Source: Alteromonadaceae bacterium Bs31 (GTDB taxonomy: Bacteria > Pseudomonadota > Gammaproteobacteria > Pseudomonadales > Cellvibrionaceae). From it: 64,000 nucleotides of DNA. The notes beneath the pieces were generated by a model. That model ran no database searches, was not told the DNA's origin, and was given only the letters and a program-made list of their open reading frames with translations. Positions within the stretch are counted from its first letter, which is position 1, and every line of letters begins with the position of its first letter. Shown here in pieces: positions 1 to 64,000 of the stretch. The stretch lies in contig FXAI01000006.1 in the NCBI GenBank assembly GCA_900177435.1, positions 62,001 to 126,000 of the forward strand. The letters run 5' to 3'. A program made the translations under genes and the position numbers.

Positions 1-720
1 TTTGGGCACGTAGGCTTCTGTTTCGCGTGGTAAATCCAGATTCCAGAAATCTGTTTCTTTACCGCGCTTGCGGTTTTTACGCATGGCCTTGGAAACATTA
101 CCGGAACCACTATTGTAGGAGGCGAGGGCGTGCATCCAGTCGCCGTCGAAGCGTTTATTTAAACTTTGCAAATATCGCAGTGCTGCATCGGTTGAGGCTA
201 CAACGTCTCGGCGGCCGTCATACCACCAGTCTTGCTTTAGGCCCATCATCTTGCCGGTGCCTGGAATGAATTGCCACATGCCCGAAGCACGGCCGTGGGA
301 GTAAGCGAAAGGATCAAAGGCGCTCTCTACAATGGGCAGTAAGGCCAGCTCCATGGGCATATCGCGTTTTTCTATTTCTTCCACGATGTGATAAAGGTAG
401 CGTTCTCCGCGTTTGGCTACCCGATTTATATATTCTGGGTGCTTGGCGTACCAGTCGAGTTGTTGCCTTACTCGGCGATTGATGTCGTGGTCGAGTGAAT
501 ATCCATTTCTTATGCGCTGCCAAACATCGATATCCACGGGTTCTGGCAAGAGCGCAAGCTCGTTTTCGCTGAGCGTGTCCTCCGGCTCACTGGGCTGGAG
601 AGCATAGCTGGCATTTCCATCTTGGCTCGCGTTAGCGCTTAATGGGGTTGTGCTATTAACACTGCTGCATGCACTTAGAACAAGCAGGGATAAAATAATT
701 AACAAATTTCGAAGTGGCAT
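1..720 (-). CDS. mltD: Membrane-bound lytic murein transglycosylase D, N-terminal part (runs off left edge)
   Basis: This lipoprotein cleaves the glycan strands of peptidoglycan to 1,6-anhydro products at the outer membrane. About 240 residues are visible. They start with a signal peptide and lipobox (LSAC, Cys18). The SLT goliath domain follows, with catalytic Glu132 in ALLPIVESAFDP and the later motifs GMWQFIPGTG and LASYNSGSGNV. The LysM repeats expected at the C-terminus lie outside the window. The reading frame is open from the ATG at 718-720 to base 1. It lies downstream of gloB on the same strand, the order known from pseudomonads. Family assignment is firm. Confidence 0.93.
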   Translation of the reverse strand, partial: MPLRNLLIILSLLVLSACSSVNSTTPLSANASQDGNASYALQPSEPEDTLSENELALLPEPVDIDVWQRIRNGYSLDHDINRRVRQQLDWYAKHPEYINRVAKRGERYLYHIVEEIEKRDMPMELALLPIVESAFDPFAYSHGRASGMWQFIPGTGKMMGLKQDWWYDGRRDVVASTDAALRYLQSLNKRFDGDWMHALASYNSGSGNVSKAMRKNRKRGKETDFWNLDLPRETEAYVPK

Positions 721-873
721 GCGTAAATTCTATAAAATAAGTAATCTCGTTCGAGCTAAATCGCATCAAATAGTTCAAGAAATTCCATCAAACCTTGAAA
801 TACAGCGTTGCGCAATTAAGCGTTTCAGGCGGTGTAGTCTACTGCTGAGCAAATGTATTTCAACTTAAATGAA

Positions 874-1638
874 TTAAAAACGGTCTTTCCATTGACGAAG
901 TTTGCTAAAAACTTCCAGTTCCGTGCGGTAATTGCCCGGAAATTTATCTTCAAGCAACTGCACTATGTGTGTGTCGTTGCAGCGCAAGAAAGGGTTGTAA
1001 TGCTTTTCTTCTCCAACACTTACTGGAAGTGTACAAGCTACACCTTCTATTTGCTGAGTTTTATCCCGAACGGCCTTGTTGTTGGGCATTGCTTCTTGTG
1101 CAAAAGCAAGGTTGGCTTTGGTGTATTCATGTGTGCAGTAGATTAGCGAGCTGTCTGGCAGCGCTTTAATGCGGTCTAAGGACTGCTTTAGTTGCTCGGC
1201 GCTGCCTCCCAGCAAGCGACCGCAGCCCGCTGAAAAGAGAGTATCGCCACTGAAAATACGTAAACGGTGGTCATATTCGGTAATATAGGCAATGTGGTCT
1301 TCTGTGTGGCCGGGTATGGCTATTACGCTGAAGGTCACACCGTGTAGCGTAAATGTGCTGCCTTCGTTCACGTACTGGTTAACCTGCGGGATGCGTGGTG
1401 TTTCTGGCCCAATCACCCGGCAATTAAAATGTTCCACCAGTTCTGCAATGCCGTCGGTATGATCCCAGTGGCGATGGGTGACCAGGATGTCAGTGATGTG
1501 CTTACGGTGTTTTTGCGCAAAATCGATGGCGGGTTTTGCCAGGCCGGGGTCGACAGCTATCATCCATGGGCTATCTGTTTGGTGTATGACCCATAGATAG
1601 TTGTCTTTAAGGATTGGTATAGGAGTTAGTTCTAACAT
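874..1638 (-). CDS. gloB: Hydroxyacylglutathione hydrolase (glyoxalase II)
   Basis: This enzyme hydrolyses S-lactoylglutathione to lactate and glutathione, the second step of methylglyoxal detoxification in the cytoplasm. The 254 residues have the usual length. They carry the metallo-beta-lactamase signature THRHWDH (His55, His57, Asp59, His60), the further ligands His111 (PGHT) and Asp132 (SGDT), and His170 (CTHEY). All seven binuclear metal ligands are intact, in contrast to the degenerate MBL-fold protein at 42.9 kb. The C-terminal glyoxalase II domain is present. It is divergent from the methyltransferase/rnhA/dnaQ genes and followed by mltD. Confidence 0.96.
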   Translation of the reverse strand: MLELTPIPILKDNYLWVIHQTDSPWMIAVDPGLAKPAIDFAQKHRKHITDILVTHRHWDHTDGIAELVEHFNCRVIGPETPRIPQVNQYVNEGSTFTLHGVTFSVIAIPGHTEDHIAYITEYDHRLRIFSGDTLFSAGCGRLLGGSAEQLKQSLDRIKALPDSSLIYCTHEYTKANLAFAQEAMPNNKAVRDKTQQIEGVACTLPVSVGEEKHYNPFLRCNDTHIVQLLEDKFPGNYRTELEVFSKLRQWKDRF

Positions 1639-1751
1639 ATTGAATATTAAGTACTTTGCTTGTGGTATCGGTGCTTTTACATGGCTCCAAGAGCATTGCC
1701 TTGAATTATTTGAGTGTTACACTAGCACAAACGCAAATCAGCGTAGAAAGT

Positions 1752-2591
1752 ATGAGCATGAACGCCAGTAGAAAAAGTATTAAGCCGCTACACCAAACAA
1801 TTTCAGATATCGCCAAGTGGTACGACACCCCGCTCGGTGAGTCTCTGCTTGCCGCTCAGCAACAGGTATTGAATGAAGAGTTGAGTTGCTTATTTGGTTA
1901 CCACCTTATGCAGCTCAGCGTTTTGCCCTATAACCGTCTTTCGGAATCCAGTCGTATTAACCATTGCTTTTCCCTTTCGCCGGCCATTGTTCAGTCGCCC
2001 AAAGCCAGTAGCAATTTGTGTGACGTTCAAGGCCTGGCGGAAATGGACTCCTTGCCTCTGCCGAATGAGTCTATAGACGTTACCTTGCTGCATCACGTGC
2101 TGGATTTTTCAGATAACCCGCAACAGGTGTTAAAGGAGGCGGCAAGAGTAACGGTGCCACGCGGGCACATTGTTATATTTGCGTTCAACCCTGTGTCGGT
2201 TATGGGCCTGGTTCAACTTATGGCCCAGTTTGGCGGCAAGCCTATATGGCATAGACGTGCTCTGCGGCTTGGGCGCCTTAAAGACTGGTTGGAGTTTCTG
2301 GATTTCACCTGCCAAAATGTTCGCTACCTTTCGCATAATTATCCTCTCGGCGCATCTCGCTGGTCGTCAAAGAAAGGGCTGGGGAAAATGCAATTTAAAA
2401 GCACCCTCCCATTTGGTTCCACTTATTGTGTGGTGGCGAGAAAAGACAAGGCAGGTTTAACCCCCCTGAAGCCTGCGTGGGAGTCGACAAGATTCCTGAA
2501 CACGGCCCCTCTGCCCAAGCGATCAATGACCGCTCGATCTGGAGAGTCTGCGCTTATACTTCCGCTGCGACGACGAAATAAAACCAAGTAA
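1752..2591 (+). CDS. Class I SAM-dependent methyltransferase (YafS-like)
   Basis: This is a probable SAM-dependent methyltransferase of unknown substrate, of the type found beside rnhA in gammaproteobacteria (E. coli YafS is the likely relative). The visible core runs from [35 protein letters not shown], which matches motifs II-III of the Rossmann fold, to [21 protein letters not shown], the motif after the acidic loop. The reading frame is open from 1656, but its first 32 residues look unlike the family. The ATG at 1752 (MSMNAS...) is therefore preferred, with ATG 1758 an alternative; neither has a strong ribosome site. It lies 26 bases before rnhA, with which it is probably co-transcribed. 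Confidence 0.8.
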
Positions 2592-2617
2592 ATACATTAG
2601 ATAATATTGGTAAACCT

Positions 2618-3052
2618 TTGAAAAAAATAGAAATATTTACAGATGGTGCCTGTAGAGGTAACCCTGGCCCGGGCGGCTGGGGAACTTTGCTGCGCTATGG
2701 CGGTAGTGAGAAAAGCCTGTACGGTGGTGAGCCTGAAACTACCAATAACCGCATGGAGCTTCGTGCTGCTATTGAGGGTTTAAAAGCTTTAACGCAAGGC
2801 TGCGAGGTTACCTTAACCACAGACTCACAATATGTGCGCAAGGGCATCAGCGAATGGATTCACAACTGGAAGAAAAACAACTGGCGTAACGCGGCCAAGA
2901 AGCCGGTGGTCAACAAGGATTTATGGCAAGAGCTCGATGAGCTATCCCAGAAACACGAAGTAAGCTGGCGCTGGGTGAAAGGCCATAGCGGCCATCGCGA
3001 AAACGAAATCGCAGACCAACTCGCCAATAAAGGCATCGACGAGCTTAAATAA
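2618..3052 (+). CDS. rnhA: Ribonuclease HI
   Basis: This enzyme degrades the RNA strand of RNA-DNA hybrids. The 144 residues contain the four catalytic acids in their expected places: Asp9 ([15 protein letters not shown]), Glu47 (NNRMELRA), Asp69 (TTDSQYV) and Asp133 (NEIADQLA), with His123 in KGHSGH. The basic handle KKNNWR is present. The start codon is TTG at 2618; the ATG-less start fits the conserved N-terminus [11 protein letters not shown]. dnaQ begins 9 bases after the stop, so the two are almost certainly one transcript. Confidence 0.97.
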
Positions 3053-3061
3053 GGGGCACAC

Positions 3062-3793
3062 GTGCGGCAGGTAGTACTAGACACCGAAACAACGGGCCTG
3101 GAGCCCCATCAAGGCCATAAAATTATTGAGATTGGCTGCGTTGAGCTGGTCAATCGAAAGCTGACCGGCCGCCATTATCATCAATACATCAAGCCTATGC
3201 GGGATATTGATGAAGGGGCTATTGAGGTTCACGGAATAACCAATGCATTCCTGGAAGATAAGCCCATATTCGAACAGATCGCCGACGAATTTTTGGAGTT
3301 TGTGGATGGTGCGGAGCTCGTTATTCATAATGCCCCTTTCGATGTTGGCTTTTTGGATCACGAGTTAAAGCAGTTGGATCGCGCACTGGGCACAATCAAT
3401 GAGCGCTGTAAGGTACTGGATACACTGGTGTATGCGCGGCGCAAACACCCTGGGCAGAAAAACTCTCTGGATGCATTGTGTAAGCGCTACGCCGTAGATA
3501 ACTCTCAGCGAGATCTTCATGGAGCCTTGCTGGATGCGGAGATTCTTGCCGACGTTTATTTAATGATGACCGGGGGGCAAACCAACCTGGCATTGGGTGG
3601 CAACCAGGCGGGTAGCGAGGAAGGCGGTATAGAGGAGATTATTCGCCTGTCTGCAGACCGGCCCAAGCTAAAAGTGATTAGCGCAACCACCGAAGAGTTG
3701 GCCGCTCACCAGGCCAAGCTGGCGTTATTGGATAAGACCTCTGACGGTAACTGCCTTTGGATGAAAGAGGGCGCAGAAAGCGCCCCTCAATAG
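3062..3793 (+). CDS. dnaQ: DNA polymerase III epsilon subunit (3'-5' proofreading exonuclease)
   Basis: This is the proofreading exonuclease of the replicative polymerase core. The DEDDh motifs are complete: Asp7 and Glu9 in DTETTG, Asp94 in HNAPFDVGF, and His153 and Asp158 in LHGALLDAE. The length of 243 residues matches E. coli DnaQ, including the C-terminal segment that binds the alpha subunit. The start is GTG at 3062, directly after rnhA. The rnhA-dnaQ pair runs in the same direction here, as in pseudomonads (it is divergent in E. coli). A short octamer tandem repeat begins at its stop codon. Confidence 0.96.
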   Translation: MRQVVLDTETTGLEPHQGHKIIEIGCVELVNRKLTGRHYHQYIKPMRDIDEGAIEVHGITNAFLEDKPIFEQIADEFLEFVDGAELVIHNAPFDVGFLDHELKQLDRALGTINERCKVLDTLVYARRKHPGQKNSLDALCKRYAVDNSQRDLHGALLDAEILADVYLMMTGGQTNLALGGNQAGSEEGGIEEIIRLSADRPKLKVISATTEELAAHQAKLALLDKTSDGNCLWMKEGAESAPQ

Positions 3794-3825
3794 CTCGATA
3801 GCTCGATAGCTCGATAGCTCGATAG
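3791..3825. repeat. Octamer tandem repeat TAGCTCGA x4 at the dnaQ stop codon
   Basis: Four perfect head-to-tail copies of TAGCTCGA start at the dnaQ stop codon itself (first TAG = 3791-3793) and are followed by TAG. This looks like a slippage-prone microsatellite. It fills the short gap between the converging dnaQ and nhaB genes. Change in copy number would not alter either protein. Confidence 0.9.
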
Positions 3826-3829
3826 TAGG

Positions 3830-5338
3830 CTACGATAGTTGCATCACACCGATCAAGCCTACAATACCTAATACAATGGTGTAGGGCAGAGCCATAACCA
3901 CCATACGTCCGTAAGAAAGTCTAATAAGTGGAGCCAGTGCTGAGGTTAGCAGGAACAAAAATGCTGCTTGACCATTTGGTGTTGCAACACTTGGCAGGTT
4001 GGTACCGGTGTTTATAGCGATCGCTAGAATATCAAAGTGAGCACGACTTATTTCGCCGGCAAGCAGCGCTGCTTTCACTTCCGTAATGTACACCGTCGCG
4101 ACAAACACGTTGTCACTGATCATCGAAAGAATGCCATTGGCAACGAAGAACATTGGCCCTTGAACGTCTTCATCGAGTGCTAACAAGGCGTGGGTGATAG
4201 GTTCAAACAGGTGCTGGTCATGTATCACTGCGACAATGGCGAAGAAAACTACCAAGAGAGCCGTGAAGGGGAGCGCTTCTTCAAAAGCGTGGCCAATGCG
4301 GTGTTCGTCAATGATACCGTTGAAGGTGGTTAGCAAGACGATAACTGCAAGGCCTATCAAGCCCACTTCTGCTAGGTGCAAGGCGAGAGCAGCCACTAGA
4401 AACAGCGCTCCCAGAGCCTGCACCACCAGTTCCATATTGTCCCGGGTAGTGCGTTTGGCGCTTTCTTTTTTGTCGTAATCCATCAGTATGGTTCGTACAT
4501 TCTCAGGCAGTTTTGCGCCATAGCCAAACCAACCCAGCTTTTCCATTAGCGCACAGGTAGCCAGGCCAGCTACCAGGGTGGGCATAGAGATGGGCGCTAC
4601 CCGAAGGAAAAACTCAATAAAATCCCAACCTGCCTGCTCGGCAATCAGCAGGTTTTGCGGCTCACCGACCAAAGTGCATACGCCGCCAAGCGCTGTACCT
4701 ACCGCACCGTGCATGATCAGGCTGCGCAGAAAAGCGCGGAAATCTTCGAGATCTTGCCTGTGCTCGTCGGTGATATCGTCGTCATCATCGTGATTGTGAT
4801 CTTCATGCTCATGAAGACCGTCGCCAACTGAGGCATAGCGGTGATAGACCGAGTAGAAGCCTACAGAAACGGCAATCAATACAGCGGTAACGGTTAATGC
4901 ATCCAGAAAGGCTGAAAGTACCGCGGCTACCAGTGAAAACAGCAGTGAGAGCAAGGTTTTGGACCGTACGCCCAGAAGAATTTTTGTAAAAACAAACAGC
5001 AGCAGGTTCTTCATGAAGTAGATACCTGCAACCATAAACATAAGTAGCAGAATTACTTCGAAATTTGCTTCTGTTTCATGAAATACAGATTCAGGTGAGG
5101 TCATCCCCAAAGCAACAGCTTCGATAGCTAATAGGCCTCCGGGCTGGAGTGGGTAGCATTTCAGAGCCATTGCAAGGGTAAAAATAAACTCGAGTATTAA
5201 CACCCAGCCAGCTAGAAATGGGTTGATTGCAAACAGCACAGGGTTAATTAGCAGAAATGCAACTATAGTTTTTTTATACCAGCCGCCCGACTGCCCTAGA
5301 AAATTCTCAGACAGTGCATTTAGATGGGTTCGTGACAT
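3830..5338 (-). CDS. nhaB: Na+/H+ antiporter NhaB
   Basis: This is an inner-membrane antiporter that exports sodium in exchange for protons, important for salt and alkaline tolerance. The 502 residues have about a dozen hydrophobic segments and closely follow NhaB family features: the start [25 protein letters not shown], then [30 protein letters not shown] and [12 protein letters not shown]...[24 protein letters not shown]. An acidic/histidine-rich cytoplasmic loop at about residues 175-195 ([13 protein letters not shown]) stands out. It converges with dnaQ and is divergent from fimL. It lies in the same chromosomal neighbourhood as in Pseudomonas. Confidence 0.95.
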
Positions 5339-5750
5339 GGGGGATTATCCTTGTAAATCATAGTGGTATGGCCAAACTTCACCCGAATTATGCATAGCTT
5401 AGTTTTATAAGGCTTTGCCCACGGGAAAATGATATTTAACAGTATTTGAAGTCAGGAAAACAGGAAGCCGCTAAAAATGTACGATTTCGTCGCAAAAATC
5501 AAGGAAATTCAGCCACTTAGAGCGTTGGACTGGTTGTTTCTCCCTCACTTTGTTTGCGAAGTGTTCATAACGTTAAAAGTACCGCTTAGCGGAAGCCTCT
5601 CAGCTAGGATTATAGCGCGTAATTCAAGTTGCGACTTTATCGAGACTTTTACTTAAGGTTCAATGGTAACTCTAAGAAAAGTAAAGACTTTTTGCCAAAG
5701 CGTATTATACTAATGGACACTGCACTGGTCATAATCAGGAATACAATATC
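5339..5750. other. Intergenic region between divergent nhaB and fimL
   Basis: These 412 bases must hold the promoters of both genes. A ribosome site AGGA (5737-5740) precedes the fimL GTG start. I see no confident -35/-10 pair, terminator or small gene. Confidence 0.5.
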
Positions 5751-7481
5751 GTGAGCCTTTCAACGGATGCTGTAAATTTTCAATCACTGAACATGGTTCG
5801 TGACGAACTGGTCGCAACCATTGACGCCTCAGCGCAAAATTTAGAGACATTCGTCAGCAATGAACAAGACAGCGATGTTCTTCAAAGCTGCATTAACGGA
5901 ATTCGCCAGATAGTTGGCATCCTGCGTCTGATTCAGTTTCGCGGTGCATGCTTGCTGGCAGAAGAGCTGTTAGTGACAGCAAATGATATTTCTCCTGGTA
6001 GTGAGGGACCTGCATTTAACAGGCGCATGGAAGTAATCTCTAATACTTTCTTTGTGCTTACCCGGTACCTGGAATACATACAGCAGGTGGAGAGAAAAGT
6101 ACCCGTGCTGCTTATTCCTCAGATTAACGAGTTAAGAAAACTGCGTGCTGAGCCCGCCATTACAGAGTGTCATTTTTTTCATGTTGATCTTGGCAATACC
6201 CCGCCATTACCGAGAGTGGAATCCCTCGACCTGCAATCGCAAAGTTTCACCAGTACGGTAAGACGCCTGCGCCAGATGTACCAGATAGGCTTACTTGGCT
6301 TGCTTCGTGAAAAACAGATCAAGAATTCCCTGGCGCTTATGCGCAGAGCCCTTATTCGCTTGCAGCGACTCAGTGGTAATGACAAGCCCTTAATGCTGCT
6401 ATGGTGGTTGGGTAACTTGGCGCTGGATGTTATTCAGTCTGAGAACATGTCTTTGTTGGAGACAAGAAAGATTTTATTTGGGCGCATAGACCGAGTGATC
6501 CGACAAGTACAGGAAAAAGGCGAAAGCGCGCTGTCTGCAGCACCTCCTCGCTCTATTTTAAAAGAGCTGGTTTATCTGTTGGCGCTTTCCGGTAAGGAAA
6601 ACGAAGAGCTAGCAGCTATAAAGAAAGCCTACGGCGTAGAGAGTTTCTCCTACAGCGATAAAGACCTGGCAAATGAACGAGACGCCCTTAACGGCCCCAG
6701 TGCGCATACCGTTATGTCTCTCGCAAAGGTTTTACAGGCAGAACTGGCTAGCTCCAAAAAAGTGCTGGAAAGCGCAGCTCAAAGCAGCTCTCAGAAAATT
6801 GACGATATTGATGAGTTTGTGGGCAACCTACAAAAAATTGCTGAAATCCTTTCGGTGGTTGGTCTGGTATCGCCAAGTAATATTCTTAAGGAGGAAATCA
6901 AACGAATTCGCCTCTGGAAATTACAGGAAGACGGGCCAGACCCAGATGAGCTGGCCGATGTCGCCAATACCATGCTTTACCTTGATAGTGCAGTTTCTGC
7001 CTTGGAGCATGCAAAGCTATCTGACGAAAAATTAACCGAAGCCAGCAAAATAGCACAGGAAGAAATCATTGCCTCCAGCGAGCTGTCTGAGGCAGGAAGA
7101 ATTGTTATCGAAGAGTGCGAAGCCGGGCTTTCGCTTACCAAGAGAGCGCTTAGTGCGTTTGCCGATTCAAATTATGACACTGGCCATATACGCAACATTG
7201 CTAAAACCCTGAATACTGTGCGCGGGGGTTTGATCATGTTGAAAAAAGAGCACGCCGCCAATTTGCTTTCACGCTGTGTCGATTTTGTGGATGGGGTGTT
7301 AATGGATCAAGATCACCCCGCAGCGCTTAAGGAGCTGCTCGAAACGTTTGCGGATGCTATCGTCTCCATCGAATATTACCTGGATTCAGCCAGTTCAAGC
7401 CTAAAAATGGACGAATCCGTATTGAAGGTAGCGGAAGAGAGCCTGGAAGCCTTGGGGCACGCAGCCTATGGAGACGACTAG
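5751..7481 (+). CDS. fimL: FimL-like protein (twitching motility / ChpA N-terminal homologue)
   Basis: This is probably the homologue of P. aeruginosa FimL, which links the Chp chemosensory system, cyclic AMP and type IV pilus function. The assignment rests on three things: length (576 residues, FimL being slightly shorter), an all-helical soluble make-up with Hpt-like repeats resembling the ChpA N-terminus, and its position immediately before nudC, as in Pseudomonas. Helical segments around ICNGIRQIVGILRLIQFRGACLLAEELL and HIRNIAKTLNTVRGGLIMLKKEHAANLL resemble Hpt folds, but neither shows the phospho-acceptor motif HxxKG, as expected for FimL. The start is GTG at 5751 with AGGA upstream. Its 3' end overlaps nudC by 14 bases. 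Confidence 0.8.
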   Translation: MSLSTDAVNFQSLNMVRDELVATIDASAQNLETFVSNEQDSDVLQSCINGIRQIVGILRLIQFRGACLLAEELLVTANDISPGSEGPAFNRRMEVISNTFFVLTRYLEYIQQVERKVPVLLIPQINELRKLRAEPAITECHFFHVDLGNTPPLPRVESLDLQSQSFTSTVRRLRQMYQIGLLGLLREKQIKNSLALMRRALIRLQRLSGNDKPLMLLWWLGNLALDVIQSENMSLLETRKILFGRIDRVIRQVQEKGESALSAAPPRSILKELVYLLALSGKENEELAAIKKAYGVESFSYSDKDLANERDALNGPSAHTVMSLAKVLQAELASSKKVLESAAQSSSQKIDDIDEFVGNLQKIAEILSVVGLVSPSNILKEEIKRIRLWKLQEDGPDPDELADVANTMLYLDSAVSALEHAKLSDEKLTEASKIAQEEIIASSELSEAGRIVIEECEAGLSLTKRALSAFADSNYDTGHIRNIAKTLNTVRGGLIMLKKEHAANLLSRCVDFVDGVLMDQDHPAALKELLETFADAIVSIEYYLDSASSSLKMDESVLKVAEESLEALGHAAYGDD

Positions 7482-8265
7482 TCCAGCTCTGGAGCCCGTT
7501 AGTCAGCAATGTGTTCTGGTCCATCAAAACAAAATTCTGGTAGATAGTGAAAGCCGTTTCATATTTAGCGAAGCAGAGCTTTCCCGCGCGCTTGGCTCTA
7601 GCTTGCTCAGCCACGCTGCCGAACGTTTTAGCCTGAGTGAGCGGCTCTTCCTTTACCGGTTACCTTCGGCTCAAGACTGCGGAGAGTTCGTCTGGGTAAG
7701 GCTAAGAGAATTGCTCGGTGTGCTGAGCGAGGCAAACTTTCAGCTTGCTGGTCGAGCCATACAAATATCGCACTGGCATATGACACACAGGTACTGCGGT
7801 CGCTGTGGTTCACCCACTGTGATTTCTGACGAAGAATTTCGTCTAGATTGCGAGCAGTGCGAGATTAATTATTTTCCGCGTATTTCCCCTTGTGTGATCG
7901 GATTGATTACTCGGGGGGAGGAGTGTTTACTGGCGCGCGGGGTTCGTCATCCAGAGCCTATGTTTAGTACTCTCGCTGGTTTTATCGAAGTGGGCGAAAA
8001 TGCTGAGCAGGCCTTTGTTCGCGAAGTAAAAGAAGAAGTTAGTGTGCACGTTCACAAGCTTCAGTATGCAGGCTCACAGCCCTGGCCTTTTCCCGGGCAG
8101 CTAATGATCGCTTTTACAGCGGAATATCTATCTGGTGAAATTGTTATCGACCCCAAAGAAATTGTCGAAGCAAAATGGTTTCATTATGATAACCTGCCGC
8201 TTGTCCCTCCAGAGCACTCTATTGCAGGGCGGCTCATTCAAAGCTTTGTCAGAAGTCATCGTTAG
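7468..8265 (+). CDS. nudC: NADH pyrophosphatase / NAD-cap RNA hydrolase NudC
   Basis: This Nudix hydrolase cleaves NAD(H) to NMN(H) and AMP and, in E. coli, removes NAD caps from RNA. A zinc ribbon (Cys110, Cys113, Cys128, Cys131) precedes the Nudix box at about 171-193 (GFIEVGENAEQAFVREVKEEV). The NudC-specific SQPWPFP motif follows, with Gln after Gly where Ser is more usual. The 265 residues have family length. It overlaps fimL and is followed 8 bases later by the next gene, so fimL-nudC-8274 is probably one operon. Confidence 0.94.
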   Translation: METTSPALEPVSQQCVLVHQNKILVDSESRFIFSEAELSRALGSSLLSHAAERFSLSERLFLYRLPSAQDCGEFVWVRLRELLGVLSEANFQLAGRAIQISHWHMTHRYCGRCGSPTVISDEEFRLDCEQCEINYFPRISPCVIGLITRGEECLLARGVRHPEPMFSTLAGFIEVGENAEQAFVREVKEEVSVHVHKLQYAGSQPWPFPGQLMIAFTAEYLSGEIVIDPKEIVEAKWFHYDNLPLVPPEHSIAGRLIQSFVRSHR

Positions 8266-8273
8266 GAAAACCA

Positions 8274-8930
8274 ATGTCATATAGCGCCTTCGCCAGCTTT
8301 ACCATAATTCTTTCTCTCATAGCCATCTACTTCTTTATTAAGCTGGTGGGCCGCGGTACTTGGATACTGGCCTGGGTGCGCGGCACAGTGGCAGTGAGCT
8401 TTCTTATCCTGTCCATTCTGCTTGTACTGACCGGCCTGGATTTACTCTCCTACAAGCAATTGCTGGAGAATAAACCTTTGGGCACCATAAGTTTTGCCCA
8501 TGAAGGGGAGCAGTCTTTCGTGGCCACGCTTACCTTGATTGACGATGGCAGTGAAGAAAATTACGCGATATCTGGTGACCAGTGGCAAATAGATGCGCGG
8601 ATCATATCCTGGACGGGTATGTTCAGAATTGCCGGCGCAAAGCCCGGTTACAGGCTCGATCGCTTGAGTGGGCGGTATTACTCCCTGGAAGACGAGCACC
8701 GCAAAAAAAGAACGGTACACCAGTTATCAGACAGTGAATACTGGGTAGATATGTGGAGTTTTTTACATGGCAGTGGCAGTTTCATGCCCTTGGTTGATGC
8801 TGTATACGGCAGTGCTACTTATCTGCCAATGGAAGATGGCGCTTTCTACCGAATATCCCTCAGTGCAAATGGCTTACTTGCAGAGCCTATGAACGATGTG
8901 GCCGAGCAGGCCATAAGCCGCTGGAAATAA
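8274..8930 (+). CDS. Conserved membrane-anchored protein of unknown function
   Basis: I cannot name this 218-residue protein. It has two hydrophobic segments near the N-terminus (about residues 5-22 and 35-57). A soluble, probably periplasmic, domain follows with a beta-rich look, including GDQWQIDARIISWTGMFRIAGAKPGYRLDRLSGRYYSLEDE. It starts 8 bases after nudC and ends 30 bases before sohB. A gene of this type lies near sohB in pseudomonads, as I recall, so an envelope quality-control role is conceivable but not shown. Confidence 0.75.
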   Translation: MSYSAFASFTIILSLIAIYFFIKLVGRGTWILAWVRGTVAVSFLILSILLVLTGLDLLSYKQLLENKPLGTISFAHEGEQSFVATLTLIDDGSEENYAISGDQWQIDARIISWTGMFRIAGAKPGYRLDRLSGRYYSLEDEHRKKRTVHQLSDSEYWVDMWSFLHGSGSFMPLVDAVYGSATYLPMEDGAFYRISLSANGLLAEPMNDVAEQAISRWK

Positions 8931-8960
8931 TTCAAACAAAACCCTTCGGAGTAAATAATC

Positions 8961-10127
8961 TTGGAATTTTTATTCGACTACGGCTTGTTCCTCGCGAAAG
9001 CCGTAACACTAGTAATCGCAATAATTGCCGTAATTGCTGTCATCGCAGCTTCAAGTATGAGGGCGCAAGGTCAGGAAAAAGGCCACATTGAAGTCTGTAA
9101 ACTCAATGACAAATATGAAGACGTTGTAGAAAGTATTAAATCTGTTGTTTTGGATCAGGAACTACTGAAACTAGAACATAAAGATCACAAGAAAAAAGAG
9201 AAAGAAAATAAAAAGCGAGCAAAAGCGCTAGCAAAGCAAGCGAAGAAGAATAAAGACCTTTCTACTGATGGAGAAACAACAGATAAGCCGGAGGAGGGCG
9301 CTTCACCTACTGCAGCCGACGACAGTGCCGATCACGCAGGTGATAAAGAGACGGTTAAACAAGTGGCAGCCAAAAAAAGGGTGTTTGTCACAGACTTTGA
9401 TGGTGATATAAAAGCCAGCGATACTGAAAACCTGCGCAAGGTTGTAACCGCCATTATTTCTCTGGCAAGTAAAAATGACGAGGTTGTGATCCGTCTGGAG
9501 AGCCAGGGTGGCATGGTGCATAGCTATGGTCTCGCCGCCAGCCAGCTTGCACGTATTACAGCAAAGGGAATCCCGCTTACGGCCTGCGTGGACAAAGTGG
9601 CTGCCAGTGGCGGTTACATGATGGCCTGTGTTGCCAACAAAATTGTAAGTGCACCATTTGCAATTATTGGATCGATAGGTGTTGTTGCACAGCTGCCTAA
9701 CTTCCACAAACTCTTAAAGAAAAATGACGTGGACTATGAAATGTTCACTGCTGGCGAGTACAAGCGCACTATTACCATGTTTGGAGAGAACACCGAAAAG
9801 GGTAAGAAGAAATTTGTAGAGGATCTCGAGGATACCCATGTCTTATTCAAAGATTTTATTCGAGAAAATCGCGAGGTGGTAGATATTGATGATGTGGCAA
9901 CTGGCGAGATCTGGTTTGGTACGCGTGCCCTCGACAAAAAGCTGATAGATGAGCTGGCCACCTCTGATCAATATTTAATGGAGGCCTGCGAAAATGCGGA
10001 TGTTTTTGAGATTAAGTACCTGGAAAAGAAGACTTTACCAGAAAAGTTGGGCTTGAGTGTGGAGTCGGCAATGGACAATGCCTTCACCAAGATAATGCAA
10101 AAGCTAAACAATAAAATATTTAGCTAG
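8961..10127 (+). CDS. sohB: Inner-membrane serine peptidase SohB (S49 family)
   Basis: This is a signal-peptide-peptidase-like protease of the S49 family. The 388 residues start with a membrane segment (about 12-31). A charged Lys/Glu-rich linker follows (70-140, longer than in E. coli), then the peptidase domain with nucleophile Ser216 (AASGGYMMA) and general base Lys268 (AGEYKRT). These equal E. coli Ser178/Lys230 plus a constant offset of 38. The start is TTG at 8961, preceded by GGAG at 8948-8951. It is last in the run that begins with fimL and is convergent with the antiporter gene. Confidence 0.92.
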   Translation: MEFLFDYGLFLAKAVTLVIAIIAVIAVIAASSMRAQGQEKGHIEVCKLNDKYEDVVESIKSVVLDQELLKLEHKDHKKKEKENKKRAKALAKQAKKNKDLSTDGETTDKPEEGASPTAADDSADHAGDKETVKQVAAKKRVFVTDFDGDIKASDTENLRKVVTAIISLASKNDEVVIRLESQGGMVHSYGLAASQLARITAKGIPLTACVDKVAASGGYMMACVANKIVSAPFAIIGSIGVVAQLPNFHKLLKKNDVDYEMFTAGEYKRTITMFGENTEKGKKKFVEDLEDTHVLFKDFIRENREVVDIDDVATGEIWFGTRALDKKLIDELATSDQYLMEACENADVFEIKYLEKKTLPEKLGLSVESAMDNAFTKIMQKLNNKIFS

Positions 10128-10149
10128 CTAAGCAGAATAGAAAAGTTGA

Positions 10150-11319
10150 TTAATCCCTTCGCAGGTGATCAGACACTGCAATTGGGTTGGGGAAATTAAA
10201 GATCACAATATAGCTGGAAATAACAAAGCTAAAAATGGCCGCAGTTTGTATAAGCAGGGAAGCTTTTTCACCTATCAGGCCACTTGAAAGTGCTACAAAA
10301 ACTATCAGCAAAGAAAACTCACTGATCTGCCCCAATCTAAAACCAATATCCCAGGCTAAAGAGCGCTTCTCGCTCTGCTGCCTCAGCAAACCATAAAACA
10401 CTACCGGCTTAGCCACAAGCACTGCCAGTGCGTAAACAAGTGCTGCGAGCAGTACTTCCGGTAGCAGGTCTATATTGAGTCGCGCGCCGAGACTGAAGAA
10501 AAATAAAACCAGGAAAAAATCTCGTAATGGTTTTAGGTTAAGGGCGATGTATTGTGCAATTGGACTGGTGGCGATTGAGATACCAGCGATAAAGGCACCA
10601 ATCTCGGGTGACAGGTTCATAATGTCGGCAAGTTCTGCCAGGCCAAGGCACCAGCCAACGGCCAGAAGAAAAATGTATTCGTGAAAGCGGTCGAAACGAG
10701 TAATAAGCTTCGTGAGTACAAATTTGACGAATAAATAGGCAAAGATGGCCAGTACTGGCAGTGCTGCCACGGCAAGCCCCAGGCTAAGGAATTCCATGCC
10801 TTTTTCGCCGCCGCCACTTTGCAAAACCATCAGGCAAAAAATAGCGATAAAATCCTGTAATAAAAGCAGGCCCACCATTAGCTCACCGGTATGGCGGTGA
10901 TGAAGCACTGTGGTTGGCAAAAGCTTGATGCCAATGATGGTGCTGGAGAACATTGTAGCCATCGCTATAACTACGGACTCCATCAAGGTAAAGCCGAAGA
11001 GCAGGCCGACAGAGAGACCAATTAGCGCGAATAAAGCGCTGCTTATAAGAGCGATATGCGTGGCGCTTCTTAGAACGGAAAGCAAAGCTTTTGGCTGCAT
11101 ATCCAGCCCGAGTAAGAAAAGTAAAAAAATAATACCAACTTCAGACATCTCAGAAATTTCTGCAACGTCTTCAACCACCGAAAATCCATAAGGACCGAGA
11201 ATTACCCCTAAAACAATATAGGCAACGAGTAAGGGCTGGCGTGTATAGAGCGCGACAGAGGCGAGAACGGCTGCGCCGCAAAATATGGCGAAAAAGGCGT
11301 AGAAAATATGGCTTTCCAT
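10150..11319 (-). CDS. Kef/CPA2-type cation:proton antiporter, membrane domain only
   Basis: This integral membrane protein of about 389 residues has a dozen hydrophobic helices typical of the CPA2 (Kef/RosB) exchanger fold. Motifs include YIVLGVILGPYGFSVVED, MATMFSSTIIGIKLLPT, LLLLQDFIAIF (the conserved Gln-Asp of CPA2) and SPEIGAFIAGISIATSP. It ends directly after the membrane domain, so the cytoplasmic RCK/TrkA-N regulatory domain of KefB/KefC is missing. The frame is open to a TTG at 11334, but ATG at 11319 (MESHIF) is the better start. It converges with sohB. The ion specificity cannot be told from sequence. Confidence 0.87.
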   Translation of the reverse strand: MESHIFYAFFAIFCGAAVLASVALYTRQPLLVAYIVLGVILGPYGFSVVEDVAEISEMSEVGIIFLLFLLGLDMQPKALLSVLRSATHIALISSALFALIGLSVGLLFGFTLMESVVIAMATMFSSTIIGIKLLPTTVLHHRHTGELMVGLLLLQDFIAIFCLMVLQSGGGEKGMEFLSLGLAVAALPVLAIFAYLFVKFVLTKLITRFDRFHEYIFLLAVGWCLGLAELADIMNLSPEIGAFIAGISIATSPIAQYIALNLKPLRDFFLVLFFFSLGARLNIDLLPEVLLAALVYALAVLVAKPVVFYGLLRQQSEKRSLAWDIGFRLGQISEFSLLIVFVALSSGLIGEKASLLIQTAAIFSFVISSYIVIFNFPNPIAVSDHLRRD

Positions 11320-11399
11320 AGGACGACACAGCAAGCGAGACGATACTGTAAGTTTAGCACGGCCGGCGCTGTTGCCACGAGGGAGATTTAGGGGGAGGA

Positions 11400-11423
11400 T
11401 AAACTGCCCGAGAGGGCAGTTTA
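11400..11423 (-). terminator. Hairpin after the cysI-DUF934 operon
   Basis: A perfect 10-bp stem (TAAACTGCCC / GGGCAGTTTA) with a GAGA loop lies 10 bases beyond the stop of the DUF934 gene (minus strand). The T-tract is poor, but position and symmetry suggest the operon terminator. Confidence 0.6.
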
Positions 11424-11433
11424 CAGGGAGAGC

Positions 11434-11940
11434 TTAGTTTCGCCGTCTGAAGAGTGGTTGCGGTTCATCAACCGCTGCCTGGTAGCTGATCGAGAAATCG
11501 TTCAGGCTTTGAAGTACAGAGTCAACACTCCAATCATCGGGGATATCAAAGGTATCAATACCACAGCGGTGCAAATAGTGCATTTGATCTTGTATGAAGT
11601 GACCGGTAGCGCGCAATTCACCCGCATACTCGTAGTGCTCTTTTAGTGTTCGAGCAATGGAAAAGCCTCGACCATCGACAAACGCGGGGAAATCGATACA
11701 TATCAAGGGCAGCTGCTGTATGTAGGGCGACAAAGATTCAAGATTGGCGTCGGAGCTGAGCCATACGCCAATTTTTTCTGAATTATTCCCGGAGCCATTT
11801 TTGACGGAGCTAAAGGCGTCGAAGGGGAGCACCCAATAACCAGAGCTTAGATCTGTATTGGTAAGTTCCTCTGCATCGCGGATGAGCGACCATTGATTGT
11901 CAATCACTTCTCCATTCTTAATGAGCTTTGGCATAAACAC
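11434..11940 (-). CDS. DUF934 protein, sulfite-reduction partner of CysI
   Basis: This 168-residue cytoplasmic protein belongs to DUF934, usually annotated as an oxidoreductase linked to sulfite reductase and encoded right after cysI in many proteobacteria. Visible family features are the N-terminus MPKLIKNGEVIDNQW and the block LPLICIDFPAFVDGRGFSIARTLKEHYEYAGELRATG. Its start overlaps the 3' end of cysI by 23 bases, so the two are translated from one message. The biochemical role is not settled; an assembly or electron-transfer role in assimilatory sulfite reduction is inferred from context. Confidence 0.9.
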   Translation of the reverse strand: MFMPKLIKNGEVIDNQWSLIRDAEELTNTDLSSGYWVLPFDAFSSVKNGSGNNSEKIGVWLSSDANLESLSPYIQQLPLICIDFPAFVDGRGFSIARTLKEHYEYAGELRATGHFIQDQMHYLHRCGIDTFDIPDDWSVDSVLQSLNDFSISYQAAVDEPQPLFRRRN

Positions 11941-13579
11941 GCTCCTTAAACGATTCTATCCCTATGCGCTGATAGGTTTGGGAAAACTCTTCTTCTGCTG
12001 TGCGATTTTCCAGGTAAACATCCAGGATTTTCTGAATGATCGCGGGCATTTCCTCTCGACCAAACGCAGGGCCAAGCACTTTGCCTAAGGCAGCCTGATT
12101 TCCGGCGTTGCCGCCAAGCTGTATTTGGTAGAACTCCTGTCCTTTTTTATCAACACCAAGTACGCCGATGTCGCCAATATGGTGGTGGCCACAAGCGTTC
12201 ATACAACCGGAAATATTTAGGTTTATGTTGCCGAGATCATACAGATAGTCGTTATCACTAAACTGCCTTTGGATCGCTTCTGCAACGGGTATAGATTTCG
12301 CGTTTGCCAGAGAGCAGAAGTCGCCACCGGGGCAGCAAATCATATCGTTTAAGGTGCCTATATTTGCTTCCGCAAAACCGGCCGGTACAATTTTTTGCCA
12401 CAAGTCAAACAGCAAGTGGCAGGGTACATCTGCCAATACTATGTTTTGCTCGTGTGTAGTGCGAACTTCGCCAAAGGAGTACTGCTCGGATAAATCGGCA
12501 ATCAGTTCCAGCTGGCTATCGGTTATATCGCCGGGGGCAATTCCCGTGGGCTTTAACGAAAGAGTTACCGCGCGGTAACCGTTGAGCCTGTGCTTGCTGA
12601 CGTTTTGTCTCAGCCAGTGGCCAAACGCTTTATTTTCCGCAGAGAGTTTTTGCAGTTTTTCATTTGCTGCTAGCTCATCCAGCTGCTCGTATTCCGGTTC
12701 GGTGAAAAAACTTTTTGCACGATGAATTTCTCTGTCGGTTAACAGGGACTGACTATCTCTAATTGTTTGCCATTCTTTTTCTACCATCTCTGCAAATACA
12801 GCGGGGGTTTTTGCTTTGACGAGGATTTTTATGCGGGCCTTGTATTTGTTGTCTCTTCGGCCATGCAGGTTGTAGATTCTTAAAATGGCTTCGAGGTAGG
12901 TTAGCAAATCTTTTTCCGGCAAGAAGTCCCGGATTACGCTGCCAATAACGGGAGTTCTTCCAAGGCCACCACCAACAAAAACTTTGAAGCCGGTATTTTC
13001 ATCCTGCTTTACGATTTGCAGGCCAATGTCATGGAAATGAATTGCTGCGCGATCCTCCGCAGTGCCACTGACAGCGATCTTGAATTTGCGAGGGAGGAAG
13101 GCAAACTCAGGGTGAAACGTTGACCACTGGCGAATAATCTCGCAATAGGGGCGGGGGTCGATCAGTTCGTCGGTAGCTACACCTGCAAATTGATCTGTAG
13201 TCACATTACGAATGCAGTTACCGCTGGTTTGAACCGCGTGCATTTCCACCTCAGCTAATTCCGCCAGGATATCAGGAACTTCTTCCAGTTTAGGCCAGTT
13301 CAGCTGAATGTTTTGCCGGGTTGTAATGTGGCAATAACCCTTGTCGTAGTGACGGGTGATATGAGCGATTTTTCGCAGTTGTCGCGCATTGAGCATGCCG
13401 TAAGGTACGGCTATACGCAGCATGGGTGCAAGGCGCTGCACGTAGAGCCCGTTTTGTAATCGCAATGGCAGAAATTCTTCTTCTTTAATTTCCCCGGCCA
13501 GATAGCGATTAGTCTGATTTCTAAACTGTTTTACGCGTTCTCGTATGATCGTATGATCGTGTTCGTCGTAGACGTACAT
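11918..13579 (-). CDS. cysI: Sulfite reductase hemoprotein subunit
   Basis: This enzyme reduces sulfite to sulfide for cysteine synthesis, using a coupled siroheme and 4Fe-4S cluster. The 553 residues contain the cluster ligands in the pattern C-x5-C ... C-x3-C (Cys416, Cys422, Cys459, Cys463; CCPGGDFCSL and SGCMNACGHHH). Two nitrite/sulfite reductase ferredoxin-like halves are visible (residues ~45-115 and ~325-395). The size and DUF934 neighbour are those of the Pseudomonas-type enzyme rather than the enterobacterial CysJI complex; no flavoprotein cysJ is adjacent. Confidence 0.95.
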   Translation of the reverse strand: MYVYDEHDHTIIRERVKQFRNQTNRYLAGEIKEEEFLPLRLQNGLYVQRLAPMLRIAVPYGMLNARQLRKIAHITRHYDKGYCHITTRQNIQLNWPKLEEVPDILAELAEVEMHAVQTSGNCIRNVTTDQFAGVATDELIDPRPYCEIIRQWSTFHPEFAFLPRKFKIAVSGTAEDRAAIHFHDIGLQIVKQDENTGFKVFVGGGLGRTPVIGSVIRDFLPEKDLLTYLEAILRIYNLHGRRDNKYKARIKILVKAKTPAVFAEMVEKEWQTIRDSQSLLTDREIHRAKSFFTEPEYEQLDELAANEKLQKLSAENKAFGHWLRQNVSKHRLNGYRAVTLSLKPTGIAPGDITDSQLELIADLSEQYSFGEVRTTHEQNIVLADVPCHLLFDLWQKIVPAGFAEANIGTLNDMICCPGGDFCSLANAKSIPVAEAIQRQFSDNDYLYDLGNINLNISGCMNACGHHHIGDIGVLGVDKKGQEFYQIQLGGNAGNQAALGKVLGPAFGREEMPAIIQKILDVYLENRTAEEEFSQTYQRIGIESFKERVYAKAH

Positions 13580-13957
13580 TGAAACAAATTACCCAATGAT
13601 GTGATTACGTTGTTTTTCCGGAGGCCTACTGCGTTTCAGTGAAGCCTGAAAGCGTGGGGTGCCCCCAAAATGAGGGGCGCAAGCATACAGCAAATAGCGG
13701 AATGCTGCGATACGTAGCATTAGATACAAATCCTTTTTAAGGTGCTGGGCGCCAGAAAGTTGATTGAGGATGACACTAAAGGCCCCGAAAAGTGTGAGGT
13801 TACACTTGTTTTATTGGCACTTATTTAGAATAAATAGGTATATTCAGGCAATCCTACTTGCCAAAAACAGCTGCATAGGGTTGAATTGGATACGAGTGGT
13901 GCAGACACAGGTCGCACTTTAAATCGTACTCTAAAACAACAGAATAAGGAGGAGACG
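13580..13957. other. Intergenic region between cysI and a small membrane protein gene
   Basis: These 378 bases carry the promoters of cysI (minus) and the 38-residue protein (plus). No clear operator or riboswitch is visible. A strong ribosome site AAGGAGGAG (13946-13954) ends the region. Confidence 0.45.
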
Positions 13958-14074
13958 ATGGAAGACGATATTCAGATGATGGAACAGGGCGATAGCATTG
14001 CAGACGCCGTCGCAGCAGTGGCTTTGATATTAATCTTCGTTACCACCTGCGTATTTTGGATCAGCGGTCAGTAG
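13958..14074 (+). CDS. Small single-pass membrane protein, 38 residues
   Basis: This very short gene is supported by a near-perfect Shine-Dalgarno AAGGAGGAG 3 bases before ATG 13958 and by a classical terminator just behind it. An upstream in-frame ATG at 13886 has no such site. The product has an acidic N-terminus (MEDDIQMMEQGD) and then one hydrophobic helix (about residues 17-35), ending WISGQ. It is probably an inner-membrane peptide. I do not recognise a family. It stands alone on the plus strand between cysI and DUF2970. Confidence 0.7.
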   Translation: MEDDIQMMEQGDSIADAVAAVALILIFVTTCVFWISGQ

Positions 14075-14170
14075 CTGTAAGGCCAAATCGCATTGTTAAA
14101 GTTATCGCTAAAAAAGTAATACTTACCAAGTTTTACTTATGCAGTTACTTACAAAGTGTTGCTTATCATG

Positions 14171-14200
14171 AAAGGGCCCGTTATTACGGGCCTTTTTGTT
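14171..14200 (+). terminator. Rho-independent terminator of the small membrane protein gene
   Basis: A 7-bp GC-rich stem (GGCCCGT 14175-14181 / ACGGGCC 14186-14192) with loop TATT is extended by A-T pairs and followed by TTTTTGTTTTT. It lies about 100 bases after the stop at 14074. The flanking A-run may let it also work for the converging DUF2970 gene. Confidence 0.85.
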
Positions 14201-14206
14201 TTTCTG

Positions 14207-14422
14207 CTAGATGATAACGCTGACCAGTGCTATCAGGCTTAAAACGAACAGCCCGGTAAAAACAATACCTATGATTATGTAAGGTATTACGCTTTTTTGA
14301 GAAAAATCCTCCTCCAAGTTTTCCTTACTCTGTACACCGAATGCAGCTGCTGCGGCTGTCTTGAGCAGGTGCAGGGTAGAGGGGCTTGGCTTCTTTAAAT
14401 CCTTGTTTGTATTCTCTTTCAT
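14207..14422 (-). CDS. DUF2970 small membrane protein
   Basis: This 71-residue protein matches the DUF2970 pattern: a short basic/polar N-terminus, LLKTAAAAAFGVQSKENLEEDF, then one membrane helix (IPYIIIGIVFTGLFVLSLIALVSVII). Function is unknown. In pseudomonads such a gene lies close to metH, as here. Confidence 0.85.
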   Translation of the reverse strand: MKENTNKDLKKPSPSTLHLLKTAAAAAFGVQSKENLEEDFSQKSVIPYIIIGIVFTGLFVLSLIALVSVII

Positions 14423-14505
14423 AAAAAAGGCACTTTTGTGTTGCTGATTAGCAAATGATGCCAGAAAAGAGAGAGAAAAAACTACCGTTTTAAATTGACG
14501 GTATA

Positions 14506-14793
14506 CTAGTTTACAAGGCTGAGGTAGTGCACCTTAGGTTCTGATTCTTCGTTGTTTTGTCGAACAATTTTTTTTGCGACCTGATATCTATCGTTGGAAG
14601 AACTCAGTTCATTAAAGCACTTTTTGCGAAGCTCGCCCTTTGAGCTAGAGCATTGCTTTCGCAGGGCTTTATAGTCAGTGATAACTTCTGTGGCGGTATC
14701 AAGCTGCATGGTGTTGTTTTCAGCTATTGCCACACTGGGCAAAAGCAAAGAAACAAGTATGGTGATAGCTGAAAGGTGTAAGTACTTAGACAT
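14506..14793 (-). CDS. Small exported protein of unknown function
   Basis: The 95-residue product begins with a signal peptide (MSKYLHLSAITILVSLLLPSVAIA, cleavage after ...VAIA). The mature part of about 70 residues is polar with two cysteines close together (CSSSKGELRKKC, about residues 48 and 59) that could form a disulfide in the periplasm. No family recognised. It sits downstream of metH on the same strand, separated by an inverted repeat. Confidence 0.65.
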   Translation of the reverse strand: MSKYLHLSAITILVSLLLPSVAIAENNTMQLDTATEVITDYKALRKQCSSSKGELRKKCFNELSSSNDRYQVAKKIVRQNNEESEPKVHYLSLVN

Positions 14794-14855
14794 CCCTAAT
14801 CTCCTATGGCGGTAACGACAATAACTAAAATGATTATAGGGATATTGGAGGGTGT

Positions 14856-14902
14856 CACACTAAAGAATGATCAAAATAAGACCTTTGTCACTCTTTAGTG
14901 TG
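14856..14902. repeat. 11-bp inverted repeat downstream of metH
   Basis: CACACTAAAGA (14856-14866) and TCTTTAGTGTG (14892-14902) are perfect complements separated by 25 bases. The element lies between the metH stop (14932) and the start of the small exported protein (14793). It could be the metH terminator or an operator for the downstream gene. There is no T-tract. Confidence 0.6.
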
Positions 14903-14931
14903 TATTGTGGTGCCAACTCTATGGGCTGAAG

Positions 14932-17900
14932 TTAATTGTCATAGTTGAGGATGGGCTGAAGCCACTTTTCCATTTCTGCGAAACTGATTTCTTTACGCTC
15001 TGCCAATGACGTAACCTGATCTTTGTTGATTTTGCCAACATTGAAATACTTGGATTCCGGGTGGCCAAAATACCAGCCAGACACAGAGGCTGCCGGATTC
15101 ATTGCATAGTGTTCGGTAAGCTCCATGCCAATGGATTCAGCCTGTAGCAATTTGAACAGGCTGCCTTTTTCCGTGTGGTCGGGGCAGGCGGGATAACCGG
15201 GAGCCGGCCGAATTCCCTTGTACTTTTCTTTGATCAGTTCTTCGTTGGAGAGCTTCTCTGCGCTGTCGTAGGCCCAGTACTCGGTGCGTACAAGATAGTG
15301 CAGGTGTTCTGCAAAAGCTTCCGCCAGACGGTCTGCCAGTGCTTTAACCATAATTGCACTGTAATCATCGCCCTTGGCCTCATACTCCGCAGCCAGTGCT
15401 TCTGCACCAATGCCCGCAGTGAGTGCAAAGCCACCCAGATAATCCGGCTTGCCCAACGCTGCGGGAGCCACAAAGTCAGCCAGGGATAGCATGGCTTGCT
15501 CGGGGTTGTTAGTTTTGTTTGTTTGTTGCCGTATATGATGCAAGCAGGCTTGGAGTTCGCCTTCTTCCGAGTAGAGCTTGATATCATCATCCAGGCTTTC
15601 AGCTCGCCAGAACCCAAGTACTGCTTTTGCTGCTAGCAGTTTGTTTTCTACGATATTGTTTAACATTGCCTGGGCGTCCTCGAATAGCTGACGGGCAGCT
15701 TCTCCAACAACATCGTCATTCAGTATTTTGGGGTACTTTCCAACCAGATCCCAGGTAATAAAAAAGGGACCCCAGTCGATATACTCCACCAAGGATTCCA
15801 AGGGGTAATTATCGAGTATTTTTGTTCCGAGAAAGTTCGGTTTAGTTGGGCTAAAGTTTTCCCAGTTTAATTGAAGCTTTTTTGTGAGCGCTTCTGAGTA
15901 GCTCACCGATTTATCGCTTTTACTTCGATTCTTCCTTCTTTCGCGTACCTGTTCGTATTCGCTTTTTAAGTTGGCGACATATTTTGGGTATTTTTCTTCA
16001 GACAACAAGGTAGAGGCTACACCTACGGCTCGTGAAGCATCGGCTACATATACCGCCTGGTTCAATTGGAATTGTGGATCAATTTTAACGGCGGTATGTG
16101 CTTTGGATGTTGTTGCCCCTCCAATCATCAATGGCTTGTTGATGCCGCGCTGCTCCATGGTTTTTGCTACGGTAACCATTTCGTCTAATGAAGGGGTGAT
16201 TAAGCCAGACAGGCCAATAATATCGCAATTTTCCTTTTCGGCGACGTCAAGAATTTTTTCGCAGGGCACCATCACGCCCAAGTCGATTACCTCAAAGTTA
16301 TTGCATTGGAGCACTACACCAACGATGTTTTTACCAATGTCATGAACATCACCCTTAACCGTTGCCATAAGGATTTTTCCATTGGATTGGCTGCCTTCGT
16401 TTTTTTCCTCCTCAATATACGGCTGGAGGTGCGCCACCGCCTGTTTCATTACGCGTGCAGATTTAACAACTTGCGGTAAAAACATTTTACCTGCGCCAAA
16501 CAAATCACCGACCACGTTCATGCCATCCATTAGCGGGCCCTCGATAACGTCGAGAGGGCGCGTCGACTGAATGCGTGCTTCTTCGGTATCGTCATCGATG
16601 TAGGCGGTAATCCCTTTTACCAGAGCATGTTCCAGTCGTTTGGAAACACTCCAGCTTCGCCATTCGAGATCTTCTTTCTTATTCTGGGTTTGTCCCCCTT
16701 CGCGAAATTTATCAGCGATGGCTAACAGTTCTTCGGTTGCATTGTCACTTTTGTTAAGCACTACGTTTAATACGCATGCTTTTAACTCTTCGGGCAAGTC
16801 ATCATAAATGGCTAATTGGCCTGCATTAACAATACCCATGTTCATGCCAGCCTGAATCGCGTGGTATAAAAATACCGAGTGTATTGCTTCGCGAACCGGG
16901 TTATTGCCTCTGAATGAAAACGAAACATTACTCACACCACCAGATATGCCCGCATGAGGCAGGTTGGTGCGAATCCAGCGGCAGGCTTCAATAAAATCGA
17001 CAGCGTAATTATTGTGCTCGTCAATGCCTGTAGCAACGGCAAATATATTGGGGTCAAAAATAATATCTTCGGGCGGGAAACCAATACCCGTTAATAATTC
17101 GTAGGAGCGCTTACAAATTTCTATTTTTCTTTCTGCAGTATCTGCCTGGCCCTGTTCATCGAAGGCCATGACAATAACGGCAGCACCATAAAGGCGGCAA
17201 AGCCTCGCTTTCTCAATGAAGTCCTGTTCACCTTCTTTCATGCTGATGGAATTAACCACAGCTTTGCCTTGCACGCACTTTAAGCCAGCTTCTATTACAT
17301 CCCATTTGGACGAATCGATCATGATGGGTAAGCGAGAAATATCGGGCTCCCCGGCAATCAGATTAAGAAAGCGGGTGATCGCTGCTTTCGCATCGAGCAT
17401 GCCTTCGTCCATATTGATGTCGATAATCTGTGCGCCGTCCTGAACCTGGTGCAGCGCTACTTCAAGTGCAGTTGTGTAATCTTCCTCCAGGATAAGCCTT
17501 TTAAATCGAGCAGAACCTGTAACGTTGCAGCGTTCCCCCACATTAACAAAGAGCGAATCGGCATTTATGTTGAAGGGCTCCAGGCCGGAAAGGCGACATG
17601 CGGGCGGAATGTCTGGCAGTGAACGGGGTGGAAGCTTGGCAACGGCTTTTGCGATGGCGCTAATATGCTCGGGTGAGGTGCCGCAGCAACCACCGATGAT
17701 ATTGACATACGATTGGTGGGCAAAATTAACTACAATCTCCGCCATTTGCTCGGCTGTCTGGTCGTATTCTCCGAATTCGTTTGGCAGCCCTGCATTGGGG
17801 TGAGCGGATACATAGCAACTGGCCACACGAGACAGCTCTCTCACATAAGGTTCCAGCTCTTTTGCGCCCAATGCGCAATTCAAGCCGATGGATAGGGGGT

Positions 17901-18627
17901 CGGCGTGAGCAAGTGAGTTATAGAATGCTTCTGTGGTTTGCCCAGAAAGGGTCCGGCCGGATGCATCGGTGATGGTACCCGAGATCATAATGGGTAATTC
18001 GAAGCCCAATTCCAGAAACACTTTTTTTACGGCGAAAACAGCAGCCTTTGCATTGAGCGTATCGAAAACGGTTTCGATCAATAAAATGTCTGCGCCACCC
18101 TCAATTAAGCCTTTTGCTGATTCACAGTAGTTTTCTACCAGAGCATCGAAGGTGACATTACGCGCGCCCGGGTCGTTCACATCGGGAGATATTGATGCGG
18201 TGCGGCTGGTGGGGCCAATGACACCGGCAACCCAGCGGGGCTTGTCCGGAGTTAAGGCGCTATACTCGTCGGCAGCTTTTCGAGCCAGAGAAGCGGAAGC
18301 AACATTGAGCTCATAGGCAATTTCTTCCAGTTCGTAGTCTGCTTGTGAAAGCTGCGTTGCATTAAAGGTATTTGTTTCAATGATGTCCGCTCCCGCAGCA
18401 AAATAGGCGCGATGAATATCTGCGATAATCTGCGGCTGAGTGAGGGTCAGCAGGTCATTGTTACCTTGTAGGCTGGTATGAAAATCAGCAAAGCGCTCTC
18501 CGCGGTAATCGGCTTCCTTCAACGTGTATTGCTGAATCATCGTCCCCATCGCGCCATCAAGAATCAGTATTCGTTCTTTGATCGCTTTGTGGAGTGCCTC
18601 AACACGCTGTAGTAGTTCTTGTTTCAT
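14932..18627 (-). CDS. metH: Cobalamin-dependent methionine synthase
   Basis: This enzyme transfers the methyl group of methyltetrahydrofolate via methylcobalamin to homocysteine. The 1231 residues carry all four modules in order. First is the homocysteine domain (about 10-335, zinc Cys in [10 protein letters not shown]), then the pterin domain (about 360-620, [13 protein letters not shown]). The cobalamin domain follows (about 650-890, with DVHDIGKN carrying the lower-ligand His), and last the AdoMet activation domain (about 910-1231, [15 protein letters not shown]). Length equals E. coli MetH. A near-perfect 28-bp palindrome lies 34 bases upstream of its start. Confidence 0.97.
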
Positions 18628-18660
18628 GGGGTACCTGTAAATGACTGTTTTTCATACGTT

Positions 18661-18688
18661 AGCTATATCGAAATATTTTGATATAGCT
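18661..18688. promoter_or_regulatory. 28-bp near-perfect palindrome upstream of metH
   Basis: The left arm AGCTATATCGAAAT and right arm ATTTTGATATAGCT are complementary at 13 of 14 positions with no spacer. The site is 34 bases from the metH ATG and in the shared metH/nfuA promoter region. A dimeric repressor site is the natural reading. ArsR-family SahR, which controls methionine-cycle genes in many proteobacteria, is one candidate regulator, but I cannot confirm its motif. Confidence 0.65.
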
Positions 18689-18842
18689 GGGGTGGGGATG
18701 CTACCAGATTCCTTTATTATAAGCACCTCCTTGATATGGGCAGTTCTGGCGAGCAGATTAGATAGCAAAACGCATTTCCAAAAATGCTTATATTCGTTAG
18801 AATACCTGAGCAACTTACTCAGGTATTTACAGAAGGTTTAAC

Positions 18843-19427
18843 ATGCTCAACGTTACAATCACTGATTCCGCGCAATCTTACTTGAAAGAGCTCCTGGAAA
18901 AACAGGACTGTGAAGGTATTGGGATTAGAATGTTTGTATCTAATCCTGGTACACCTCAGGCGGAAACCTGTATAGCCTATTGCAGACCCGGAGAGGAGAA
19001 TGCTGAAGATCAGCAACTCCAGTTAGCGGGTTTTGTTGCTTATTTCGAAGATCGCAGCGTGCCTTTCCTCGATGAAGCGAAGGTTGACTATGCAAACGAC
19101 AAAATGGGAGGGCAGTTAACTATCCGTGCTCCCAATTCAAAGATGCCCAAAATCAGTGACGATAGCCCCATCGAAGATAAAATTAATTACGTGTTGTATA
19201 ACGAAGTTAATCCAGGCCTGGCCTCGCATGGTGGGAATGTAAGTTTGGAGACGATGTCGGATGACGGTTTTGCGGTTTTGCGTTTCGGTGGTGGTTGTCA
19301 GGGCTGCAGTGCGGTTGATATGACCTTAAAGCAGGGTGTCGAAAAAACCCTGATGGAAAAGATCCCTGAGCTGGCGGGTGTGAAGGATATTACTGACCAC
19401 TCGGATAAGTCTCAGGCCTATTACTAG
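18843..19427 (+). CDS. nfuA: Fe/S biogenesis protein NfuA
   Basis: This carrier delivers 4Fe-4S clusters to target enzymes. The 194 residues have a degenerate A-type N-terminal domain (about 1-95) and the Nfu domain with its cluster-binding CxxC (Cys152, Cys155; [19 protein letters not shown]), 3 residues off the E. coli positions. The start is ATG at 18843 with AAGG just upstream. It is divergent from metH and close to it, as in pseudomonads. Confidence 0.95.
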
Positions 19428-19488
19428 CGCCTAATCAGAAGCGGACATCGATTGCTCCAGGTAAAGAGCTGTTAAGCGTGCAGGGCTC

Positions 19489-19899
19489 TTACTCTGAGAT
19501 GAGCGGCGAGCTGTAATCGTGCAGCATGGAAATAAAGTCGAACTGAGGCGAGCCTTCCAGCGAGGTTCTATGGCAATCTTTTACGATTCCCCCTTGCCAG
19601 CTAACATCATAACGATCCATTTCAAGTGTACCGTGTTCTCTGTTTTCCACGCCCACAAGAATGGTGCGATCTAGCTCCGAGCCCAACATTACTTGAATGT
19701 TTATCAGGAATTCCTGCAGGGTAACGAAGTCTGTAATCTGGTCGCACATATCCATTGGCGCGAATATGTAGTCGTAGCCGGCCATTTCTGTTACGCGTAT
19801 CTCAAACCAGTCAGACACGGATTGATAGATATCTGTGGGTAACGACCGTGCTGGGGAATACTGTGTATACGATTCGTTTTTATCGAAGCTGGTGTGCAT
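19489..19899 (-). CDS. Hypothetical soluble protein
   Basis: This 136-residue acidic protein has no signal peptide or membrane helix. It has alternating hydrophobic segments (LPTDIYQSVSDWFEIRVTEMAGYDYIF; VTLQEFLINIQVMLGSELD) that suggest a mixed alpha/beta fold. I do not recognise a family. It converges with nfuA and stands alone. Coding status is supported by length and amino-acid make-up only. Confidence 0.6.
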   Translation of the reverse strand: MHTSFDKNESYTQYSPARSLPTDIYQSVSDWFEIRVTEMAGYDYIFAPMDMCDQITDFVTLQEFLINIQVMLGSELDRTILVGVENREHGTLEMDRYDVSWQGGIVKDCHRTSLEGSPQFDFISMLHDYSSPLISE

Positions 19900-20448
19900 A
19901 GTCTACTGCCCGTTTACAATGCGATCCTTGCAGTAGTTTGGTTATTGTTAATATCGGCTTAATGCATACGTAAATAGCCCAAAAGACTAAATTCCTTTAC
20001 GCTTATGAGTTAAGGAACTTACCAGCGATAAATTAAAAAATCCACTACTAATGAGGCAGTTTGTGGCGCCTTAAACAAAAAACACTCCGATTTTTGACTG
20101 AGAGAGAAAATGTATGCTGTGCCACCAAGTAGTTATATAGTATTAATTAGTGGGAATTTTAAGCAAAATCAATATCTTGGAGTACTTGCGCCGCTTAGCC
20201 CGAATTACGCTGTAATTTTGGCGAAAAGCTCTGCTTGCTGAGCGTACTTACAAGCCTAGCCACTGGATTGCTCTGTCTTTGTAAGGCCGGGCGTTTCTAG
20301 TGAACAATATTCTGCTCTGTTGGCTGAATGTAGAGTGAGACGGTGAGCGAGACGTTTGGTTTGATGTTTAGCTTTATAGGAAAAGGAAAGAGTGGTGGCG
20401 GAGATGAGGTATTTCCGCCACCGTGAAACAGCGCTTATTTAAAAGCGC
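19900..20448. other. Intergenic region, no gene seen
   Basis: These 549 bases lie between the hypothetical gene at 19489 and the end of the DAHP synthase gene. Apart from the hairpin at 20394-20422 I find no open frame with a credible start, no RNA gene and no clear repeat. Confidence 0.5.
20394..20422 (-). terminator. Terminator-like hairpin after DAHP synthase
   Basis: GGTGGCGGA (20394-20402) and TCCGCCACC (20414-20422) form a perfect 9-bp GC-rich stem. It lies 26 bases beyond the stop of the minus-strand DAHP synthase gene and is followed on that strand by a T/C-rich stretch. Confidence 0.65.
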
Positions 20449-21516
20449 TTAGCCGATACGTGAAGGGAGCGCTTGGGAAAGCTTGTCAGCTGCGTTAGTC
20501 AGCATCTCTTCTGTAGTTGCCCAGTCTACACAGGCATCTGTTACGGATACCCCGTACTGTAATTGGCTTAAGTCAGCAGGTATTTTCTGATTGCCAGCGC
20601 CAATATTACTCTCGATCATCACACCAATTATTGACTGATTGCCTTCCAATATCTGGTTGCACACATTGTCCATAACCAGAGGCTGAAGCTCATGGTTCTT
20701 ATTGGAGTTTGCGTGGCTGCAGTCAATCATGATGTTGCTGGATATCTTTGCGCCAGTAAGCACTTTTTCGCACATGGCGACACTAACCGAATCGTAGTTG
20801 GGCTTATCGCTACCGCCACGCAGAACAACGTGTCCATACGCGTTGCCTCGAGTGGTTATTACAGACACGCTGCCATCTTTATTGATCCCCAGAAAGCGGT
20901 GCGGGCTGGAGACGGATTGCAGTGCATTTATTGCAACAGTTAAGCCGCCGTCGGTACCATTTTTAAAACCCACCGCTGAAGATAGACCGCTGGCCATTTC
21001 TCTGTGTGTTTGTGACTCTGTGGTGCGAGCACCAATGGCAGACCAGCTTATAAGGTCTTGCAGGTACTGTGGCGAGATGGGGTCCAGGGCTTCTGTTGAG
21101 GCGGGTAGACCGAGCTCAGCGATATCCAAAAGCAATTTGCGACCCACGCGTAAACCTTCCTCAATTTTAAAGGAATCGTTCATGTGCGGATCGTTAATCA
21201 GGCCCTTCCAGCCTGTTGTGGTGCGTGGCTTTTCAAAATAAACCCGCATGACAATGTAGAGCGTGTCTTTAACCTTATCAGAGAGTTGCTTCAGCTTTTT
21301 GGCATAGTCCATCGCAGCTTCTGGGTCGTGAATGGAGCAAGGGCCAACAACAACAATCAGGCGAGGGTCTTTACGATCAAGGATGTTACGTACGGTTTCT
21401 CGACCGAGGTTTACAGTTGCTGCAGCATTCTCACTGAGAGGAAGTTCCTGCTGTAACTCATTGGGTGTTACCAGGACGTCTTGTGAGACGACATTTAAAT
21501 CTTGAATATTCGACAT
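20449..21516 (-). CDS. 3-deoxy-7-phosphoheptulonate synthase (class I DAHP synthase)
   Basis: This enzyme condenses phosphoenolpyruvate and erythrose 4-phosphate, the entry step of aromatic amino-acid synthesis. The 355 residues contain the class I-alpha motifs VVVGPCSIHDPEAAMDYA (metal Cys), RVYFEKPRTTTGWKGLINDP, GARTTESQTHREMASGLSSAVGFKNGTDG, and the late metal-binding HANSNKNH. It belongs to the AroF/AroG/AroH group; the feedback amino acid (Tyr, Phe or Trp) cannot be read safely. Confidence 0.94.
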   Translation of the reverse strand: MSNIQDLNVVSQDVLVTPNELQQELPLSENAAATVNLGRETVRNILDRKDPRLIVVVGPCSIHDPEAAMDYAKKLKQLSDKVKDTLYIVMRVYFEKPRTTTGWKGLINDPHMNDSFKIEEGLRVGRKLLLDIAELGLPASTEALDPISPQYLQDLISWSAIGARTTESQTHREMASGLSSAVGFKNGTDGGLTVAINALQSVSSPHRFLGINKDGSVSVITTRGNAYGHVVLRGGSDKPNYDSVSVAMCEKVLTGAKISSNIMIDCSHANSNKNHELQPLVMDNVCNQILEGNQSIIGVMIESNIGAGNQKIPADLSQLQYGVSVTDACVDWATTEEMLTNAADKLSQALPSRIG

Positions 21517-22117
21517 AGTTGGGCCGTGTAGATATAACTTTTATTTATACTTTTCAAAATGGGCGTGTATTGTACTGGATTCAAGGTCTTAAAGGCGTAT
21601 TAACATAATAAAAAATGTGAATTACACTTGCGCCGCTATTTGGTGCAAGAGCTTTGCACTGGCCCCGATAACAGTCGTACTAAAACTAAAGCATTGGCAA
21701 TATTTATGGTTGATTTATTTCAGTTGTGTTACTACACGGCCTGTCACGTGAGTGGTGACTAACGCTTTATGCACATGGTCAGCCCCGTAGTCGAAACTAA
21801 CGCCATTATGCGCAAAAACCGTGCTTTGTTTTAATAAAATACTACAAAAACCCCCTAAGTTACTGATATATATGGATAAAAAAGAGCTGGTTAAAAAATG
21901 CTCAGACTGGGGTGTGCCGAGTGTACATGGGCTACAGGAACTGTTTCACAAAGTCTGTCCACTAAGTTATCCACAGGAAATGTGGAAAACCAGTTAGGCC
22001 AAAGTGGCGCTTCATGTAATGTTTCTGTCACATTTGATGAGTGTCAACTTAGATTATTTTATGTATACGTCTTAATTTATTATTTCTATGAATTCCGATA
22101 CTTCAATCTAAATCCTT
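21517..22117. other. Intergenic region between divergent DAHP synthase and trmH genes
   Basis: These 601 bases are AT-rich and hold promoters for both genes. A perfect DnaA-box match TTATCCACA lies at 21967-21975, within CCACA-GGAAA-TGTGG, a short inverted repeat. No cluster of DnaA boxes or DNA-unwinding element is evident, so an origin is not supported. I see no small gene with a convincing ribosome site. Confidence 0.45.
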
Positions 22118-22804
22118 ATGACCCCCGAAAGATACCAAAAAATTACTCAAGTACTCGCCATGCGCCAACCAGACCTGACTGTCGTCACAGATGAGGTTCA
22201 TAAAGGCCGAAACATCTCTGCAATTGTCAGAACCTGCGATGCAGTGGGGGTTGACCAGGTTCACTGTGTAACTCCCATAGACGGATTCCAAACCTACGGT
22301 GGTACTTCTGCCAGCGCAGAAAAATGGGTAAACCTGGTTCATTACCCCAGGGTTGAGGAGCCGCTAGTCAAGTTAAAGGCCCAAGGTTTTCAGCTTATCG
22401 CGGCTAACCTGTCAGCCAAGGCAATAGATTACAGAAACGTGGATTACACTCGTCCAACTGCACTGGTACTGGGTGCAGAAATAAAGGGGGTCAGCGCTGA
22501 AGCATGTTTGCATGTGGATGCTGAAGTGGTGGTGCCTATGGTGGGTATGGTTGAGTCGTTTAACGTGTCAGTGGCCTGTGCCTTGATTCTGATGGAAGCG
22601 CAGGGGCAGCGGGAGAGGGCCGGCATGTATCAGCAGTGTCGCTTGAGTGAGGCTGTCTATAAAAAGCGCTTCATGCACTGGGCGCATCCGATTATCGCCG
22701 AATATTGCGATAAACACGGGCTCGAGTACCCTGAGGTAAGAGAGGATGGTGAAATTATTGAGCTCTCTTCCTGGTATAAAAATTCGCGAGAGCACACCAG
22801 GTGA
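22118..22804 (+). CDS. trmH: tRNA (guanosine-18-2'-O)-methyltransferase TrmH
   Basis: This SpoU/SPOUT methyltransferase forms Gm18 in the tRNA D-loop. The 228 residues show the three knotted-fold motifs: TDEVHKGRNISAIVRTCDAVGV (motif 1, Arg), ALVLGAEIKGVS (motif 2) and VPMVGMVESFNVSVACALIL (motif 3). Length matches E. coli TrmH. The ATG at 22118 has no obvious ribosome site but is supported by the conserved start MTPERYQKI. Confidence 0.93.
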   Translation: MTPERYQKITQVLAMRQPDLTVVTDEVHKGRNISAIVRTCDAVGVDQVHCVTPIDGFQTYGGTSASAEKWVNLVHYPRVEEPLVKLKAQGFQLIAANLSAKAIDYRNVDYTRPTALVLGAEIKGVSAEACLHVDAEVVVPMVGMVESFNVSVACALILMEAQGQRERAGMYQQCRLSEAVYKKRFMHWAHPIIAEYCDKHGLEYPEVREDGEIIELSSWYKNSREHTR

Positions 22805-22849
22805 GAAATAACTATCCACCAATTGCTAGGCGTTTGATAGAGGTGTTTG

Positions 22850-22893
22850 CAAAATAAAAAAAGCCCGACGCTTCTGGGGGGAGAACGTCGGGC
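22850..22893 (-). terminator. Rho-independent terminator pointing leftwards with no gene before it
   Basis: An 8-bp stem (GCCCGACG 22863-22870 / CGTCGGGC 22886-22893) is followed on the minus strand by a long T-rich tract (complement of 22850-22862). trmH runs the other way, so this terminator would serve an unannotated minus-strand transcript starting somewhere in 22900-23238. Confidence 0.7.
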
Positions 22894-23238
22894 CAGGACC
22901 ATTAGGAGTGAAACATTAAGGACTAATTTATCCTCAACGAGCTCTAGGAGCTCTACCGAGGGGCAAACACTTTGGGGGGGATGTCTGCCGTCGGTATTAA
23001 TAAGTATCGATGATTTTCCGAGGTCTGCCACTGTAACACGCTGGCATTTTTAAACCTTTTCCTAATAGTAAGGGCTGTGTTTTTTACAGAAGGCTATATG
23101 TTTTCGTTAATGAGCGATTGATGGCGCAGAATTACTTGATTTGGGCCTTGGCGGCGCTTCTAGCGCGCTAGATCTTATACCTATTTCAGTGCACCTGAAT
23201 GGTGATAGCGAAAAGCTGATAAGCTGATAGTTATTTTT
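22894..23238. other. Gene-free stretch between trmH terminator and a hypothetical gene
   Basis: No open frame here looks coding. Notable are the close repeats GAGCTC-TAG-GAGCTC (about 22938-22952) and several AGGA/GGA triplets on the plus strand (22895-22955). A small RNA ending at the minus-strand terminator at 22850 would fit here, but no convincing promoter was found. Confidence 0.35.
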
Positions 23239-23571
23239 CTAAACAAACTCAAATAATTTTGCTACGGAGGGAATGCTGTCTTGCAACTGTTTTGCCGTGC
23301 TAGCCCGAGGAAACCAAAGGTCTATATTATTTTGAATGTTTTTTAGATTCGCAGTACTGGAATGGAAAGCGAAAGTAATTGGTTCGTAATTCATACTGTG
23401 GTCTTCCACGCTCAGCTTTGTCAGCTCATTGAGCTCTGCAAACAAACTGGTAACCAGGTCAAAAATACAATCTTTTCTCTCCAGGTTGCTGGTGTCCCAA
23501 TAGGCATTAGTCAATGCAGCTAAAAGTTCTTCCAGGGAAACAACTGCATCCGCAATACTCGTTCGGCTCAT
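23239..23571 (-). CDS. Hypothetical small soluble protein
   Basis: This 110-residue protein, probably all helical, has no signal or membrane segment. Features include VVSLEELLAALTNAYWDTSNLERKDCIFDLVTSLFAELNELTKLSVEDHS and a C-terminal half with STANLKNIQNNIDLWFPRASTAKQLQDSIPSVAKL. I do not recognise a family. It has a ribosome-site-like AGGAG just upstream on the minus strand (complement near 23580). It lies behind tesB in the same direction, separated by 88 bases. Confidence 0.6.
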   Translation of the reverse strand: MSRTSIADAVVSLEELLAALTNAYWDTSNLERKDCIFDLVTSLFAELNELTKLSVEDHSMNYEPITFAFHSSTANLKNIQNNIDLWFPRASTAKQLQDSIPSVAKLFEFV

Positions 23572-23659
23572 TTTTGTTCTCCTAAATAAGCTAATATTAA
23601 TTCAGTATAGTCAGCCCTTTTTTTAGTGCTAATCAAAACGGCAAAGAATCACTAAATTA

Positions 23660-24526
23660 TTATTTTGTTGCAGGTCGGATAAGCCCTTCCTGTGCTGAAG
23701 ACAGAATCAGTTTTCCGCTTTTGGTAAACACACTGGCATGTGTAAAGCCTCGTGCAGAGCCCGCCCAGGGGCTTATGCAGTGACACAAAAGCCATTCATC
23801 TGCACGAAATTCACTGCTGTGGAACCACATGGCATGGTCAACGCTGGCGGCGACAATGTCACTACTAAAAATAGAGACACCGTGCGGTAATAGTGCGGTT
23901 GCCAGTAAGCCAAGGTCAGACGCGAAAGCCAATGTGCAGTAATGTTCGATTTTCTCATCAGAGAGAGTGTTGGCGGTTCTAATCCAGAATTGCGCTTCTG
24001 CAGGTAAGGACTTGCTGGAGTCAAATTGGCCTTGCTGAATTGGTAGCATATCAAAGGGGTTGTCTGCAGTTACACCTCGTTCGGGAACCGGAACATGTTT
24101 GCCGTGATACATGGGCACACCAGCCTCAATAAGTTCTTCAGGCATTGGAGTGTTAGCTGGGAAGGGCGTCTGGTGATGAAATCCTTCCTCTGGGTAGTGA
24201 AACGATACCGACATATTAAATATAGGGCGGCCATATTGCCGGGCTACCACCCGACGATTAACAATAGATTTACCTTCCCGTACTTTCTCAACATCGTATA
24301 TGACTGGGCTGTCGCTTTTGCCGGCCCGGAGAAAATACGCGTGTAGCGAGTGCGGCAGTGCAGGGCCACGTTGCTGGTCCAAGGTCTTGTAACAGGCGAA
24401 AAGCGCCTGACTGAGCACCTGGCCGCCAAATAGTGTCCCTTTAAAGTTTTCCCGGTGGTGCCTGTTTCGGAATAAGTTTAGATCTAGCTGTTCTAGATCG
24501 AATATTTCCTGGAGTTCAGAACTCAT
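23660..24526 (-). CDS. tesB: Acyl-CoA thioesterase II
   Basis: This double-hotdog thioesterase releases fatty acids from acyl-CoA in the cytoplasm. The 288 residues carry TesB features: LFRNRHHRENFKGTLFGGQVLSQAL, LHAYFLRAGKSDSPVIYDVEKVREGKSIVNRRVVARQ, AASVDHAMWFHSSEFRADEWLLCHCISPWAGSARGF. The catalytic Asp in SVDHAMWFH, and the later Thr (HASVFTKSGKL context) and Gln (SSAQEGLIR), are visible. Length matches the family. It is divergent from the DUF4823 lipoprotein. Confidence 0.95.
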   Translation of the reverse strand: MSSELQEIFDLEQLDLNLFRNRHHRENFKGTLFGGQVLSQALFACYKTLDQQRGPALPHSLHAYFLRAGKSDSPVIYDVEKVREGKSIVNRRVVARQYGRPIFNMSVSFHYPEEGFHHQTPFPANTPMPEELIEAGVPMYHGKHVPVPERGVTADNPFDMLPIQQGQFDSSKSLPAEAQFWIRTANTLSDEKIEHYCTLAFASDLGLLATALLPHGVSIFSSDIVAASVDHAMWFHSSEFRADEWLLCHCISPWAGSARGFTHASVFTKSGKLILSSAQEGLIRPATK

Positions 24527-24620
24527 AGCCTTGGCCTTAATATATTTCTACTCTTGCCGATAAGCATAATATCTACAAGCGTAAACTGCAGACTTGCAGG
24601 TGATATTTATTGGAACGAGC

Positions 24621-25235
24621 ATGTTGTTATCAAGAGTTTTCCTGATTGTATTTCTTTTATTTAGCCTCTCGGCCTGTACTAGCCAGTATATGGCAGCGGG
24701 ATACCAAAAAACTAAAGAAGTATTAAGTTTAGAGGAGCAGCACGAGCTGATTCGTAAGGCTGACTGGCGTCTCGCCACGCATACGCCCCTTTATCTGGCA
24801 AAGCCGAGCTACCCGCAGCAGACCAGTAGCGGTAGCACAGAATATCTACGCGCACGCTATGCCTTATTGTCTGCACTTGAGAGAGCTTTTATCGCTCGCT
24901 ATCCCACTTTGCACACAGAAACTTCTGCTCTGGAGCTTGATGAAGCCATTACTGCGTCTCAGATCGCGGGCGCACGAGTACTTGTTTATCCACAATTACT
25001 TGGGTATCTCGACTATGCCGATAAAAGTGGAGGGAACGCCAAAGCAATGTTCAGTAAAGACAAAACAACGATACAGATTTTATTGATTGATGTTTACAGT
25101 CAAAAAATATTGGATACGGCTACTATCCAGAGTAAAAGTAAAATATTCAATAGCTCGAATAATTACGCCAGCGATTTATTTGAACAGGCAGCTTGGGAAT
25201 ATGTACAACAATTGTCCGGTGCAACTGCCTTGTAG
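24621..25235 (+). CDS. DUF4823 lipoprotein
   Basis: This is an outer-envelope lipoprotein of about 204 residues with signal peptide and lipobox LSAC (MLLSRVFLIVFLLFSLSACTS). The mature part has the DUF4823 pattern ALLSALERAFIARYPTLHTETSALELDEAITASQIAGARVLVYPQLLGYLD ... TIQILLIDVYSQKILDTATIQSKSKIF. The frame opens at 24594, but ATG 24621 puts the signal peptide at the very N-terminus. Function unknown; the fold is likely related to periplasmic nucleotide-sugar or TolB-like domains (inference). Confidence 0.82.
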   Translation: MLLSRVFLIVFLLFSLSACTSQYMAAGYQKTKEVLSLEEQHELIRKADWRLATHTPLYLAKPSYPQQTSSGSTEYLRARYALLSALERAFIARYPTLHTETSALELDEAITASQIAGARVLVYPQLLGYLDYADKSGGNAKAMFSKDKTTIQILLIDVYSQKILDTATIQSKSKIFNSSNNYASDLFEQAAWEYVQQLSGATAL

Positions 25236-25298
25236 CGACCTGTTGCTGCAATGCAAGCCTCTCTCTCGCGGTGTAGCACTTTAAGCGTCTGTTAACTA

Positions 25299-26921
25299 TC
25301 ACATATTGGGGTAATTCGGCCCGCCGCCACCTTCGGGTGGAACCCAGGTAATATTCTGCGCAGGGTCTTTTATATCGCAGGTTTTACAGTGAACGCAGTT
25401 TGCTGCATTTATCTGAAATTTCTTGTTCACCACTTCATAAACCCCTGCAGGGCAATAGCGCTGTGCAGGCTCATCATAGCGTGGAAGGTTAAGCTCAATG
25501 GGTGTATCGGGGTTGTTCAGTTGCAGGTGGCAGGGCTGATCTTCTTCATGACTTGTGTTGGACAAGTAAACGGACGATAACTTGTCAAACGAAAGTGTGC
25601 CATCCGGTTTGGGGTAGTGGATTTTTTCGCAAAGGTCGGCTGTCTTTAATGTTTGGTGATCCGCAATGCTGTCCTTTAAAGTCCAGGGAAGCTTGCCGCC
25701 AAAAATGTTGATATCAACAAATGCGTAGGCAGAGCCCAGAAACGTTCCCCAGCGATGCAATGCCGGGCCAAAATTACGTTGCTGGTGAAGATCTTTAAAT
25801 AGCCAGCTCGCGTTGAAGCGTGTGTCGAGGGTATGCAGCGCTGCATTGCTCTGCTCTTCTGTCATCGCCTCAACCACTGTTTCCGCAGCAATTATTCCGC
25901 TCTTCATGGCGCAATGAACACCTTTGATTTTTGCGGCATTGAGCGTGCCGGCATTATCTCCAAGCAATAAGCCGCCGGGGAAATGCATTTTTGGTAGGGC
26001 TTGCAGGCCGCCCTTGACCAAGGCTCTTGCGCCATAGCTGACCCTTTCACCCTTAATTAAGTGTTGTTTGATTTTGGGGTGGTGCTTGTAGCGCTGGAAT
26101 TCATCAAAAGGGCTTACATGAGGGTTGGAATAGGAAAGGTCGGCAATTAAGCCCACCACTACTTGTTGGTCCTCCATGTGATAAAGAAACCCGCCGCCGC
26201 CGGTGCCGCTTTCATTCAAGGGCCAGCCTGCGGTATGTACTACCAGCCCGGGCTGGTGTTGTTCGGCCGGAACTTTCCATAATTCTTTAATACCCAAGCC
26301 ATAATGTTGTGGTGTTTTATTCTCGTCGAGCTTAAATTTATTGATCAGCTGCTTTCCTAGGTGGCCTCTGCAGCCCTCAGCAAAGAGCGTATATTTACCG
26401 CGTAATTCCATTCCCTGCATGTAAGTGTCTTTCTGTGATCCGTCTGCACCTACACCCATATCGCCGGTGATCACACCACACACAAGGTCATTTTCGATAA
26501 TCAGCTCTGCCGCGCTAAAGCCGGGAAAAATTTCCACCTCCAGGTTTTCTGCCTGTTGCCCAAGCCAGCGACAAAGATTGCCGAGGCTAACAATATAATT
26601 GCCGTCGTTGTGCATTGTTTTTGGCGCAAATACTGACGGTATTTTGAGCGCTCCAGAACCGCTGTTGAGATAATATATTTCATCGATGGAAGCCTTTACC
26701 GTGAGTGGGGCGCCTAGTTCCATCCAGTTTGGGAACAGCTCCTCCAGCGCTCGCGGTTCCAACACCGCACCGGACAATATATGAGCACCTACTTCCGAAC
26801 CTTTCTCCAGTACACATACACTAAGCTCGCTATTGAGCTGCTTGATTTTGCAGGCCGCGCTAAGGCCCGCGGGGCCTGCACCGACGATCACTACATCGTA
26901 CTCCATGGATTCACGTTGCAT
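25299..26921 (-). CDS. Electron transfer flavoprotein-ubiquinone oxidoreductase
   Basis: This membrane-associated enzyme passes electrons from ETF to ubiquinone during fatty-acid and amino-acid oxidation. The 540 residues start with the FAD-binding motif VVIVGAGPAGLSAACKI and end with a 4Fe-4S ferredoxin-like module (CPAGVYEV ... NCVHCKTCDIKDPAQNITW) and the family tail WVPPEGGGGPNYPNM. The middle has GLGIKELWKVP and GDNAGTLNAAKIKGVHCAMKSG. It is divergent from etfBA by 187 bases, so a shared control region serves the whole ETF system. The frame is open to 26921 (MQRESMEYDVV); MEYDVV is an alternative start. Confidence 0.96.
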   Translation of the reverse strand: MQRESMEYDVVIVGAGPAGLSAACKIKQLNSELSVCVLEKGSEVGAHILSGAVLEPRALEELFPNWMELGAPLTVKASIDEIYYLNSGSGALKIPSVFAPKTMHNDGNYIVSLGNLCRWLGQQAENLEVEIFPGFSAAELIIENDLVCGVITGDMGVGADGSQKDTYMQGMELRGKYTLFAEGCRGHLGKQLINKFKLDENKTPQHYGLGIKELWKVPAEQHQPGLVVHTAGWPLNESGTGGGGFLYHMEDQQVVVGLIADLSYSNPHVSPFDEFQRYKHHPKIKQHLIKGERVSYGARALVKGGLQALPKMHFPGGLLLGDNAGTLNAAKIKGVHCAMKSGIIAAETVVEAMTEEQSNAALHTLDTRFNASWLFKDLHQQRNFGPALHRWGTFLGSAYAFVDINIFGGKLPWTLKDSIADHQTLKTADLCEKIHYPKPDGTLSFDKLSSVYLSNTSHEEDQPCHLQLNNPDTPIELNLPRYDEPAQRYCPAGVYEVVNKKFQINAANCVHCKTCDIKDPAQNITWVPPEGGGGPNYPNM

Positions 26922-27108
26922 GGCATTGCTCCTGGGTAAATTTCATTGTATTGGCACCTTGCACAGCCATATAAGCGATAACCATATCAATCTCCAAGAT
27001 GCGCTAGAATAGTACTATTACAAAGTGATTATAGTTACCAATCAAGCTATTAATTACAGTGCCTTGGTATTGTACGGACTAGATCTTAGCGAGGAGTAAA
27101 GATAGAAA

Positions 27109-27861
27109 ATGAAGATTCTTGTGCCAGTGAAGCGAGTTGTAGATTACAACGTAAAGGTCAGGCCAAGTTCGGACGGCAGCAACGTCGATCTGACCAATGT
27201 AAAAATGTCTATCAACCCTTTTTGTGAAATAGCGGTAGAAGAAGCCGTGCGCATAAAGGAAGCAGGCAATGCTGATGAAATTATTGTTCTTAGTATTGGG
27301 CCTAGCAAAGCGCAGGAACAGCTTCGATCTTCCATGGCACTGGGTGCCGACAGAGCTGTGTTAATCGAAACCGAAGAAGCGCTGGAGCCGCTGGCGGTTG
27401 CCAAATGCATAAAAGCCATAGTGGATAAGGAGCAGGTGGACCTTATAATTCTAGGCAAACAGTCCATCGATGGTGACAACAACCAAACGGGGCAAATGCT
27501 GGCAGCCTTGTGCGGCTATGCTCAAGCAACCTTCGCTTCGGAACTGGCCGTAGGAGAGGGCAGTGTGCGCGTTACCAGGGAAATTGATGGTGGCCTTGAA
27601 ACTCTGGAGCTAAAACTCCCAGCAGTTGTGACGACAGATTTAAGGTTAAACGAGCCGCGTTATGCCGCTCTGCCGAATATAATGAAGGCGAAGAAGAAGC
27701 CCTTAGAAATTATCGCTCTTGCCGAGCTTGGAGTAGATACCGCAGCCAGAACTCAGCTGCTCTCTGTAGCGGCACCCGAAGAGCGAAAAGCGGGTGTTAA
27801 AGTGGCGAGTGTTGATGAGCTGTTGGACAAACTAAAGAATGAAGCAAAGGTGATCTCATGA
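27109..27861 (+). CDS. etfB: Electron transfer flavoprotein beta subunit
   Basis: This is the AMP-binding subunit of the soluble electron-transfer flavoprotein heterodimer. The 250 residues show the family start [18 protein letters not shown], the middle [34 protein letters not shown] and the etfB signature [27 protein letters not shown] ribosome site GAGGAG lies upstream of ATG 27109. The stop overlaps the etfA start by 4 bases (ATGA), indicating coupled translation. Confidence 0.97.
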
Positions 27862-28790
27862 GTGTGTTAGTAATTGCGGAACATGACAACGCCCAGCTAA
27901 AAGCGGTTACGCTCAATGCCTGCGCCGCTGCAAAAGCCATTAATGACGATGTTCATCTTTTGGTGATAGGTACAAATTGTGGCCCAGTTGTTGAAGCAGC
28001 CAGTAAAATCGCTGGCATTCAAAAGGTGCTTCTTGCGGAAGCGTCTTACTACGAGCACCAATTAGCGGAGGAGCTCGCGCCTCTAATCGCTTCGCTCGCT
28101 GATCAGTATACCCACGTGCTTGCCGCAGCCACGAGTAACGGTAAAAACGTGCTTCCCCGTGCTGCGGCATTGCATGATTGCCAGCTTATTTCAGAAATTA
28201 TCAAGATTGTGGATGAACAAACCTTTTGTCGGCCGATCTATGCTGGCAATGTTATTGCCACCGTTAAAAGCCTTGATAGCGTAAAGTTTTTAAGCATACG
28301 GCCCACAGCCTTTGATGCTTTGGCCGCTGACGGCGGAAGTGCTGTTGTGGAATCAATAGGCGCTTTGGACGCCTTGTCGCTATCGGTATTTGACTCACAA
28401 ACACTCGCCAAGTCAGATCGTCCGGATTTAAGCGCAGCAGATATCGTTGTGTCGGGGGGAAGAGGGCTGCAAAGCAGTGAAAATTTCGAGCTCTTGTATA
28501 CCCTGGCAGATAAACTCCAGGCTGCCGTTGGCGCTTCTCGTGCTGCTGTAGATGCTGGTTTTGTTGCCAATGACTTGCAAGTGGGCCAAACGGGTAAAGT
28601 TGTTGCTCCTGAGCTTTACATCGCGATTGGTATCTCTGGTGCCATTCAGCATCTCGCCGGCATGAAGGAGTCAAAAGTCATCGTAGCCATTAACAAAGAT
28701 GAAGACGCTCCCATTTTTCAGGTGTCTGACTATGGCCTGGTGGCAGATCTCTTTGACGTACTTCCAGAGTTAAGTGAAAAACTTTCTTAA
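27858..28790 (+). CDS. etfA: Electron transfer flavoprotein alpha subunit
   Basis: This FAD-carrying subunit partners EtfB. The 310 residues include the N-terminal ETF fold ([25 protein letters not shown]) and the C-terminal FAD domain with [73 protein letters not shown]. It is coupled to etfB. A strong hairpin lies 80 bases after the stop. Confidence 0.97.
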
Positions 28791-28871
28791 TCTATAGTAC
28801 CAGGGCCAATGAGCGGTTCTCCCGCTTGAAAGCGCGTACAGCACGTGTAAACTTGCGGCCTGTTATAAATG

Positions 28872-28898
28872 CTGCCGCCTTGTAAATAAAGGCGGCAG
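28872..28898 (+). terminator. Hairpin after etfBA
   Basis: CTGCCGCCTT (28872-28881) and AAGGCGGCAG (28889-28898) form a perfect 10-bp stem. The following bases lack a T-tract, so intrinsic termination is uncertain. It lies just before the kinase-like gene. Confidence 0.5.
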
Positions 28899-28918
28899 TA
28901 AACGCGCGGATACGGTCT

Positions 28919-31099
28919 ATGTTCACCTTTTTTCTCCCAACCAGTAAAGTCCAGAAAGACCGCAGTATTATGCGTGAAACCGACGCACGTATGGCCAAAT
29001 ACAGCCGTCGGGGCCTTATATTCAACTTTTGTGCTTATCTTATCTGTCTCGTGGGAGGGCGTTTTCTTGACGAAAATCGCGATCTCACAATCATACTCAC
29101 TATTGGCCTGCTGTTTATCACTGTCGTTCGAGGGTTTTTCCTATTCAGGTTCGACCAGATATACCCAAGGGCGCCACAACGATGGCGAAATAGCTACTTT
29201 ATAGCCACGCTGCTGGGTTCCTTTTGGTGGGCGGTAATTCTGATAAGTATTACGCTAAAATTAGACATGAAGTACGAAGCGCCGGTACTGTGGTTATACA
29301 CGGTGGTGTTTTTTTCCACTACCGCTCACGCCTTTGCCCCTTACCAGAAATTCTTATCTTACTATCAGTTCTTTGGGCTTATACCTGCGGCCATATCAGC
29401 CTTTTTTGTTCAGGATTTTACCGCGTATCTTTACGGCGTGTTAATGCTGGTGTTTTATTTTGTTCTGACGCACCAGTGTCGGCTAATCTCCGAAAATTAT
29501 TGGGAACGTCTGGAGGCGGCTTATGCGCTGGCAAGGAAAACCCAGTCTATAGAAGAAGAAAAACGCGATAGCCGGGCTAGCGTACAACTCAATCGCGAAT
29601 TTCTAAACTATTTGCGAAATGACCTGCAGAATATCTTAGGGCTTGCGCGAGAGCCAATGTTGGCGTTGGAGGAAGGCAATATAGACCGGGAGGCTCTCAA
29701 GCGAGCCGAACGATCCTTTCAGAAAGTCTATTACAATGTCTGTGACTTCAACAGCGTACTCAATAAAAGCCTGGTCCTCGAGAATAAAATATTTAACATT
29801 CGGCATGAGCTGCAACATATTGTTGCAGAGTTTGTTGATGAGTCTGAGTCGCGAGGTGTTCTAATGGAAACCGCCTTGTCGCCTACGCTACCCATGCGTC
29901 TAAAAGGTGATGCCTCCAGGCTGGCTCAGATCATTCGCACACTTACTGATTTGAGTATTCGATCGCTTGATCGAGGGGTGGTAATTATCGACGTAGAATT
30001 TCTGCGGGAATACGAAACTGCCGGTGAGTTGTATATCAATATATCCAGTTTTAATCATAGTCAAAAACGTCGATTTTTCGGTGATGAAGACGGGGTTGCG
30101 GCTAAAACCAATCTTGCTTATGCCGTTGCAAAAGGCATCGCCGATCTAATGAGCGGTAGCATTGAGTTTAGCGAAATTTCCCGAGAAGGTATTTTGTATC
30201 GCCTGGATGCGAAGTTTGATATTGCCGAGCAAGCTGGCCACCTGGACTTCCACCGAAATTCATTCAAGGGCCACAGTGTAATGTTGATACATTTTAATCG
30301 ACGGGTAGTGGACATAAAACGACGCGAACTAACGGCCCTTGGTTTTGAAGTGTTTACAGAGTCTCAATTTAAACGAGCGCAAACACAGCTGGCGAACAGT
30401 TACAAGGAAGGGAAACCCATTGAGTGTGTGCTCTATTATTATGAGGAAGGTAACGATGATGCTCGGGAGTTTAATAATAATCTGGTGGATCACCCGGAAT
30501 TAAAGTATACCCATCAGTTGGTGGCGGTGAGTGAAAAGCAGCAAGCATTGCTGAGAAAAAATGGTTTTATAGACAACGAGTTCATGCATCTTGTTAATAA
30601 GCCGGCGGGCTTGTTTGAGCTGGAGTCCGCATTCAAGGAAGTGTACAACGAGTTTTCCGAGATGGAACTGCCTATTGAAGATTTGCCCCTAAACACTATA
30701 GACCAGAAGCGTTATTCAATTATTTTAATTAGCCACAAAGAAGACGCAGAGCTGCAGGTAAGAGAAAAGCTGGAAGGGATGCAGTTTGATCTCAAACTGA
30801 TCCATGATGAAAATAAAATCGGAAATGTCTTTGTCAAAGAAAAGCCAGAAATGACCTTGGTTGATTGTGATGAGGAGTTGTCCTTTATTCGCATAGTCGA
30901 TACTTTGCGAGGCTTGGAAAAAGAGGCGGGTACGGAGTTCTATATGCCAATTATCGGTATAAGTAGCTCGTCAAACGAATTTGAGTCTGCTGCTTATGAA
31001 CTGGGTGTTGATGATTTTGTTGATCTTTCGAACCCTAAAAAATACCTTAGGAGAGTGGTGGAAAACTGGTTCGACTTAACAGAAAGCGAAGAGGCTTAA
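28919..31099 (+). CDS. Membrane-bound degenerate hybrid histidine kinase (pseudo-kinase)
   Basis: The 726 residues have the layout of a hybrid sensor kinase: membrane sensor (about 33-187, roughly six helices), a coiled stretch (190-225), HisKA-like, HATPase-like, then two receiver-like domains (about 451-575 and 598-718). Key residues are missing. In the dimerisation motif FLNYLRNDLQNIL the phospho-acceptor His is Asn234. The N-box reads DASRLAQIIRTLTDLSIRSL, with the essential Asn at Leu345. No DTGxG box is visible. Receiver 1 lacks its phospho-Asp (VLYYYEE), while receiver 2 keeps a possible one (TLVDCDE, Asp649). It is probably a signalling scaffold rather than an enzyme. The true start may be ATG 28970. 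Confidence 0.78.
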   Translation: MFTFFLPTSKVQKDRSIMRETDARMAKYSRRGLIFNFCAYLICLVGGRFLDENRDLTIILTIGLLFITVVRGFFLFRFDQIYPRAPQRWRNSYFIATLLGSFWWAVILISITLKLDMKYEAPVLWLYTVVFFSTTAHAFAPYQKFLSYYQFFGLIPAAISAFFVQDFTAYLYGVLMLVFYFVLTHQCRLISENYWERLEAAYALARKTQSIEEEKRDSRASVQLNREFLNYLRNDLQNILGLAREPMLALEEGNIDREALKRAERSFQKVYYNVCDFNSVLNKSLVLENKIFNIRHELQHIVAEFVDESESRGVLMETALSPTLPMRLKGDASRLAQIIRTLTDLSIRSLDRGVVIIDVEFLREYETAGELYINISSFNHSQKRRFFGDEDGVAAKTNLAYAVAKGIADLMSGSIEFSEISREGILYRLDAKFDIAEQAGHLDFHRNSFKGHSVMLIHFNRRVVDIKRRELTALGFEVFTESQFKRAQTQLANSYKEGKPIECVLYYYEEGNDDAREFNNNLVDHPELKYTHQLVAVSEKQQALLRKNGFIDNEFMHLVNKPAGLFELESAFKEVYNEFSEMELPIEDLPLNTIDQKRYSIILISHKEDAELQVREKLEGMQFDLKLIHDENKIGNVFVKEKPEMTLVDCDEELSFIRIVDTLRGLEKEAGTEFYMPIIGISSSSNEFESAAYELGVDDFVDLSNPKKYLRRVVENWFDLTESEEA

Positions 31100-31243
31100 T
31101 CGGTTGTTGATTTGTGCTTTTTTTTCTGGTTTTTTGCCCGGCTTACTGACTTAAACCAATACCTTTCTCCTGTTTTTATTAGTAAGTGCAAACGTAAACT
31201 AAGTTACGCTTGGATCGTGTAAAATTGGCGCTGTTCGCTCTTG

Positions 31244-31696
31244 TTATTTTTCGCTTTTTTCCAGCAGAAAGGTTATCGATGGGTCCACGAGTAATTTGTC
31301 TGCCATGCCTTGCCTGCCCAATAACATAAGGTAGCTCATATCTGAGCGGTCGGTAAGGGTGATTTCTATGGGCCATTGCATTGTGCCCATCGAGAGCAAG
31401 GTCTTAATTACATAGCGTTCTTCGGATGCCCCATTAGATGATTTTACCTTTCGAATATCATGCAGTGCAGCCTTGCAATTAATGGTTTCGTCCACGTTAT
31501 AAGCGTCTGGGTGAAGGTCAAAGCTCAGCCATGGTTTTCCTCGTTTAGTGTATTTTTTAACGTTATCAACGTGCAGTGAGGAGGTTTTGGCTCCCGTATC
31601 AACACGTACTTCTATATCTTCTATTCCTAAATCAGGCAGGCTGCAAATTTCAAGGCTGCCAACGATCATTTTTTTTCCGGTTTTGAGAGCGTTCAT
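31244..31696 (-). CDS. RimB-like retropepsin-fold protease (ATP-dependent zinc protease family)
   Basis: This 150-residue protein of the putative zinc protease/DUF785 group has a retropepsin-like fold with the catalytic motif DTGAKTSSLH (Asp33) and the later block MLLGRQGMADKLLVDPSITFLL. In Pseudomonas, RimB of this family acts with RimK in glutamate tailing of ribosomal protein S6. Here it is the third gene downstream of rimK on the same strand, separated by 92 bases from the aspartoacylase-like gene. Substrate is not known from the sequence. Confidence 0.85.
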   Translation of the reverse strand: MNALKTGKKMIVGSLEICSLPDLGIEDIEVRVDTGAKTSSLHVDNVKKYTKRGKPWLSFDLHPDAYNVDETINCKAALHDIRKVKSSNGASEERYVIKTLLSMGTMQWPIEITLTDRSDMSYLMLLGRQGMADKLLVDPSITFLLEKSEK

Positions 31697-31788
31697 GTGG
31701 ATTTCTCGCTAGATAGTTTTTATTGTTACAGCGTTATAAGTATAACTGGTGATAATGAAGAGGCTGCTACGCTTGAAGGAGCTTGCCA

Positions 31789-32838
31789 CTATTTAATCTC
31801 GTCAAAGCTCGGGATTTTTTCTGGCATCAATATGTCCTGCATTGTTTCTATGTTGTCTACGATCTCTTGATCTTCTTCCGTAAAATAAGCAATGTGAAAC
31901 ATCGCATCACCTTCCTGAACCAGAGGGATGTTTTGCTTGCCTATTATTATGCCGGCTCTATTTGAAACAACTGTGCCGAACAGCTCCCCAAAAGGCGATC
32001 CTATTTTTGCGAGTGGGTCGCCGATCTGCACCATATCACCCAGGTTTTTAAGGTTGTTTACAATTCCACTTACGGAGGCACGTGTCCAGTTGCTTGTGTT
32101 CGCAATAAATGGCGTAACGGGTTGTCTCTTCGTTGGCCTTCTTTGTAACCTGCTGCTAAGCATGTTTAATTTTGTTAGCACGTTAGTAATACCGCGCACA
32201 CCCGCTCGTATAGACAGTTCGTCAAACCTGAGGGCTTGCCCTGCTTCATAGAGTAGAACTTTAGTTCCGTTTTCCACAGCAGCCTGCCGTAGCGAACCGT
32301 CCCGCAAGCTGGCGTTGAGTAATACCGGAACGCCAAAGGCTTCCGCTAGCAGCCTGGTTTCTGCATCTTTTAAATTCGCTCGAATCTGAGGCAAATTACT
32401 GCGATGTATCGCACCAGTGTGTAGATCAATACCATATTGGCAGTGGCTGACTATTTCAGTAAGAAAGGTATTCGCCACAATGCCAGCAAGAGAGCCCTTT
32501 GAAGAACCGGGAAAGCAACGATTTAAATCCCTGCGGTCGGGCATGTAGCGACTCTGGTTTAATACGCCATAAACATTGACCATTGGAACCAGTATAAGAG
32601 TACCCGACGTGAGGCGGAGCGACTTTTGATTGATTAGCCTGCGAATAATTTCAACGCCATTGAGCTCGTCACCATGTACCGCTGCGGATACAAACACAGT
32701 AGGCCCCGGCTTTTTACTGCGGATAACATGAACCGGCATACAAATATCAGTATCGGTGTAAAGGCGCACAACCGGCATTTCAATTTGAACGGTTTTTCCT
32801 GCAGGTATCGTGACGCCACCAATCACCAAGTCGCTCAT
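31789..32838 (-). CDS. Succinylglutamate desuccinylase/aspartoacylase family zinc hydrolase
   Basis: This M14-like amidohydrolase has 349 residues. The zinc-binding motif is in VSAAVHGDELNGVEIIRRL (His and Glu), with the third ligand in YGIDLHTGAIHRSNLPQIRAN. The C-terminal part (about 260-330, VSGIVNNLKNLGDMVQIGDPLAKIGSPFGE) is a barrel-sandwich domain usual in this subgroup. It starts 5 bases after rimK, so the two are one operon. It is not the arginine-catabolic AstE by context; a role in trimming RimK-added residues is an inference. Confidence 0.87.
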   Translation of the reverse strand: MSDLVIGGVTIPAGKTVQIEMPVVRLYTDTDICMPVHVIRSKKPGPTVFVSAAVHGDELNGVEIIRRLINQKSLRLTSGTLILVPMVNVYGVLNQSRYMPDRRDLNRCFPGSSKGSLAGIVANTFLTEIVSHCQYGIDLHTGAIHRSNLPQIRANLKDAETRLLAEAFGVPVLLNASLRDGSLRQAAVENGTKVLLYEAGQALRFDELSIRAGVRGITNVLTKLNMLSSRLQRRPTKRQPVTPFIANTSNWTRASVSGIVNNLKNLGDMVQIGDPLAKIGSPFGELFGTVVSNRAGIIIGKQNIPLVQEGDAMFHIAYFTEEDQEIVDNIETMQDILMPEKIPSFDEIK

Positions 32839-32843
32839 TGTAG

Positions 32844-33749
32844 TTAGCCTTTTCCTCGCGTTCGAGTATTGTTGGGTTTAGCGTTGTTTTCGATAAAATC
32901 GATGACCATACTTGCAATATCTTTATGTGTGGCGGTTTCAATACCTTCTAAACCGGGAGAGGAATTTACTTCCATCACTACTGGGCCGCTATTTGATTGG
33001 AGAATATCTACTCCAGCTACATTTAGCCCCATGACTCTGGCTGCGTTCACGGCGGTAGCACGTTCTTCTTTGCTAAGCCTGACAATTGTAGCTTCTCCAC
33101 CACGGTGTAAATTGGAGCGAAACTCGCCATCCGCTGCTTGACGTTTCATCGCTGCAACTACCTTGCCTCCAACAACCAGGCAGCGAATGTCCGCGCCACC
33201 GGCTTCTTTAATGAACTCTTGTACCAGTATGTTTGCCTTGAGACCCATAAATGCTTCTACAATACTCTCTGCGGCTTTGTCGGTTTCAGCGAGAACAACG
33301 CCAATGCCCTGGGTTCCTTCAAGTAGCTTGATAACTACTGGAGCGCCACCCACGTTTTTTATCAAGTCTTTTATATTGTCGGGTTTATTGGCAAAACCTG
33401 TTCTGGGCAGGCCAACGTCTTTTCGCGATAGCAATTGCAAGGAGCGTAATTTGTCCCGAGAACGGCTGATCGCCACAGATTCGTTAACGCAAAAAGTTCC
33501 CATCATTTCAAATTGCCGCACAACGGCGGTGCCGTAAAAAGTTATCGACGCGCCGATCCTCGGAATTACAGCATCGTAATAGGGTAGTTGCTCACCTTTA
33601 TAGCGTACAGATGGGCGGGCACGGGTTATATCCATATAGCAATGTAAGGTATCTATGACATCCACTTGGTGTCCTTTGGCTTCGCCAGCTTCTTTCAGGC
33701 GTCGCGTGGAATAGAGGTTTTCGTTTCTGGATAGGATTCCAATTTTCAT
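32844..33749 (-). CDS. rimK: ATP-grasp ligase RimK (S6 glutamate-tailing type)
   Basis: This enzyme adds glutamate residues to the C-terminus of ribosomal protein S6, or makes poly-glutamate, in an ATP-dependent reaction. The 301 residues match E. coli RimK length. They show [51 protein letters not shown], the ATP-grasp lysines ([20 protein letters not shown]) and the metal-binding end [28 protein letters not shown]. It lies 38 bases downstream of mgtE and directly before the aspartoacylase-like gene. Confidence 0.94.
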
Positions 33750-33787
33750 TTGGTACAGCCTGTATTAATAGCACAAAATTTATAATG

Positions 33788-35167
33788 TTAAGTTAAAATA
33801 AGGGCTCCCGCCCCAAGGAAAACAACAAATCCTACAACGTCCGTTACTGTGGTCAGTACCACAGAACCGGAAAGAGCGGGGTCTATTTTCAGTCTTACCA
33901 GTATTGCCGGAATAAGTACGCCTGAGACAACGGCCACAATAATGTTGACTAGAATGGCCAGTGCTATGGTAAGGCCCAATAAAAATTGCCCGAACCATTG
34001 ATCTACGCACACACCAATTATTAATGCCCATAACACGCCATTAACAATGCCTACCCTGAGTTCTTTTTTTAGAACCGCTCGACGGTTTGCGTCGTTAATT
34101 TTTCCGAGCGCTAATGCACGAACAATAATGGTCAGTGTCTGGCTACCAGAGATACCGCCCATAGACGCCACTACGGGCATCAGTATTGCGAGCGCTACAA
34201 CCTGTTGAAGTGTTGCTTCAAACAAACCAATGCACCATGAGGCCAGGAAAGCCGTTAATAAATTGATACCCAGCCAGATAGCGCGGTTCTTACTACTGCG
34301 CCATACCGGGGCGAACAAATCCTCATCTTCGCTTAAACCACCCGCCACGGAGATTTGTTGCTCGGCAAGTTCTTCTCTATGTTCATAGGCGGTGCTTAAC
34401 AGTAGGCGCCCCAATATTCTGCCATCATCCTCAATAACAGGCAGAGCCATGCGCCCGGATAAAATAACCCGTTCTGCGGCTTCATCAATGGGCGTTGTTG
34501 CCTGAATACATTCTCCTTTCTGTCCAAGCAGGCCTTGTATAGTCGTTTGAGTTTCTGCGCTTATAACATCCTTAAGGGGTACTTCGCCAAGTAAAATGCC
34601 CTGTTTGTCTTGCAGGTAAAGACTATCGACAAAAGGGAAGTCCAGGCGTTTTAACAAGCGTGCGGCACTGACCACTTTCAGGCTTCCGTATACCAGTGGA
34701 AAGTCGAAATTTACCCAGTGGCCCGCCATGGCGCCAGAATATCTGGATGCCCGCTCGAAACGCTCCTTGTCCGCCTTGTCTAGACGTTTAAAAGCTTCGT
34801 TTATAAACTGGTCGGGCAGTTCTTCCGCGAGCTCAAGCAAAGCCTGCGCATCCAATTCATCAAACAGAGCTACTGCATCGCTCGGCCCAAGCTGTTTAAT
34901 CAGCGCGCGCCTGGACTCCTCCTGCATTGCCAGGAAAATTCGTTTCTGATTCTCTGCAGGCAAGAGCCGAAAAGCCATCTGCCTGGCACCCGGAGGAAGA
35001 GATTCAAGCAGTAGCGCGTACTGTTCCGGTACTAGATCGACAAGGGCTCTCTCCAGCCAGTATTGTAGTGAGCTGGGGCCTGCAGTTGTTTCGTTATCAC
35101 CTTCCAATTCACTTAGGGCATAGGTGACTTTTGATAGATACGTATTAAACTCTTCGGCCAGCAGCAT
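33788..35167 (-). CDS. mgtE: Magnesium transporter MgtE
   Basis: This is a Mg2+ channel of the inner membrane. The 459 residues contain the MgtE N domain (about 40-150, helical repeats with LLESLPPGARQMAFRLLPAENQKRIF), two CBS domains (about 160-280) and five membrane helices (about 305-458) with the pore motif PVVASMGGISGSQTLTIIVRALALG and the tail GSVVLTTVTDVVGFVVFLGAG. It heads the mgtE-rimK-aspartoacylase-retropepsin run. A consensus-like promoter and a 110-base leader precede it. Confidence 0.95.
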   Translation of the reverse strand: MLLAEEFNTYLSKVTYALSELEGDNETTAGPSSLQYWLERALVDLVPEQYALLLESLPPGARQMAFRLLPAENQKRIFLAMQEESRRALIKQLGPSDAVALFDELDAQALLELAEELPDQFINEAFKRLDKADKERFERASRYSGAMAGHWVNFDFPLVYGSLKVVSAARLLKRLDFPFVDSLYLQDKQGILLGEVPLKDVISAETQTTIQGLLGQKGECIQATTPIDEAAERVILSGRMALPVIEDDGRILGRLLLSTAYEHREELAEQQISVAGGLSEDEDLFAPVWRSSKNRAIWLGINLLTAFLASWCIGLFEATLQQVVALAILMPVVASMGGISGSQTLTIIVRALALGKINDANRRAVLKKELRVGIVNGVLWALIIGVCVDQWFGQFLLGLTIALAILVNIIVAVVSGVLIPAILVRLKIDPALSGSVVLTTVTDVVGFVVFLGAGALILT

Positions 35168-35313
35168 GCTACACCTATAGATAAGTAATAATATTTAATG
35201 AGGAAGGGCAGGCTTTTTTGGAGAGGGCCACCTAAGGCGAGTAGCTCTATAACCAATGGGGATTGGTGCTCTGCGTTTTCGCGCTAATATAATTTAAATT
35301 TTAGCGGTGTCAA
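35168..35313 (-). promoter_or_regulatory. mgtE promoter and structured leader
   Basis: On the minus strand TTGACA (complement 35308-35313) and TATATT (complement 35286-35291) are spaced by 16 bases, a strong sigma-70 promoter. The leader of about 110 bases contains the hairpin ACCAAT-CCCC-ATTGGT (complement 35252-35267) and then a GAGCTACTCGCC...GGTGGCCC stretch that could pair locally. It does not resemble the Bacillus M-box that I know. The remaining 35314-35491 up to xthA shows nothing else. Confidence 0.6.
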
Positions 35314-35491
35314 TCAAATACTTCGGGTACTGGGCAAGAAATTGCAGCCTGGCTAGGGGGTTTGTAGGGGTGGCAACCAAGGCGGTATAACAACCGAGGT
35401 TTTTTTACTCATTATTGGTAAAAAATTTATACTTTGAGCTGATTTAGACGATGCATAGGCAAGTACGCATGCTCTTTTGCTGTGTGTACTG

Positions 35492-36298
35492 TTAATCGAA
35501 CTCGGCCCAAACGGGGCAGTGGTCAGAGGGTTTTTCCATCGCCCTGATTTCTAGGTCGATGCCACTATCAATACACCTATGTGACAGAGCCGGAGTGCTA
35601 AGTACAAAGTCTATTCGAAGGCCTCTTTTGGGGCTGCGATCAAAACCGCGTGTTCGGTAATCGAACCAACTGTACTCTTCTGTATTTTCGTTGAGCAGAC
35701 GATAGGTATCTTCAAAGCCCCAGCTTATTAGCCTGTTAAACCATTCGCGCTCCTCTGCCAAAAAACTACATGAGCCAGCACTCAGCCAGCGTTTGGCATC
35801 CGATTCACTCATGCCAACATCGAGATCTGTTGGTGCTATATTTAAATCGCCCATTAGAATAATGGCCTGGTCTGGCTTGTGGTGCTGTTCTAAATAGCTC
35901 TGTAAATCTGCATAGAACTGACGTTTAAGGGGGTATTTGACCGGGTGTGCGCTGTTTTCACCCTGAGGGAAATAGCCGTTCATCACCGTTACAGTCTGGT
36001 GTTTTACTTTTACAGTTGCGGCAATAAACCGTTTTTGGGCATCGGCACTATCTGAGGGGAAGCCCTTTTGAACGTGTTCAAAAGGGTGTCGTGAGAGAAG
36101 GGCAACACCATAGTGGGTTTTCTGGCCGGTAAAGGCTAAGTGGTAGCCCCAACTGCTAAGCTCTTCCTGAGGGAAGTTTTCGTCAGTAACTTTGGTTTCC
36201 TGAATGCCTATAAAGTCCGGGCGATACTTTTCAATAATCTCGTCGACTTGATGAAGACGTGTTCGAAGACTGTTTGCGTTGAAAGAAACACACAGCAT
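35492..36298 (-). CDS. xthA: Exodeoxyribonuclease III
   Basis: This is the major AP endonuclease and 3'-5' exonuclease of base-excision repair. Its 268 residues equal E. coli ExoIII. Motifs: FIGIQETKVTDENFP (catalytic Glu), GVALLSRHPF, ILMGDLNIAPTDLDVG (Asp, Asn), RGLRIDFVLSTPAL and PSDHCPVWAEFD (Asp-His pair). It starts 5 bases after the prc stop on the same strand. Confidence 0.96.
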   Translation of the reverse strand: MLCVSFNANSLRTRLHQVDEIIEKYRPDFIGIQETKVTDENFPQEELSSWGYHLAFTGQKTHYGVALLSRHPFEHVQKGFPSDSADAQKRFIAATVKVKHQTVTVMNGYFPQGENSAHPVKYPLKRQFYADLQSYLEQHHKPDQAIILMGDLNIAPTDLDVGMSESDAKRWLSAGSCSFLAEEREWFNRLISWGFEDTYRLLNENTEEYSWFDYRTRGFDRSPKRGLRIDFVLSTPALSHRCIDSGIDLEIRAMEKPSDHCPVWAEFD

Positions 36299-36303
36299 AG
36301 GGT

Positions 36304-38424
36304 TTAAAAATTAGCGACCTGCTGAGTGCGGCTATTAGAGGACAAACGAATCAGGTCGATCAGTATATTGCCGGTTTCGATGAGCAGGGTATCTCCATCT
36401 ACATCGATATCGTTGTGACTATTACTGGCCCTTTTTTCCTCAAGCTCTTCATCAGTCTCTTCTTCGGACTTGCGGAACTCTTCCAGGTTTTTATAGGGTG
36501 TCATTTTCTTCGCAAGGCGCCTTTTGTTTTCAACATCCATAGCCTGTTTTTCTAAACGCTCTTTTTCTGCAATACGTTCTTTCTCGTTCAAAGAGATAAC
36601 TTTTTTACTCTTGTTGTTCTCCATGATTTTAATTTGATCAAGAATAAAATTGAAATCTGGGTCGCCCGCAACTCTCTTTTGGTGCTGAGTGACAAGGCGC
36701 GGCACGAGGCTTGTAAAATCGAAATACGAGGCATGAGGCACTGCGTGTATTTTGTCCCAGGGCAGGGCGTTGTCGTAAGCGGATTCACCAACTTCATCGC
36801 TGTCGATGAGCAAAGGTAATTCTATATCCGGAATAACTCCTCGGTGCTGGGTGCTGTCCCCCGACACGCGATAAAATTTAGATTCCGTTATTTTCAGCTT
36901 GCCTTCAAGTAGCGGGGTAACAGATTGCACTGTACCTTTGCCAAAGCTCTGTGAGCCGACAATCAGGCCTCTGTTGTAGTCTTGAATGGCGCCAGCAAAA
37001 ATTTCTGACGCCGAGGCACTCAAACGATTTACCATTACGATGAGAGGCCCTCGATAGCGGGCTTTGGAGTGCGAACGATTATGTCTGTTTATACGCCCAT
37101 CCGGGGAACGGATTTGAACAACGGGGCCTTGGTCGATAAACAAATCGGTGAGCATCGTTGCTTCGTGCAGAGAACCGCCGCCATTATTGCGCAAATCTAA
37201 AATAACGCCGTCTACGTTTTCCTTGCGAAGCTCATCCAGCAAGCGGGCAACGTCGCGAGTACTGCTCTTGAAGTTGGGGTCGCGATTGTTGTAAGCCTCA
37301 AAATCGATATAAAAAGCAGGCAGGTGAATTACGCCTATTTTGAAAAGGTTATCGCCATCACCAAGCTCTAACACGGCTTTTTGGGCTGCCTGGTCTTCAA
37401 GCTTTACTTTGCCGCGGTTAATACGAATGACTTTTGAATCGCCGTTAGTGGCAGCATCTGACGACACAGCCTCGAGCTTAACAACCGTATTCTTAGGCCC
37501 GCGGATTAAATTAACCACCTCGTCCAGGCGCCAGCCAACGACGTCTACCAGCTCTCCATCAGCGCCTTGACCAACGGCGATAATCTTGTCGGCTGGTTTA
37601 AGTTGGCCTTGTTTGTCTGCTGGCCCACCGGCAACCAAGCGTACCACTTTGGTGAACTCATCTTCCGATTGAAGTACTGCACCAATACCTTCTAAGGAGA
37701 GCGACATACTAATATCGAAATTCTCAGAGGTTCTTTCACTCCAGTAATTGGTATGGGGGTCGTACAGCATAGTTAGCGCGTTAACCATGGTTTCAAACAC
37801 ATCCACGCTGTCTTGTTGTTTTATGCGGTTTAACTGATTTTTATAACGGCGGTGTACTGTTTTGCGAGCTTCCTCAACCGTTTTGCCTGCAAGCTTAAGG
37901 TTTAACAAGCTAAGTTTTATGCGTTTGTACCATAGCTCATCCGCCTCAGCACGGGTGGATGGCCACTCGGCCTCTTCGCGATCCAAAGAAAGAACATCTT
38001 TGGCTGTGAAGTCGAAGGTAACGGTGTCGTCTTCAACGATATCCAGCACCGCTTCAAGGCGCGATACCAAGCGCTGCCTGAAGGTGTGATAGATCTCAAA
38101 GCCGGGCTCAAGATTGCCGCGTTTGAAAAAGTCATCAAAGTTATTGGCATTTTTTCGAAAGCCGCTAATGTCTTTCTTATAAAAGAACATTCTGGAGGGA
38201 TCGAGCGTGTCTAAATACTGATCGAGAAAGCGCTGAGACAGGTCATCGTTAACGGGCTGATCTCGATAGTGGCGCGAATGTAGTTTTGTGATGACATCCT
38301 TAACGGTCTCAGATTGTTTTTCAGTGTGTTCCAATGGTGCAACTATTGAAGACACTGCCAGAGGGGCGGCTAAAGTCAGAACTGCTAAAGCAAGGACTAG
38401 CCTAAAATTCTTGAGAAATCTCAT
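36304..38424 (-). CDS. prc: Tail-specific periplasmic protease Prc (C-terminal processing protease)
   Basis: This S41A protease degrades or trims periplasmic proteins by their C-termini. From ATG 38424 the product is about 706 residues with a signal peptide (MRFLKNFRLVLALAVLTLAAPLAV). A GTG-started frame to 38493 would add 23 residues before it and is less likely. Domains are a helical N-terminal region, PDZ (about 215-320: LEGIGAVLQSEDEFTKVVRLVAGGPADKQG), the S41 catalytic core with Ser in SASASEIFAGAIQD and Lys in SFGKGTVQ, and the DUF3340 C-terminal part (KKVISLNEKERIAEKERLE). It is followed by xthA. Confidence 0.94.
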   Translation of the reverse strand: MRFLKNFRLVLALAVLTLAAPLAVSSIVAPLEHTEKQSETVKDVITKLHSRHYRDQPVNDDLSQRFLDQYLDTLDPSRMFFYKKDISGFRKNANNFDDFFKRGNLEPGFEIYHTFRQRLVSRLEAVLDIVEDDTVTFDFTAKDVLSLDREEAEWPSTRAEADELWYKRIKLSLLNLKLAGKTVEEARKTVHRRYKNQLNRIKQQDSVDVFETMVNALTMLYDPHTNYWSERTSENFDISMSLSLEGIGAVLQSEDEFTKVVRLVAGGPADKQGQLKPADKIIAVGQGADGELVDVVGWRLDEVVNLIRGPKNTVVKLEAVSSDAATNGDSKVIRINRGKVKLEDQAAQKAVLELGDGDNLFKIGVIHLPAFYIDFEAYNNRDPNFKSSTRDVARLLDELRKENVDGVILDLRNNGGGSLHEATMLTDLFIDQGPVVQIRSPDGRINRHNRSHSKARYRGPLIVMVNRLSASASEIFAGAIQDYNRGLIVGSQSFGKGTVQSVTPLLEGKLKITESKFYRVSGDSTQHRGVIPDIELPLLIDSDEVGESAYDNALPWDKIHAVPHASYFDFTSLVPRLVTQHQKRVAGDPDFNFILDQIKIMENNKSKKVISLNEKERIAEKERLEKQAMDVENKRRLAKKMTPYKNLEEFRKSEEETDEELEEKRASNSHNDIDVDGDTLLIETGNILIDLIRLSSNSRTQQVANF

Positions 38425-39265
38425 ATGGGAATAAAGCCGAAACCGTTTTTTGAGTGGATTATTTGAAGGTGAAACCTTCGCTAAATATAGCACAGCGTAT
38501 TTCTTTTAATGAGTACCCGACTGTAAATAAGTTCCATTTTAGGCACTATGTCTCGCAAGCAGCGCGCTAGCCGGGGCGCTGAGTGATATTTTCGCACATA
38601 TTGCTCCCCTTGTATTATGAATACATTGCGTGAAACATTTTTCTTGTTTTCAAGGCTTGTGCTGAGCTTATGTTGTACGAAGGTGCTTGTCTTGAGGGGG
38701 CGCTCAAAGAAAGGCGCGTAAGTTATTGAAATGTATGAAATAATTGCTCATTTGGTGGCGATAAATACACTTTGTAGGCACCGCCCACGCTTGCAATGGG
38801 GCAAGTAAAAGACGATTTTATGTGCCTAAGCGATTAGCTGGCCTCAAAGTAGCAACTAAGCTCAAATGAGCTCGGTTGGTATATTGCCTTGCGCACGTTT
38901 AGTGTGCTTGTTTGATGAGAAACTAAACCCTGTTAACTAGAAGGAAGAGTTTCTCTACAAGGTGTATGAAAACCCAGGTCTTTGAGCGGTTTAAGCGAGG
39001 AATAGCTATTAGGGGCACTAAGGGCTGGATGTGCTTGTGGATGTGAGCGGGAAAGGGAAGGCCAGTTATCGGTGTTTGCCGAATGTAAGGCCTCCCCCCA
39101 GTTCTTCACTCTAAAGGTATGGTTTACAAACTGCCTGGAGCTAGGAGAGGAGACAAGGCCATATTATTTGGCGGTGATTCTCTCCCTTCGCTTGGTGTAG
39201 AGCTTTTTAGCTCCTCAGTAACACTAAGCTGACGAGGTTGGGCCAGCCGTAAAAATCTTCTTCAG
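38425..39265. other. Long gene-free stretch upstream of prc
   Basis: These 841 bases must include the prc promoter. I find no open frame with a good start, no RNA-gene signature and no strong inverted repeat. The composition is similar to the neighbouring genes, so a decayed gene is possible, but no recognisable protein fragment remains. Confidence 0.45.
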
Positions 39266-39676
39266 CTATTGTGCTTTACCTTGGCACATAAACTTAGCCT
39301 CCGCGCAGGCGAATGGGATGCCGTCGATACTAAGATCGGCCTGAGCTATGTACAAGGGAGCTTTGCTTTTAATCAAGCGCGCTTGTAATAGGACTTCTAC
39401 GAAACAAGGTACAGGATGAAAAAATCTAATCTTTAGTTCAGCTGTTACTGCCTCGATATTTAGAGCAAATAAACAATGGGTCATTGCTGAGTCCAGCAGT
39501 AAAGATATTACTCCGCCGTGTAAGATTCCAGTATAGCCTTGGAGGTGTTGATTGGGCTGAAACCTCGCTTCTACCCGGTTCTTTGGTTTGGTAATGAAAT
39601 GCAGGTTCAATGAGAGAGGGTTCTCCACTCCGCAGGCAATGCAGTTTTTATGGCTCGTTGGTATTTTTAACATCAA
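39266..39676 (-). CDS. PaaI-type hotdog thioesterase
   Basis: This 136-residue hotdog-fold protein has the family signature NQHLQGYTGILHGGVISLLLDSAMTHCLF (HGG with the helix that follows). A cysteine pair near the N-terminus (KNCIACGVENPLSLNL) resembles the PaaI subgroup with a CxxCG start. It probably hydrolyses an acyl-CoA in the cytoplasm; substrate unknown. It stands alone. Confidence 0.85.
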   Translation of the reverse strand: MMLKIPTSHKNCIACGVENPLSLNLHFITKPKNRVEARFQPNQHLQGYTGILHGGVISLLLDSAMTHCLFALNIEAVTAELKIRFFHPVPCFVEVLLQARLIKSKAPLYIAQADLSIDGIPFACAEAKFMCQGKAQ

Positions 39677-40009
39677 GTAAAAAATATTTTAGTAAACATG
39701 TAGTAAACACCAATAAAAATATAAATTAAACCTTGCAAAGAAATCTGCCGGGAATGGGGTTTTGGTTTGGCGGAGTGGAATAACAAAATAACACTTCCCT
39801 TGCTGGTTATCGAAAGCAGTTTGTTTGTAAGACAAATTGCTTAGCTTGAATTTTCCGGTAGCGGTGTTCCCCTATGTTTTTTTTTGGGTAGGTGTGTACC
39901 TTTCAGTTAATCAGTTGGAAAAAATGTAAGTCAATGTGCTTGTCTACGGCTGGCGCCCCTTTTAAGGAAGTATACCCTTAAGGGGCAGCAGTGACTTTTT
40001 GCGAAGCTA
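39677..40009. other. Intergenic region with a hairpin downstream of the peroxiredoxin gene
   Basis: A 333-base gap. GCCCCTTTTAAGG (39955-39967) and CCCTTAAGGGGC (39975-39986) form a long stem with a small bulge, 24 bases beyond the peroxiredoxin stop on the minus strand. It is probably its terminator, although a T-tract is lacking. The rest is AT-rich and shows nothing further. Confidence 0.5.
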
Positions 40010-40654
40010 TTAAAGTGATTTTGTTGAGTAGTACCAGTCTACGGTCTCATAACCTTCTGAGGCACGTTTTTCCGCGGCTTCAGCCGTTTTTGGTGGAGGA
40101 ACAATTACCTTGCAGCCTGCTGTCCAGTTTTCCGGTGTCGCAACACCATTGGCGTCAGATGTTTGCATGGCTTCCAATAAGCGCAGGAACTCATTAATGC
40201 TTCTGCCGTTGCTCATGGGGTAGTATACCATTGCCCGCAACACACCATCGGGATCAATAAAAAATGTGGCGCGTACCGCCTGGGTATCATTGGCGCCAGG
40301 GTGAATCATTCCGTAGGCCATGGCCACTTCCATTTTTATGTCTTCGATAATGGGAAACGGAACATCCACATCAAACTTTTCTTTTATATTGCGAACCCAG
40401 GCGAGGTGGGAAAAAAGGCTGTCGATGGACAGACCCAGTAATTCACAATTCATTTTTTCAAAGGTGTTAGCCGCTTGGGAGAAAGCGATGAATTCAGTGG
40501 TGCACACCGGCGTAAAATCCGCAGGGTGGGAAAAAAGAATTAACCATTTACCACGGTAGTCTTCTAGTTTACGTATCCCGTGCGTTGTCTGCGTATTAAA
40601 AGCAGGGGCAGGTTCGTTAATTCTGGGGAGGCCAGCGTTGATTAAGTCTTCCAT
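40010..40654 (-). CDS. Peroxiredoxin of the Prx6 (1-Cys-like) subfamily
   Basis: This thiol peroxidase has 214 residues. The peroxidatic Cys51 is in the motif HPADFTPVCTTEF; the Prx6 C-terminal extension carries NWTAGCKVIVPPPKT with a further cysteine that could act as resolving residue. Also visible are RATFFIDPDGVLRAMVYYPMSNGRSINEFLRLLEA. GAGGA lies 7 bases before the ATG. A leader of about 257 bases separates it from a sigma-54 promoter (40922-40937) and an activator site (41024-41056) shared with the operon at 42909. It is thus predicted to be a target of the neighbouring three-cysteine activator. Confidence 0.93.
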   Translation of the reverse strand: MEDLINAGLPRINEPAPAFNTQTTHGIRKLEDYRGKWLILFSHPADFTPVCTTEFIAFSQAANTFEKMNCELLGLSIDSLFSHLAWVRNIKEKFDVDVPFPIIEDIKMEVAMAYGMIHPGANDTQAVRATFFIDPDGVLRAMVYYPMSNGRSINEFLRLLEAMQTSDANGVATPENWTAGCKVIVPPPKTAEAAEKRASEGYETVDWYYSTKSL

Positions 40655-40754
40655 TGTTCAATCCTCATAGGTATTAAGGCCTGTTAACCTTCATTTCATG
40701 TACTATTTAGTCATTAGAATTTTGCCATCAAGCCGATGGCCGCTGTTACGGGAG

Positions 40755-40784
40755 GAGAGTGGTTTAGTCGGCTAAACTACTCTC
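40755..40784 (-). promoter_or_regulatory. Long hairpin in the peroxiredoxin leader
   Basis: GAGAGTGGTTTAG (40755-40767) and CTAAACTACTCTC (40772-40784) pair over 13 positions with a single G-T wobble and a four-base loop. It lies in the predicted 5' untranslated leader between the sigma-54 promoter and the peroxiredoxin start. No T-tract follows on the minus strand, so it is more likely a stability or translation-control element than a terminator. Confidence 0.6.
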
Positions 40785-40921
40785 AAAACGATGTTCAGTT
40801 AATAAACAGCCTCCAGCAGTGCGTATAAATTAGTGTTAACAGGTCTTGGTTAAGCCGGTTATGAGTAACTCCCGTGAAGGAGGCTCAATATTAGGCATTT
40901 CTTATGTTTCACATGCTTTAG

Positions 40922-40937
40922 AGCACCATCTGTGCCA
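40922..40937 (-). promoter_or_regulatory. Sigma-54 promoter for the peroxiredoxin gene
   Basis: The minus strand reads TGGCACAGATGGTGCT, with GG and GC separated by exactly 10 bases as needed for RpoN. Predicted transcription start is about 40911. It differs at only 2 of 16 bases from the promoter at 42882-42897. Confidence 0.8.
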
Positions 40938-41023
40938 GCCGCGAATCCAGCGGCTATATTGCTGATTTGTTTAAGTTATTTACTCATGGTGGCGACAGTT
41001 GCGAGGGCAGATTGCGATTACTT

Positions 41024-41056
41024 GCCATTTATGACTTAAAATTTGTCATAAATGGC
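41024..41056. promoter_or_regulatory. Perfect inverted repeat, activator binding site (UAS 1)
   Basis: GCCATTTATGAC (41024-41035) and GTCATAAATGGC (41045-41056) are perfect complements with a 9-base spacer. The centre is about 129 bases upstream of the predicted peroxiredoxin transcription start. The same 12-mer recurs at 42759. The remainder of the 40655-41399 gap shows no gene. Confidence 0.85.
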
Positions 41057-41399
41057 GCTTTTATTCGCACGCTCAGATTGGCCGAAATTCGCAAGTTTAT
41101 AGGGCCGCCTTGTTAAGGCGCGGTGGGCTAGCGGCGTGCTTGTGCGCAGCGTCGATAGTGATTGTGAATGCAGTCTACGGAGTTACTCGTGTTACTCAAT
41201 ATTCAACTGAAAAGAGCGCGGTTTCCTCGTTTATTTATTTGAAATTAAAGAGCTGGCAATGGATGCCCTGCAGGGCAGGCCCTAGTAAAAAACCTAGTGC
41301 TTCTATTTTTAACGCTGTATAGCGCTTTCAAAGCATCGGAGAAAAATAAATTGCAAGCGTACTTGCTAAGGCGCCAGTAAAAATTTATGCACACATACA

Positions 41400-42749
41400 T
41401 CAGTCACGACTTTCCTTTAATTTTCGATACAAGGATCTGACACTAATGCCGAGTACATCAGCCATGCGGCTAACATTGCCCTGCATTGCGTGGTGCATAT
41501 TTTGAAGATAATTGTTTTCAAGGGTTTTAAGATCCACCCATCCATCCACACCTGAATAATGCGCTTTAGTAACCGGGGCTTCTGCTGGGGGCTGTTCGAT
41601 CTCTAGGCACTCTGCAATTACATTGCGATCGAGTACGTTGGTGTCTGCCAATACTATGGCGCGGTTTAGTATGTTGCGTAACTCACGGATATTGCCCTCT
41701 AGAGATTGCTGCGCTATTTGTTGGATAGCAGAATCTGTTAAAAAATATTCCCGTTCCGTTGACACTTGCTGTAACAGTGCTCTCGCTATTTGCGGCAGGT
41801 CTTCCAGGCGCTCCTGCAGGGATGGCAGGCGAATGGGGAAGACATTAATGCGGTGAAACAGGTCCGCACGGAATTTTTCTTCAGCAATTAGTTGTTTGAT
41901 ATTTTTATGTGTGGCGCAAATCAGGCGAAAATCGCTAGATTGTATTTCGGTACTGCCTATGGGCCTGAACGTGCGGTTCTCCAGCAGGCGCAGCAATTTT
42001 ACCTGCATGCTAAGAGGAACATCGGCGATTTCATCCAGAAATAAGGTGCCGCCGTGGGCCAGCTCCACCAGGCCTTTTTTGGCGCTGCTTGCACCGGTGA
42101 ATGCCCCTTTACTGTGGCCAAATAATTCACTCTCAAACAAGGTGTCGGTTAAACCGGAACATTCCAGTGTAATTAGCGGTTTTTCACTGCGTTGGCTGGA
42201 CTGATGAATGGCTCGTGCCGCAAGCTCTTTGCCGGTTCCCGTCTCCCCCAAGAGTAATACGGAGGCATCTGAACGGCTGACTTTGCTGATGCTGTCGAGC
42301 ATATGCAAAAAAGCAGGGCTGCTGCCCACCATGGTTTGGCTTTGCCGCACACCACTGGCCAGTGGGATGGGTTTCATCAGCTCCACGAATGCCCCACGTC
42401 CGTTTTCTGAGGGTGGCAGGGGAAGCATTTCGATCTCGATATGCTCCGCGCCGTTTTTGGTCTGGTGGATGTGCAGAATACGGGTTCTCTTACCGGATAT
42501 TCGGGCCCGCTGCATGGGGCAGTCTTCGCCGGACTTGTCGCAGGGTTGGCTGTATCCGTGGGAAACTTGGTAGCAGTGCTGTGGAGCCTGTTCAGTGAGG
42601 CGAATTTCACCAAAAGCCTGTTGGTAAAGGGTGTTTACCGCCAGGATTTCATAGTCCTCACTCACCAATATGGCCGGGTGCTCGAAACCGTTGAGTAGTT
42701 GAGCCATCTGAGACAGTTGGGTATTGATGCTGCTCGCTATAAGATTCAT
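41400..42749 (-). CDS. Sigma-54-dependent activator with three N-terminal cysteines (FisR-like)
   Basis: This 449-residue enhancer-binding protein has a PAS-like N-terminal domain (about 15-125) with Cys59, Cys70 and Cys77. The spacing of 11 and 7 equals that of Cys53/64/71 of Cupriavidus FisR, which senses sulfane sulfur. The AAA+ domain has Walker A GETGTGKE (168-175), the sigma-54 contact loop GAFTGA (215-220) and Walker B LFLDE (Asp239, Glu240). A Fis-type helix-turn-helix is at the end (MADVLGISVRSLYRKLKE). No ribosome site is clear; a five-codon frame (MALSE) ends overlapping its ATG. It lies between its two probable targets, and the second binding site abuts its start, so autoregulation is likely. 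Confidence 0.9.
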   Translation of the reverse strand: MNLIASSINTQLSQMAQLLNGFEHPAILVSEDYEILAVNTLYQQAFGEIRLTEQAPQHCYQVSHGYSQPCDKSGEDCPMQRARISGKRTRILHIHQTKNGAEHIEIEMLPLPPSENGRGAFVELMKPIPLASGVRQSQTMVGSSPAFLHMLDSISKVSRSDASVLLLGETGTGKELAARAIHQSSQRSEKPLITLECSGLTDTLFESELFGHSKGAFTGASSAKKGLVELAHGGTLFLDEIADVPLSMQVKLLRLLENRTFRPIGSTEIQSSDFRLICATHKNIKQLIAEEKFRADLFHRINVFPIRLPSLQERLEDLPQIARALLQQVSTEREYFLTDSAIQQIAQQSLEGNIRELRNILNRAIVLADTNVLDRNVIAECLEIEQPPAEAPVTKAHYSGVDGWVDLKTLENNYLQNMHHAMQGNVSRMADVLGISVRSLYRKLKESRD

Positions 42750-42758
42750 TCGCTAAGT

Positions 42759-42788
42759 GCCATTTATGACATTTCAGACAAAAATGGC
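42759..42788. promoter_or_regulatory. Inverted repeat, activator binding site (UAS 2)
   Basis: GCCATTTATGAC (42759-42770) is identical to the half-site at 41024. After a 6-base spacer GACAAAAATGGC (42777-42788) matches the opposite half at 10 of 12 positions. The centre is about 134 bases upstream of the start predicted from the promoter at 42882 and 10 bases from the activator's own start codon. The spacer is 3 bases shorter than in UAS 1. Confidence 0.75.
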
Positions 42789-42881
42789 AGCATTTATTGG
42801 CAGGGTCAAGCCTGAATATTCGGAGGGCTTCAATAAGGCCTAACAATCAAGGGTCAACACAACACGAACTCTGGGTGCTAG

Positions 42882-42897
42882 TGGCACAGCTAGTGCT
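42882..42897 (+). promoter_or_regulatory. Sigma-54 promoter for the pseudo-MBL operon
   Basis: TGGCACAGCTAGTGCT has GG and GC 10 bases apart and matches the peroxiredoxin promoter at 14 of 16 bases. The predicted start (about 42908) falls next to the ATG at 42909, which would make the message almost leaderless. Confidence 0.75.
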
Positions 42898-42908
42898 AAT
42901 GCATTGTT

Positions 42909-43766
42909 ATGATTCTGCAAACCAAACATCAGCAAACACAGCCCTGCCGTGTCGTCGCTTTCTATTCTCGTGACACCCGGCACTTTAGCTACGTGTTGAG
43001 CGATGTGCACAGCGGCACTTGCGCTATTATCGACCCAAGTGCCAACTACACAGCCTGTTCCGGGCTGCTGGTTTTTAGAGATGCGAACACTATTGTGCAG
43101 TACATACACGATCATTCGCTTACTGTTCAGTGGTTACTGGAGACCGATATACACACCAGTCATTTTTCCGCAGCGGCCTACATACGAAAAAAAACAGGCG
43201 GCAAGCTGGCGATTAGCGCGGCAGTTGCAGAAATACCCAAGCGCCTAAAATCATCCCATGGCGAAATCGCTTTAGAGCCGGCAGGGTTTGACTGTATGTT
43301 GCAACAGGGGCAGACAATATCGCTTGGTGAGCTGCAAATTAAACCGATGGCAATTCCGGGTCGCAGCCCGGCGGCCATGGCTTTTTTGGTGAGTGACTGT
43401 TTGTTTTCAGGGAGTTCGTTGCTAATGCCAGACAAAGGGGCTGCCTGTGCGTGTTCCCCACTGGCAGATCGTAACAAGATGCAACAGTCTTTGCTGTACA
43501 TGCTTAAACTGCCCGCTACGCTGCGGGTATTTGTGGGGCGTGACAGTGATAACGCCACAAGGTCGCTAGAGTATGAAACCACCATAGGCCAGCTGCGACA
43601 AACACGACTGAACCAGGCTATTCCTCGCGGTAGCTGTCTTAATCGCAGCCAATATGCATCGGAATTCTGCGCTTTGTTCTGGCCTGCGTTACAGTACAAT
43701 CTGCGAGCGCAATTTACAGGGTCGCGCTACTGCAATTTAACCTTTCCACTGAGTGTTGAAAAATAG
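42909..43766 (+). CDS. Degenerate metallo-beta-lactamase-fold protein (pseudo-enzyme related to persulfide dioxygenase-like hydrolases)
   Basis: These 285 residues follow, block by block, the MBL proteins of the persulfide dioxygenase/Blh-like group: FSYVLSDVHSGTCAIIDP, LTVQWLLETDIHTSHFSAAAYIRKKTGGKLAI, ELQIKPMAIPGRSPA, FSGSSLLMPDKG, YETTIGQLR. The metal ligands are mostly gone. The usual THxHADH reads TDIHTSH (Asp80, His82, Ser84, His85), PGHT reads PGRS (Arg152), GDTLF reads GSSLL (Ser169) and the last His is Arg211. Five of seven ligands are replaced, so catalysis with a binuclear metal is unlikely. The C-terminus adds several cysteines. It is the first gene of a three-gene operon. Confidence 0.85.
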   Translation: MILQTKHQQTQPCRVVAFYSRDTRHFSYVLSDVHSGTCAIIDPSANYTACSGLLVFRDANTIVQYIHDHSLTVQWLLETDIHTSHFSAAAYIRKKTGGKLAISAAVAEIPKRLKSSHGEIALEPAGFDCMLQQGQTISLGELQIKPMAIPGRSPAAMAFLVSDCLFSGSSLLMPDKGAACACSPLADRNKMQQSLLYMLKLPATLRVFVGRDSDNATRSLEYETTIGQLRQTRLNQAIPRGSCLNRSQYASEFCALFWPALQYNLRAQFTGSRYCNLTFPLSVEK

Positions 43767-43798
43767 CAAACAGTTGGATATCCCTAACAGGAGTATGT

Positions 43799-44407
43799 GT
43801 GTTCTCAATAACCGAATCCATAGAAACCCCGCACATTTATCAACTGCTGACAAACGGCGTTGTACCCAGGCCTATTGCCTGGGTAAGCACAATCAGCAAA
43901 ACAGGTATTGCGAACCTCGCGCCTTACTCTTTCTTTAGTGTCGCCAGTGTTAACCCACCTGTGTTGACGGTAACCACCGTTCCCGCCAGAAACAAACTGG
44001 CGAAAGATACCTTGCAAAATATTTTGGATACCCAGGAAGCGGTTGTTCATATTGTTACCAGCGAACTTGCAGAAAGCATGAATGCCAGTAGTGGGAATTT
44101 TTCTTCCGATACCAGTGAAATTGACGCGCTCATGCTTAAAACTGTCGCGAGCGAACTGGTTACTCCGCCGAGCATCGCTGCAACAAAAATTCGATACGAA
44201 TGTACCTTGCGTGAGCTTATTGAAGTTGAACCAGACCCTGGTGGCGGGATGTTAATCATGCTGAATGTACTTGGCGTTTACGTCGATGATTCGATACTGG
44301 ACGGCAATAAGATTGACCCTGCAAAAACCACAATACTCGGTAAACTAGGTGGAAATGATTACAGTGATACCGCTGTAAAAACCGTTTTACTTCGCCCCGA
44401 TGGGTGA
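43799..44407 (+). CDS. Flavin reductase-like FMN-binding split-barrel protein
   Basis: This 202-residue protein of the flavin reductase-like superfamily has VPRPIAWVSTISKTGIANLAPYSFFSVASVNPPVLTV as the FMN-binding start and KDTLQNILDTQEAVVHIVTSELAESMNASSGNF after it. A start at 43799 (GTG) follows an AGGAG site. It probably binds FMN and reduces it or a bound substrate with NAD(P)H in the cytoplasm. It begins 32 bases after the pseudo-MBL gene, so it belongs to the same sigma-54-driven operon. Confidence 0.87.
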   Translation: MFSITESIETPHIYQLLTNGVVPRPIAWVSTISKTGIANLAPYSFFSVASVNPPVLTVTTVPARNKLAKDTLQNILDTQEAVVHIVTSELAESMNASSGNFSSDTSEIDALMLKTVASELVTPPSIAATKIRYECTLRELIEVEPDPGGGMLIMLNVLGVYVDDSILDGNKIDPAKTTILGKLGGNDYSDTAVKTVLLRPDG

Positions 44408-44439
44408 TAAAACCGCTGTATGTAAAAATAGAGTTTCAA

Positions 44440-44676
44440 ATGAAAATCCAAAAAGCTATTGAGCTGTTTAAACGAGGAGAATTGGACGAGGTGGAGGTGG
44501 AGCTGCGGCGCAGCCCCAACAATCTCTCACAATGGTTCATTCTGCTCCGGCACCCAGATGGCAAATCATTAATGCTGGCAGATGAAGATGATCGCTGTGT
44601 GGTGGATGCCGACATCCAAAATCTGCTCGATTTATTGAAGACCATAGGCTTTCACCAAGTTATGGTTATATTCTGA
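44440..44676 (+). CDS. Small conserved protein of unknown function
   Basis: A 78-residue product is read from ATG 44440 (MKIQKAIELFKRGELDEVEVELRRSPNNLSQWFILLRHPDGKSLMLADEDD...IGFHQVMVIF). A GTG at 44404 overlapping the previous stop would add 12 residues. The pattern AIELFKRGEL ... W.L.L....GK.. L.D ... LLKTIGF is one I associate with small proteobacterial proteins without known function. It is last in the pseudo-MBL/flavin reductase operon. Confidence 0.7.
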   Translation: MKIQKAIELFKRGELDEVEVELRRSPNNLSQWFILLRHPDGKSLMLADEDDRCVVDADIQNLLDLLKTIGFHQVMVIF

Positions 44677-44740
44677 ATATTAAATTTACCTTAAGGGAAG
44701 AGGGCACTCTAGACTGGCTGCTGCTGGGAAAAGTTAATAA

Positions 44741-44849
44741 ACCAAGTGTATTTGGGCTAGGATGGATTTATTGGGCATGCCAGATAAGGCATGAGCAATC
44801 GTTGCGTGTTATTCCCGAGCCGCAAAACGAGCCGCAAAAAAAGGAATAG
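44741..44849 (+). pseudogene. Remnant of RAYT-like (REP-associated) transposase, copy 1
   Basis: One frame reads HEQSLRVIPEPQNEPQKKE and then stops. It resembles DEQSLDDILKPQKPASVKPL in the second remnant at 52.6 kb and the region before the helix-turn-helix of REP-associated tyrosine transposases. Both copies also share the DNA ATTGGGCAYGCC and GAGCAATCGTT. Only about 30 codons remain. Confidence 0.5.
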
Positions 44850-44889
44850 GGCGAAGATCTGACACCTCTCCGCTAAAACTAACAGGCCT

Positions 44890-45732
44890 TCAAAGCGCCT
44901 TGGGCTGGCGAATTAAGGATGAAAAATCGCTGCTATCCACAGCACCTTTACTGCCGTCAATGCTATATCGAGCCTGGGCGGCGGATAGTGAATCGGCCTG
45001 CTTTATTAAGCCGCGTTCAAAACTGAGGCGGTCAGAATAACCCGGCAACATAATGCGGTAGTCCAGCCACTGCCACCAGTGATTAAAACTGCGTGTAACC
45101 TTTAATAGGCCGGTCATACAATTATCTGTAAAGGTGTTATAAAACGCTGGCTGTTGTTGCAGCCCTTGCGCCACCAGCAGGTAGCCTTTAAGCAGCTCTT
45201 GTTGCGCATCACTATCAAGTGCTAATGGATATAAATACACTTTCTCTTGGCGTATATGGCTGCGTAAGCCAATCACGTCTTGCTCGGTGGCTAACACTAT
45301 GGTTTTTTGGTATTGCCTAAACAGGCCCCGTATGGGGTGGTAGCCATCATCGCTGTTTTGCAGCCGGGCCTCTATAGAAACTACCAAATATTGTCCTCCT
45401 TCAAATTCAAAGCTCACAAACACATGCGCCATCCCCATCGCGCCGAAGTGAGAAATGCCGTACCACAATTGCTTTAACTGAGAAAACTGGTATTCACCGG
45501 TGAGGTATTGTCGCTGGGCAATTTGGTCGCTAGCATTTTTGCCTGCAGCCTGGTAACGAAAGTCCCGTAAGTTTCCAATAACAATCTTGTCGCCATTGAT
45601 GGTAACTTCTGGCAGCACCTTAAACTGGGCCTGCCAATCCAGGTCATTATTGGGCGCTTTTAAGCCTAAATATACGGCGGCTACTGTGCCGAGCGCTGCC
45701 AGGGCTGCTGCTGCTTTTTTGGGTATCGACAT
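44890..45732 (-). CDS. DUF4105-related periplasmic or membrane protein, short form
   Basis: This 280-residue protein has an N-terminal hydrophobic anchor or signal (about 5-25). A DUF4105/Lnb N-terminal-type domain follows: AHVFVSFEFEGGQYLVVSIEARLQNSDDGYHPIRGLFRQYQKTIVLATEQDVIGLRSHIRQEKVYLYPLALD, then YNTFTDNCMTGLLKVTR, where the Asn-Cys pair resembles the family's conserved cysteine. No barrel part is present, unlike the long protein at 53064. Function unknown. Confidence 0.75.
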   Translation of the reverse strand: MSIPKKAAAALAALGTVAAVYLGLKAPNNDLDWQAQFKVLPEVTINGDKIVIGNLRDFRYQAAGKNASDQIAQRQYLTGEYQFSQLKQLWYGISHFGAMGMAHVFVSFEFEGGQYLVVSIEARLQNSDDGYHPIRGLFRQYQKTIVLATEQDVIGLRSHIRQEKVYLYPLALDSDAQQELLKGYLLVAQGLQQQPAFYNTFTDNCMTGLLKVTRSFNHWWQWLDYRIMLPGYSDRLSFERGLIKQADSLSAAQARYSIDGSKGAVDSSDFSSLIRQPKAL

Positions 45733-45904
45733 ATAAAACCAGATGAGTAAAAAACCCTAAGGTAGCATGAATGCGACATACGACTAAATACAGTAAAGGG
45801 AGGGTTTTGTGTGCAATTCACACATTGGCGATTGCTTGCTTAAACACTACCGTGGTATGCCCGGGCTCATGTATAGAGCCAGAGCCCTCGGGCAGCAGGT
45901 AAAA

Positions 45905-45963
45905 TATGGCAATATTTTGCCATACTATGGTTTTTACGGTACATATGGCATAATGCTGCCACT
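45905..45963 (+). promoter_or_regulatory. hipBA operator pair
   Basis: ATGGCAA (45906-45912) and TTGCCAT (45917-45923) form a perfect palindrome with spacer TATT. A second, imperfect site with the same half TATGGCA (45944-45950) and TGCCA (45957-45961) follows directly before the hipB start. Paired operators with this spacing are expected for autorepression by a HipB dimer. CATAAT (45949-45954) could be the -10 element. Confidence 0.7.
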
Positions 45964-46308
45964 ATGATGCTAAATACACCGCCAAATGTACCCGCCACAC
46001 TCTCCCGTTTAAGTACTGCATTGCGACAGGCCCGCAAAGCACTGGGGCGGGACAACTCAGATCAATTTGGCAAAGAGATTGGGGTTTCCGGTCGTACTTT
46101 ACGCGTGCTGGAAGCATCGGGTAAGGGCAGTGTCGAGAACCTGATACGTGTTCTTATGGCAATTTGCCCTAACGCGCTTGATGATCTCATTGAGTACATT
46201 GAATCAGTAGAGCCTCCCTATGCTTCGGTTGACGAGGCGCTCGAGCAGAAGCCAGCTCGCCGGGCTAATCAAAAACCAAGTTCTTTGGGAAGCAAGGCGC
46301 GGGAGTAG
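45964..46308 (+). CDS. hipB: HipB-like XRE-family antitoxin/repressor
   Basis: This 114-residue protein has an XRE helix-turn-helix (about 14-70: LSTALRQARKALGRDNSDQFGKEIGVSGRTLRVLEASGKGSVENLIRVLMAI) and a disordered basic tail. It directly precedes hipA, with only 3 bases between. It should bind the palindromes just upstream and hold HipA inactive. The domain length is longer than E. coli HipB. Confidence 0.85.
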   Translation: MMLNTPPNVPATLSRLSTALRQARKALGRDNSDQFGKEIGVSGRTLRVLEASGKGSVENLIRVLMAICPNALDDLIEYIESVEPPYASVDEALEQKPARRANQKPSSLGSKARE

Positions 46309-46311
46309 GGC

Positions 46312-47499
46312 ATGCCGGTTGATCGCTTAAAAGTTGTTGCGCGTTTTGATGATGAGCCACTTCATATCGCAGACCTTGGTATTCGTAACGGCCAGGTTTT
46401 CTTTCAATACACTGCCGACGCTCTTGCCTGTGAGCGCTCTTTTTCCCCGGTACATCTTCAGCCAAATACCCAGGTTCAGTCCTTTAAACCCGGTGCGTTA
46501 CCGCCATCCTTTATGGGCTTGCCAGGCCTTTTAGCCGACGCTCTGCCGGATAGCTGGGGTAGAGCGCTGTTTAGGCGCGAACTGGCTAGAAACAATACCT
46601 CCACACGGGGTATGACCGCGCTGGATATACTCTCTTTTATTGGGGAATCCGGGCTTGGGGCCTTGTCTTTCTACCCCTTAGCATTAAGGGAAGGCTCCCA
46701 AAATGCACCTATCACTATGGATGCGATCCTAACTGAGGTGAACCACGCGCAAACCACCACCAGCACTCTTGGCTCAGAGTTTTTAGCGGCCGCGCTACCT
46801 TCTGGCGGTGCGCGGCCAAAGGTGCTTCTGCAAAAAAGCGGCGATAAACTGTATTTTAGCCGTGGGGCGCTGGGTGAGCCGGGTGAGTCCTGGCTGCTAA
46901 AATTTCCTGATAAGAATGATCACCCGGAAGCGGGCCTACAGGAATATCATTACCATCAACTGGCGAAAAAAGCCGGTATAAGGGTGCCAGAGGCAGCGGT
47001 ATGGGGCGAGCGTTATTTCGCAGTGAAACGTTTTGACCGTTGTGGCGATACTCGGCAGCATGTGCACAGTTTATCGGGAATTTTACACCGCGAATTTACT
47101 GACTTTTCCTTAAGCTATGATGATTTTTTTACGCTTACGCGGCAGCTCACTCAATCTGTAGATGAAACTCTCGAAGCCTTTCGCCGAGCAATATTTAATC
47201 GCGTTTTTGAGAACATGGATGACCATGCCAAAAACCACGCATTTACCATGGATCACACTGGCAAGTGGCGACTAAGCCCAGCCTATGACTTAACGCACTC
47301 AACAATACTGGGCATTCATCCTATGGCATGGCTGGGCACGTCAATTGGCTTACCCGCAACGCCAGCCATCGTGGAACAAGCAAGCGCTTTAGGTATCCGT
47401 AAAAAAGCGATTAACGAATGCTTAGAGCATGTGCAGGATTTGCGAGCGGACACTGGCTTATTAAGCCAAAAAGAATGGCTCGATAAGCTAGTGCCATAG
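46312..47499 (+). CDS. hipA: HipA-family serine/threonine kinase toxin
   Basis: This 395-residue kinase of the HipA family in E. coli phosphorylates glutamyl-tRNA synthetase and induces persistence. The HipA N domain is at about 1-110 (FMGLPGLLADALPDSWGRALFRREL). The HipA C kinase domain follows: the glycine-rich/ATP-lysine region SGGARPKVLL ... SWLLKFPDKND, catalytic loop FNRVFENMDDHAKNHAF (Asp and Asn) and metal-binding SPAYDLTHS. All catalytic residues appear intact. The pair is in the accessory region near transposase remnants, consistent with acquisition by transfer. Confidence 0.93.
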   Translation: MPVDRLKVVARFDDEPLHIADLGIRNGQVFFQYTADALACERSFSPVHLQPNTQVQSFKPGALPPSFMGLPGLLADALPDSWGRALFRRELARNNTSTRGMTALDILSFIGESGLGALSFYPLALREGSQNAPITMDAILTEVNHAQTTTSTLGSEFLAAALPSGGARPKVLLQKSGDKLYFSRGALGEPGESWLLKFPDKNDHPEAGLQEYHYHQLAKKAGIRVPEAAVWGERYFAVKRFDRCGDTRQHVHSLSGILHREFTDFSLSYDDFFTLTRQLTQSVDETLEAFRRAIFNRVFENMDDHAKNHAFTMDHTGKWRLSPAYDLTHSTILGIHPMAWLGTSIGLPATPAIVEQASALGIRKKAINECLEHVQDLRADTGLLSQKEWLDKLVP

Positions 47500-47667
47500 C
47501 AGGCCGGAAGCGTTTAGTGTAAGCAAAGGCCATATCAGTTTCTATCCAAACATTTGTTCCTCATTATTTCTCTCAAGCTCTGCCCCACACGGCATTACTT
47601 TACTTTTTTAAGCACATAGACATTTGTGGAGCTAACCAGCTTTTAGCGCTACTTGCATAGCTTAAGC

Positions 47668-47699
47668 TTGACACTCCAATGAGAATGAATATCATTAGC
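47668..47699 (+). promoter_or_regulatory. Fur-box-covered promoter
   Basis: TTGACA (47668-47673) and TATCAT (47690-47695) are spaced by 16 bases. The 19-base GAGAATGAATATCATTAGC (47681-47699) matches the classical Fur consensus at 15 of 19 positions and overlaps the -10 element. Repression by iron-loaded Fur is predicted for the two genes that follow. Confidence 0.8.
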
Positions 47700-47729
47700 G
47701 ATAAGTCTTGTGTATTTCACTGTGAGGAT

Positions 47730-48485
47730 ATGATGAATACGGCACCGGAAGTTCAGCATCTTCTACAGCCTCTGGTCGCTCGTGCCCAGTATAACTGGAG
47801 TTCAAAAGGTTTCCCGGACAGGGCTGCAGAGCATGTGTTACTGCGCTTGGGTGTTACTGCCAGCTTACAGTCCGCCTTTAGCGAACATGATCTTGCTGTG
47901 ATGAGGGCGGCCTGGATAGATGCTAAGGCTCTTTCATTTTTTAATCGCCATCCCGAGAGTTCGGGTATCGAGATTGAGTGTGGTATCAGCACCCGATTCC
48001 ATCGTTTAAGTAACCAATCCAGCTGGCCACGTTTTGCATGGCTCATTACCAGCTCCCAAGATGTTGATAAATGTATAAAGGGTATATTTCCGAGTTTAGA
48101 TAACTTTACAAGTATAGGAAGTAAACATCCGTTCACGGCATGGAAACACGGCCTAATATCGAAGTCCGCAAGCGCAGCATTCATTATTGCTGGCGAGCAA
48201 TCAGCTCTTAGCGGTGATCAGCTGAAGGAGCTGATTGCGAGTTTATTAACTCCGGGTTTGGAGTACCTGCATAAGGTAGAGCTGATTGTCTGTCACCAAA
48301 AAAACAGCTTATCGCAACTTAACTATTGGCAGAGCGAGTTGGAGGTATTGCAGCAATGGTCTCCGCGACAATCATACTTAAAGCGACTAGCCAGCTTTTT
48401 TCCCTTGTTAAAAACCGCTGTAGATAAATCCCAGAGCCTGGCTTCACATCTTAGGCTTAATAATAAAATACAGGTAACTCTATGA
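47730..48485 (+). CDS. Iron-regulated protein of unknown function, possibly a degenerate LCM-type methyltransferase
   Basis: The product has about 251 residues from ATG 47730, which follows GAGGA. The open frame reaches back to 47679, but that start lies inside the Fur box. Parts recall leucine carboxyl methyltransferase-like proteins: KGFPDRAAEHVLL near the start and IEIECGISTRFHRLSNQSSWPRFAWLITSSQDV at the place of the SAM-binding GAGLDTR motif, here degenerate. I would not assign an activity. The stop overlaps the next start by 4 bases. Low-iron expression is inferred from the Fur box. Confidence 0.65.
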   Translation: MMNTAPEVQHLLQPLVARAQYNWSSKGFPDRAAEHVLLRLGVTASLQSAFSEHDLAVMRAAWIDAKALSFFNRHPESSGIEIECGISTRFHRLSNQSSWPRFAWLITSSQDVDKCIKGIFPSLDNFTSIGSKHPFTAWKHGLISKSASAAFIIAGEQSALSGDQLKELIASLLTPGLEYLHKVELIVCHQKNSLSQLNYWQSELEVLQQWSPRQSYLKRLASFFPLLKTAVDKSQSLASHLRLNNKIQVTL

Positions 48486-48958
48486 AATCACGGTATTTTT
48501 GTAATTATCACCTGAAAAAAATTCACAGTAATGAAGTTGAAGCCTGGCAGTCCTGGTCAGCTATGATGCAGCTGGGTGTAAAAGCGTTTGTGGAATGTCG
48601 AGTGGATGCAGCGCGCAATTATCTCTCCGCTGCTCTGGATATATCACTTTTACGCTGTGATTGTGAGGTAAACGAACTATTTTCCGAAACTCACTTCATT
48701 AAACCCGCGGAGTTTTTATTGCGGCTATATGTAGTAGAGGGTGAGTTTGATCGCGCGAGAAATGTACTCAATAAAATCAAGAAAGCCTCTGGGGAAAGCA
48801 ATATTAGTTGCACCTCTATAGCAGAATCTGATGGTTTTCTTTCTAAACAATATGAAGCTATAGAGGCGGAGGAAAAAATATTTTTTACAAGTAGCCGGTG
48901 TTATAAGAGTGCGTATTATAAGGGGTACTTGCTTAACCTTAGCCAGGCACATCATTAG
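48482..48958 (+). CDS. Hypothetical helical-repeat protein in the Fur-controlled unit
   Basis: This 158-residue protein has a TPR-like look: AWQSWSAMMQLGVKAFVECRVDAARNYLSAALDISLLRC and FLLRLYVVEGEFDRARNVLNKIKK resemble paired helices. It has several cysteines (CNYH, RCDCEV, SRCY). It is coupled to the preceding gene by a 4-base overlap (ATGA), so it shares its iron control. No family recognised. Confidence 0.65.
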   Translation: MKSRYFCNYHLKKIHSNEVEAWQSWSAMMQLGVKAFVECRVDAARNYLSAALDISLLRCDCEVNELFSETHFIKPAEFLLRLYVVEGEFDRARNVLNKIKKASGESNISCTSIAESDGFLSKQYEAIEAEEKIFFTSSRCYKSAYYKGYLLNLSQAHH

Positions 48959-49197
48959 GGGTGCTGGTTTACGATAGTGCGGCACTATTTGCAAAACCCT
49001 CGCACCAAATTGAGCGCTGGCTAGACGATGAGCCGATACAGAAAAGGGGGCCTCCATTGGTTGAGACGTTCTAATTTTAGAACACAGAACTATCCCGGTC
49101 ACTACTTCAAAGCCCGCCTTGCTACTGGCCGTTCAGGCCTCGCTGAGAAACTGCCGTTTGAACGTGTATTTCGCGCGGCTATCACACCCTGGGGCGA

Positions 49198-50181
49198 TTA
49201 ATTCCAATTTGATATATCCTGGTAAAAAGGTAGCTCGAAGGGTTCAATGGCTTTTCTTACGCTTTCAATTTCGATGGAGGTCATCATTGAACGCCACTTA
49301 TTTACTTGGTTGCTTGATACTCGCGCATTCCGATTCTTGTCTGCTGGGCGAGTAGTGGTTTCTACAATTCTCGCCTGCACATCATCGGTCCATTCGAGGC
49401 CCAGCTTCTTGTAGAGCGCTCGAAACTGAATAAGTGGATCAAGACAAATATCTTCGTAACGAATCCATATCCATTCGGGGTACTTTTTAGCGACCTGGTT
49501 GACAACATAGTTTTTAATTGCCCATATACCGGAAGACACCTCTATTGGGGTTTTCAAACTTTCCAGATGCGTACCAAGATGGCTGAGATAACTATCCCGT
49601 AGGCGTGGGTTCTCGATTAGTTCGCCCAACCTTCGCCGCTCTTGCTCTTGGATTGCAAGCCGGCCTACCGATGCAATAGAAGGGCAAGGGTGCCTGATAA
49701 TAATGAGTACCTGCGGAGCCCAAACCCTTGCGAGCCACTCAGCAGACAAATAACAGGCGACTTCCTTTACAATGACGCGATAGTTTTTTTCCTTTCGCAG
49801 CGCTAAAGATTTGAGAGAAAAGCTCGCTTGGTCTATAAACTTGCCCGTAAATGCACGGTCCAGACACCAACGAAAATAAGCGTCGTCCTCGTCAGGGGCT
49901 ACAAATCGGCTCCAGACAGAGTCATCTTTTACCCTGCTTATGTCGGGATGGCAGGGTTCTCGGTAGTAAGCAACGCGTGGGGCGTAGCCAAGCGTTCTGC
50001 CGACCCACGACGTTCCTGACCGACCATTACCGAGCAAAGCGATTGGCGGCCCTTTTGGCGAAGCGTTGTTGAGAGAATGATTTATCAGCGATCTTTGGAT
50101 GGGCCAGCTTTTTCTCACTGACCAAGCACTCACCTGGTGAATATTATTAATAATGGAGTGACCTCTAGATAACACAGTCAT
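49198..50181 (-). CDS. Sulfotransferase family protein
   Basis: This PAPS-dependent sulfotransferase-like protein has about 327 residues. The 5'-phosphosulfate loop is PIALLGNGRSGTSWVGRTLGYAP (about residues 45-67 from the chosen start) and the 3'-phosphate site is VLIIIRHPCPSIASV. The frame is open to 50265, but ATG 50181 has GAGGGG 6 bases upstream and fits the family. The acceptor is unknown; cell-surface sugars or small molecules are possible. It stands alone with a long gene-free region upstream. Confidence 0.85.
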   Translation of the reverse strand: MTVLSRGHSIINNIHQVSAWSVRKSWPIQRSLINHSLNNASPKGPPIALLGNGRSGTSWVGRTLGYAPRVAYYREPCHPDISRVKDDSVWSRFVAPDEDDAYFRWCLDRAFTGKFIDQASFSLKSLALRKEKNYRVIVKEVACYLSAEWLARVWAPQVLIIIRHPCPSIASVGRLAIQEQERRRLGELIENPRLRDSYLSHLGTHLESLKTPIEVSSGIWAIKNYVVNQVAKKYPEWIWIRYEDICLDPLIQFRALYKKLGLEWTDDVQARIVETTTRPADKNRNARVSSNQVNKWRSMMTSIEIESVRKAIEPFELPFYQDISNWN

Positions 50182-51849
50182 GGTTCGCCCCTCATATCTA
50201 AGGTAAAAAATTGGTATTCGTGTATAGGACGTCTGGTAGACGTTACGGAGCGGTTTGCTTATCAATCGATTCTTGGCTATCAGCGTTCGCTTAACTCTAC
50301 ATCTTAGTAAAGTTCATAAAACCCGCCCGACGTCCGATGCATAAAGATATGGCGCAACTATTCACTTTAGTTATATTTATTGCCGCTTAGAAAAATATCA
50401 TCTTCGGTTTTGGCTTTATATCTGATGATGGTTAACCTGGCAATTCAATCAGGCGCCAAAAAAAGATATATTTTTGCTTTGTTACTTGGTAATCAATGCA
50501 AGTGTTAAATGTTTTACACTCCATTAACCAATAGTGTCACGTCGCATTGCAGAATAATTATTTGGCTAAATGCCAAGTTTGGTTAAACCCCGCATACACA
50601 AGCTAAAAATTGACTCTTTTGGATCAGAAGGATGAACCCGGCACGAGAAGCTAAATACGTTAAGGCTAGAATCATGACGCGACTCGTATTTTTTTTCGCC
50701 TAGAGATAAACGAGAACACGTAAGCCCCACTTTCTTTGCCAAGTGAGAACGTGAACATTATTTTATGTCATACCGGATTCTCGAGGGATCGCATACAGAA
50801 TGCAGTTAGATACGTTTTCGGATTTCAAATGCTGTCGACATGCAAAAATATGAAAATAGGAAAGACAGGGTTATAGTAGTGGGTAAATAGTGATTTAACA
50901 TGGCGCAAGAGTGTTTGCTGTGGCGCACATGTTTGCCGGTCAGATCTATAATGCCGAGATGAGACAATGCTGGTTGTTAAAATATGCGCTCTTTATTCAT
51001 GGTTGGCCATTGTTGACTCGATTTGTTGGTAAACTTTGACCCCATTTATTTTTGATTTGTGAGGCTTGTAAAGCCTCTAAAGCCTCTAAAGCCTCTAAAG
51101 CCTCTAAAGCCTCTAAAGATAAGTGAGTTGAGTGCAATAACATTTTTGGATGATTCATCGATCCGTGCATTTGTAAACGTTTCCATAAGTCATATTTTCT
51201 GCTTCTAAGCAATAAAATGTCCCGGCTATTAAATGCTATGACAGCTAATTAGGTGGTATTAATTCTGGGAATAATAAATAAAATATTAAGTGTGTCGTTT
51301 AAAGGTTTGCCAATGGTAGTTTAATTAATCTTTATTGCTGATTTAGCTTTTAATGAAATCGCTGAAATCGCAAACTATCAGCGTCTAGATTCGACTTTGA
51401 CAGTATTGGTTGGTGTGATTGTTTAGGTCAAGTGTCCCGTTTCTGATGGCAGCGCTCAGTTTAGGGTTGGAGTCACCGACCAGTAGCATAAAAATATTGA
51501 GTTTAATCTGATGTTAAACGTTAAATAGTGTTTGCCCTTGTAGGGGAATTCATTAAAAACGGCGAAGAAAGTAGAGTCGTTTATTGATGAAAGTAGATCA
51601 AAAGCAAAGTCGATATCGCTTAGGTACCGATGCCAAAGATCCACAGTTGTCTGCAGGAGAGTGGGGCGAGAGGGGAGATACAATTTTCCCCAGGAGTGGG
51701 TGGCAGAATTAAGGCTAGACGTAAATATCTGTCGCAGGAAATATTGACGATATAGATTTAATTACTCCATTTATATTCGAGTTGGCTTGGTAGTTGAAGA
51801 AAAAAGTAGTAGCAATTTCTATGGTGCTAAAAAATGAGGAAAACTAGTT
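50182..51849. other. Long AT-rich gene-poor stretch
   Basis: 1.67 kb without a convincing gene. It contains the upstream region of the sulfotransferase, a TTGGC-N5-GCCAA palindrome (50572-50586) and the nonamer repeat at 51070. On the minus strand about 51456-51760 is open for about 100 codons with protein-like text (HSWGKLYLPSRPTLLQ ... FFAVFNEFPYKGKHYLTFN) but only a TTG start at 51683, perhaps a gene fragment. The composition is clearly more AT-rich than the core. Confidence 0.4.
51070..51118. repeat. Nonamer tandem repeat AAAGCCTCT x5
   Basis: Five perfect copies of AAAGCCTCT (51070-51114) are followed by a partial AAAG. The preceding GAGGCTT (51061-51067) is complementary to each unit, so alternative hairpins can form. 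The period of nine keeps frame in any overlapping reading frame, but the minus-strand frame here (50997-51212) does not otherwise look coding. Confidence 0.9.
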
Positions 51850-51906
51850 ATGTCAAATCCAAAATAAAGTCACAGAGGGTTTTACCAAAAATACGTTGAC
51901 GGGGAT

Positions 51907-52344
51907 ATGGTACCTATGATCGATGAATTTACAGGTGAGCACGCAACCATTCAGTTTGATCTTAGCTGCGATGTTTATGTCTGGAAGCGCCAAGCTGTTG
52001 CCGAAGAAGGCGGAGGTGAACATGGACACCTTCATTATAATGCTGCGATATCTATGGGCTACGAATACGGGGTGTTTACTTGGGAGGAGCATGGGCCTTG
52101 GCATGGGAAAAATGTACCTTGGTCTAGAAACGAGTACGTACCTTGGAATGAGGGCGAGGGCCCTTGGGAAACGGGCTGTGTGTCAGGAGCTTGTACCACT
52201 GAGTTAGGCGATATAATCGAACCCGGAAAGGGCCAGCGTAAGGCTGTTACTCACGGTCATGGTGAGGACCAAGGGAATGACGTCGGCTATTTACTCGATC
52301 ATAGCGGCATGTTTTTGAAGATAATTGACATTGAATACGAATAA
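51907..52344 (+). CDS. Unusual Trp/Pro/Gly/His-rich protein, probably 5'-truncated gene
   Basis: A 145-residue product of unknown family. The middle has spaced Trp-Pro elements (HGPWHGKNVPW, EYVPWNEGEGPWE), a His-rich EHGHLHYNAA and a later THGHGEDQ. In the same frame a better start exists at ATG 51850 with GAGGA 9 bases before it (51836-51840), but its sixth codon is TAA (51865-51867). The codons between that stop and 51907 read SHRGFYQKYVDGD, which looks coding. Translation may thus be lost, or restart at ATG 51907 or 51916, which have only GGGG nearby. Treat as a possible recent pseudogene. Confidence 0.6.
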   Translation: MVPMIDEFTGEHATIQFDLSCDVYVWKRQAVAEEGGGEHGHLHYNAAISMGYEYGVFTWEEHGPWHGKNVPWSRNEYVPWNEGEGPWETGCVSGACTTELGDIIEPGKGQRKAVTHGHGEDQGNDVGYLLDHSGMFLKIIDIEYE

Positions 52345-52516
52345 AAGTGAGCGACATTAAAATGGAAAATCGTTCGCTAGTTCGATAATCTGAAAATTAT
52401 CAGTCCTTCCATATTGGGATTCTTGTTGATAGAGAGCTGACATAAGGTCGGTGAAACACTGCGCTTGCATAAGCGCCACTCGTACGAGACTTTCCTTTTT
52501 TTACTCCAACGCGGAA

Positions 52517-52550
52517 AAACTGGAGCACCGATAGTTTAGTGCTCCAGTTT
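52517..52550. terminator. Strong hairpin, terminator-like
   Basis: AAACTGGAGCAC (52517-52528) and GTGCTCCAGTTT (52539-52550) are a perfect 12-bp inverted repeat. On the minus strand the stem is followed by TTTTTCC; on the plus strand by only TTT. It may end transcription from either side in this gene-poor interval. The rest of 52345-52620 shows no gene. Confidence 0.6.
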
Positions 52551-52627
52551 GATGCATCTAGTCGGGAGTAATTCGCATTAGACAATCAAATCAATACTAG
52601 ACGCACAATTTAGTAACTCACAGGTAA

Positions 52628-52900
52628 AATATTTAATCGAGGGTATCTGGCCTCGGATGAATTCATTGGGCACGCCTAATGGCAAATGGTGGACGAGCAA
52701 TCGTTAGACGATATTCTCAAGCCGCAAAAACCGGCGTCGGTAAAACCCTTGATTCATTCTGTTAAGCAGTATCCGCGGGTTGGAGGTATGACGAAACCTT
52801 AACTTGAGTGGCCACTATATTTAGTTAAAGTTGGCGAGGCTTATGGTGTGAGTTATGCCACGGTGAGTAGGGCGGTTAAACATAAGGCAGCCTCGTCTCA
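52628..52900 (+). pseudogene. Remnant of RAYT-like (REP-associated) transposase, copy 2
   Basis: Broken frames on the plus strand give the C-terminal end of a REP-associated tyrosine transposase: GYLASDEFIGHA, then DEQSLDDILKPQKPASVKPLIHSVKQYPR, then after stops and a frame change VGEAYGVSYATVSRAVKHK. The last part matches the family's terminal helix-turn-helix (IGEHFGVSYSTVSRAVK type). The catalytic HUH and Tyr part is gone. Sequence to 53018 beyond it shows nothing else. Confidence 0.65.
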
Positions 52901-53018
52901 ACGACGAGGGAGCGTGTTTATTTTTCTTATCAGTGGCGTAAAGCTTTTGAATTAAGCTAAGGTGGCTCAAGCGTATCTCTATTAGCGTCGTGCTTACCTG
53001 GGATAGGTTCGCTTGGTA

Positions 53019-53040
53019 ATTACAGTATTCTTACTGTAAT
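53019..53040 (-). terminator. Hairpin after the long DUF4105 gene
   Basis: ATTACAGTA (53019-53027) and TACTGTAAT (53032-53040) form a perfect 9-bp stem with a 4-base loop, 24 bases beyond the minus-strand gene. No T-tract follows, so the terminator role is likely by position only. Confidence 0.5.
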
Positions 53041-53063
53041 CGTTAACTGATCAACATTTGCAG

Positions 53064-54968
53064 TTAAAAATATACGGAAAATCCAATATCTACTTTCTGT
53101 GTGAGCCCTTGTTCGAAGTAGAAAAGAACGTCACTATTTTTTGACAGCCGAAAACGTGCTTCGATTTCCAGTAAGTCGTAGGAGTTGGTTTGATCTGTTT
53201 CGTGTTTAAACTCAGCTCTCCATTTAATACGAGCATTCATTTGGCCAAATATACCAATTTGAGGGGCAAGTGAAAGCTCTGCATTGGTAGCAAAATTTCT
53301 ATTTATATATGCATTAAGCATCGCGTAAAAAACAACGCTAGAATTAAGTTCCCATGCGCTACCGTAACCAGCGCCAATGTTAAGTGTTTTGCAGTGCTGG
53401 CACGCAATAGCTTTATCGCTATAGTTTAATGTTAGAGCCCAACTATAAGGAGAGTCTCCTGGTAAACCGGTTGTTCTTGGGTTGATGGCGCGAATACTAA
53501 GTACATCTAGAGAATCTAGGCTTACTGTGCCTTTTTCGTTAACGTACCAAGTTGAGTCTATGAAGCTGAGTGCTGAATATTTTGCCTGGTTTGAGCCAAA
53601 AGAAAGGGCGTCATACTGAAGGGGCCTATATTGTAATGTTCCATATGAATTTCCGTTGAGTGTTCCTATTGTGGTGCGTAGCATTGAGCTAAGGGGATCT
53701 TTGTGCGGTGGATTTTTTTCTGTGTATAGGACGGTAGTATTTTCACTCGGGTTGCCAACGCTTAGCTGTAAACGATCTTTAAGAATTCTATTTCGTAATT
53801 CTATCGAGTTCCGTTCATGATTTGGCGTTGCTTTTAGCAGGTTTGAGTAGTCTAGCAAAACCAGGAGAACTTCTTTTTTAGCGGTTTCCTCCAGCTCGTA
53901 AAACCTTTCGGGCTCTTCGGTGACATAAGACTTGAGCGCCAATTTGTTTCCTTTGCTCAGCGAATTAAAACGGGATGTGAAGCGTGTATATCTCGACGGA
54001 TGATAGCTGATACGTTTAATTAGCCCGTTTGTTTCGTCTAATTGATGTAGTTTGTGAAACATTTCCGAGGGTAAAACCCAAGGTCTTCCTCTTGAATATA
54101 GCTTTTCTTCGTGCGTCAATGATTCCAGTAGAGAGGCAATTGCGGAGCCGCAATTCTTGATTGTGAAATAGTAGGTAAATTTATTGGGCATAAGTTCCCA
54201 AAGCTGTTTAGTGAGCATTTGAATTTGTTCTGGGTTCAAATTTAACTCGTACTCCCACAAATCTCTTAACTGGCTTTCTCCATAATTGTGGTTTTTATGG
54301 TAGAACTTTTGGTCCGAGTACCCAGCGCTATAACCACCAAATAAACCTTTGCTAATATAGATTAGAGCGTTCTCGTTTTCTGGGATAACGGCACCATAAT
54401 CAATAGTGGTGTCAAAGAGTTCTGATCTTTCACTTTGAGATGTATTAAATCGGATTAGTGCGTGCCCAAAAAAAGACGCTGGATTTTCCATGTAACCATT
54501 CGCAAAAAATAAGCTGATTGACTGGGTTTTTCCTTGATTAGCCCATTTCCAGTAGCGGCTGCAAGATTCGATCGGAAGGTCCACACCTGGCCAGTTTAGT
54601 TTTTGTTTTAGCCAGGTGTAGCGTGCTGGAAAAATGCATCGCGGGTGCTTGTTGGGGTCGTCGGTAATAGGGGTGTAAAATGCTCTTAGTGTAGCTTCGA
54701 GCTCCACGGCGGGATTTGAAGCGCCGTTTTCTGAGAGGAAAAATGTCTCTGATGTCACCCCGCTTTGTGTGGTTTTTCCGGATGGAAGGGTGTCGTATTG
54801 CAGTAGCCTAGACCAGTATGGTGCTTTGTGTAGTTCGTATAGTTGCGCCTCGTTTACAAGGGCTTGTAACTCTTTGGCATGCGTTTGTGCCAAAGCTGGT
54901 TGCGAGCATACACAAAATAATATTGTGATTTTCGCGATTACCCCGATATAAAAACTAGTGTTATTCAA
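53064..54968 (-). CDS. DUF4105 (Lnb N-terminal) exported protein with C-terminal outer-membrane-like region
   Basis: This 634-residue exported protein has a signal peptide to about residue 28 (CSQPALA). The DUF4105 domain is at about 130-320 (RYKWANQ-like core, FFANGYMENPASFFGHALIRFN, DTTIDYGAVIPENENALIYISKGLFGGYSAGYSDQKFYHKNHNYGESQLRDLWEYELNL, YYFTIKNCGSAIASLLE with the conserved Cys). A beta-rich C-terminal part follows (400-634), ending ...KVDIGFSVYF with a terminal Phe, as in outer-membrane barrels. It is followed upstream by a DUF3015 gene on the same strand, a pairing seen in other gammaproteobacteria. Activity unknown. Confidence 0.87.
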   Translation of the reverse strand: MNNTSFYIGVIAKITILFCVCSQPALAQTHAKELQALVNEAQLYELHKAPYWSRLLQYDTLPSGKTTQSGVTSETFFLSENGASNPAVELEATLRAFYTPITDDPNKHPRCIFPARYTWLKQKLNWPGVDLPIESCSRYWKWANQGKTQSISLFFANGYMENPASFFGHALIRFNTSQSERSELFDTTIDYGAVIPENENALIYISKGLFGGYSAGYSDQKFYHKNHNYGESQLRDLWEYELNLNPEQIQMLTKQLWELMPNKFTYYFTIKNCGSAIASLLESLTHEEKLYSRGRPWVLPSEMFHKLHQLDETNGLIKRISYHPSRYTRFTSRFNSLSKGNKLALKSYVTEEPERFYELEETAKKEVLLVLLDYSNLLKATPNHERNSIELRNRILKDRLQLSVGNPSENTTVLYTEKNPPHKDPLSSMLRTTIGTLNGNSYGTLQYRPLQYDALSFGSNQAKYSALSFIDSTWYVNEKGTVSLDSLDVLSIRAINPRTTGLPGDSPYSWALTLNYSDKAIACQHCKTLNIGAGYGSAWELNSSVVFYAMLNAYINRNFATNAELSLAPQIGIFGQMNARIKWRAEFKHETDQTNSYDLLEIEARFRLSKNSDVLFYFEQGLTQKVDIGFSVYF

Positions 54969-55040
54969 AATATACGGAGTGAAATAATGAGTTATTTAAA
55001 GGAGAAAGCGGGTATATAAAACACCCGCTTGAACGGGAGG

Positions 55041-55559
55041 TTATGCTTGGCAAGCACTAACGGCTGATTTTACTGAGCTAAAGTATTGTTGACTCTTCTC
55101 TATGTCAGAGCTAGTAGCGTACTCGCTACCAGAAACAATTTGAGAAAGGTCTGAGCGAATTTTCATTACGGCAGCTGGAGTTTGCGCTGCGTCGCAAGTG
55201 TATAAACTCATTAGAGCCGCAATGTGGCTACCTTCACCATGTGAAGTTTCTTCGACTAGATTGTCATAGGTGCGATGAATAAATTCAGCCGCAACAACAT
55301 CCACGCCTTCACAAGTCTCAGGAGACGAGACGTATGAGGTGGTAGCGGTTAGGCCCCAGTCCCAAATTATATTTGATATAACACCGCCTACATCGTGCTT
55401 AAAGATTGCGCCGCCAATACCGCAATCAGCAAGAAAATTCTTGATATCTTCCTTTTTAACCGTTTCATCTTTTTTATCGGTTTCCTCAGCTAAAGTTGAG
55501 GTCGATAAAAATATGATCATACTAAGTACTGCTATTTTTTTAATGTTCTTTAAGATCAC
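55041..55559 (-). CDS. DUF3015 exported protein
   Basis: This 172-residue exported protein has a signal peptide (ending STSTLA). The DUF3015 pattern is visible: CGIGGAIFKHDVGGVISNIIWDWGLTATTSYVSSPETCEG, then HIAALMSLYTCDAAQTPAAV. It is 72 bases upstream of the long DUF4105 gene in the same direction. The joint occurrence suggests an envelope function for the pair; nothing more specific can be said. Confidence 0.88.
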   Translation of the reverse strand: MILKNIKKIAVLSMIIFLSTSTLAEETDKKDETVKKEDIKNFLADCGIGGAIFKHDVGGVISNIIWDWGLTATTSYVSSPETCEGVDVVAAEFIHRTYDNLVEETSHGEGSHIAALMSLYTCDAAQTPAAVMKIRSDLSQIVSGSEYATSSDIEKSQQYFSSVKSAVSACQA

Positions 55560-55862
55560 GCTCTTTCTCCGTTTATTAGAATACGGGCTTTATGCCTGTT
55601 TAATAAGCATAAAAAGCCTAAGGTGATAGTAGTGTATTTACGCGCCATATTCAACAAAAGCCGAGCACCTTCAAAGCAGCACTTATGAGCTTTGAAGGTG
55701 CTCGCTAGATAGGGTTTATAAATACTGGATGTGATCTAAGTGTCTGATATTAAGAGATAAATTTGGATTTCAATGCTTATTTTAGGACTTATAATTCCAG
55801 TTATTGGACATAGCGAAAGCTTCGCTGTACCATACTTCTACTCTGTTTATACTTGTTAACCT
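55560..55862. repeat. Intergenic region with two inverted repeats beside the recombinase gene
   Basis: CGAGCACCTTCAAAG (55662-55676) and CTTTGAAGGTGCTCG (55690-55704) are a perfect 15-bp inverted repeat with a 13-base loop. A second one, AGCGAA-AGC-TTCGCT (55812-55826), lies 37 bases before the recombinase ATG. The first is followed on the minus strand by GCTTTTGTT and may be a terminator. Either could also be a recombination site for the adjacent tyrosine recombinase, which is speculative. Confidence 0.55.
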
Positions 55863-57128
55863 ATGTGGTCTCTTACGATGGTTTCAGCCATGTCTGTTCC
55901 TGTGCATCTTCCTCTTTACCCTACCTATGAAGAGCTGCTCGATTTTTCCCAGTCTGCATACCCAGAGCTGGAGGAGTTTCTGAGTGCTGGCCCTTCTTGG
56001 CGCAAGCAGCATTGGCAATGGGGTTCGGATTTCCTGAAGTACATTGGTCGTAATAAGTCTGAGCATACGTATCTCAGGTTTAGAACTGATGTGGAACGTT
56101 TTTTACTGTGGACCTTTCTGTTCAAAGATAAGCCCATCGACGAACAGAAAAAGAAAGATATTCTGGCGTTCGCCGATTTTGCGTGGAAACCACCAGTTAA
56201 CTGGGTGGGTGTTAAGAATGTTGATCGTTTTGAGTGTGTAGGCGGCACCTTTAAGGTTAACCGGGACTGGCATCCGTTTCGTTATAAAGTACCAAAGAGC
56301 AGTGATTCAGATAAGATTGACAAGCGTCGCTACAAACCCTCCCAGGCTACCCTTTCAGCCACATTTGCGGCCTTGATGTCCTTCTACAATTACCTTATTA
56401 CAGAAGAAATTTGTATTGGCAACCCCGCACAGTTTGCAAAGAAGGATTGCAGGTACTTTATTAAGGATGCACAGGTAAAAGACATTAAGCGTCTAACTGA
56501 AGAACAATGGAGTTATGTTTTAGCTACGGCTGAAAAAATGGCTGAGAACACACCGCACTGCGAGCGCAACCTGTTTGTTGTTGCCTGTTTAAAGACGCTG
56601 TTTCTTCGTATATCGGAACTCTCAGAGAGAAAAACATGGGTGCCCGTTATGAGCCATTTTTGGCAAGACGACGGTGGGAACTGGTGGCTGAAAGTTTTTG
56701 GTAAGGGGCGAAAGCTGCGAGATGTTACCGTGCCCACTCAATTTTTAGCTTATTTGACACGCTACCGAAAATTCAGAGGCGAGACAGCACTGCCCTCCTC
56801 CAGTGATGATTCTCCTCTTGTGGAAAAAATAAGGGGTCAGGGAGGGATGAGCGCCCGACACCTGTCACGCTTGGTTCAGAGCGTTTTCGATCAAGCCTAT
56901 GAGCAAATGAAACAAGACGTTGGCGAAGCGGCTGCAAAAAAATTACAAGAAGCTTCCACCCATTGGTTGAGGCATACAGGTGCTAGCCTAGAAGTTGAGC
57001 GTGGCCGCCCCTTAAAAGATATTTCGGAAGATTTGGGGCATGCCAGCATGGCCACAACTGATACCATTTATGTTCAAAGTGAAAATAAAAAACGGGCTGC
57101 GAGCGGGAAAGAACGAAGTGTAGACTAG
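55863..57128 (+). CDS. Tyrosine recombinase (site-specific integrase)
   Basis: A 421-residue integrase. Catalytic residues are in place: Arg249 (LFLRISELSE), His367 and Arg370 (THWLRHTGAS), His393 (LGHASM) and the nucleophile Tyr403 (TIYVQS); a beta-hairpin Lys is likely in FGKGRKLR. The N-terminal SAM-like/core-binding part is long (about 40-200). Starts at 55863, 55881 and 55893 are all possible. It is the only intact mobility gene in the window and sits at the right end of the gene-poor accessory segment. No tRNA or clear attachment duplication was seen. Confidence 0.9.
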   Translation: MWSLTMVSAMSVPVHLPLYPTYEELLDFSQSAYPELEEFLSAGPSWRKQHWQWGSDFLKYIGRNKSEHTYLRFRTDVERFLLWTFLFKDKPIDEQKKKDILAFADFAWKPPVNWVGVKNVDRFECVGGTFKVNRDWHPFRYKVPKSSDSDKIDKRRYKPSQATLSATFAALMSFYNYLITEEICIGNPAQFAKKDCRYFIKDAQVKDIKRLTEEQWSYVLATAEKMAENTPHCERNLFVVACLKTLFLRISELSERKTWVPVMSHFWQDDGGNWWLKVFGKGRKLRDVTVPTQFLAYLTRYRKFRGETALPSSSDDSPLVEKIRGQGGMSARHLSRLVQSVFDQAYEQMKQDVGEAAAKKLQEASTHWLRHTGASLEVERGRPLKDISEDLGHASMATTDTIYVQSENKKRAASGKERSVD

Positions 57129-57169
57129 CCGTAGCGACCAATATGAATAACTAAACCGAGGATTAAATT

Positions 57170-57790
57170 ATGCGTTATAAGCTATCCCTGTTGCTCTTCA
57201 GCTTGTTGTCATTTTCCTTGCTTAATGGCTGTGGGCAGTTAATCAAGCCTAATGTAAAAACGGATCTCGCTGCCTTGAAAGGTGGCGCATACGAATTGGA
57301 TCCTGAACACAGCAGTGTATTGTTTAAAGTGAATCACATGGGCTTTTCTAAATTTGTGGGTCGCTTTGAGCAGGTGCAGGCTTCATTGGACTTTAATCCG
57401 GAGAATATTCAGCAAGCCAAGCTTCATGTGATTGTCGATACAGGGAGTATCTACGTGAATAACGAAGCCTTTGAATTGAGTTTACGCGGTGATAGCTGGC
57501 TGAATGTTGAAAGCTTTCCTCAGGCAGAATTTTATGCGGAAGGTGTTAATAAGGTAGATGGTAGTAATTTGGTATTTGTTGGAGAGCTCACGTTCTTAGG
57601 TGTAAGTAAAACCATTGAAGTGCACGCCACGTTTAACGGTGGTGCGAACAACCTGCTTACCCAACGTTATACTATAGGTTTTGAGGCAAGCGCCCTTTTT
57701 AATCGATCTGATTTTGGGTTGAACAAATATGTGCCTGCCGTTGGTGACGAAATAGAGCTTGAAATCCACGCCGAGTTCCAGCGCAAATAA
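57170..57790 (+). CDS. YceI-family lipoprotein
   Basis: A 206-residue YceI-like lipocalin-fold protein with lipobox LNGC (Cys21) after the signal peptide. The YceI pattern is clear: YELDPEHSSVLFKVNHMGFSKFVGRFEQVQASLDFNPENI ... LRGDSWLNVESFPQAEF ... VGELTFLGVSKTIEVHATFNG. Such proteins bind polyprenoid or other lipids in the periplasm; here it is membrane-anchored. It starts 41 bases after the recombinase but is probably transcribed on its own. Confidence 0.92.
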   Translation: MRYKLSLLLFSLLSFSLLNGCGQLIKPNVKTDLAALKGGAYELDPEHSSVLFKVNHMGFSKFVGRFEQVQASLDFNPENIQQAKLHVIVDTGSIYVNNEAFELSLRGDSWLNVESFPQAEFYAEGVNKVDGSNLVFVGELTFLGVSKTIEVHATFNGGANNLLTQRYTIGFEASALFNRSDFGLNKYVPAVGDEIELEIHAEFQRK

Positions 57791-57831
57791 GCGCTGGTGA
57801 ATTATTTTTTTCTATTTTTTTCACGTTTGAC

Positions 57832-59271
57832 CTATTGCCTTCGCGATAGCACCCAAATAAAAATAAAGCCTAGAACAATGGCTGGAAAGCCCTCATAAAC
57901 GAAACTATGCCAGCCCATAAAGCGCCATGCCAGCGCACAAGAGAGGCCGACTAAGCAACCAATAATGCTAGCAGTTTGACTTGGTTTTCGCCCAAGGCAA
58001 AGCACCAGTAACAAAGGCGCAAATGCACTGGCAAGGCCAGACCAGGCCAGAATAACTAAGCTAAAGACACTTTGCTTATTGGTGAGTGCTAATAGTAGTG
58101 CGCAAGCTGTAACGCTTATGGTTACGAGTTTAATTAAAGCTGTGCTTTCGATTTTATGCGGAAGTAAATCGTGTGTGAATGCGGCTGAACAACTTAGCAC
58201 GAGGGAGTCGGCAGTGGACATCGTAGCAGCAAATATGCCTGCTAATATTAAGCCTACCAGTAGCGGGTGTAGCAATTGCAGGGCCATAGAAGGTAGTGCC
58301 AGCTCTGCATCGAAATTACCAATATCGGGCAGAAAAACCCGGGAGAGTAAGCCCACCCCGGTGGTTATGCAATAAAAAGCGGAAAACCATATATAGTACC
58401 AAAGCCGTGCTTTGTGCATGCCGCCGATATTATCCAGTGCCATAAAGCGCACCATTATATGGGGTTGACCTATCACCGAAAAACCGGCGAACAGCCAACT
58501 CGCGGCGAAGAGTACGCCGCCGGCAAGCCCTGGTAAGGCAAGGTCTTTAGGGGTCCATGCCAGAAACCCATCCACAGACTGCATACTGCTTATGGCACTG
58601 TTAATTCCTCCAATGGAATATATTGCAACAAGCAGCAATACCGTCATGGCAATAATCATTACCACGGATTGCGCGGCATCTGTCCAAATGGAAGCGCGAA
58701 TACCCCCGGCTACGCAGTACACTGCAACCATAATTGCACCAATTACCGCGCCCAACCAGGTTGGCCAGTTAAACAAAACATGCAAGGCTTTGCCCCCTGC
58801 TACCAATTGCGCGCTGGCATAAGCCAAAAGAAAAACCAGGGAGATTAAGCCAATAAGACGCTGAAGCCTATTATGCTTATTGCCGTACCAGTGGCTAAGT
58901 ACACCTGCGTAGCTCACTTCATTGGAATTTTCGGTTGCTTGGCGCAGTCGTGAGTGCACATACAGGGAGGCGAGATAGTCACCCAATATCCACCCTAGCA
59001 TTAACCAGATCGACGCAAGCCCGGTTACGTAGGTGTAACCGATAACGCCTATAAACATATAGCCACTATTGTTGGTTGCCACCGCAGAGAGTCCAACAAG
59101 CCAGGGCCTTACGGTGTTATCTGCGAGGTAGTAGTCTTGCTTTGTTCCCCTGCTCTTAAAAAATGAAGAGAGGCCAATAAGCAAGAAGACAGATAAAAAC
59201 CCAAGGAAGGAAACAATCGTGAGTGTGGAGACAGTATTCATAATTTTAGTGATATCTTCAGCGGCGCCCAT
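57832..59271 (-). CDS. Sodium:solute symporter (SSS/PutP-like)
   Basis: A 479-residue symporter with about 13 membrane helices. Family marks are YYLADNTVRPWLVGLSAVATNNSGYMFIGVIGYTYVTGLASIWLMLGWILGDYLAS and, for the Na+ site, AGIFAATMSTADSLVLSCSAAFTHDLLP. This is the PutP (proline) branch. It lies 73 bases downstream of the ectoine-specific aspartokinase on the same strand, so uptake of proline or another compatible solute under osmotic stress is a reasonable inference. ATG 59241 (MNTVST) is an alternative start. Confidence 0.92.
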   Translation of the reverse strand: MGAAEDITKIMNTVSTLTIVSFLGFLSVFLLIGLSSFFKSRGTKQDYYLADNTVRPWLVGLSAVATNNSGYMFIGVIGYTYVTGLASIWLMLGWILGDYLASLYVHSRLRQATENSNEVSYAGVLSHWYGNKHNRLQRLIGLISLVFLLAYASAQLVAGGKALHVLFNWPTWLGAVIGAIMVAVYCVAGGIRASIWTDAAQSVVMIIAMTVLLLVAIYSIGGINSAISSMQSVDGFLAWTPKDLALPGLAGGVLFAASWLFAGFSVIGQPHIMVRFMALDNIGGMHKARLWYYIWFSAFYCITTGVGLLSRVFLPDIGNFDAELALPSMALQLLHPLLVGLILAGIFAATMSTADSLVLSCSAAFTHDLLPHKIESTALIKLVTISVTACALLLALTNKQSVFSLVILAWSGLASAFAPLLLVLCLGRKPSQTASIIGCLVGLSCALAWRFMGWHSFVYEGFPAIVLGFIFIWVLSRRQ

Positions 59272-59344
59272 GGTTATTATTAGTGGCTAAAACTTACTTC
59301 ATCTTACTTCTATTAGCCCTCACCCTCTCTCAGCTCTTTAATCT

Positions 59345-60799
59345 TTATACGACACATATGGCTTTACCATGGTTGTGTATTTCTACCAGGCTACGGTGAA
59401 GGCTTTGAATCGCTAGCTCATAATCTTTTTCGTCTACAACGAATTGCATATCAACTTGCCGCATGGATTGATGCATGGCCTGTACGTTAATACCCGACGC
59501 CGCGAGTGAAGAAACTGCTTGAGCTAAAATTCCCGACACCTGCATATCACTGCCAATAGCAGATACTATGGCAGATTTTCGCTGGTCGAACTCTGCATCC
59601 GGGTAGATCTCTTGCAAAGCATTTCGCAGTCGCTTAAGGGTTTTTAAGTTGGTTAACAGGTAGTGGGTAATGGTGTTGGCGTTTATGTCTTTGGCGACAA
59701 TCTGGACATTAAACCGGTGTAAAATGGCGAGTATATCTCTATCGTACAAGTCTATTTGGCCAACCATATCCTGGTCAAAGAGTTCTAATACATAGATGCC
59801 TCGGCTGCCGGTAATTATTTCGACACAGGGAGTATCGCTAACGTAGCCGTGCGTTATGGTTGTGCCTTCATGTTCGGGCTCAAAGGTATTTTTTATCTGT
59901 AAGGGAATGGCATTCTGTCGTAAACCTTTAGCAGCCTTTGGATGAATAGCCTCCATGCCAAGGTTAGCCAGTTGGTCTGCAACGTCGTAGTTGGTGCGGC
60001 CAATGGGAATAGCATTGTGTTCGCCAACAATTTTCGGGTCTGCGCTACTAAAATGAAACTCTTTGTGTATTATTGCCTTAGAGGCCCCGCTTAATACCGC
60101 TACGCGACTAAATGTCATCTCGCTATAACCACGGTTAAAGCTATTCATAAGGCCGCTTTGTGTATGTGCGTAACCTGTCACAATGGGTAATTGTGTTGAT
60201 AGGTCCAGGGATTGAAGTGCTTGGTTTATTCGCTCATCTAAGGATGTATGTTGGTTGGTTTGCCAGCCGGTTAAGTCAACAAAACACGCATTCACTCCGT
60301 CTCGCTTTAATAATTCAGTGGTATTCCAGGCGCTGTGAGCTTCGCCAATGCTGGCTAACATCTCCCTTACTGTATCCAAGTGTTCGGCCAGGGAAAAATG
60401 GCCATGTCGGCAGAGCCTTTGTAAATCGGCGAGGCAGTCTTGAGTGGAATCAAGGCGTGCATTTATAAATTGATTGGCACGATCCAGTTCGCTACCTGTG
60501 CTAAACAGTGTTTGATTGATAGTGTGTAGTGTTTCTCGCAATAAGTGCATGGCTTCCAGCCAGTCACCTTGGTTCTCACTGCTGGCGAACAGGCTGAAGA
60601 CACCGGGTTTACCCGATTTTTTATGTTCCAGCAGGTGGTCGGTGATGCCTCCATAGGCGGATACAACGAAAATTCGCTGGTAGAGGGTATTGTTGTTTGC
60701 GGGCTTGAATATGATGTTGTCTCGCACGGCGTGATAGTCGCTCATGGAGGTGCCGCCAATTTTTTCTACACTATGCTGATTTTCTATGCTGTCGTTCAT
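59345..60799 (-). CDS. Ectoine-specific aspartokinase
   Basis: Phosphorylates aspartate to feed L-aspartate semialdehyde into ectoine synthesis. The 484 residues begin HSVEKIGGTSMSDYHAVRDNI (the kinase KFGGTSM motif, here KIGGTSM). They continue with GYSEMTFSRVAVLSGASKAIIHKEFHFSSADPKIV and two ACT domains at the C-terminus (DIDANT-like YDRDILAILHRFNVQIVAKDINANTI; MQVSGILAQAVSSLAASGINVQAMHQS). The Ask_Ect type lies at the end of many ectABC operons and is less feedback-sensitive than the general enzyme. Confidence 0.94.
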   Translation of the reverse strand: MNDSIENQHSVEKIGGTSMSDYHAVRDNIIFKPANNNTLYQRIFVVSAYGGITDHLLEHKKSGKPGVFSLFASSENQGDWLEAMHLLRETLHTINQTLFSTGSELDRANQFINARLDSTQDCLADLQRLCRHGHFSLAEHLDTVREMLASIGEAHSAWNTTELLKRDGVNACFVDLTGWQTNQHTSLDERINQALQSLDLSTQLPIVTGYAHTQSGLMNSFNRGYSEMTFSRVAVLSGASKAIIHKEFHFSSADPKIVGEHNAIPIGRTNYDVADQLANLGMEAIHPKAAKGLRQNAIPLQIKNTFEPEHEGTTITHGYVSDTPCVEIITGSRGIYVLELFDQDMVGQIDLYDRDILAILHRFNVQIVAKDINANTITHYLLTNLKTLKRLRNALQEIYPDAEFDQRKSAIVSAIGSDMQVSGILAQAVSSLAASGINVQAMHQSMRQVDMQFVVDEKDYELAIQSLHRSLVEIHNHGKAICVV

Positions 60800-60916
60800 T
60801 TCTCACCGGGTTAATAAAAAAACTACTCAACTATCACCAGGTATACATTGCGTTTACCAGGTGTGTTAGTGCTGTTATTTGGGTTTGCTGCTGTGGCAAT
60901 AGAAAGCCTCAGGCGA

Positions 60917-61324
60917 TCAGCCTGAAATAGGTTCGGCTTCAAGCTCATAAGCACCTTCAGCGTTATGAACTTCTTTACCATTCAGCGGCGGATTAAAAAC
61001 ACAAGCCATCGTCATTTGCTTAAAGGCACGTAATATATGTTTGTCATTTTTGTCCAGGTTGTACAGTGTGCCGGGGCGTATTGGGTATTTTTTACCGTCT
61101 GCCAGGGTTTCCACTTCACCTTCACCGGAAATACAATAAACGGATTCCAAATGGTTTTGATAGTGCATTTGAAAGTCTGCATCTTTGTATATGGTGGTTA
61201 TGTGAAAAGAAAACCCCATGTTGTCTTGTTTGAGTAACAGGCGCGTACTTTCCCAGTTACCGTCTGGCGAGACAATTCTACGCCCGGATTTTTCGGCGTC
61301 TTCCAGTGTTCTAACGATCATCAT
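60917..61324 (-). CDS. ectC: L-ectoine synthase
   Basis: Cyclises N-gamma-acetyl-diaminobutyrate to ectoine. The 135-residue cupin has [54 protein letters not shown] and [36 protein letters not shown], with the metal-binding Glu, Tyr and His of EctC. Two Met codons open the frame; the second fits the family start. 86 bases separate it from ectB and 117 bases from the aspartokinase. Confidence 0.97.
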
Positions 61325-61410
61325 TTTGGCCCATACAATATGTTATTCGATAGTAAAAGCAGCCTCTGGCAAGGCTTCTGTGATTGTAAGTTATTGCGAT
61401 AATGCCTCAA

Positions 61411-63281
<1,871 letters not shown>

Positions 63282-63528
63282 AAACTAGCTGAAAACCTTA
63301 AAAATAATATACACATCTAAACATATTTGAGGCGAGTCAAAAATTGGATAACTCACAAAAACTCACTGAATATGTCGGTAAAATCGCCTTTTTCACCTGT
63401 CTGACTGCTAAGGCGGCAGGTGTACGTGCTTAGACGTCTAAATATTGTACACTAAACGTTTGCGTGTTGCCACCGCAGTGTATAATCACGGCAGTATGTA
63501 ACTGACTGATAAGTTAGAGGATTCTTAT
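63282..63528. promoter_or_regulatory. Divergent ectA/ectR control region
   Basis: TATAAT (63481-63486) with TTTGCG (63459-63464) 16 bases upstream is a candidate promoter for the MarR gene, whose ribosome site GAGGA follows at 63517-63521. The perfect 12-base palindrome TTAGACGTCTAA (63430-63441) and the near-palindrome AATATTGTACACTAA (63441-63455) lie just before it and are candidate MarR-dimer sites. On the minus strand TTGACT (complement near 63344) may contribute to the ectA promoter, but its -10 is not clear. Confidence 0.55.
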
Positions 63529-64000
63529 TTGACCAATCTTGAAGAAGTGCTGGTGGCGTTGCGGCGGGTGATCCGCGCGACTGACTTACATTCAAAACAC
63601 CTGGCAAAAACAACAGGCCTTACCGCACCGCAAATTCTGCTGCTAAAAACCATTAAGGATAAAGGCGAGGTAACCATTGGCGAGCTGGCAAACAAAATAA
63701 GCCTTAGTCAGGCAACGGTTACCACGATTCTGGACCGTCTGGAAAAGCGTGGCTTTATTTATAGAGAGCGCTCAAAGGAGGACAAGCGTAAAGTGCATGC
63801 CTATCTTACTGATGCTGGCACCAGTATTTTGAAAGATGCCCCTATTCCGCTACAGGATCAATTCGCACGTCAATACAACGACTTACAGCAATGGGAGCAG
63901 ACCATGATCATATCGTCCCTACAGCGTATCGCTCAGATGATGGACGCTCAAAACATTGATGCATCGCCAGTGTTGGATCTAGGAACACTAGACCGGCAGG
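63529..64000 (+). CDS. ectR: MarR-family regulator, EctR-like (runs off right edge)
   Basis: About 157 residues are visible in an open frame from TTG 63529, with GAGGA 7 bases before it. The winged helix is clear: LTAPQILLLKTIKDKGEVTIGELANKISLSQATVTTILDRLEKRGFIYRERSKEDKRKVHAYLTDAG. MarR proteins divergent from ectABC (EctR1 of methylotrophs) repress the ectoine operon; by position this is the local regulator. The C-terminal end is missing, but about 150 residues already cover a whole MarR domain. Confidence 0.88.
   Translation, partial: MTNLEEVLVALRRVIRATDLHSKHLAKTTGLTAPQILLLKTIKDKGEVTIGELANKISLSQATVTTILDRLEKRGFIYRERSKEDKRKVHAYLTDAGTSILKDAPIPLQDQFARQYNDLQQWEQTMIISSLQRIAQMMDAQNIDASPVLDLGTLDRQ

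Follow-up and report, generated by a model that had tools for sequence, protein, structure and literature searches.

What would a FisR-type activator control in a genome that seems to lack the genes it usually faces? The question is raised by a locus in the 64-kb stretch of DNA analyzed here (the window), where an activator gene lies between a peroxiredoxin gene and an operon headed by an MBL-fold protein. Most relatives examined have fisR opposite a persulfide dioxygenase (PDO) gene, behind which SQR-like and SulP genes often come. In the present genome, searches returned neither an SQR-like gene of the query type nor any PDO homolog besides the MBL protein, which bears out the absence of sqr and pdo noted in the first-pass annotation. 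Gene content is also as described there, with two -24/-12 promoters, paired sites, and fisR between both units, and the shared promoters and repeats around the activator gene were confirmed. Positions 38000-46000 are without any Rfam family match at the gathering threshold.

A FisR-type activator between two sigma-54 units

The activator gene (41400..42749, minus strand) encodes a 449-aa protein with an AAA+ domain (PF00158, 6.4e-66) and a Fis-type HTH (PF02954, 1.3e-7; Pfam). FisR senses through three conserved cysteines (PMC9774590), and the corresponding Cys59, Cys70, and Cys77 are invariant in 18/18 aligned homologs; the protein was rightly called FisR type. Its gene also has the usual position, facing a pdo-type gene that is transcribed in the opposite direction and preceded by a sigma-54 promoter, although that pdo is degenerate. 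By homology only, its signal would be sulfane sulfur, not peroxide or NO.

The prx6 promoter, TGGCACAGATGGTGCT (minus strand, 40937-40922), has a predicted +1 at ~40911 and a leader of ~257 nt, while that of the operon, TGGCACAGCTAGTGCT (plus strand, 42882-42897), has a predicted +1 at ~42908. The two agree in 14 of 16 bases and differ in 2, as had been claimed, and by a simple sigma-54 score they tie for the top of the 64 kb with one other place. An rpoN gene was found in the genome, and the promoters lie at activator-site distance, consistent with a sigma-54 regulon. The predicted +1 of the operon falls one base before the ATG, a near-leaderless arrangement that counts against the explanation we prefer.

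Paired activator sites

Upstream of prx6, positions 41024-41056 form a perfect 12+12 inverted repeat (site 41023..41057, minus strand; units 41024-41035 and 41045-41056). At the operon (site 42758..42789, plus strand; units 42759-42770 and 42777-42788), one arm is identical and the other has 2 of 12 bases changed. The site centers lie 129 (prx6) and 134 (operon) bases from the predicted +1, in agreement with the earlier estimate of about 130. The repeated 12-mer was likewise correctly seen; its description as a half-site was not upheld. The 12-mer is itself a complete palindromic unit, GNCA-N4-TGNC, so that two such units make up each site. Reading it as half of one long inverted repeat was rejected, as single units are palindromic and occur in pairs, mostly 18 to 23 bp apart. 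The exact 12-mer occurs four times in the 5.0-Mb genome (three times at the locus and once inside an open reading frame; two occurrences for a reversed-pattern control). The single-unit pattern, found at 1,678 forward-strand places versus 1,105 for the reversed control, is too common for genome-wide use.

Eighteen of 19 fisR homologs could be read in their loci, the one left out (G055) being on a contig fragment, and a unit pair adjoins fisR in 17 of the 18. These loci (382 kb) hold 23 pairs versus 0.8 in shuffles. Some pairs are away from fisR and without clear target (L038, 11925; L082, 13805; L087, 4986), and further ones stand before cydA (G134), in a cyd region (G132), before sulfur-transport genes (G043 and G045), and before Prx6 (G048). 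A matrix derived from 17 sites outside the window gives the two window sites 34.1 and 31.0; the next non-overlapping place scores 7.1, and the maximum over 50 first-order simulated windows is 19.9. Among 19 sites examined, the distance to the +1 is 95 to 152 (111 to 139 in 15), and the best promoter score is at least 13 in 16, versus 3.7% of random 220-nt stretches. Lack of conservation of sites and -24/-12 promoters in orthologous loci had been named as the observation that would count against the regulon; both are conserved.

In a genome-wide model search, E fell below 0.001 in 16 fisR genomes, each of which had contributed a site to the training alignment. Because of this overlap, the fair tests are the window-free matrix and the sites left out of training. 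Less in favor of the preferred explanation, two fisR genomes (G040 and G126) gave no genome-wide model match better than E 0.3, and the fisR-lacking sister genomes G135 and G136 did show one (E 0.006); it lies between two genes with no evident connection, and we treated it as chance.

The best reading of these comparisons is that prx6 and the operon would be under shared activator-site control, the regulation being deduced from sequence. The operon site sits 8 bp before the fisR start codon, so that fisR may be a further target. By comparison, we propose paired GNCA-N4-TGNC units as the FisR site; no FisR activator motif is reported in the titles or abstracts of the open-licence papers retrieved, and none is described in the parts of the papers used here.

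A degenerate persulfide dioxygenase

The first gene of the operon (42909..43766, plus strand) encodes the 285-aa MBL protein. NF040641 (Blh) matches it with 1.5e-48 and 165.7 bits against a cut-off of 625, a cut-off that the live PDO of a relative also misses (388 bits). Its closest solved structures are PDOs, placing it in the PDO family and fold, and its structure model (pTM 0.82) still has the PDO fold. Seven conserved metal-ligand positions are described for PDOs, comprising sites I and II (PMC5584763). Five of the seven are lost in the window copy (H1->D, D3->S, H113->R, D154->S, and H195->R), H2 and H4 being kept (the position names are our own). Both other copies found in the same genus are degenerate as well, while 16 of 16 other tabulated PDOs are intact; the table leaves out L087, a glyoxalase-like cluster member. 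The three degenerate copies form one clade (support, 100/100). A natural SDO homolog short of ligands is reported to have lacked SDO activity (PMC5584763).

The first-pass annotation had a pseudoenzyme taking the place of pdo. We do find a dead MBL protein with the type of control elements seen at prx6, and it is no unrelated stand-in: judged from its relatives, it is an eroded pdo descendant in the ancestral position.

A Prx6-type peroxiredoxin as a recurrent neighbor

The peroxiredoxin (40010..40654, minus strand; 214 aa) has AhpC-TSA and 1-cysPrx_C domains (Pfam), matches NCBIfam NF009668 (9.9e-87; 289.8 bits, cut-off 211), and counts human peroxiredoxin-6 among its solved relatives. The peroxidatic Cys51 (PVCTTE) and, eight residues before it, the Prx6-type His43 are invariant in 5- and 3-sequence alignments, so that the Cys motif, histidine, and C-terminal domain of the Prx6 type are all present. 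A PDO gene lies within 10 kb in 17 of the 30 closest named Prx6 loci, and one more has a divergent fisR; it is one of the 13 without PDO in the DNA examined, several of which are cut by contig ends. For the other 50 loci, where PDO is absent, the comparison is biased by taxonomy, as most come from other phyla, and some of the contigs are short. The Prx6 tree was built from the 80 loci minus the partial L167. Linkage of Prx6 to PDO or FisR also occurs in other genera. The gene is therefore no peculiarity of this genome but a recurrent PDO/FisR neighbor in Pseudomonadota, and a chance neighborhood was rejected on the same grounds.

The reductant of Prx6 has been an "ongoing quest" since 1998, and in 2025 HS- was proposed from in vitro kinetics as a potential universal one, reducing the oxidized human and Plasmodium enzymes at >1e8 M-1 s-1 (PMC12697902). 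Titles and abstracts of the open-licence papers retrieved report no Prx6 within a FisR regulon.

cydAB as a probable third unit

A site, promoter, and spacing similar to those of the locus precede cydAB on contig C41. This site has a pair score of 25.2 (maximum over 204 window stretches, 7.1), one unit with one mismatch, a sigma-54 score of 13.5, and a distance of 137; it is absent from the genome-wide model list, for which 150 of 2,384 first-look candidates in this genome were scored. The mismatch and this absence count against its membership. From this resemblance, cydAB is probably a third regulon unit, and the two units first counted probably become three. In Acinetobacter baumannii, cydAB is sulfide induced and FisR controls pdo-sqr (PMC7315123). 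Dependence of cydAB on FisR is not part of what the A. baumannii section of that paper shows.

Flavin reductase and small protein

The pseudo-PDO gene is followed by a gene for a 202-aa flavin reductase domain protein (43799..44407, plus strand; PF01613) and one for a small protein (44404..44676, plus strand). The latter probably starts at ATG 44440 (78 aa) and not at GTG 44404, because the alignment with its homologs begins there. Flavin reductase homologs are present in 31 of 144 family genomes (E 1e-12), with no match in 18 loci searched (E 1e-4) or the 80 Prx6 loci (E 1e-8). Among the part of the loci read, no homolog of either protein was found in a FisR or PDO context. The small-protein homolog directly follows a SulP-family permease gene in seven of eight homologous loci read (one permease was scanned, and the others were named by eye).

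Proposed mechanism and alternatives

The first interpretation thus stood as to the FisR type, sigma-54, the shared sites, and the absent sqr and pdo; on the other hand, the dead protein is no unrelated stand-in, the peroxiredoxin is not peculiar to this genome, and the units probably number three. We consider it likely that the locus is a FisR-type, sulfane-sulfur-responsive sigma-54 regulon with a changed output, sulfide tolerance instead of oxidation. A known switch would have been rewired, its regulation read from conserved sites and its enzymology from analogy. By homology, excess (poly)sulfide would persulfidate the three FisR cysteines, and FisR would then set off sigma-54 RNA polymerase at three promoters: that of prx6, that of the operon for pseudo-PDO, flavin reductase, and small protein, and that of cydAB. 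Cytochrome bd would keep respiration running in sulfide, and Prx6, going by its published chemistry, would remove peroxide with HS- as electron donor. More speculatively, a binding or partner role that involves no dioxygenation is probable for the pseudo-PDO. In most relatives examined, the palindrome pair lies about 130 bp upstream of the start given by the -24/-12 promoter of the PDO gene; some also have such sites before sulfur-transporter genes, cytochrome bd, or Prx6. In this genus, PDO has lost its metal site, yet a protein of full length persists behind a promoter of that type. The present species, in which searches found neither a live PDO gene nor an SQR-like one, has a site of this kind before prx6 and probably one before cydAB.

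The operon might instead be a remnant of a PDO operon on its way out, with FisR and its sites persisting for cydAB and Prx6 only and with the pseudo-PDO, flavin reductase, and small protein idle. The three pseudo-PDOs do diverge far more than their FisRs (mutual identity, 32 to 35% versus 67 to 70%), and five of seven other genus members searched gave no FisR-sensor or PDO match at the thresholds used. Decay is nevertheless unlikely: at that low identity, all three are intact full-length frames, each with a paired site and a sigma-54 promoter, and of the 58 positions at which the trio agree, 44 have the majority residue of live PDOs, in line with the PDO fold predicted for the model. That the old fold has acquired a new activity or metal site would also explain full length under a conserved promoter, together with H2 and H4 in the window copy; we regard this as highly improbable, as H1, D3, and D154 are lost in all three copies, further losses differ, H2 alone is common to them, and the nine trio-specific residues include no Cys, His, Asp, or Glu.

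Another possibility concerns the signal, since the FisR ligand could have changed along with the targets, making peroxide, NO, or general thiol stress the inducer. A peroxiredoxin is among the targets, a bacterial globin gene adjoins the G132 locus, and cytochrome bd resists NO too. The sensor motif around the three cysteines is, however, the same as in homologs facing live PDO genes, and in the FisR tree the branch of the genus is short and in no way unusual, which makes such a change somewhat less probable still than decay of the operon. Starting from the sulfane-sulfur regulon that we prefer, it is tempting to go further, although we hold the following to be doubtful. In bacteria lacking SQR and PDO, Prx6 could be a sulfide-consuming FisR output coupling H2O2 removal to the oxidation of HS- to persulfide, and the former PDO could be its non-catalytic, persulfide-binding partner, a regulatory pseudoenzyme lineage kept for that role; more widely, a Pseudomonadota clade of Prx6 could be a dedicated part of sulfane-sulfur detoxification.

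Significance and relation to known systems

If the Prx6 clade does serve in sulfane-sulfur detoxification, there would be a genetic answer on the physiological Prx6 reductant. Genomic evidence from promoters, neighborhoods, and phylogeny, independent of kinetics, associates the bacterial clade with the handling of sulfide and persulfide. The locus itself offers a simple genetic system for testing the reductant in living cells. The comparison also gives the FisR-type activator site a sequence definition and suggests a FisR regulon moving from oxidation toward tolerance, with a dead enzyme kept under a conserved promoter.

The closest described system is the FisR-PDO-SQR regulon of Cupriavidus pinatubonensis and A. 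baumannii (PMC7315123), where a sigma-54 activator with three cysteines is likewise encoded divergently from a pdo-type gene whose promoter is predicted to be of the sigma-54 kind; here, by contrast, the PDO is a degenerate one, the search for an SQR-like gene of the tested type found none, and Prx6 and probably cydAB carry sites. A5904_1112 of Acidithiobacillus caldus resembles the pseudo-PDO as an SDO/PDO homolog with most metal ligands lost and no SDO activity, but in the relevant part of PMC5584763 it is not described as FisR controlled or as a conserved lineage. PrxI of Synechococcus PCC7002 is likewise a peroxiredoxin tied to sulfane sulfur, induced by it and acting on it; unlike the present enzyme, it reduces S8 via a Cys53-Cys153 disulfide, and FisR goes unmentioned in the corresponding part of PMC9426444. 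The Prx6-type enzymes of PMC12697902 share with the present one the 1-Cys character and the Prx6 histidine; HS- reduces the human and Plasmodium proteins very fast. Those enzymes, as presented in the part of that paper used here, are eukaryotic and were studied in vitro, whereas the present one is bacterial and tied by promoter and neighborhood to sulfur sensing.

The fisR locus and its promoters

The window contains, as the first-pass annotation reported, a Prx6-type peroxiredoxin gene (prx6, 40010-40654, minus strand), a sigma-54 activator gene (fisR, 41400-42749, minus strand) and an operon for an MBL-fold protein, a flavin reductase and a small protein (42909-44676, plus strand). Its -24/-12 promoters and upstream repeats were also borne out: no place in the 64 kb scores higher than the elements TGGCACAGATGGTGCT and TGGCACAGCTAGTGCT, and one further place equals them; the predicted +1 positions are 129 and 134 bases downstream of the inverted repeats. 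The genome has rpoN. From its predicted +1, prx6 would have a leader of about 257 nt; the predicted +1 of the MBL operon falls just one base 5' of the ATG, and either this message has almost no leader or its start lies elsewhere than it seems.

The assignment of the activator as a three-cysteine FisR type is consistent with sensor residues Cys 59, 70 and 77, invariant in 18/18 homologues, including those facing live persulfide dioxygenase (PDO) genes. The window FisR and those of two other genus members (loci L035 and L036) group together in the FisR tree (support 100/100). The three conserved cysteines of FisR are reported to sense reactive sulfur (PMC9774590), a sensor role also described in PMC12170894, and sulfide induction of the pdo-sqr operon of A. 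baumannii was lost on fisR deletion (PMC7315123).

Homologues of the small-protein gene (44404-44676) lie directly 3' of a SulP-family permease gene in seven of the eight loci read, and the one permease scanned was DauA-type. The small protein is thus SulP-linked; what it and the flavin reductase do in the operon is a matter of speculation. Farther along the window, the product of 44890-45732 has a periplasmic Lnb_N domain (Pfam), and 45964-47499 carries a gene for a 114-aa protein, HTH-like by eye and without a match in the Pfam scan, followed by a HipA-type gene (HipA_C, 5.8e-43; Couple_hipA); the two are possibly a toxin-antitoxin pair.

Paired activator sites

The repeated 12-mer, annotated at first as a half-site, is actually a complete palindromic unit, GNCA-N4-TGNC, and each site consists of two such units (41023-41057 at prx6, 42758-42789 at the operon); we reinterpreted it because the fisR-pdo intergenic regions of relatives showed this arrangement. 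Four copies of the 12-mer occur in the 5.0-Mb genome, three at this locus and one within an open reading frame. Unit pairs with starts 12 to 45 bp apart number 23 in 24 sources (382 kb), versus 0.8 expected from shuffles, and a pair adjoins fisR in 17 of 18 fisR loci, the exception being L085; the L086 pair has an unusual spacing of 14. Pairs without a clear target occur elsewhere (L038 11925, L082 13805, L087 4986). Twelve columns are invariant in an alignment of 19 chosen sites. With a matrix built from 17 sites outside the window, the window sites score 34.1 and 31.0, the next non-overlapping place scores 7.1, and the best score in 50 simulated windows is 19.9.

Promoter geometry was assessed for 19 sites, one from a named Pseudohongiella record, with the fisR sites of L084, L085 and L086 left out. 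The distance from site centre to the predicted +1 of the best downstream -24/-12-like element is 95 to 152 bases, and 111 to 139 in 15 of them; the element scores at least 13 in 16/19, as against 3.7% of random 220-nt stretches. Sites and promoters are hence conserved at orthologous loci.

A sequence-only site model was run on 36 genomes, 18 with and 18 without fisR, scoring 150 candidates per genome. In the window's own genome the only strong matches are the two window sites (E 3.7e-5 and 1.2e-4; next 0.65). Matches with E <0.001 were obtained in 16/18 fisR genomes, all of which had contributed a training site, and in 0/18 genomes lacking fisR (best E 0.006, in two sister genomes). The training set already included sites before cydA of genome G134 and before prx6 of G048. 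Non-training sites precede sulfur-transport genes (families Sulf_transp and DUF6691) in G045 (E 0.001) and G043 (E 0.06). A further one, in the same-genus genome G132, is flanked by the cyd region and a Tll0287-like gene (E 0.16 across the genome; pair score 30.8). At the G132 locus L035, a Tll0287-like (heme-type) gene (6197-6730) lies before fisR, and a paired site is present at 6011-6048.

cydAB as a probable third unit

Both proposed units stand, but their number probably does not: on another contig of the same genome (C41), cydA, followed by cydB, has an upstream paired site (spacing 22, one mismatch in one unit). This pair scores 25.2, versus a maximum of 7.1 over 204 window stretches of 600 nt, and its centre lies 137 bases from the +1 of the promoter TGGCTTGGTAGTTGCT (score 13.5); the site was not among the matches of the genome-wide model search at 150 candidates per genome. 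In three fisR loci (L085 to L087), cydAB rather than pdo adjoins fisR. Because the genome's own cydAB has site, promoter and spacing, and cydAB adjoins fisR in those loci, the regulon probably comprises three units on two contigs.

A dead PDO and the search for sulfide oxidation genes

The best curated family of the MBL-fold protein is Blh, a sulfur transferase/dioxygenase (1.5e-48, under the curated cut-off); the live PDO of a relative, at 388 bits, is likewise under it. Its closest solved relatives are PDOs, and its AlphaFold model (pTM 0.82, mean pLDDT 75, weak after about residue 230) is nearest to SdoA, a Burkholderia MBL protein and the PA2915 PDO. Five of seven MBL ligand positions are gone in the window copy (H1, D3, H113, D154, H195), three in L035 (H1, D3, D154) and five in L036 (H1, D3, H4, D154, H195), with the remaining 16/16 PDOs intact. 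Judged by these residues, the protein is a dead PDO. A. caldus A5904_1112, likewise without most ligands, is reported to have had no SDO activity (PMC5584763).

The three copies form a single clade (100/100), two of whose branches are very long, so that attraction is possible. Their mutual identity is 32 to 35%, versus 67 to 70% for their FisRs, and all three are full-length frames behind a paired site and promoter. It is tempting to speculate that they act as binding or partner proteins. In L035, a bacterial globin gene (9387-9827) follows the pseudo-PDO gene.

The supposed absence of sqr and pdo held in part. A second PDO homologue was not found in the genome at E 0.001, and when eight genus genomes were searched with an SQR-like query (Pyr_redox_2; best NCBIfam match type III SQR, below cut-off), the window's own genome gave no match of this query type and three genomes gave just weak ones (23 to 29% identity); the MBL protein, however, is itself a PDO relative.

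Linkage of Prx6 to PDO and FisR

Close Prx6 (E at most 1e-70) is present in 3 of 144 family genomes: the window's own, G048 and G058. In G048, prx6 is divergent from a live PDO gene and has its own paired site and promoter (score 12), with a second paired site (L037 8823-8858, score 23.0) on the live-PDO side of the intergenic region. The G058 copy shares a run of genes with cydAB, a heme-type protein, PDO, an SQR-like gene and SulP. G012 and G013 encode a more distant Prx (43% identical) directly 5' of a second PDO. At L092 (5737-7743) and L093 (5953-7963), a more distant Prx gene is immediately upstream of those for a second PDO and for a protein of 110 aa similar to the N-terminal portion of the SQR-like fusion.

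A contig scan gave at least 544 Prx6 relatives, from which 80 named loci were kept. Among the first 30 listed (66 to 81% identity, all Pseudomonadota), PDO is in the flanks of 17 and within 1 kb in 13, as against 0 of the other 50 (51 to 63% identity, save L167 at 73% on a 3.6-kb contig), a contrast confounded by the 50 being mostly from other phyla. By our own estimate, two single genes would be linked by chance at 10 kb in about 1% of cases or less. fisR is nearby in two of the first 30, Acidovorax L134 and Pseudohongiella L151; in the latter fisR and prx6-cydA are divergently arranged, a paired site scores 24.2, the +1 of a -24/-12 promoter is 150 bases from the centre of that site, and PDO was not found in the 10.6-kb contig. 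Strong -24/-12 promoters (15 of 15.5) accompany weaker paired sites (18.6 and 20.2) at two of three Thauera prx6 genes. A quick tree places the linked Prx6s inside one supported set of 33 (SH-aLRT 99), 21 of which are linked.

Proposed working of the regulon

At the level of sequence, the units have common sites, common promoters and kept geometry, alongside a dead PDO and a Prx6-type peroxiredoxin, and the SQR-like query found no match in the genome. FisR would bind the paired sites and respond to sulfane sulfur, and cytochrome bd may sustain respiration in sulfide. HS- is reported to react with oxidised human and Plasmodium Prx6 at >1e8 M-1 s-1 in a manner that requires the Prx6 histidine (PMC12697902), to which we align His43 of the window protein by position; on the basis of this chemistry, the window Prx6 might use HS-. 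The main product of the analysis is an independent genomic tie of a Prx6 clade to sulfide handling, with which an old question becomes testable. The locus itself is a kind of FisR regulon with altered output, not a new category.
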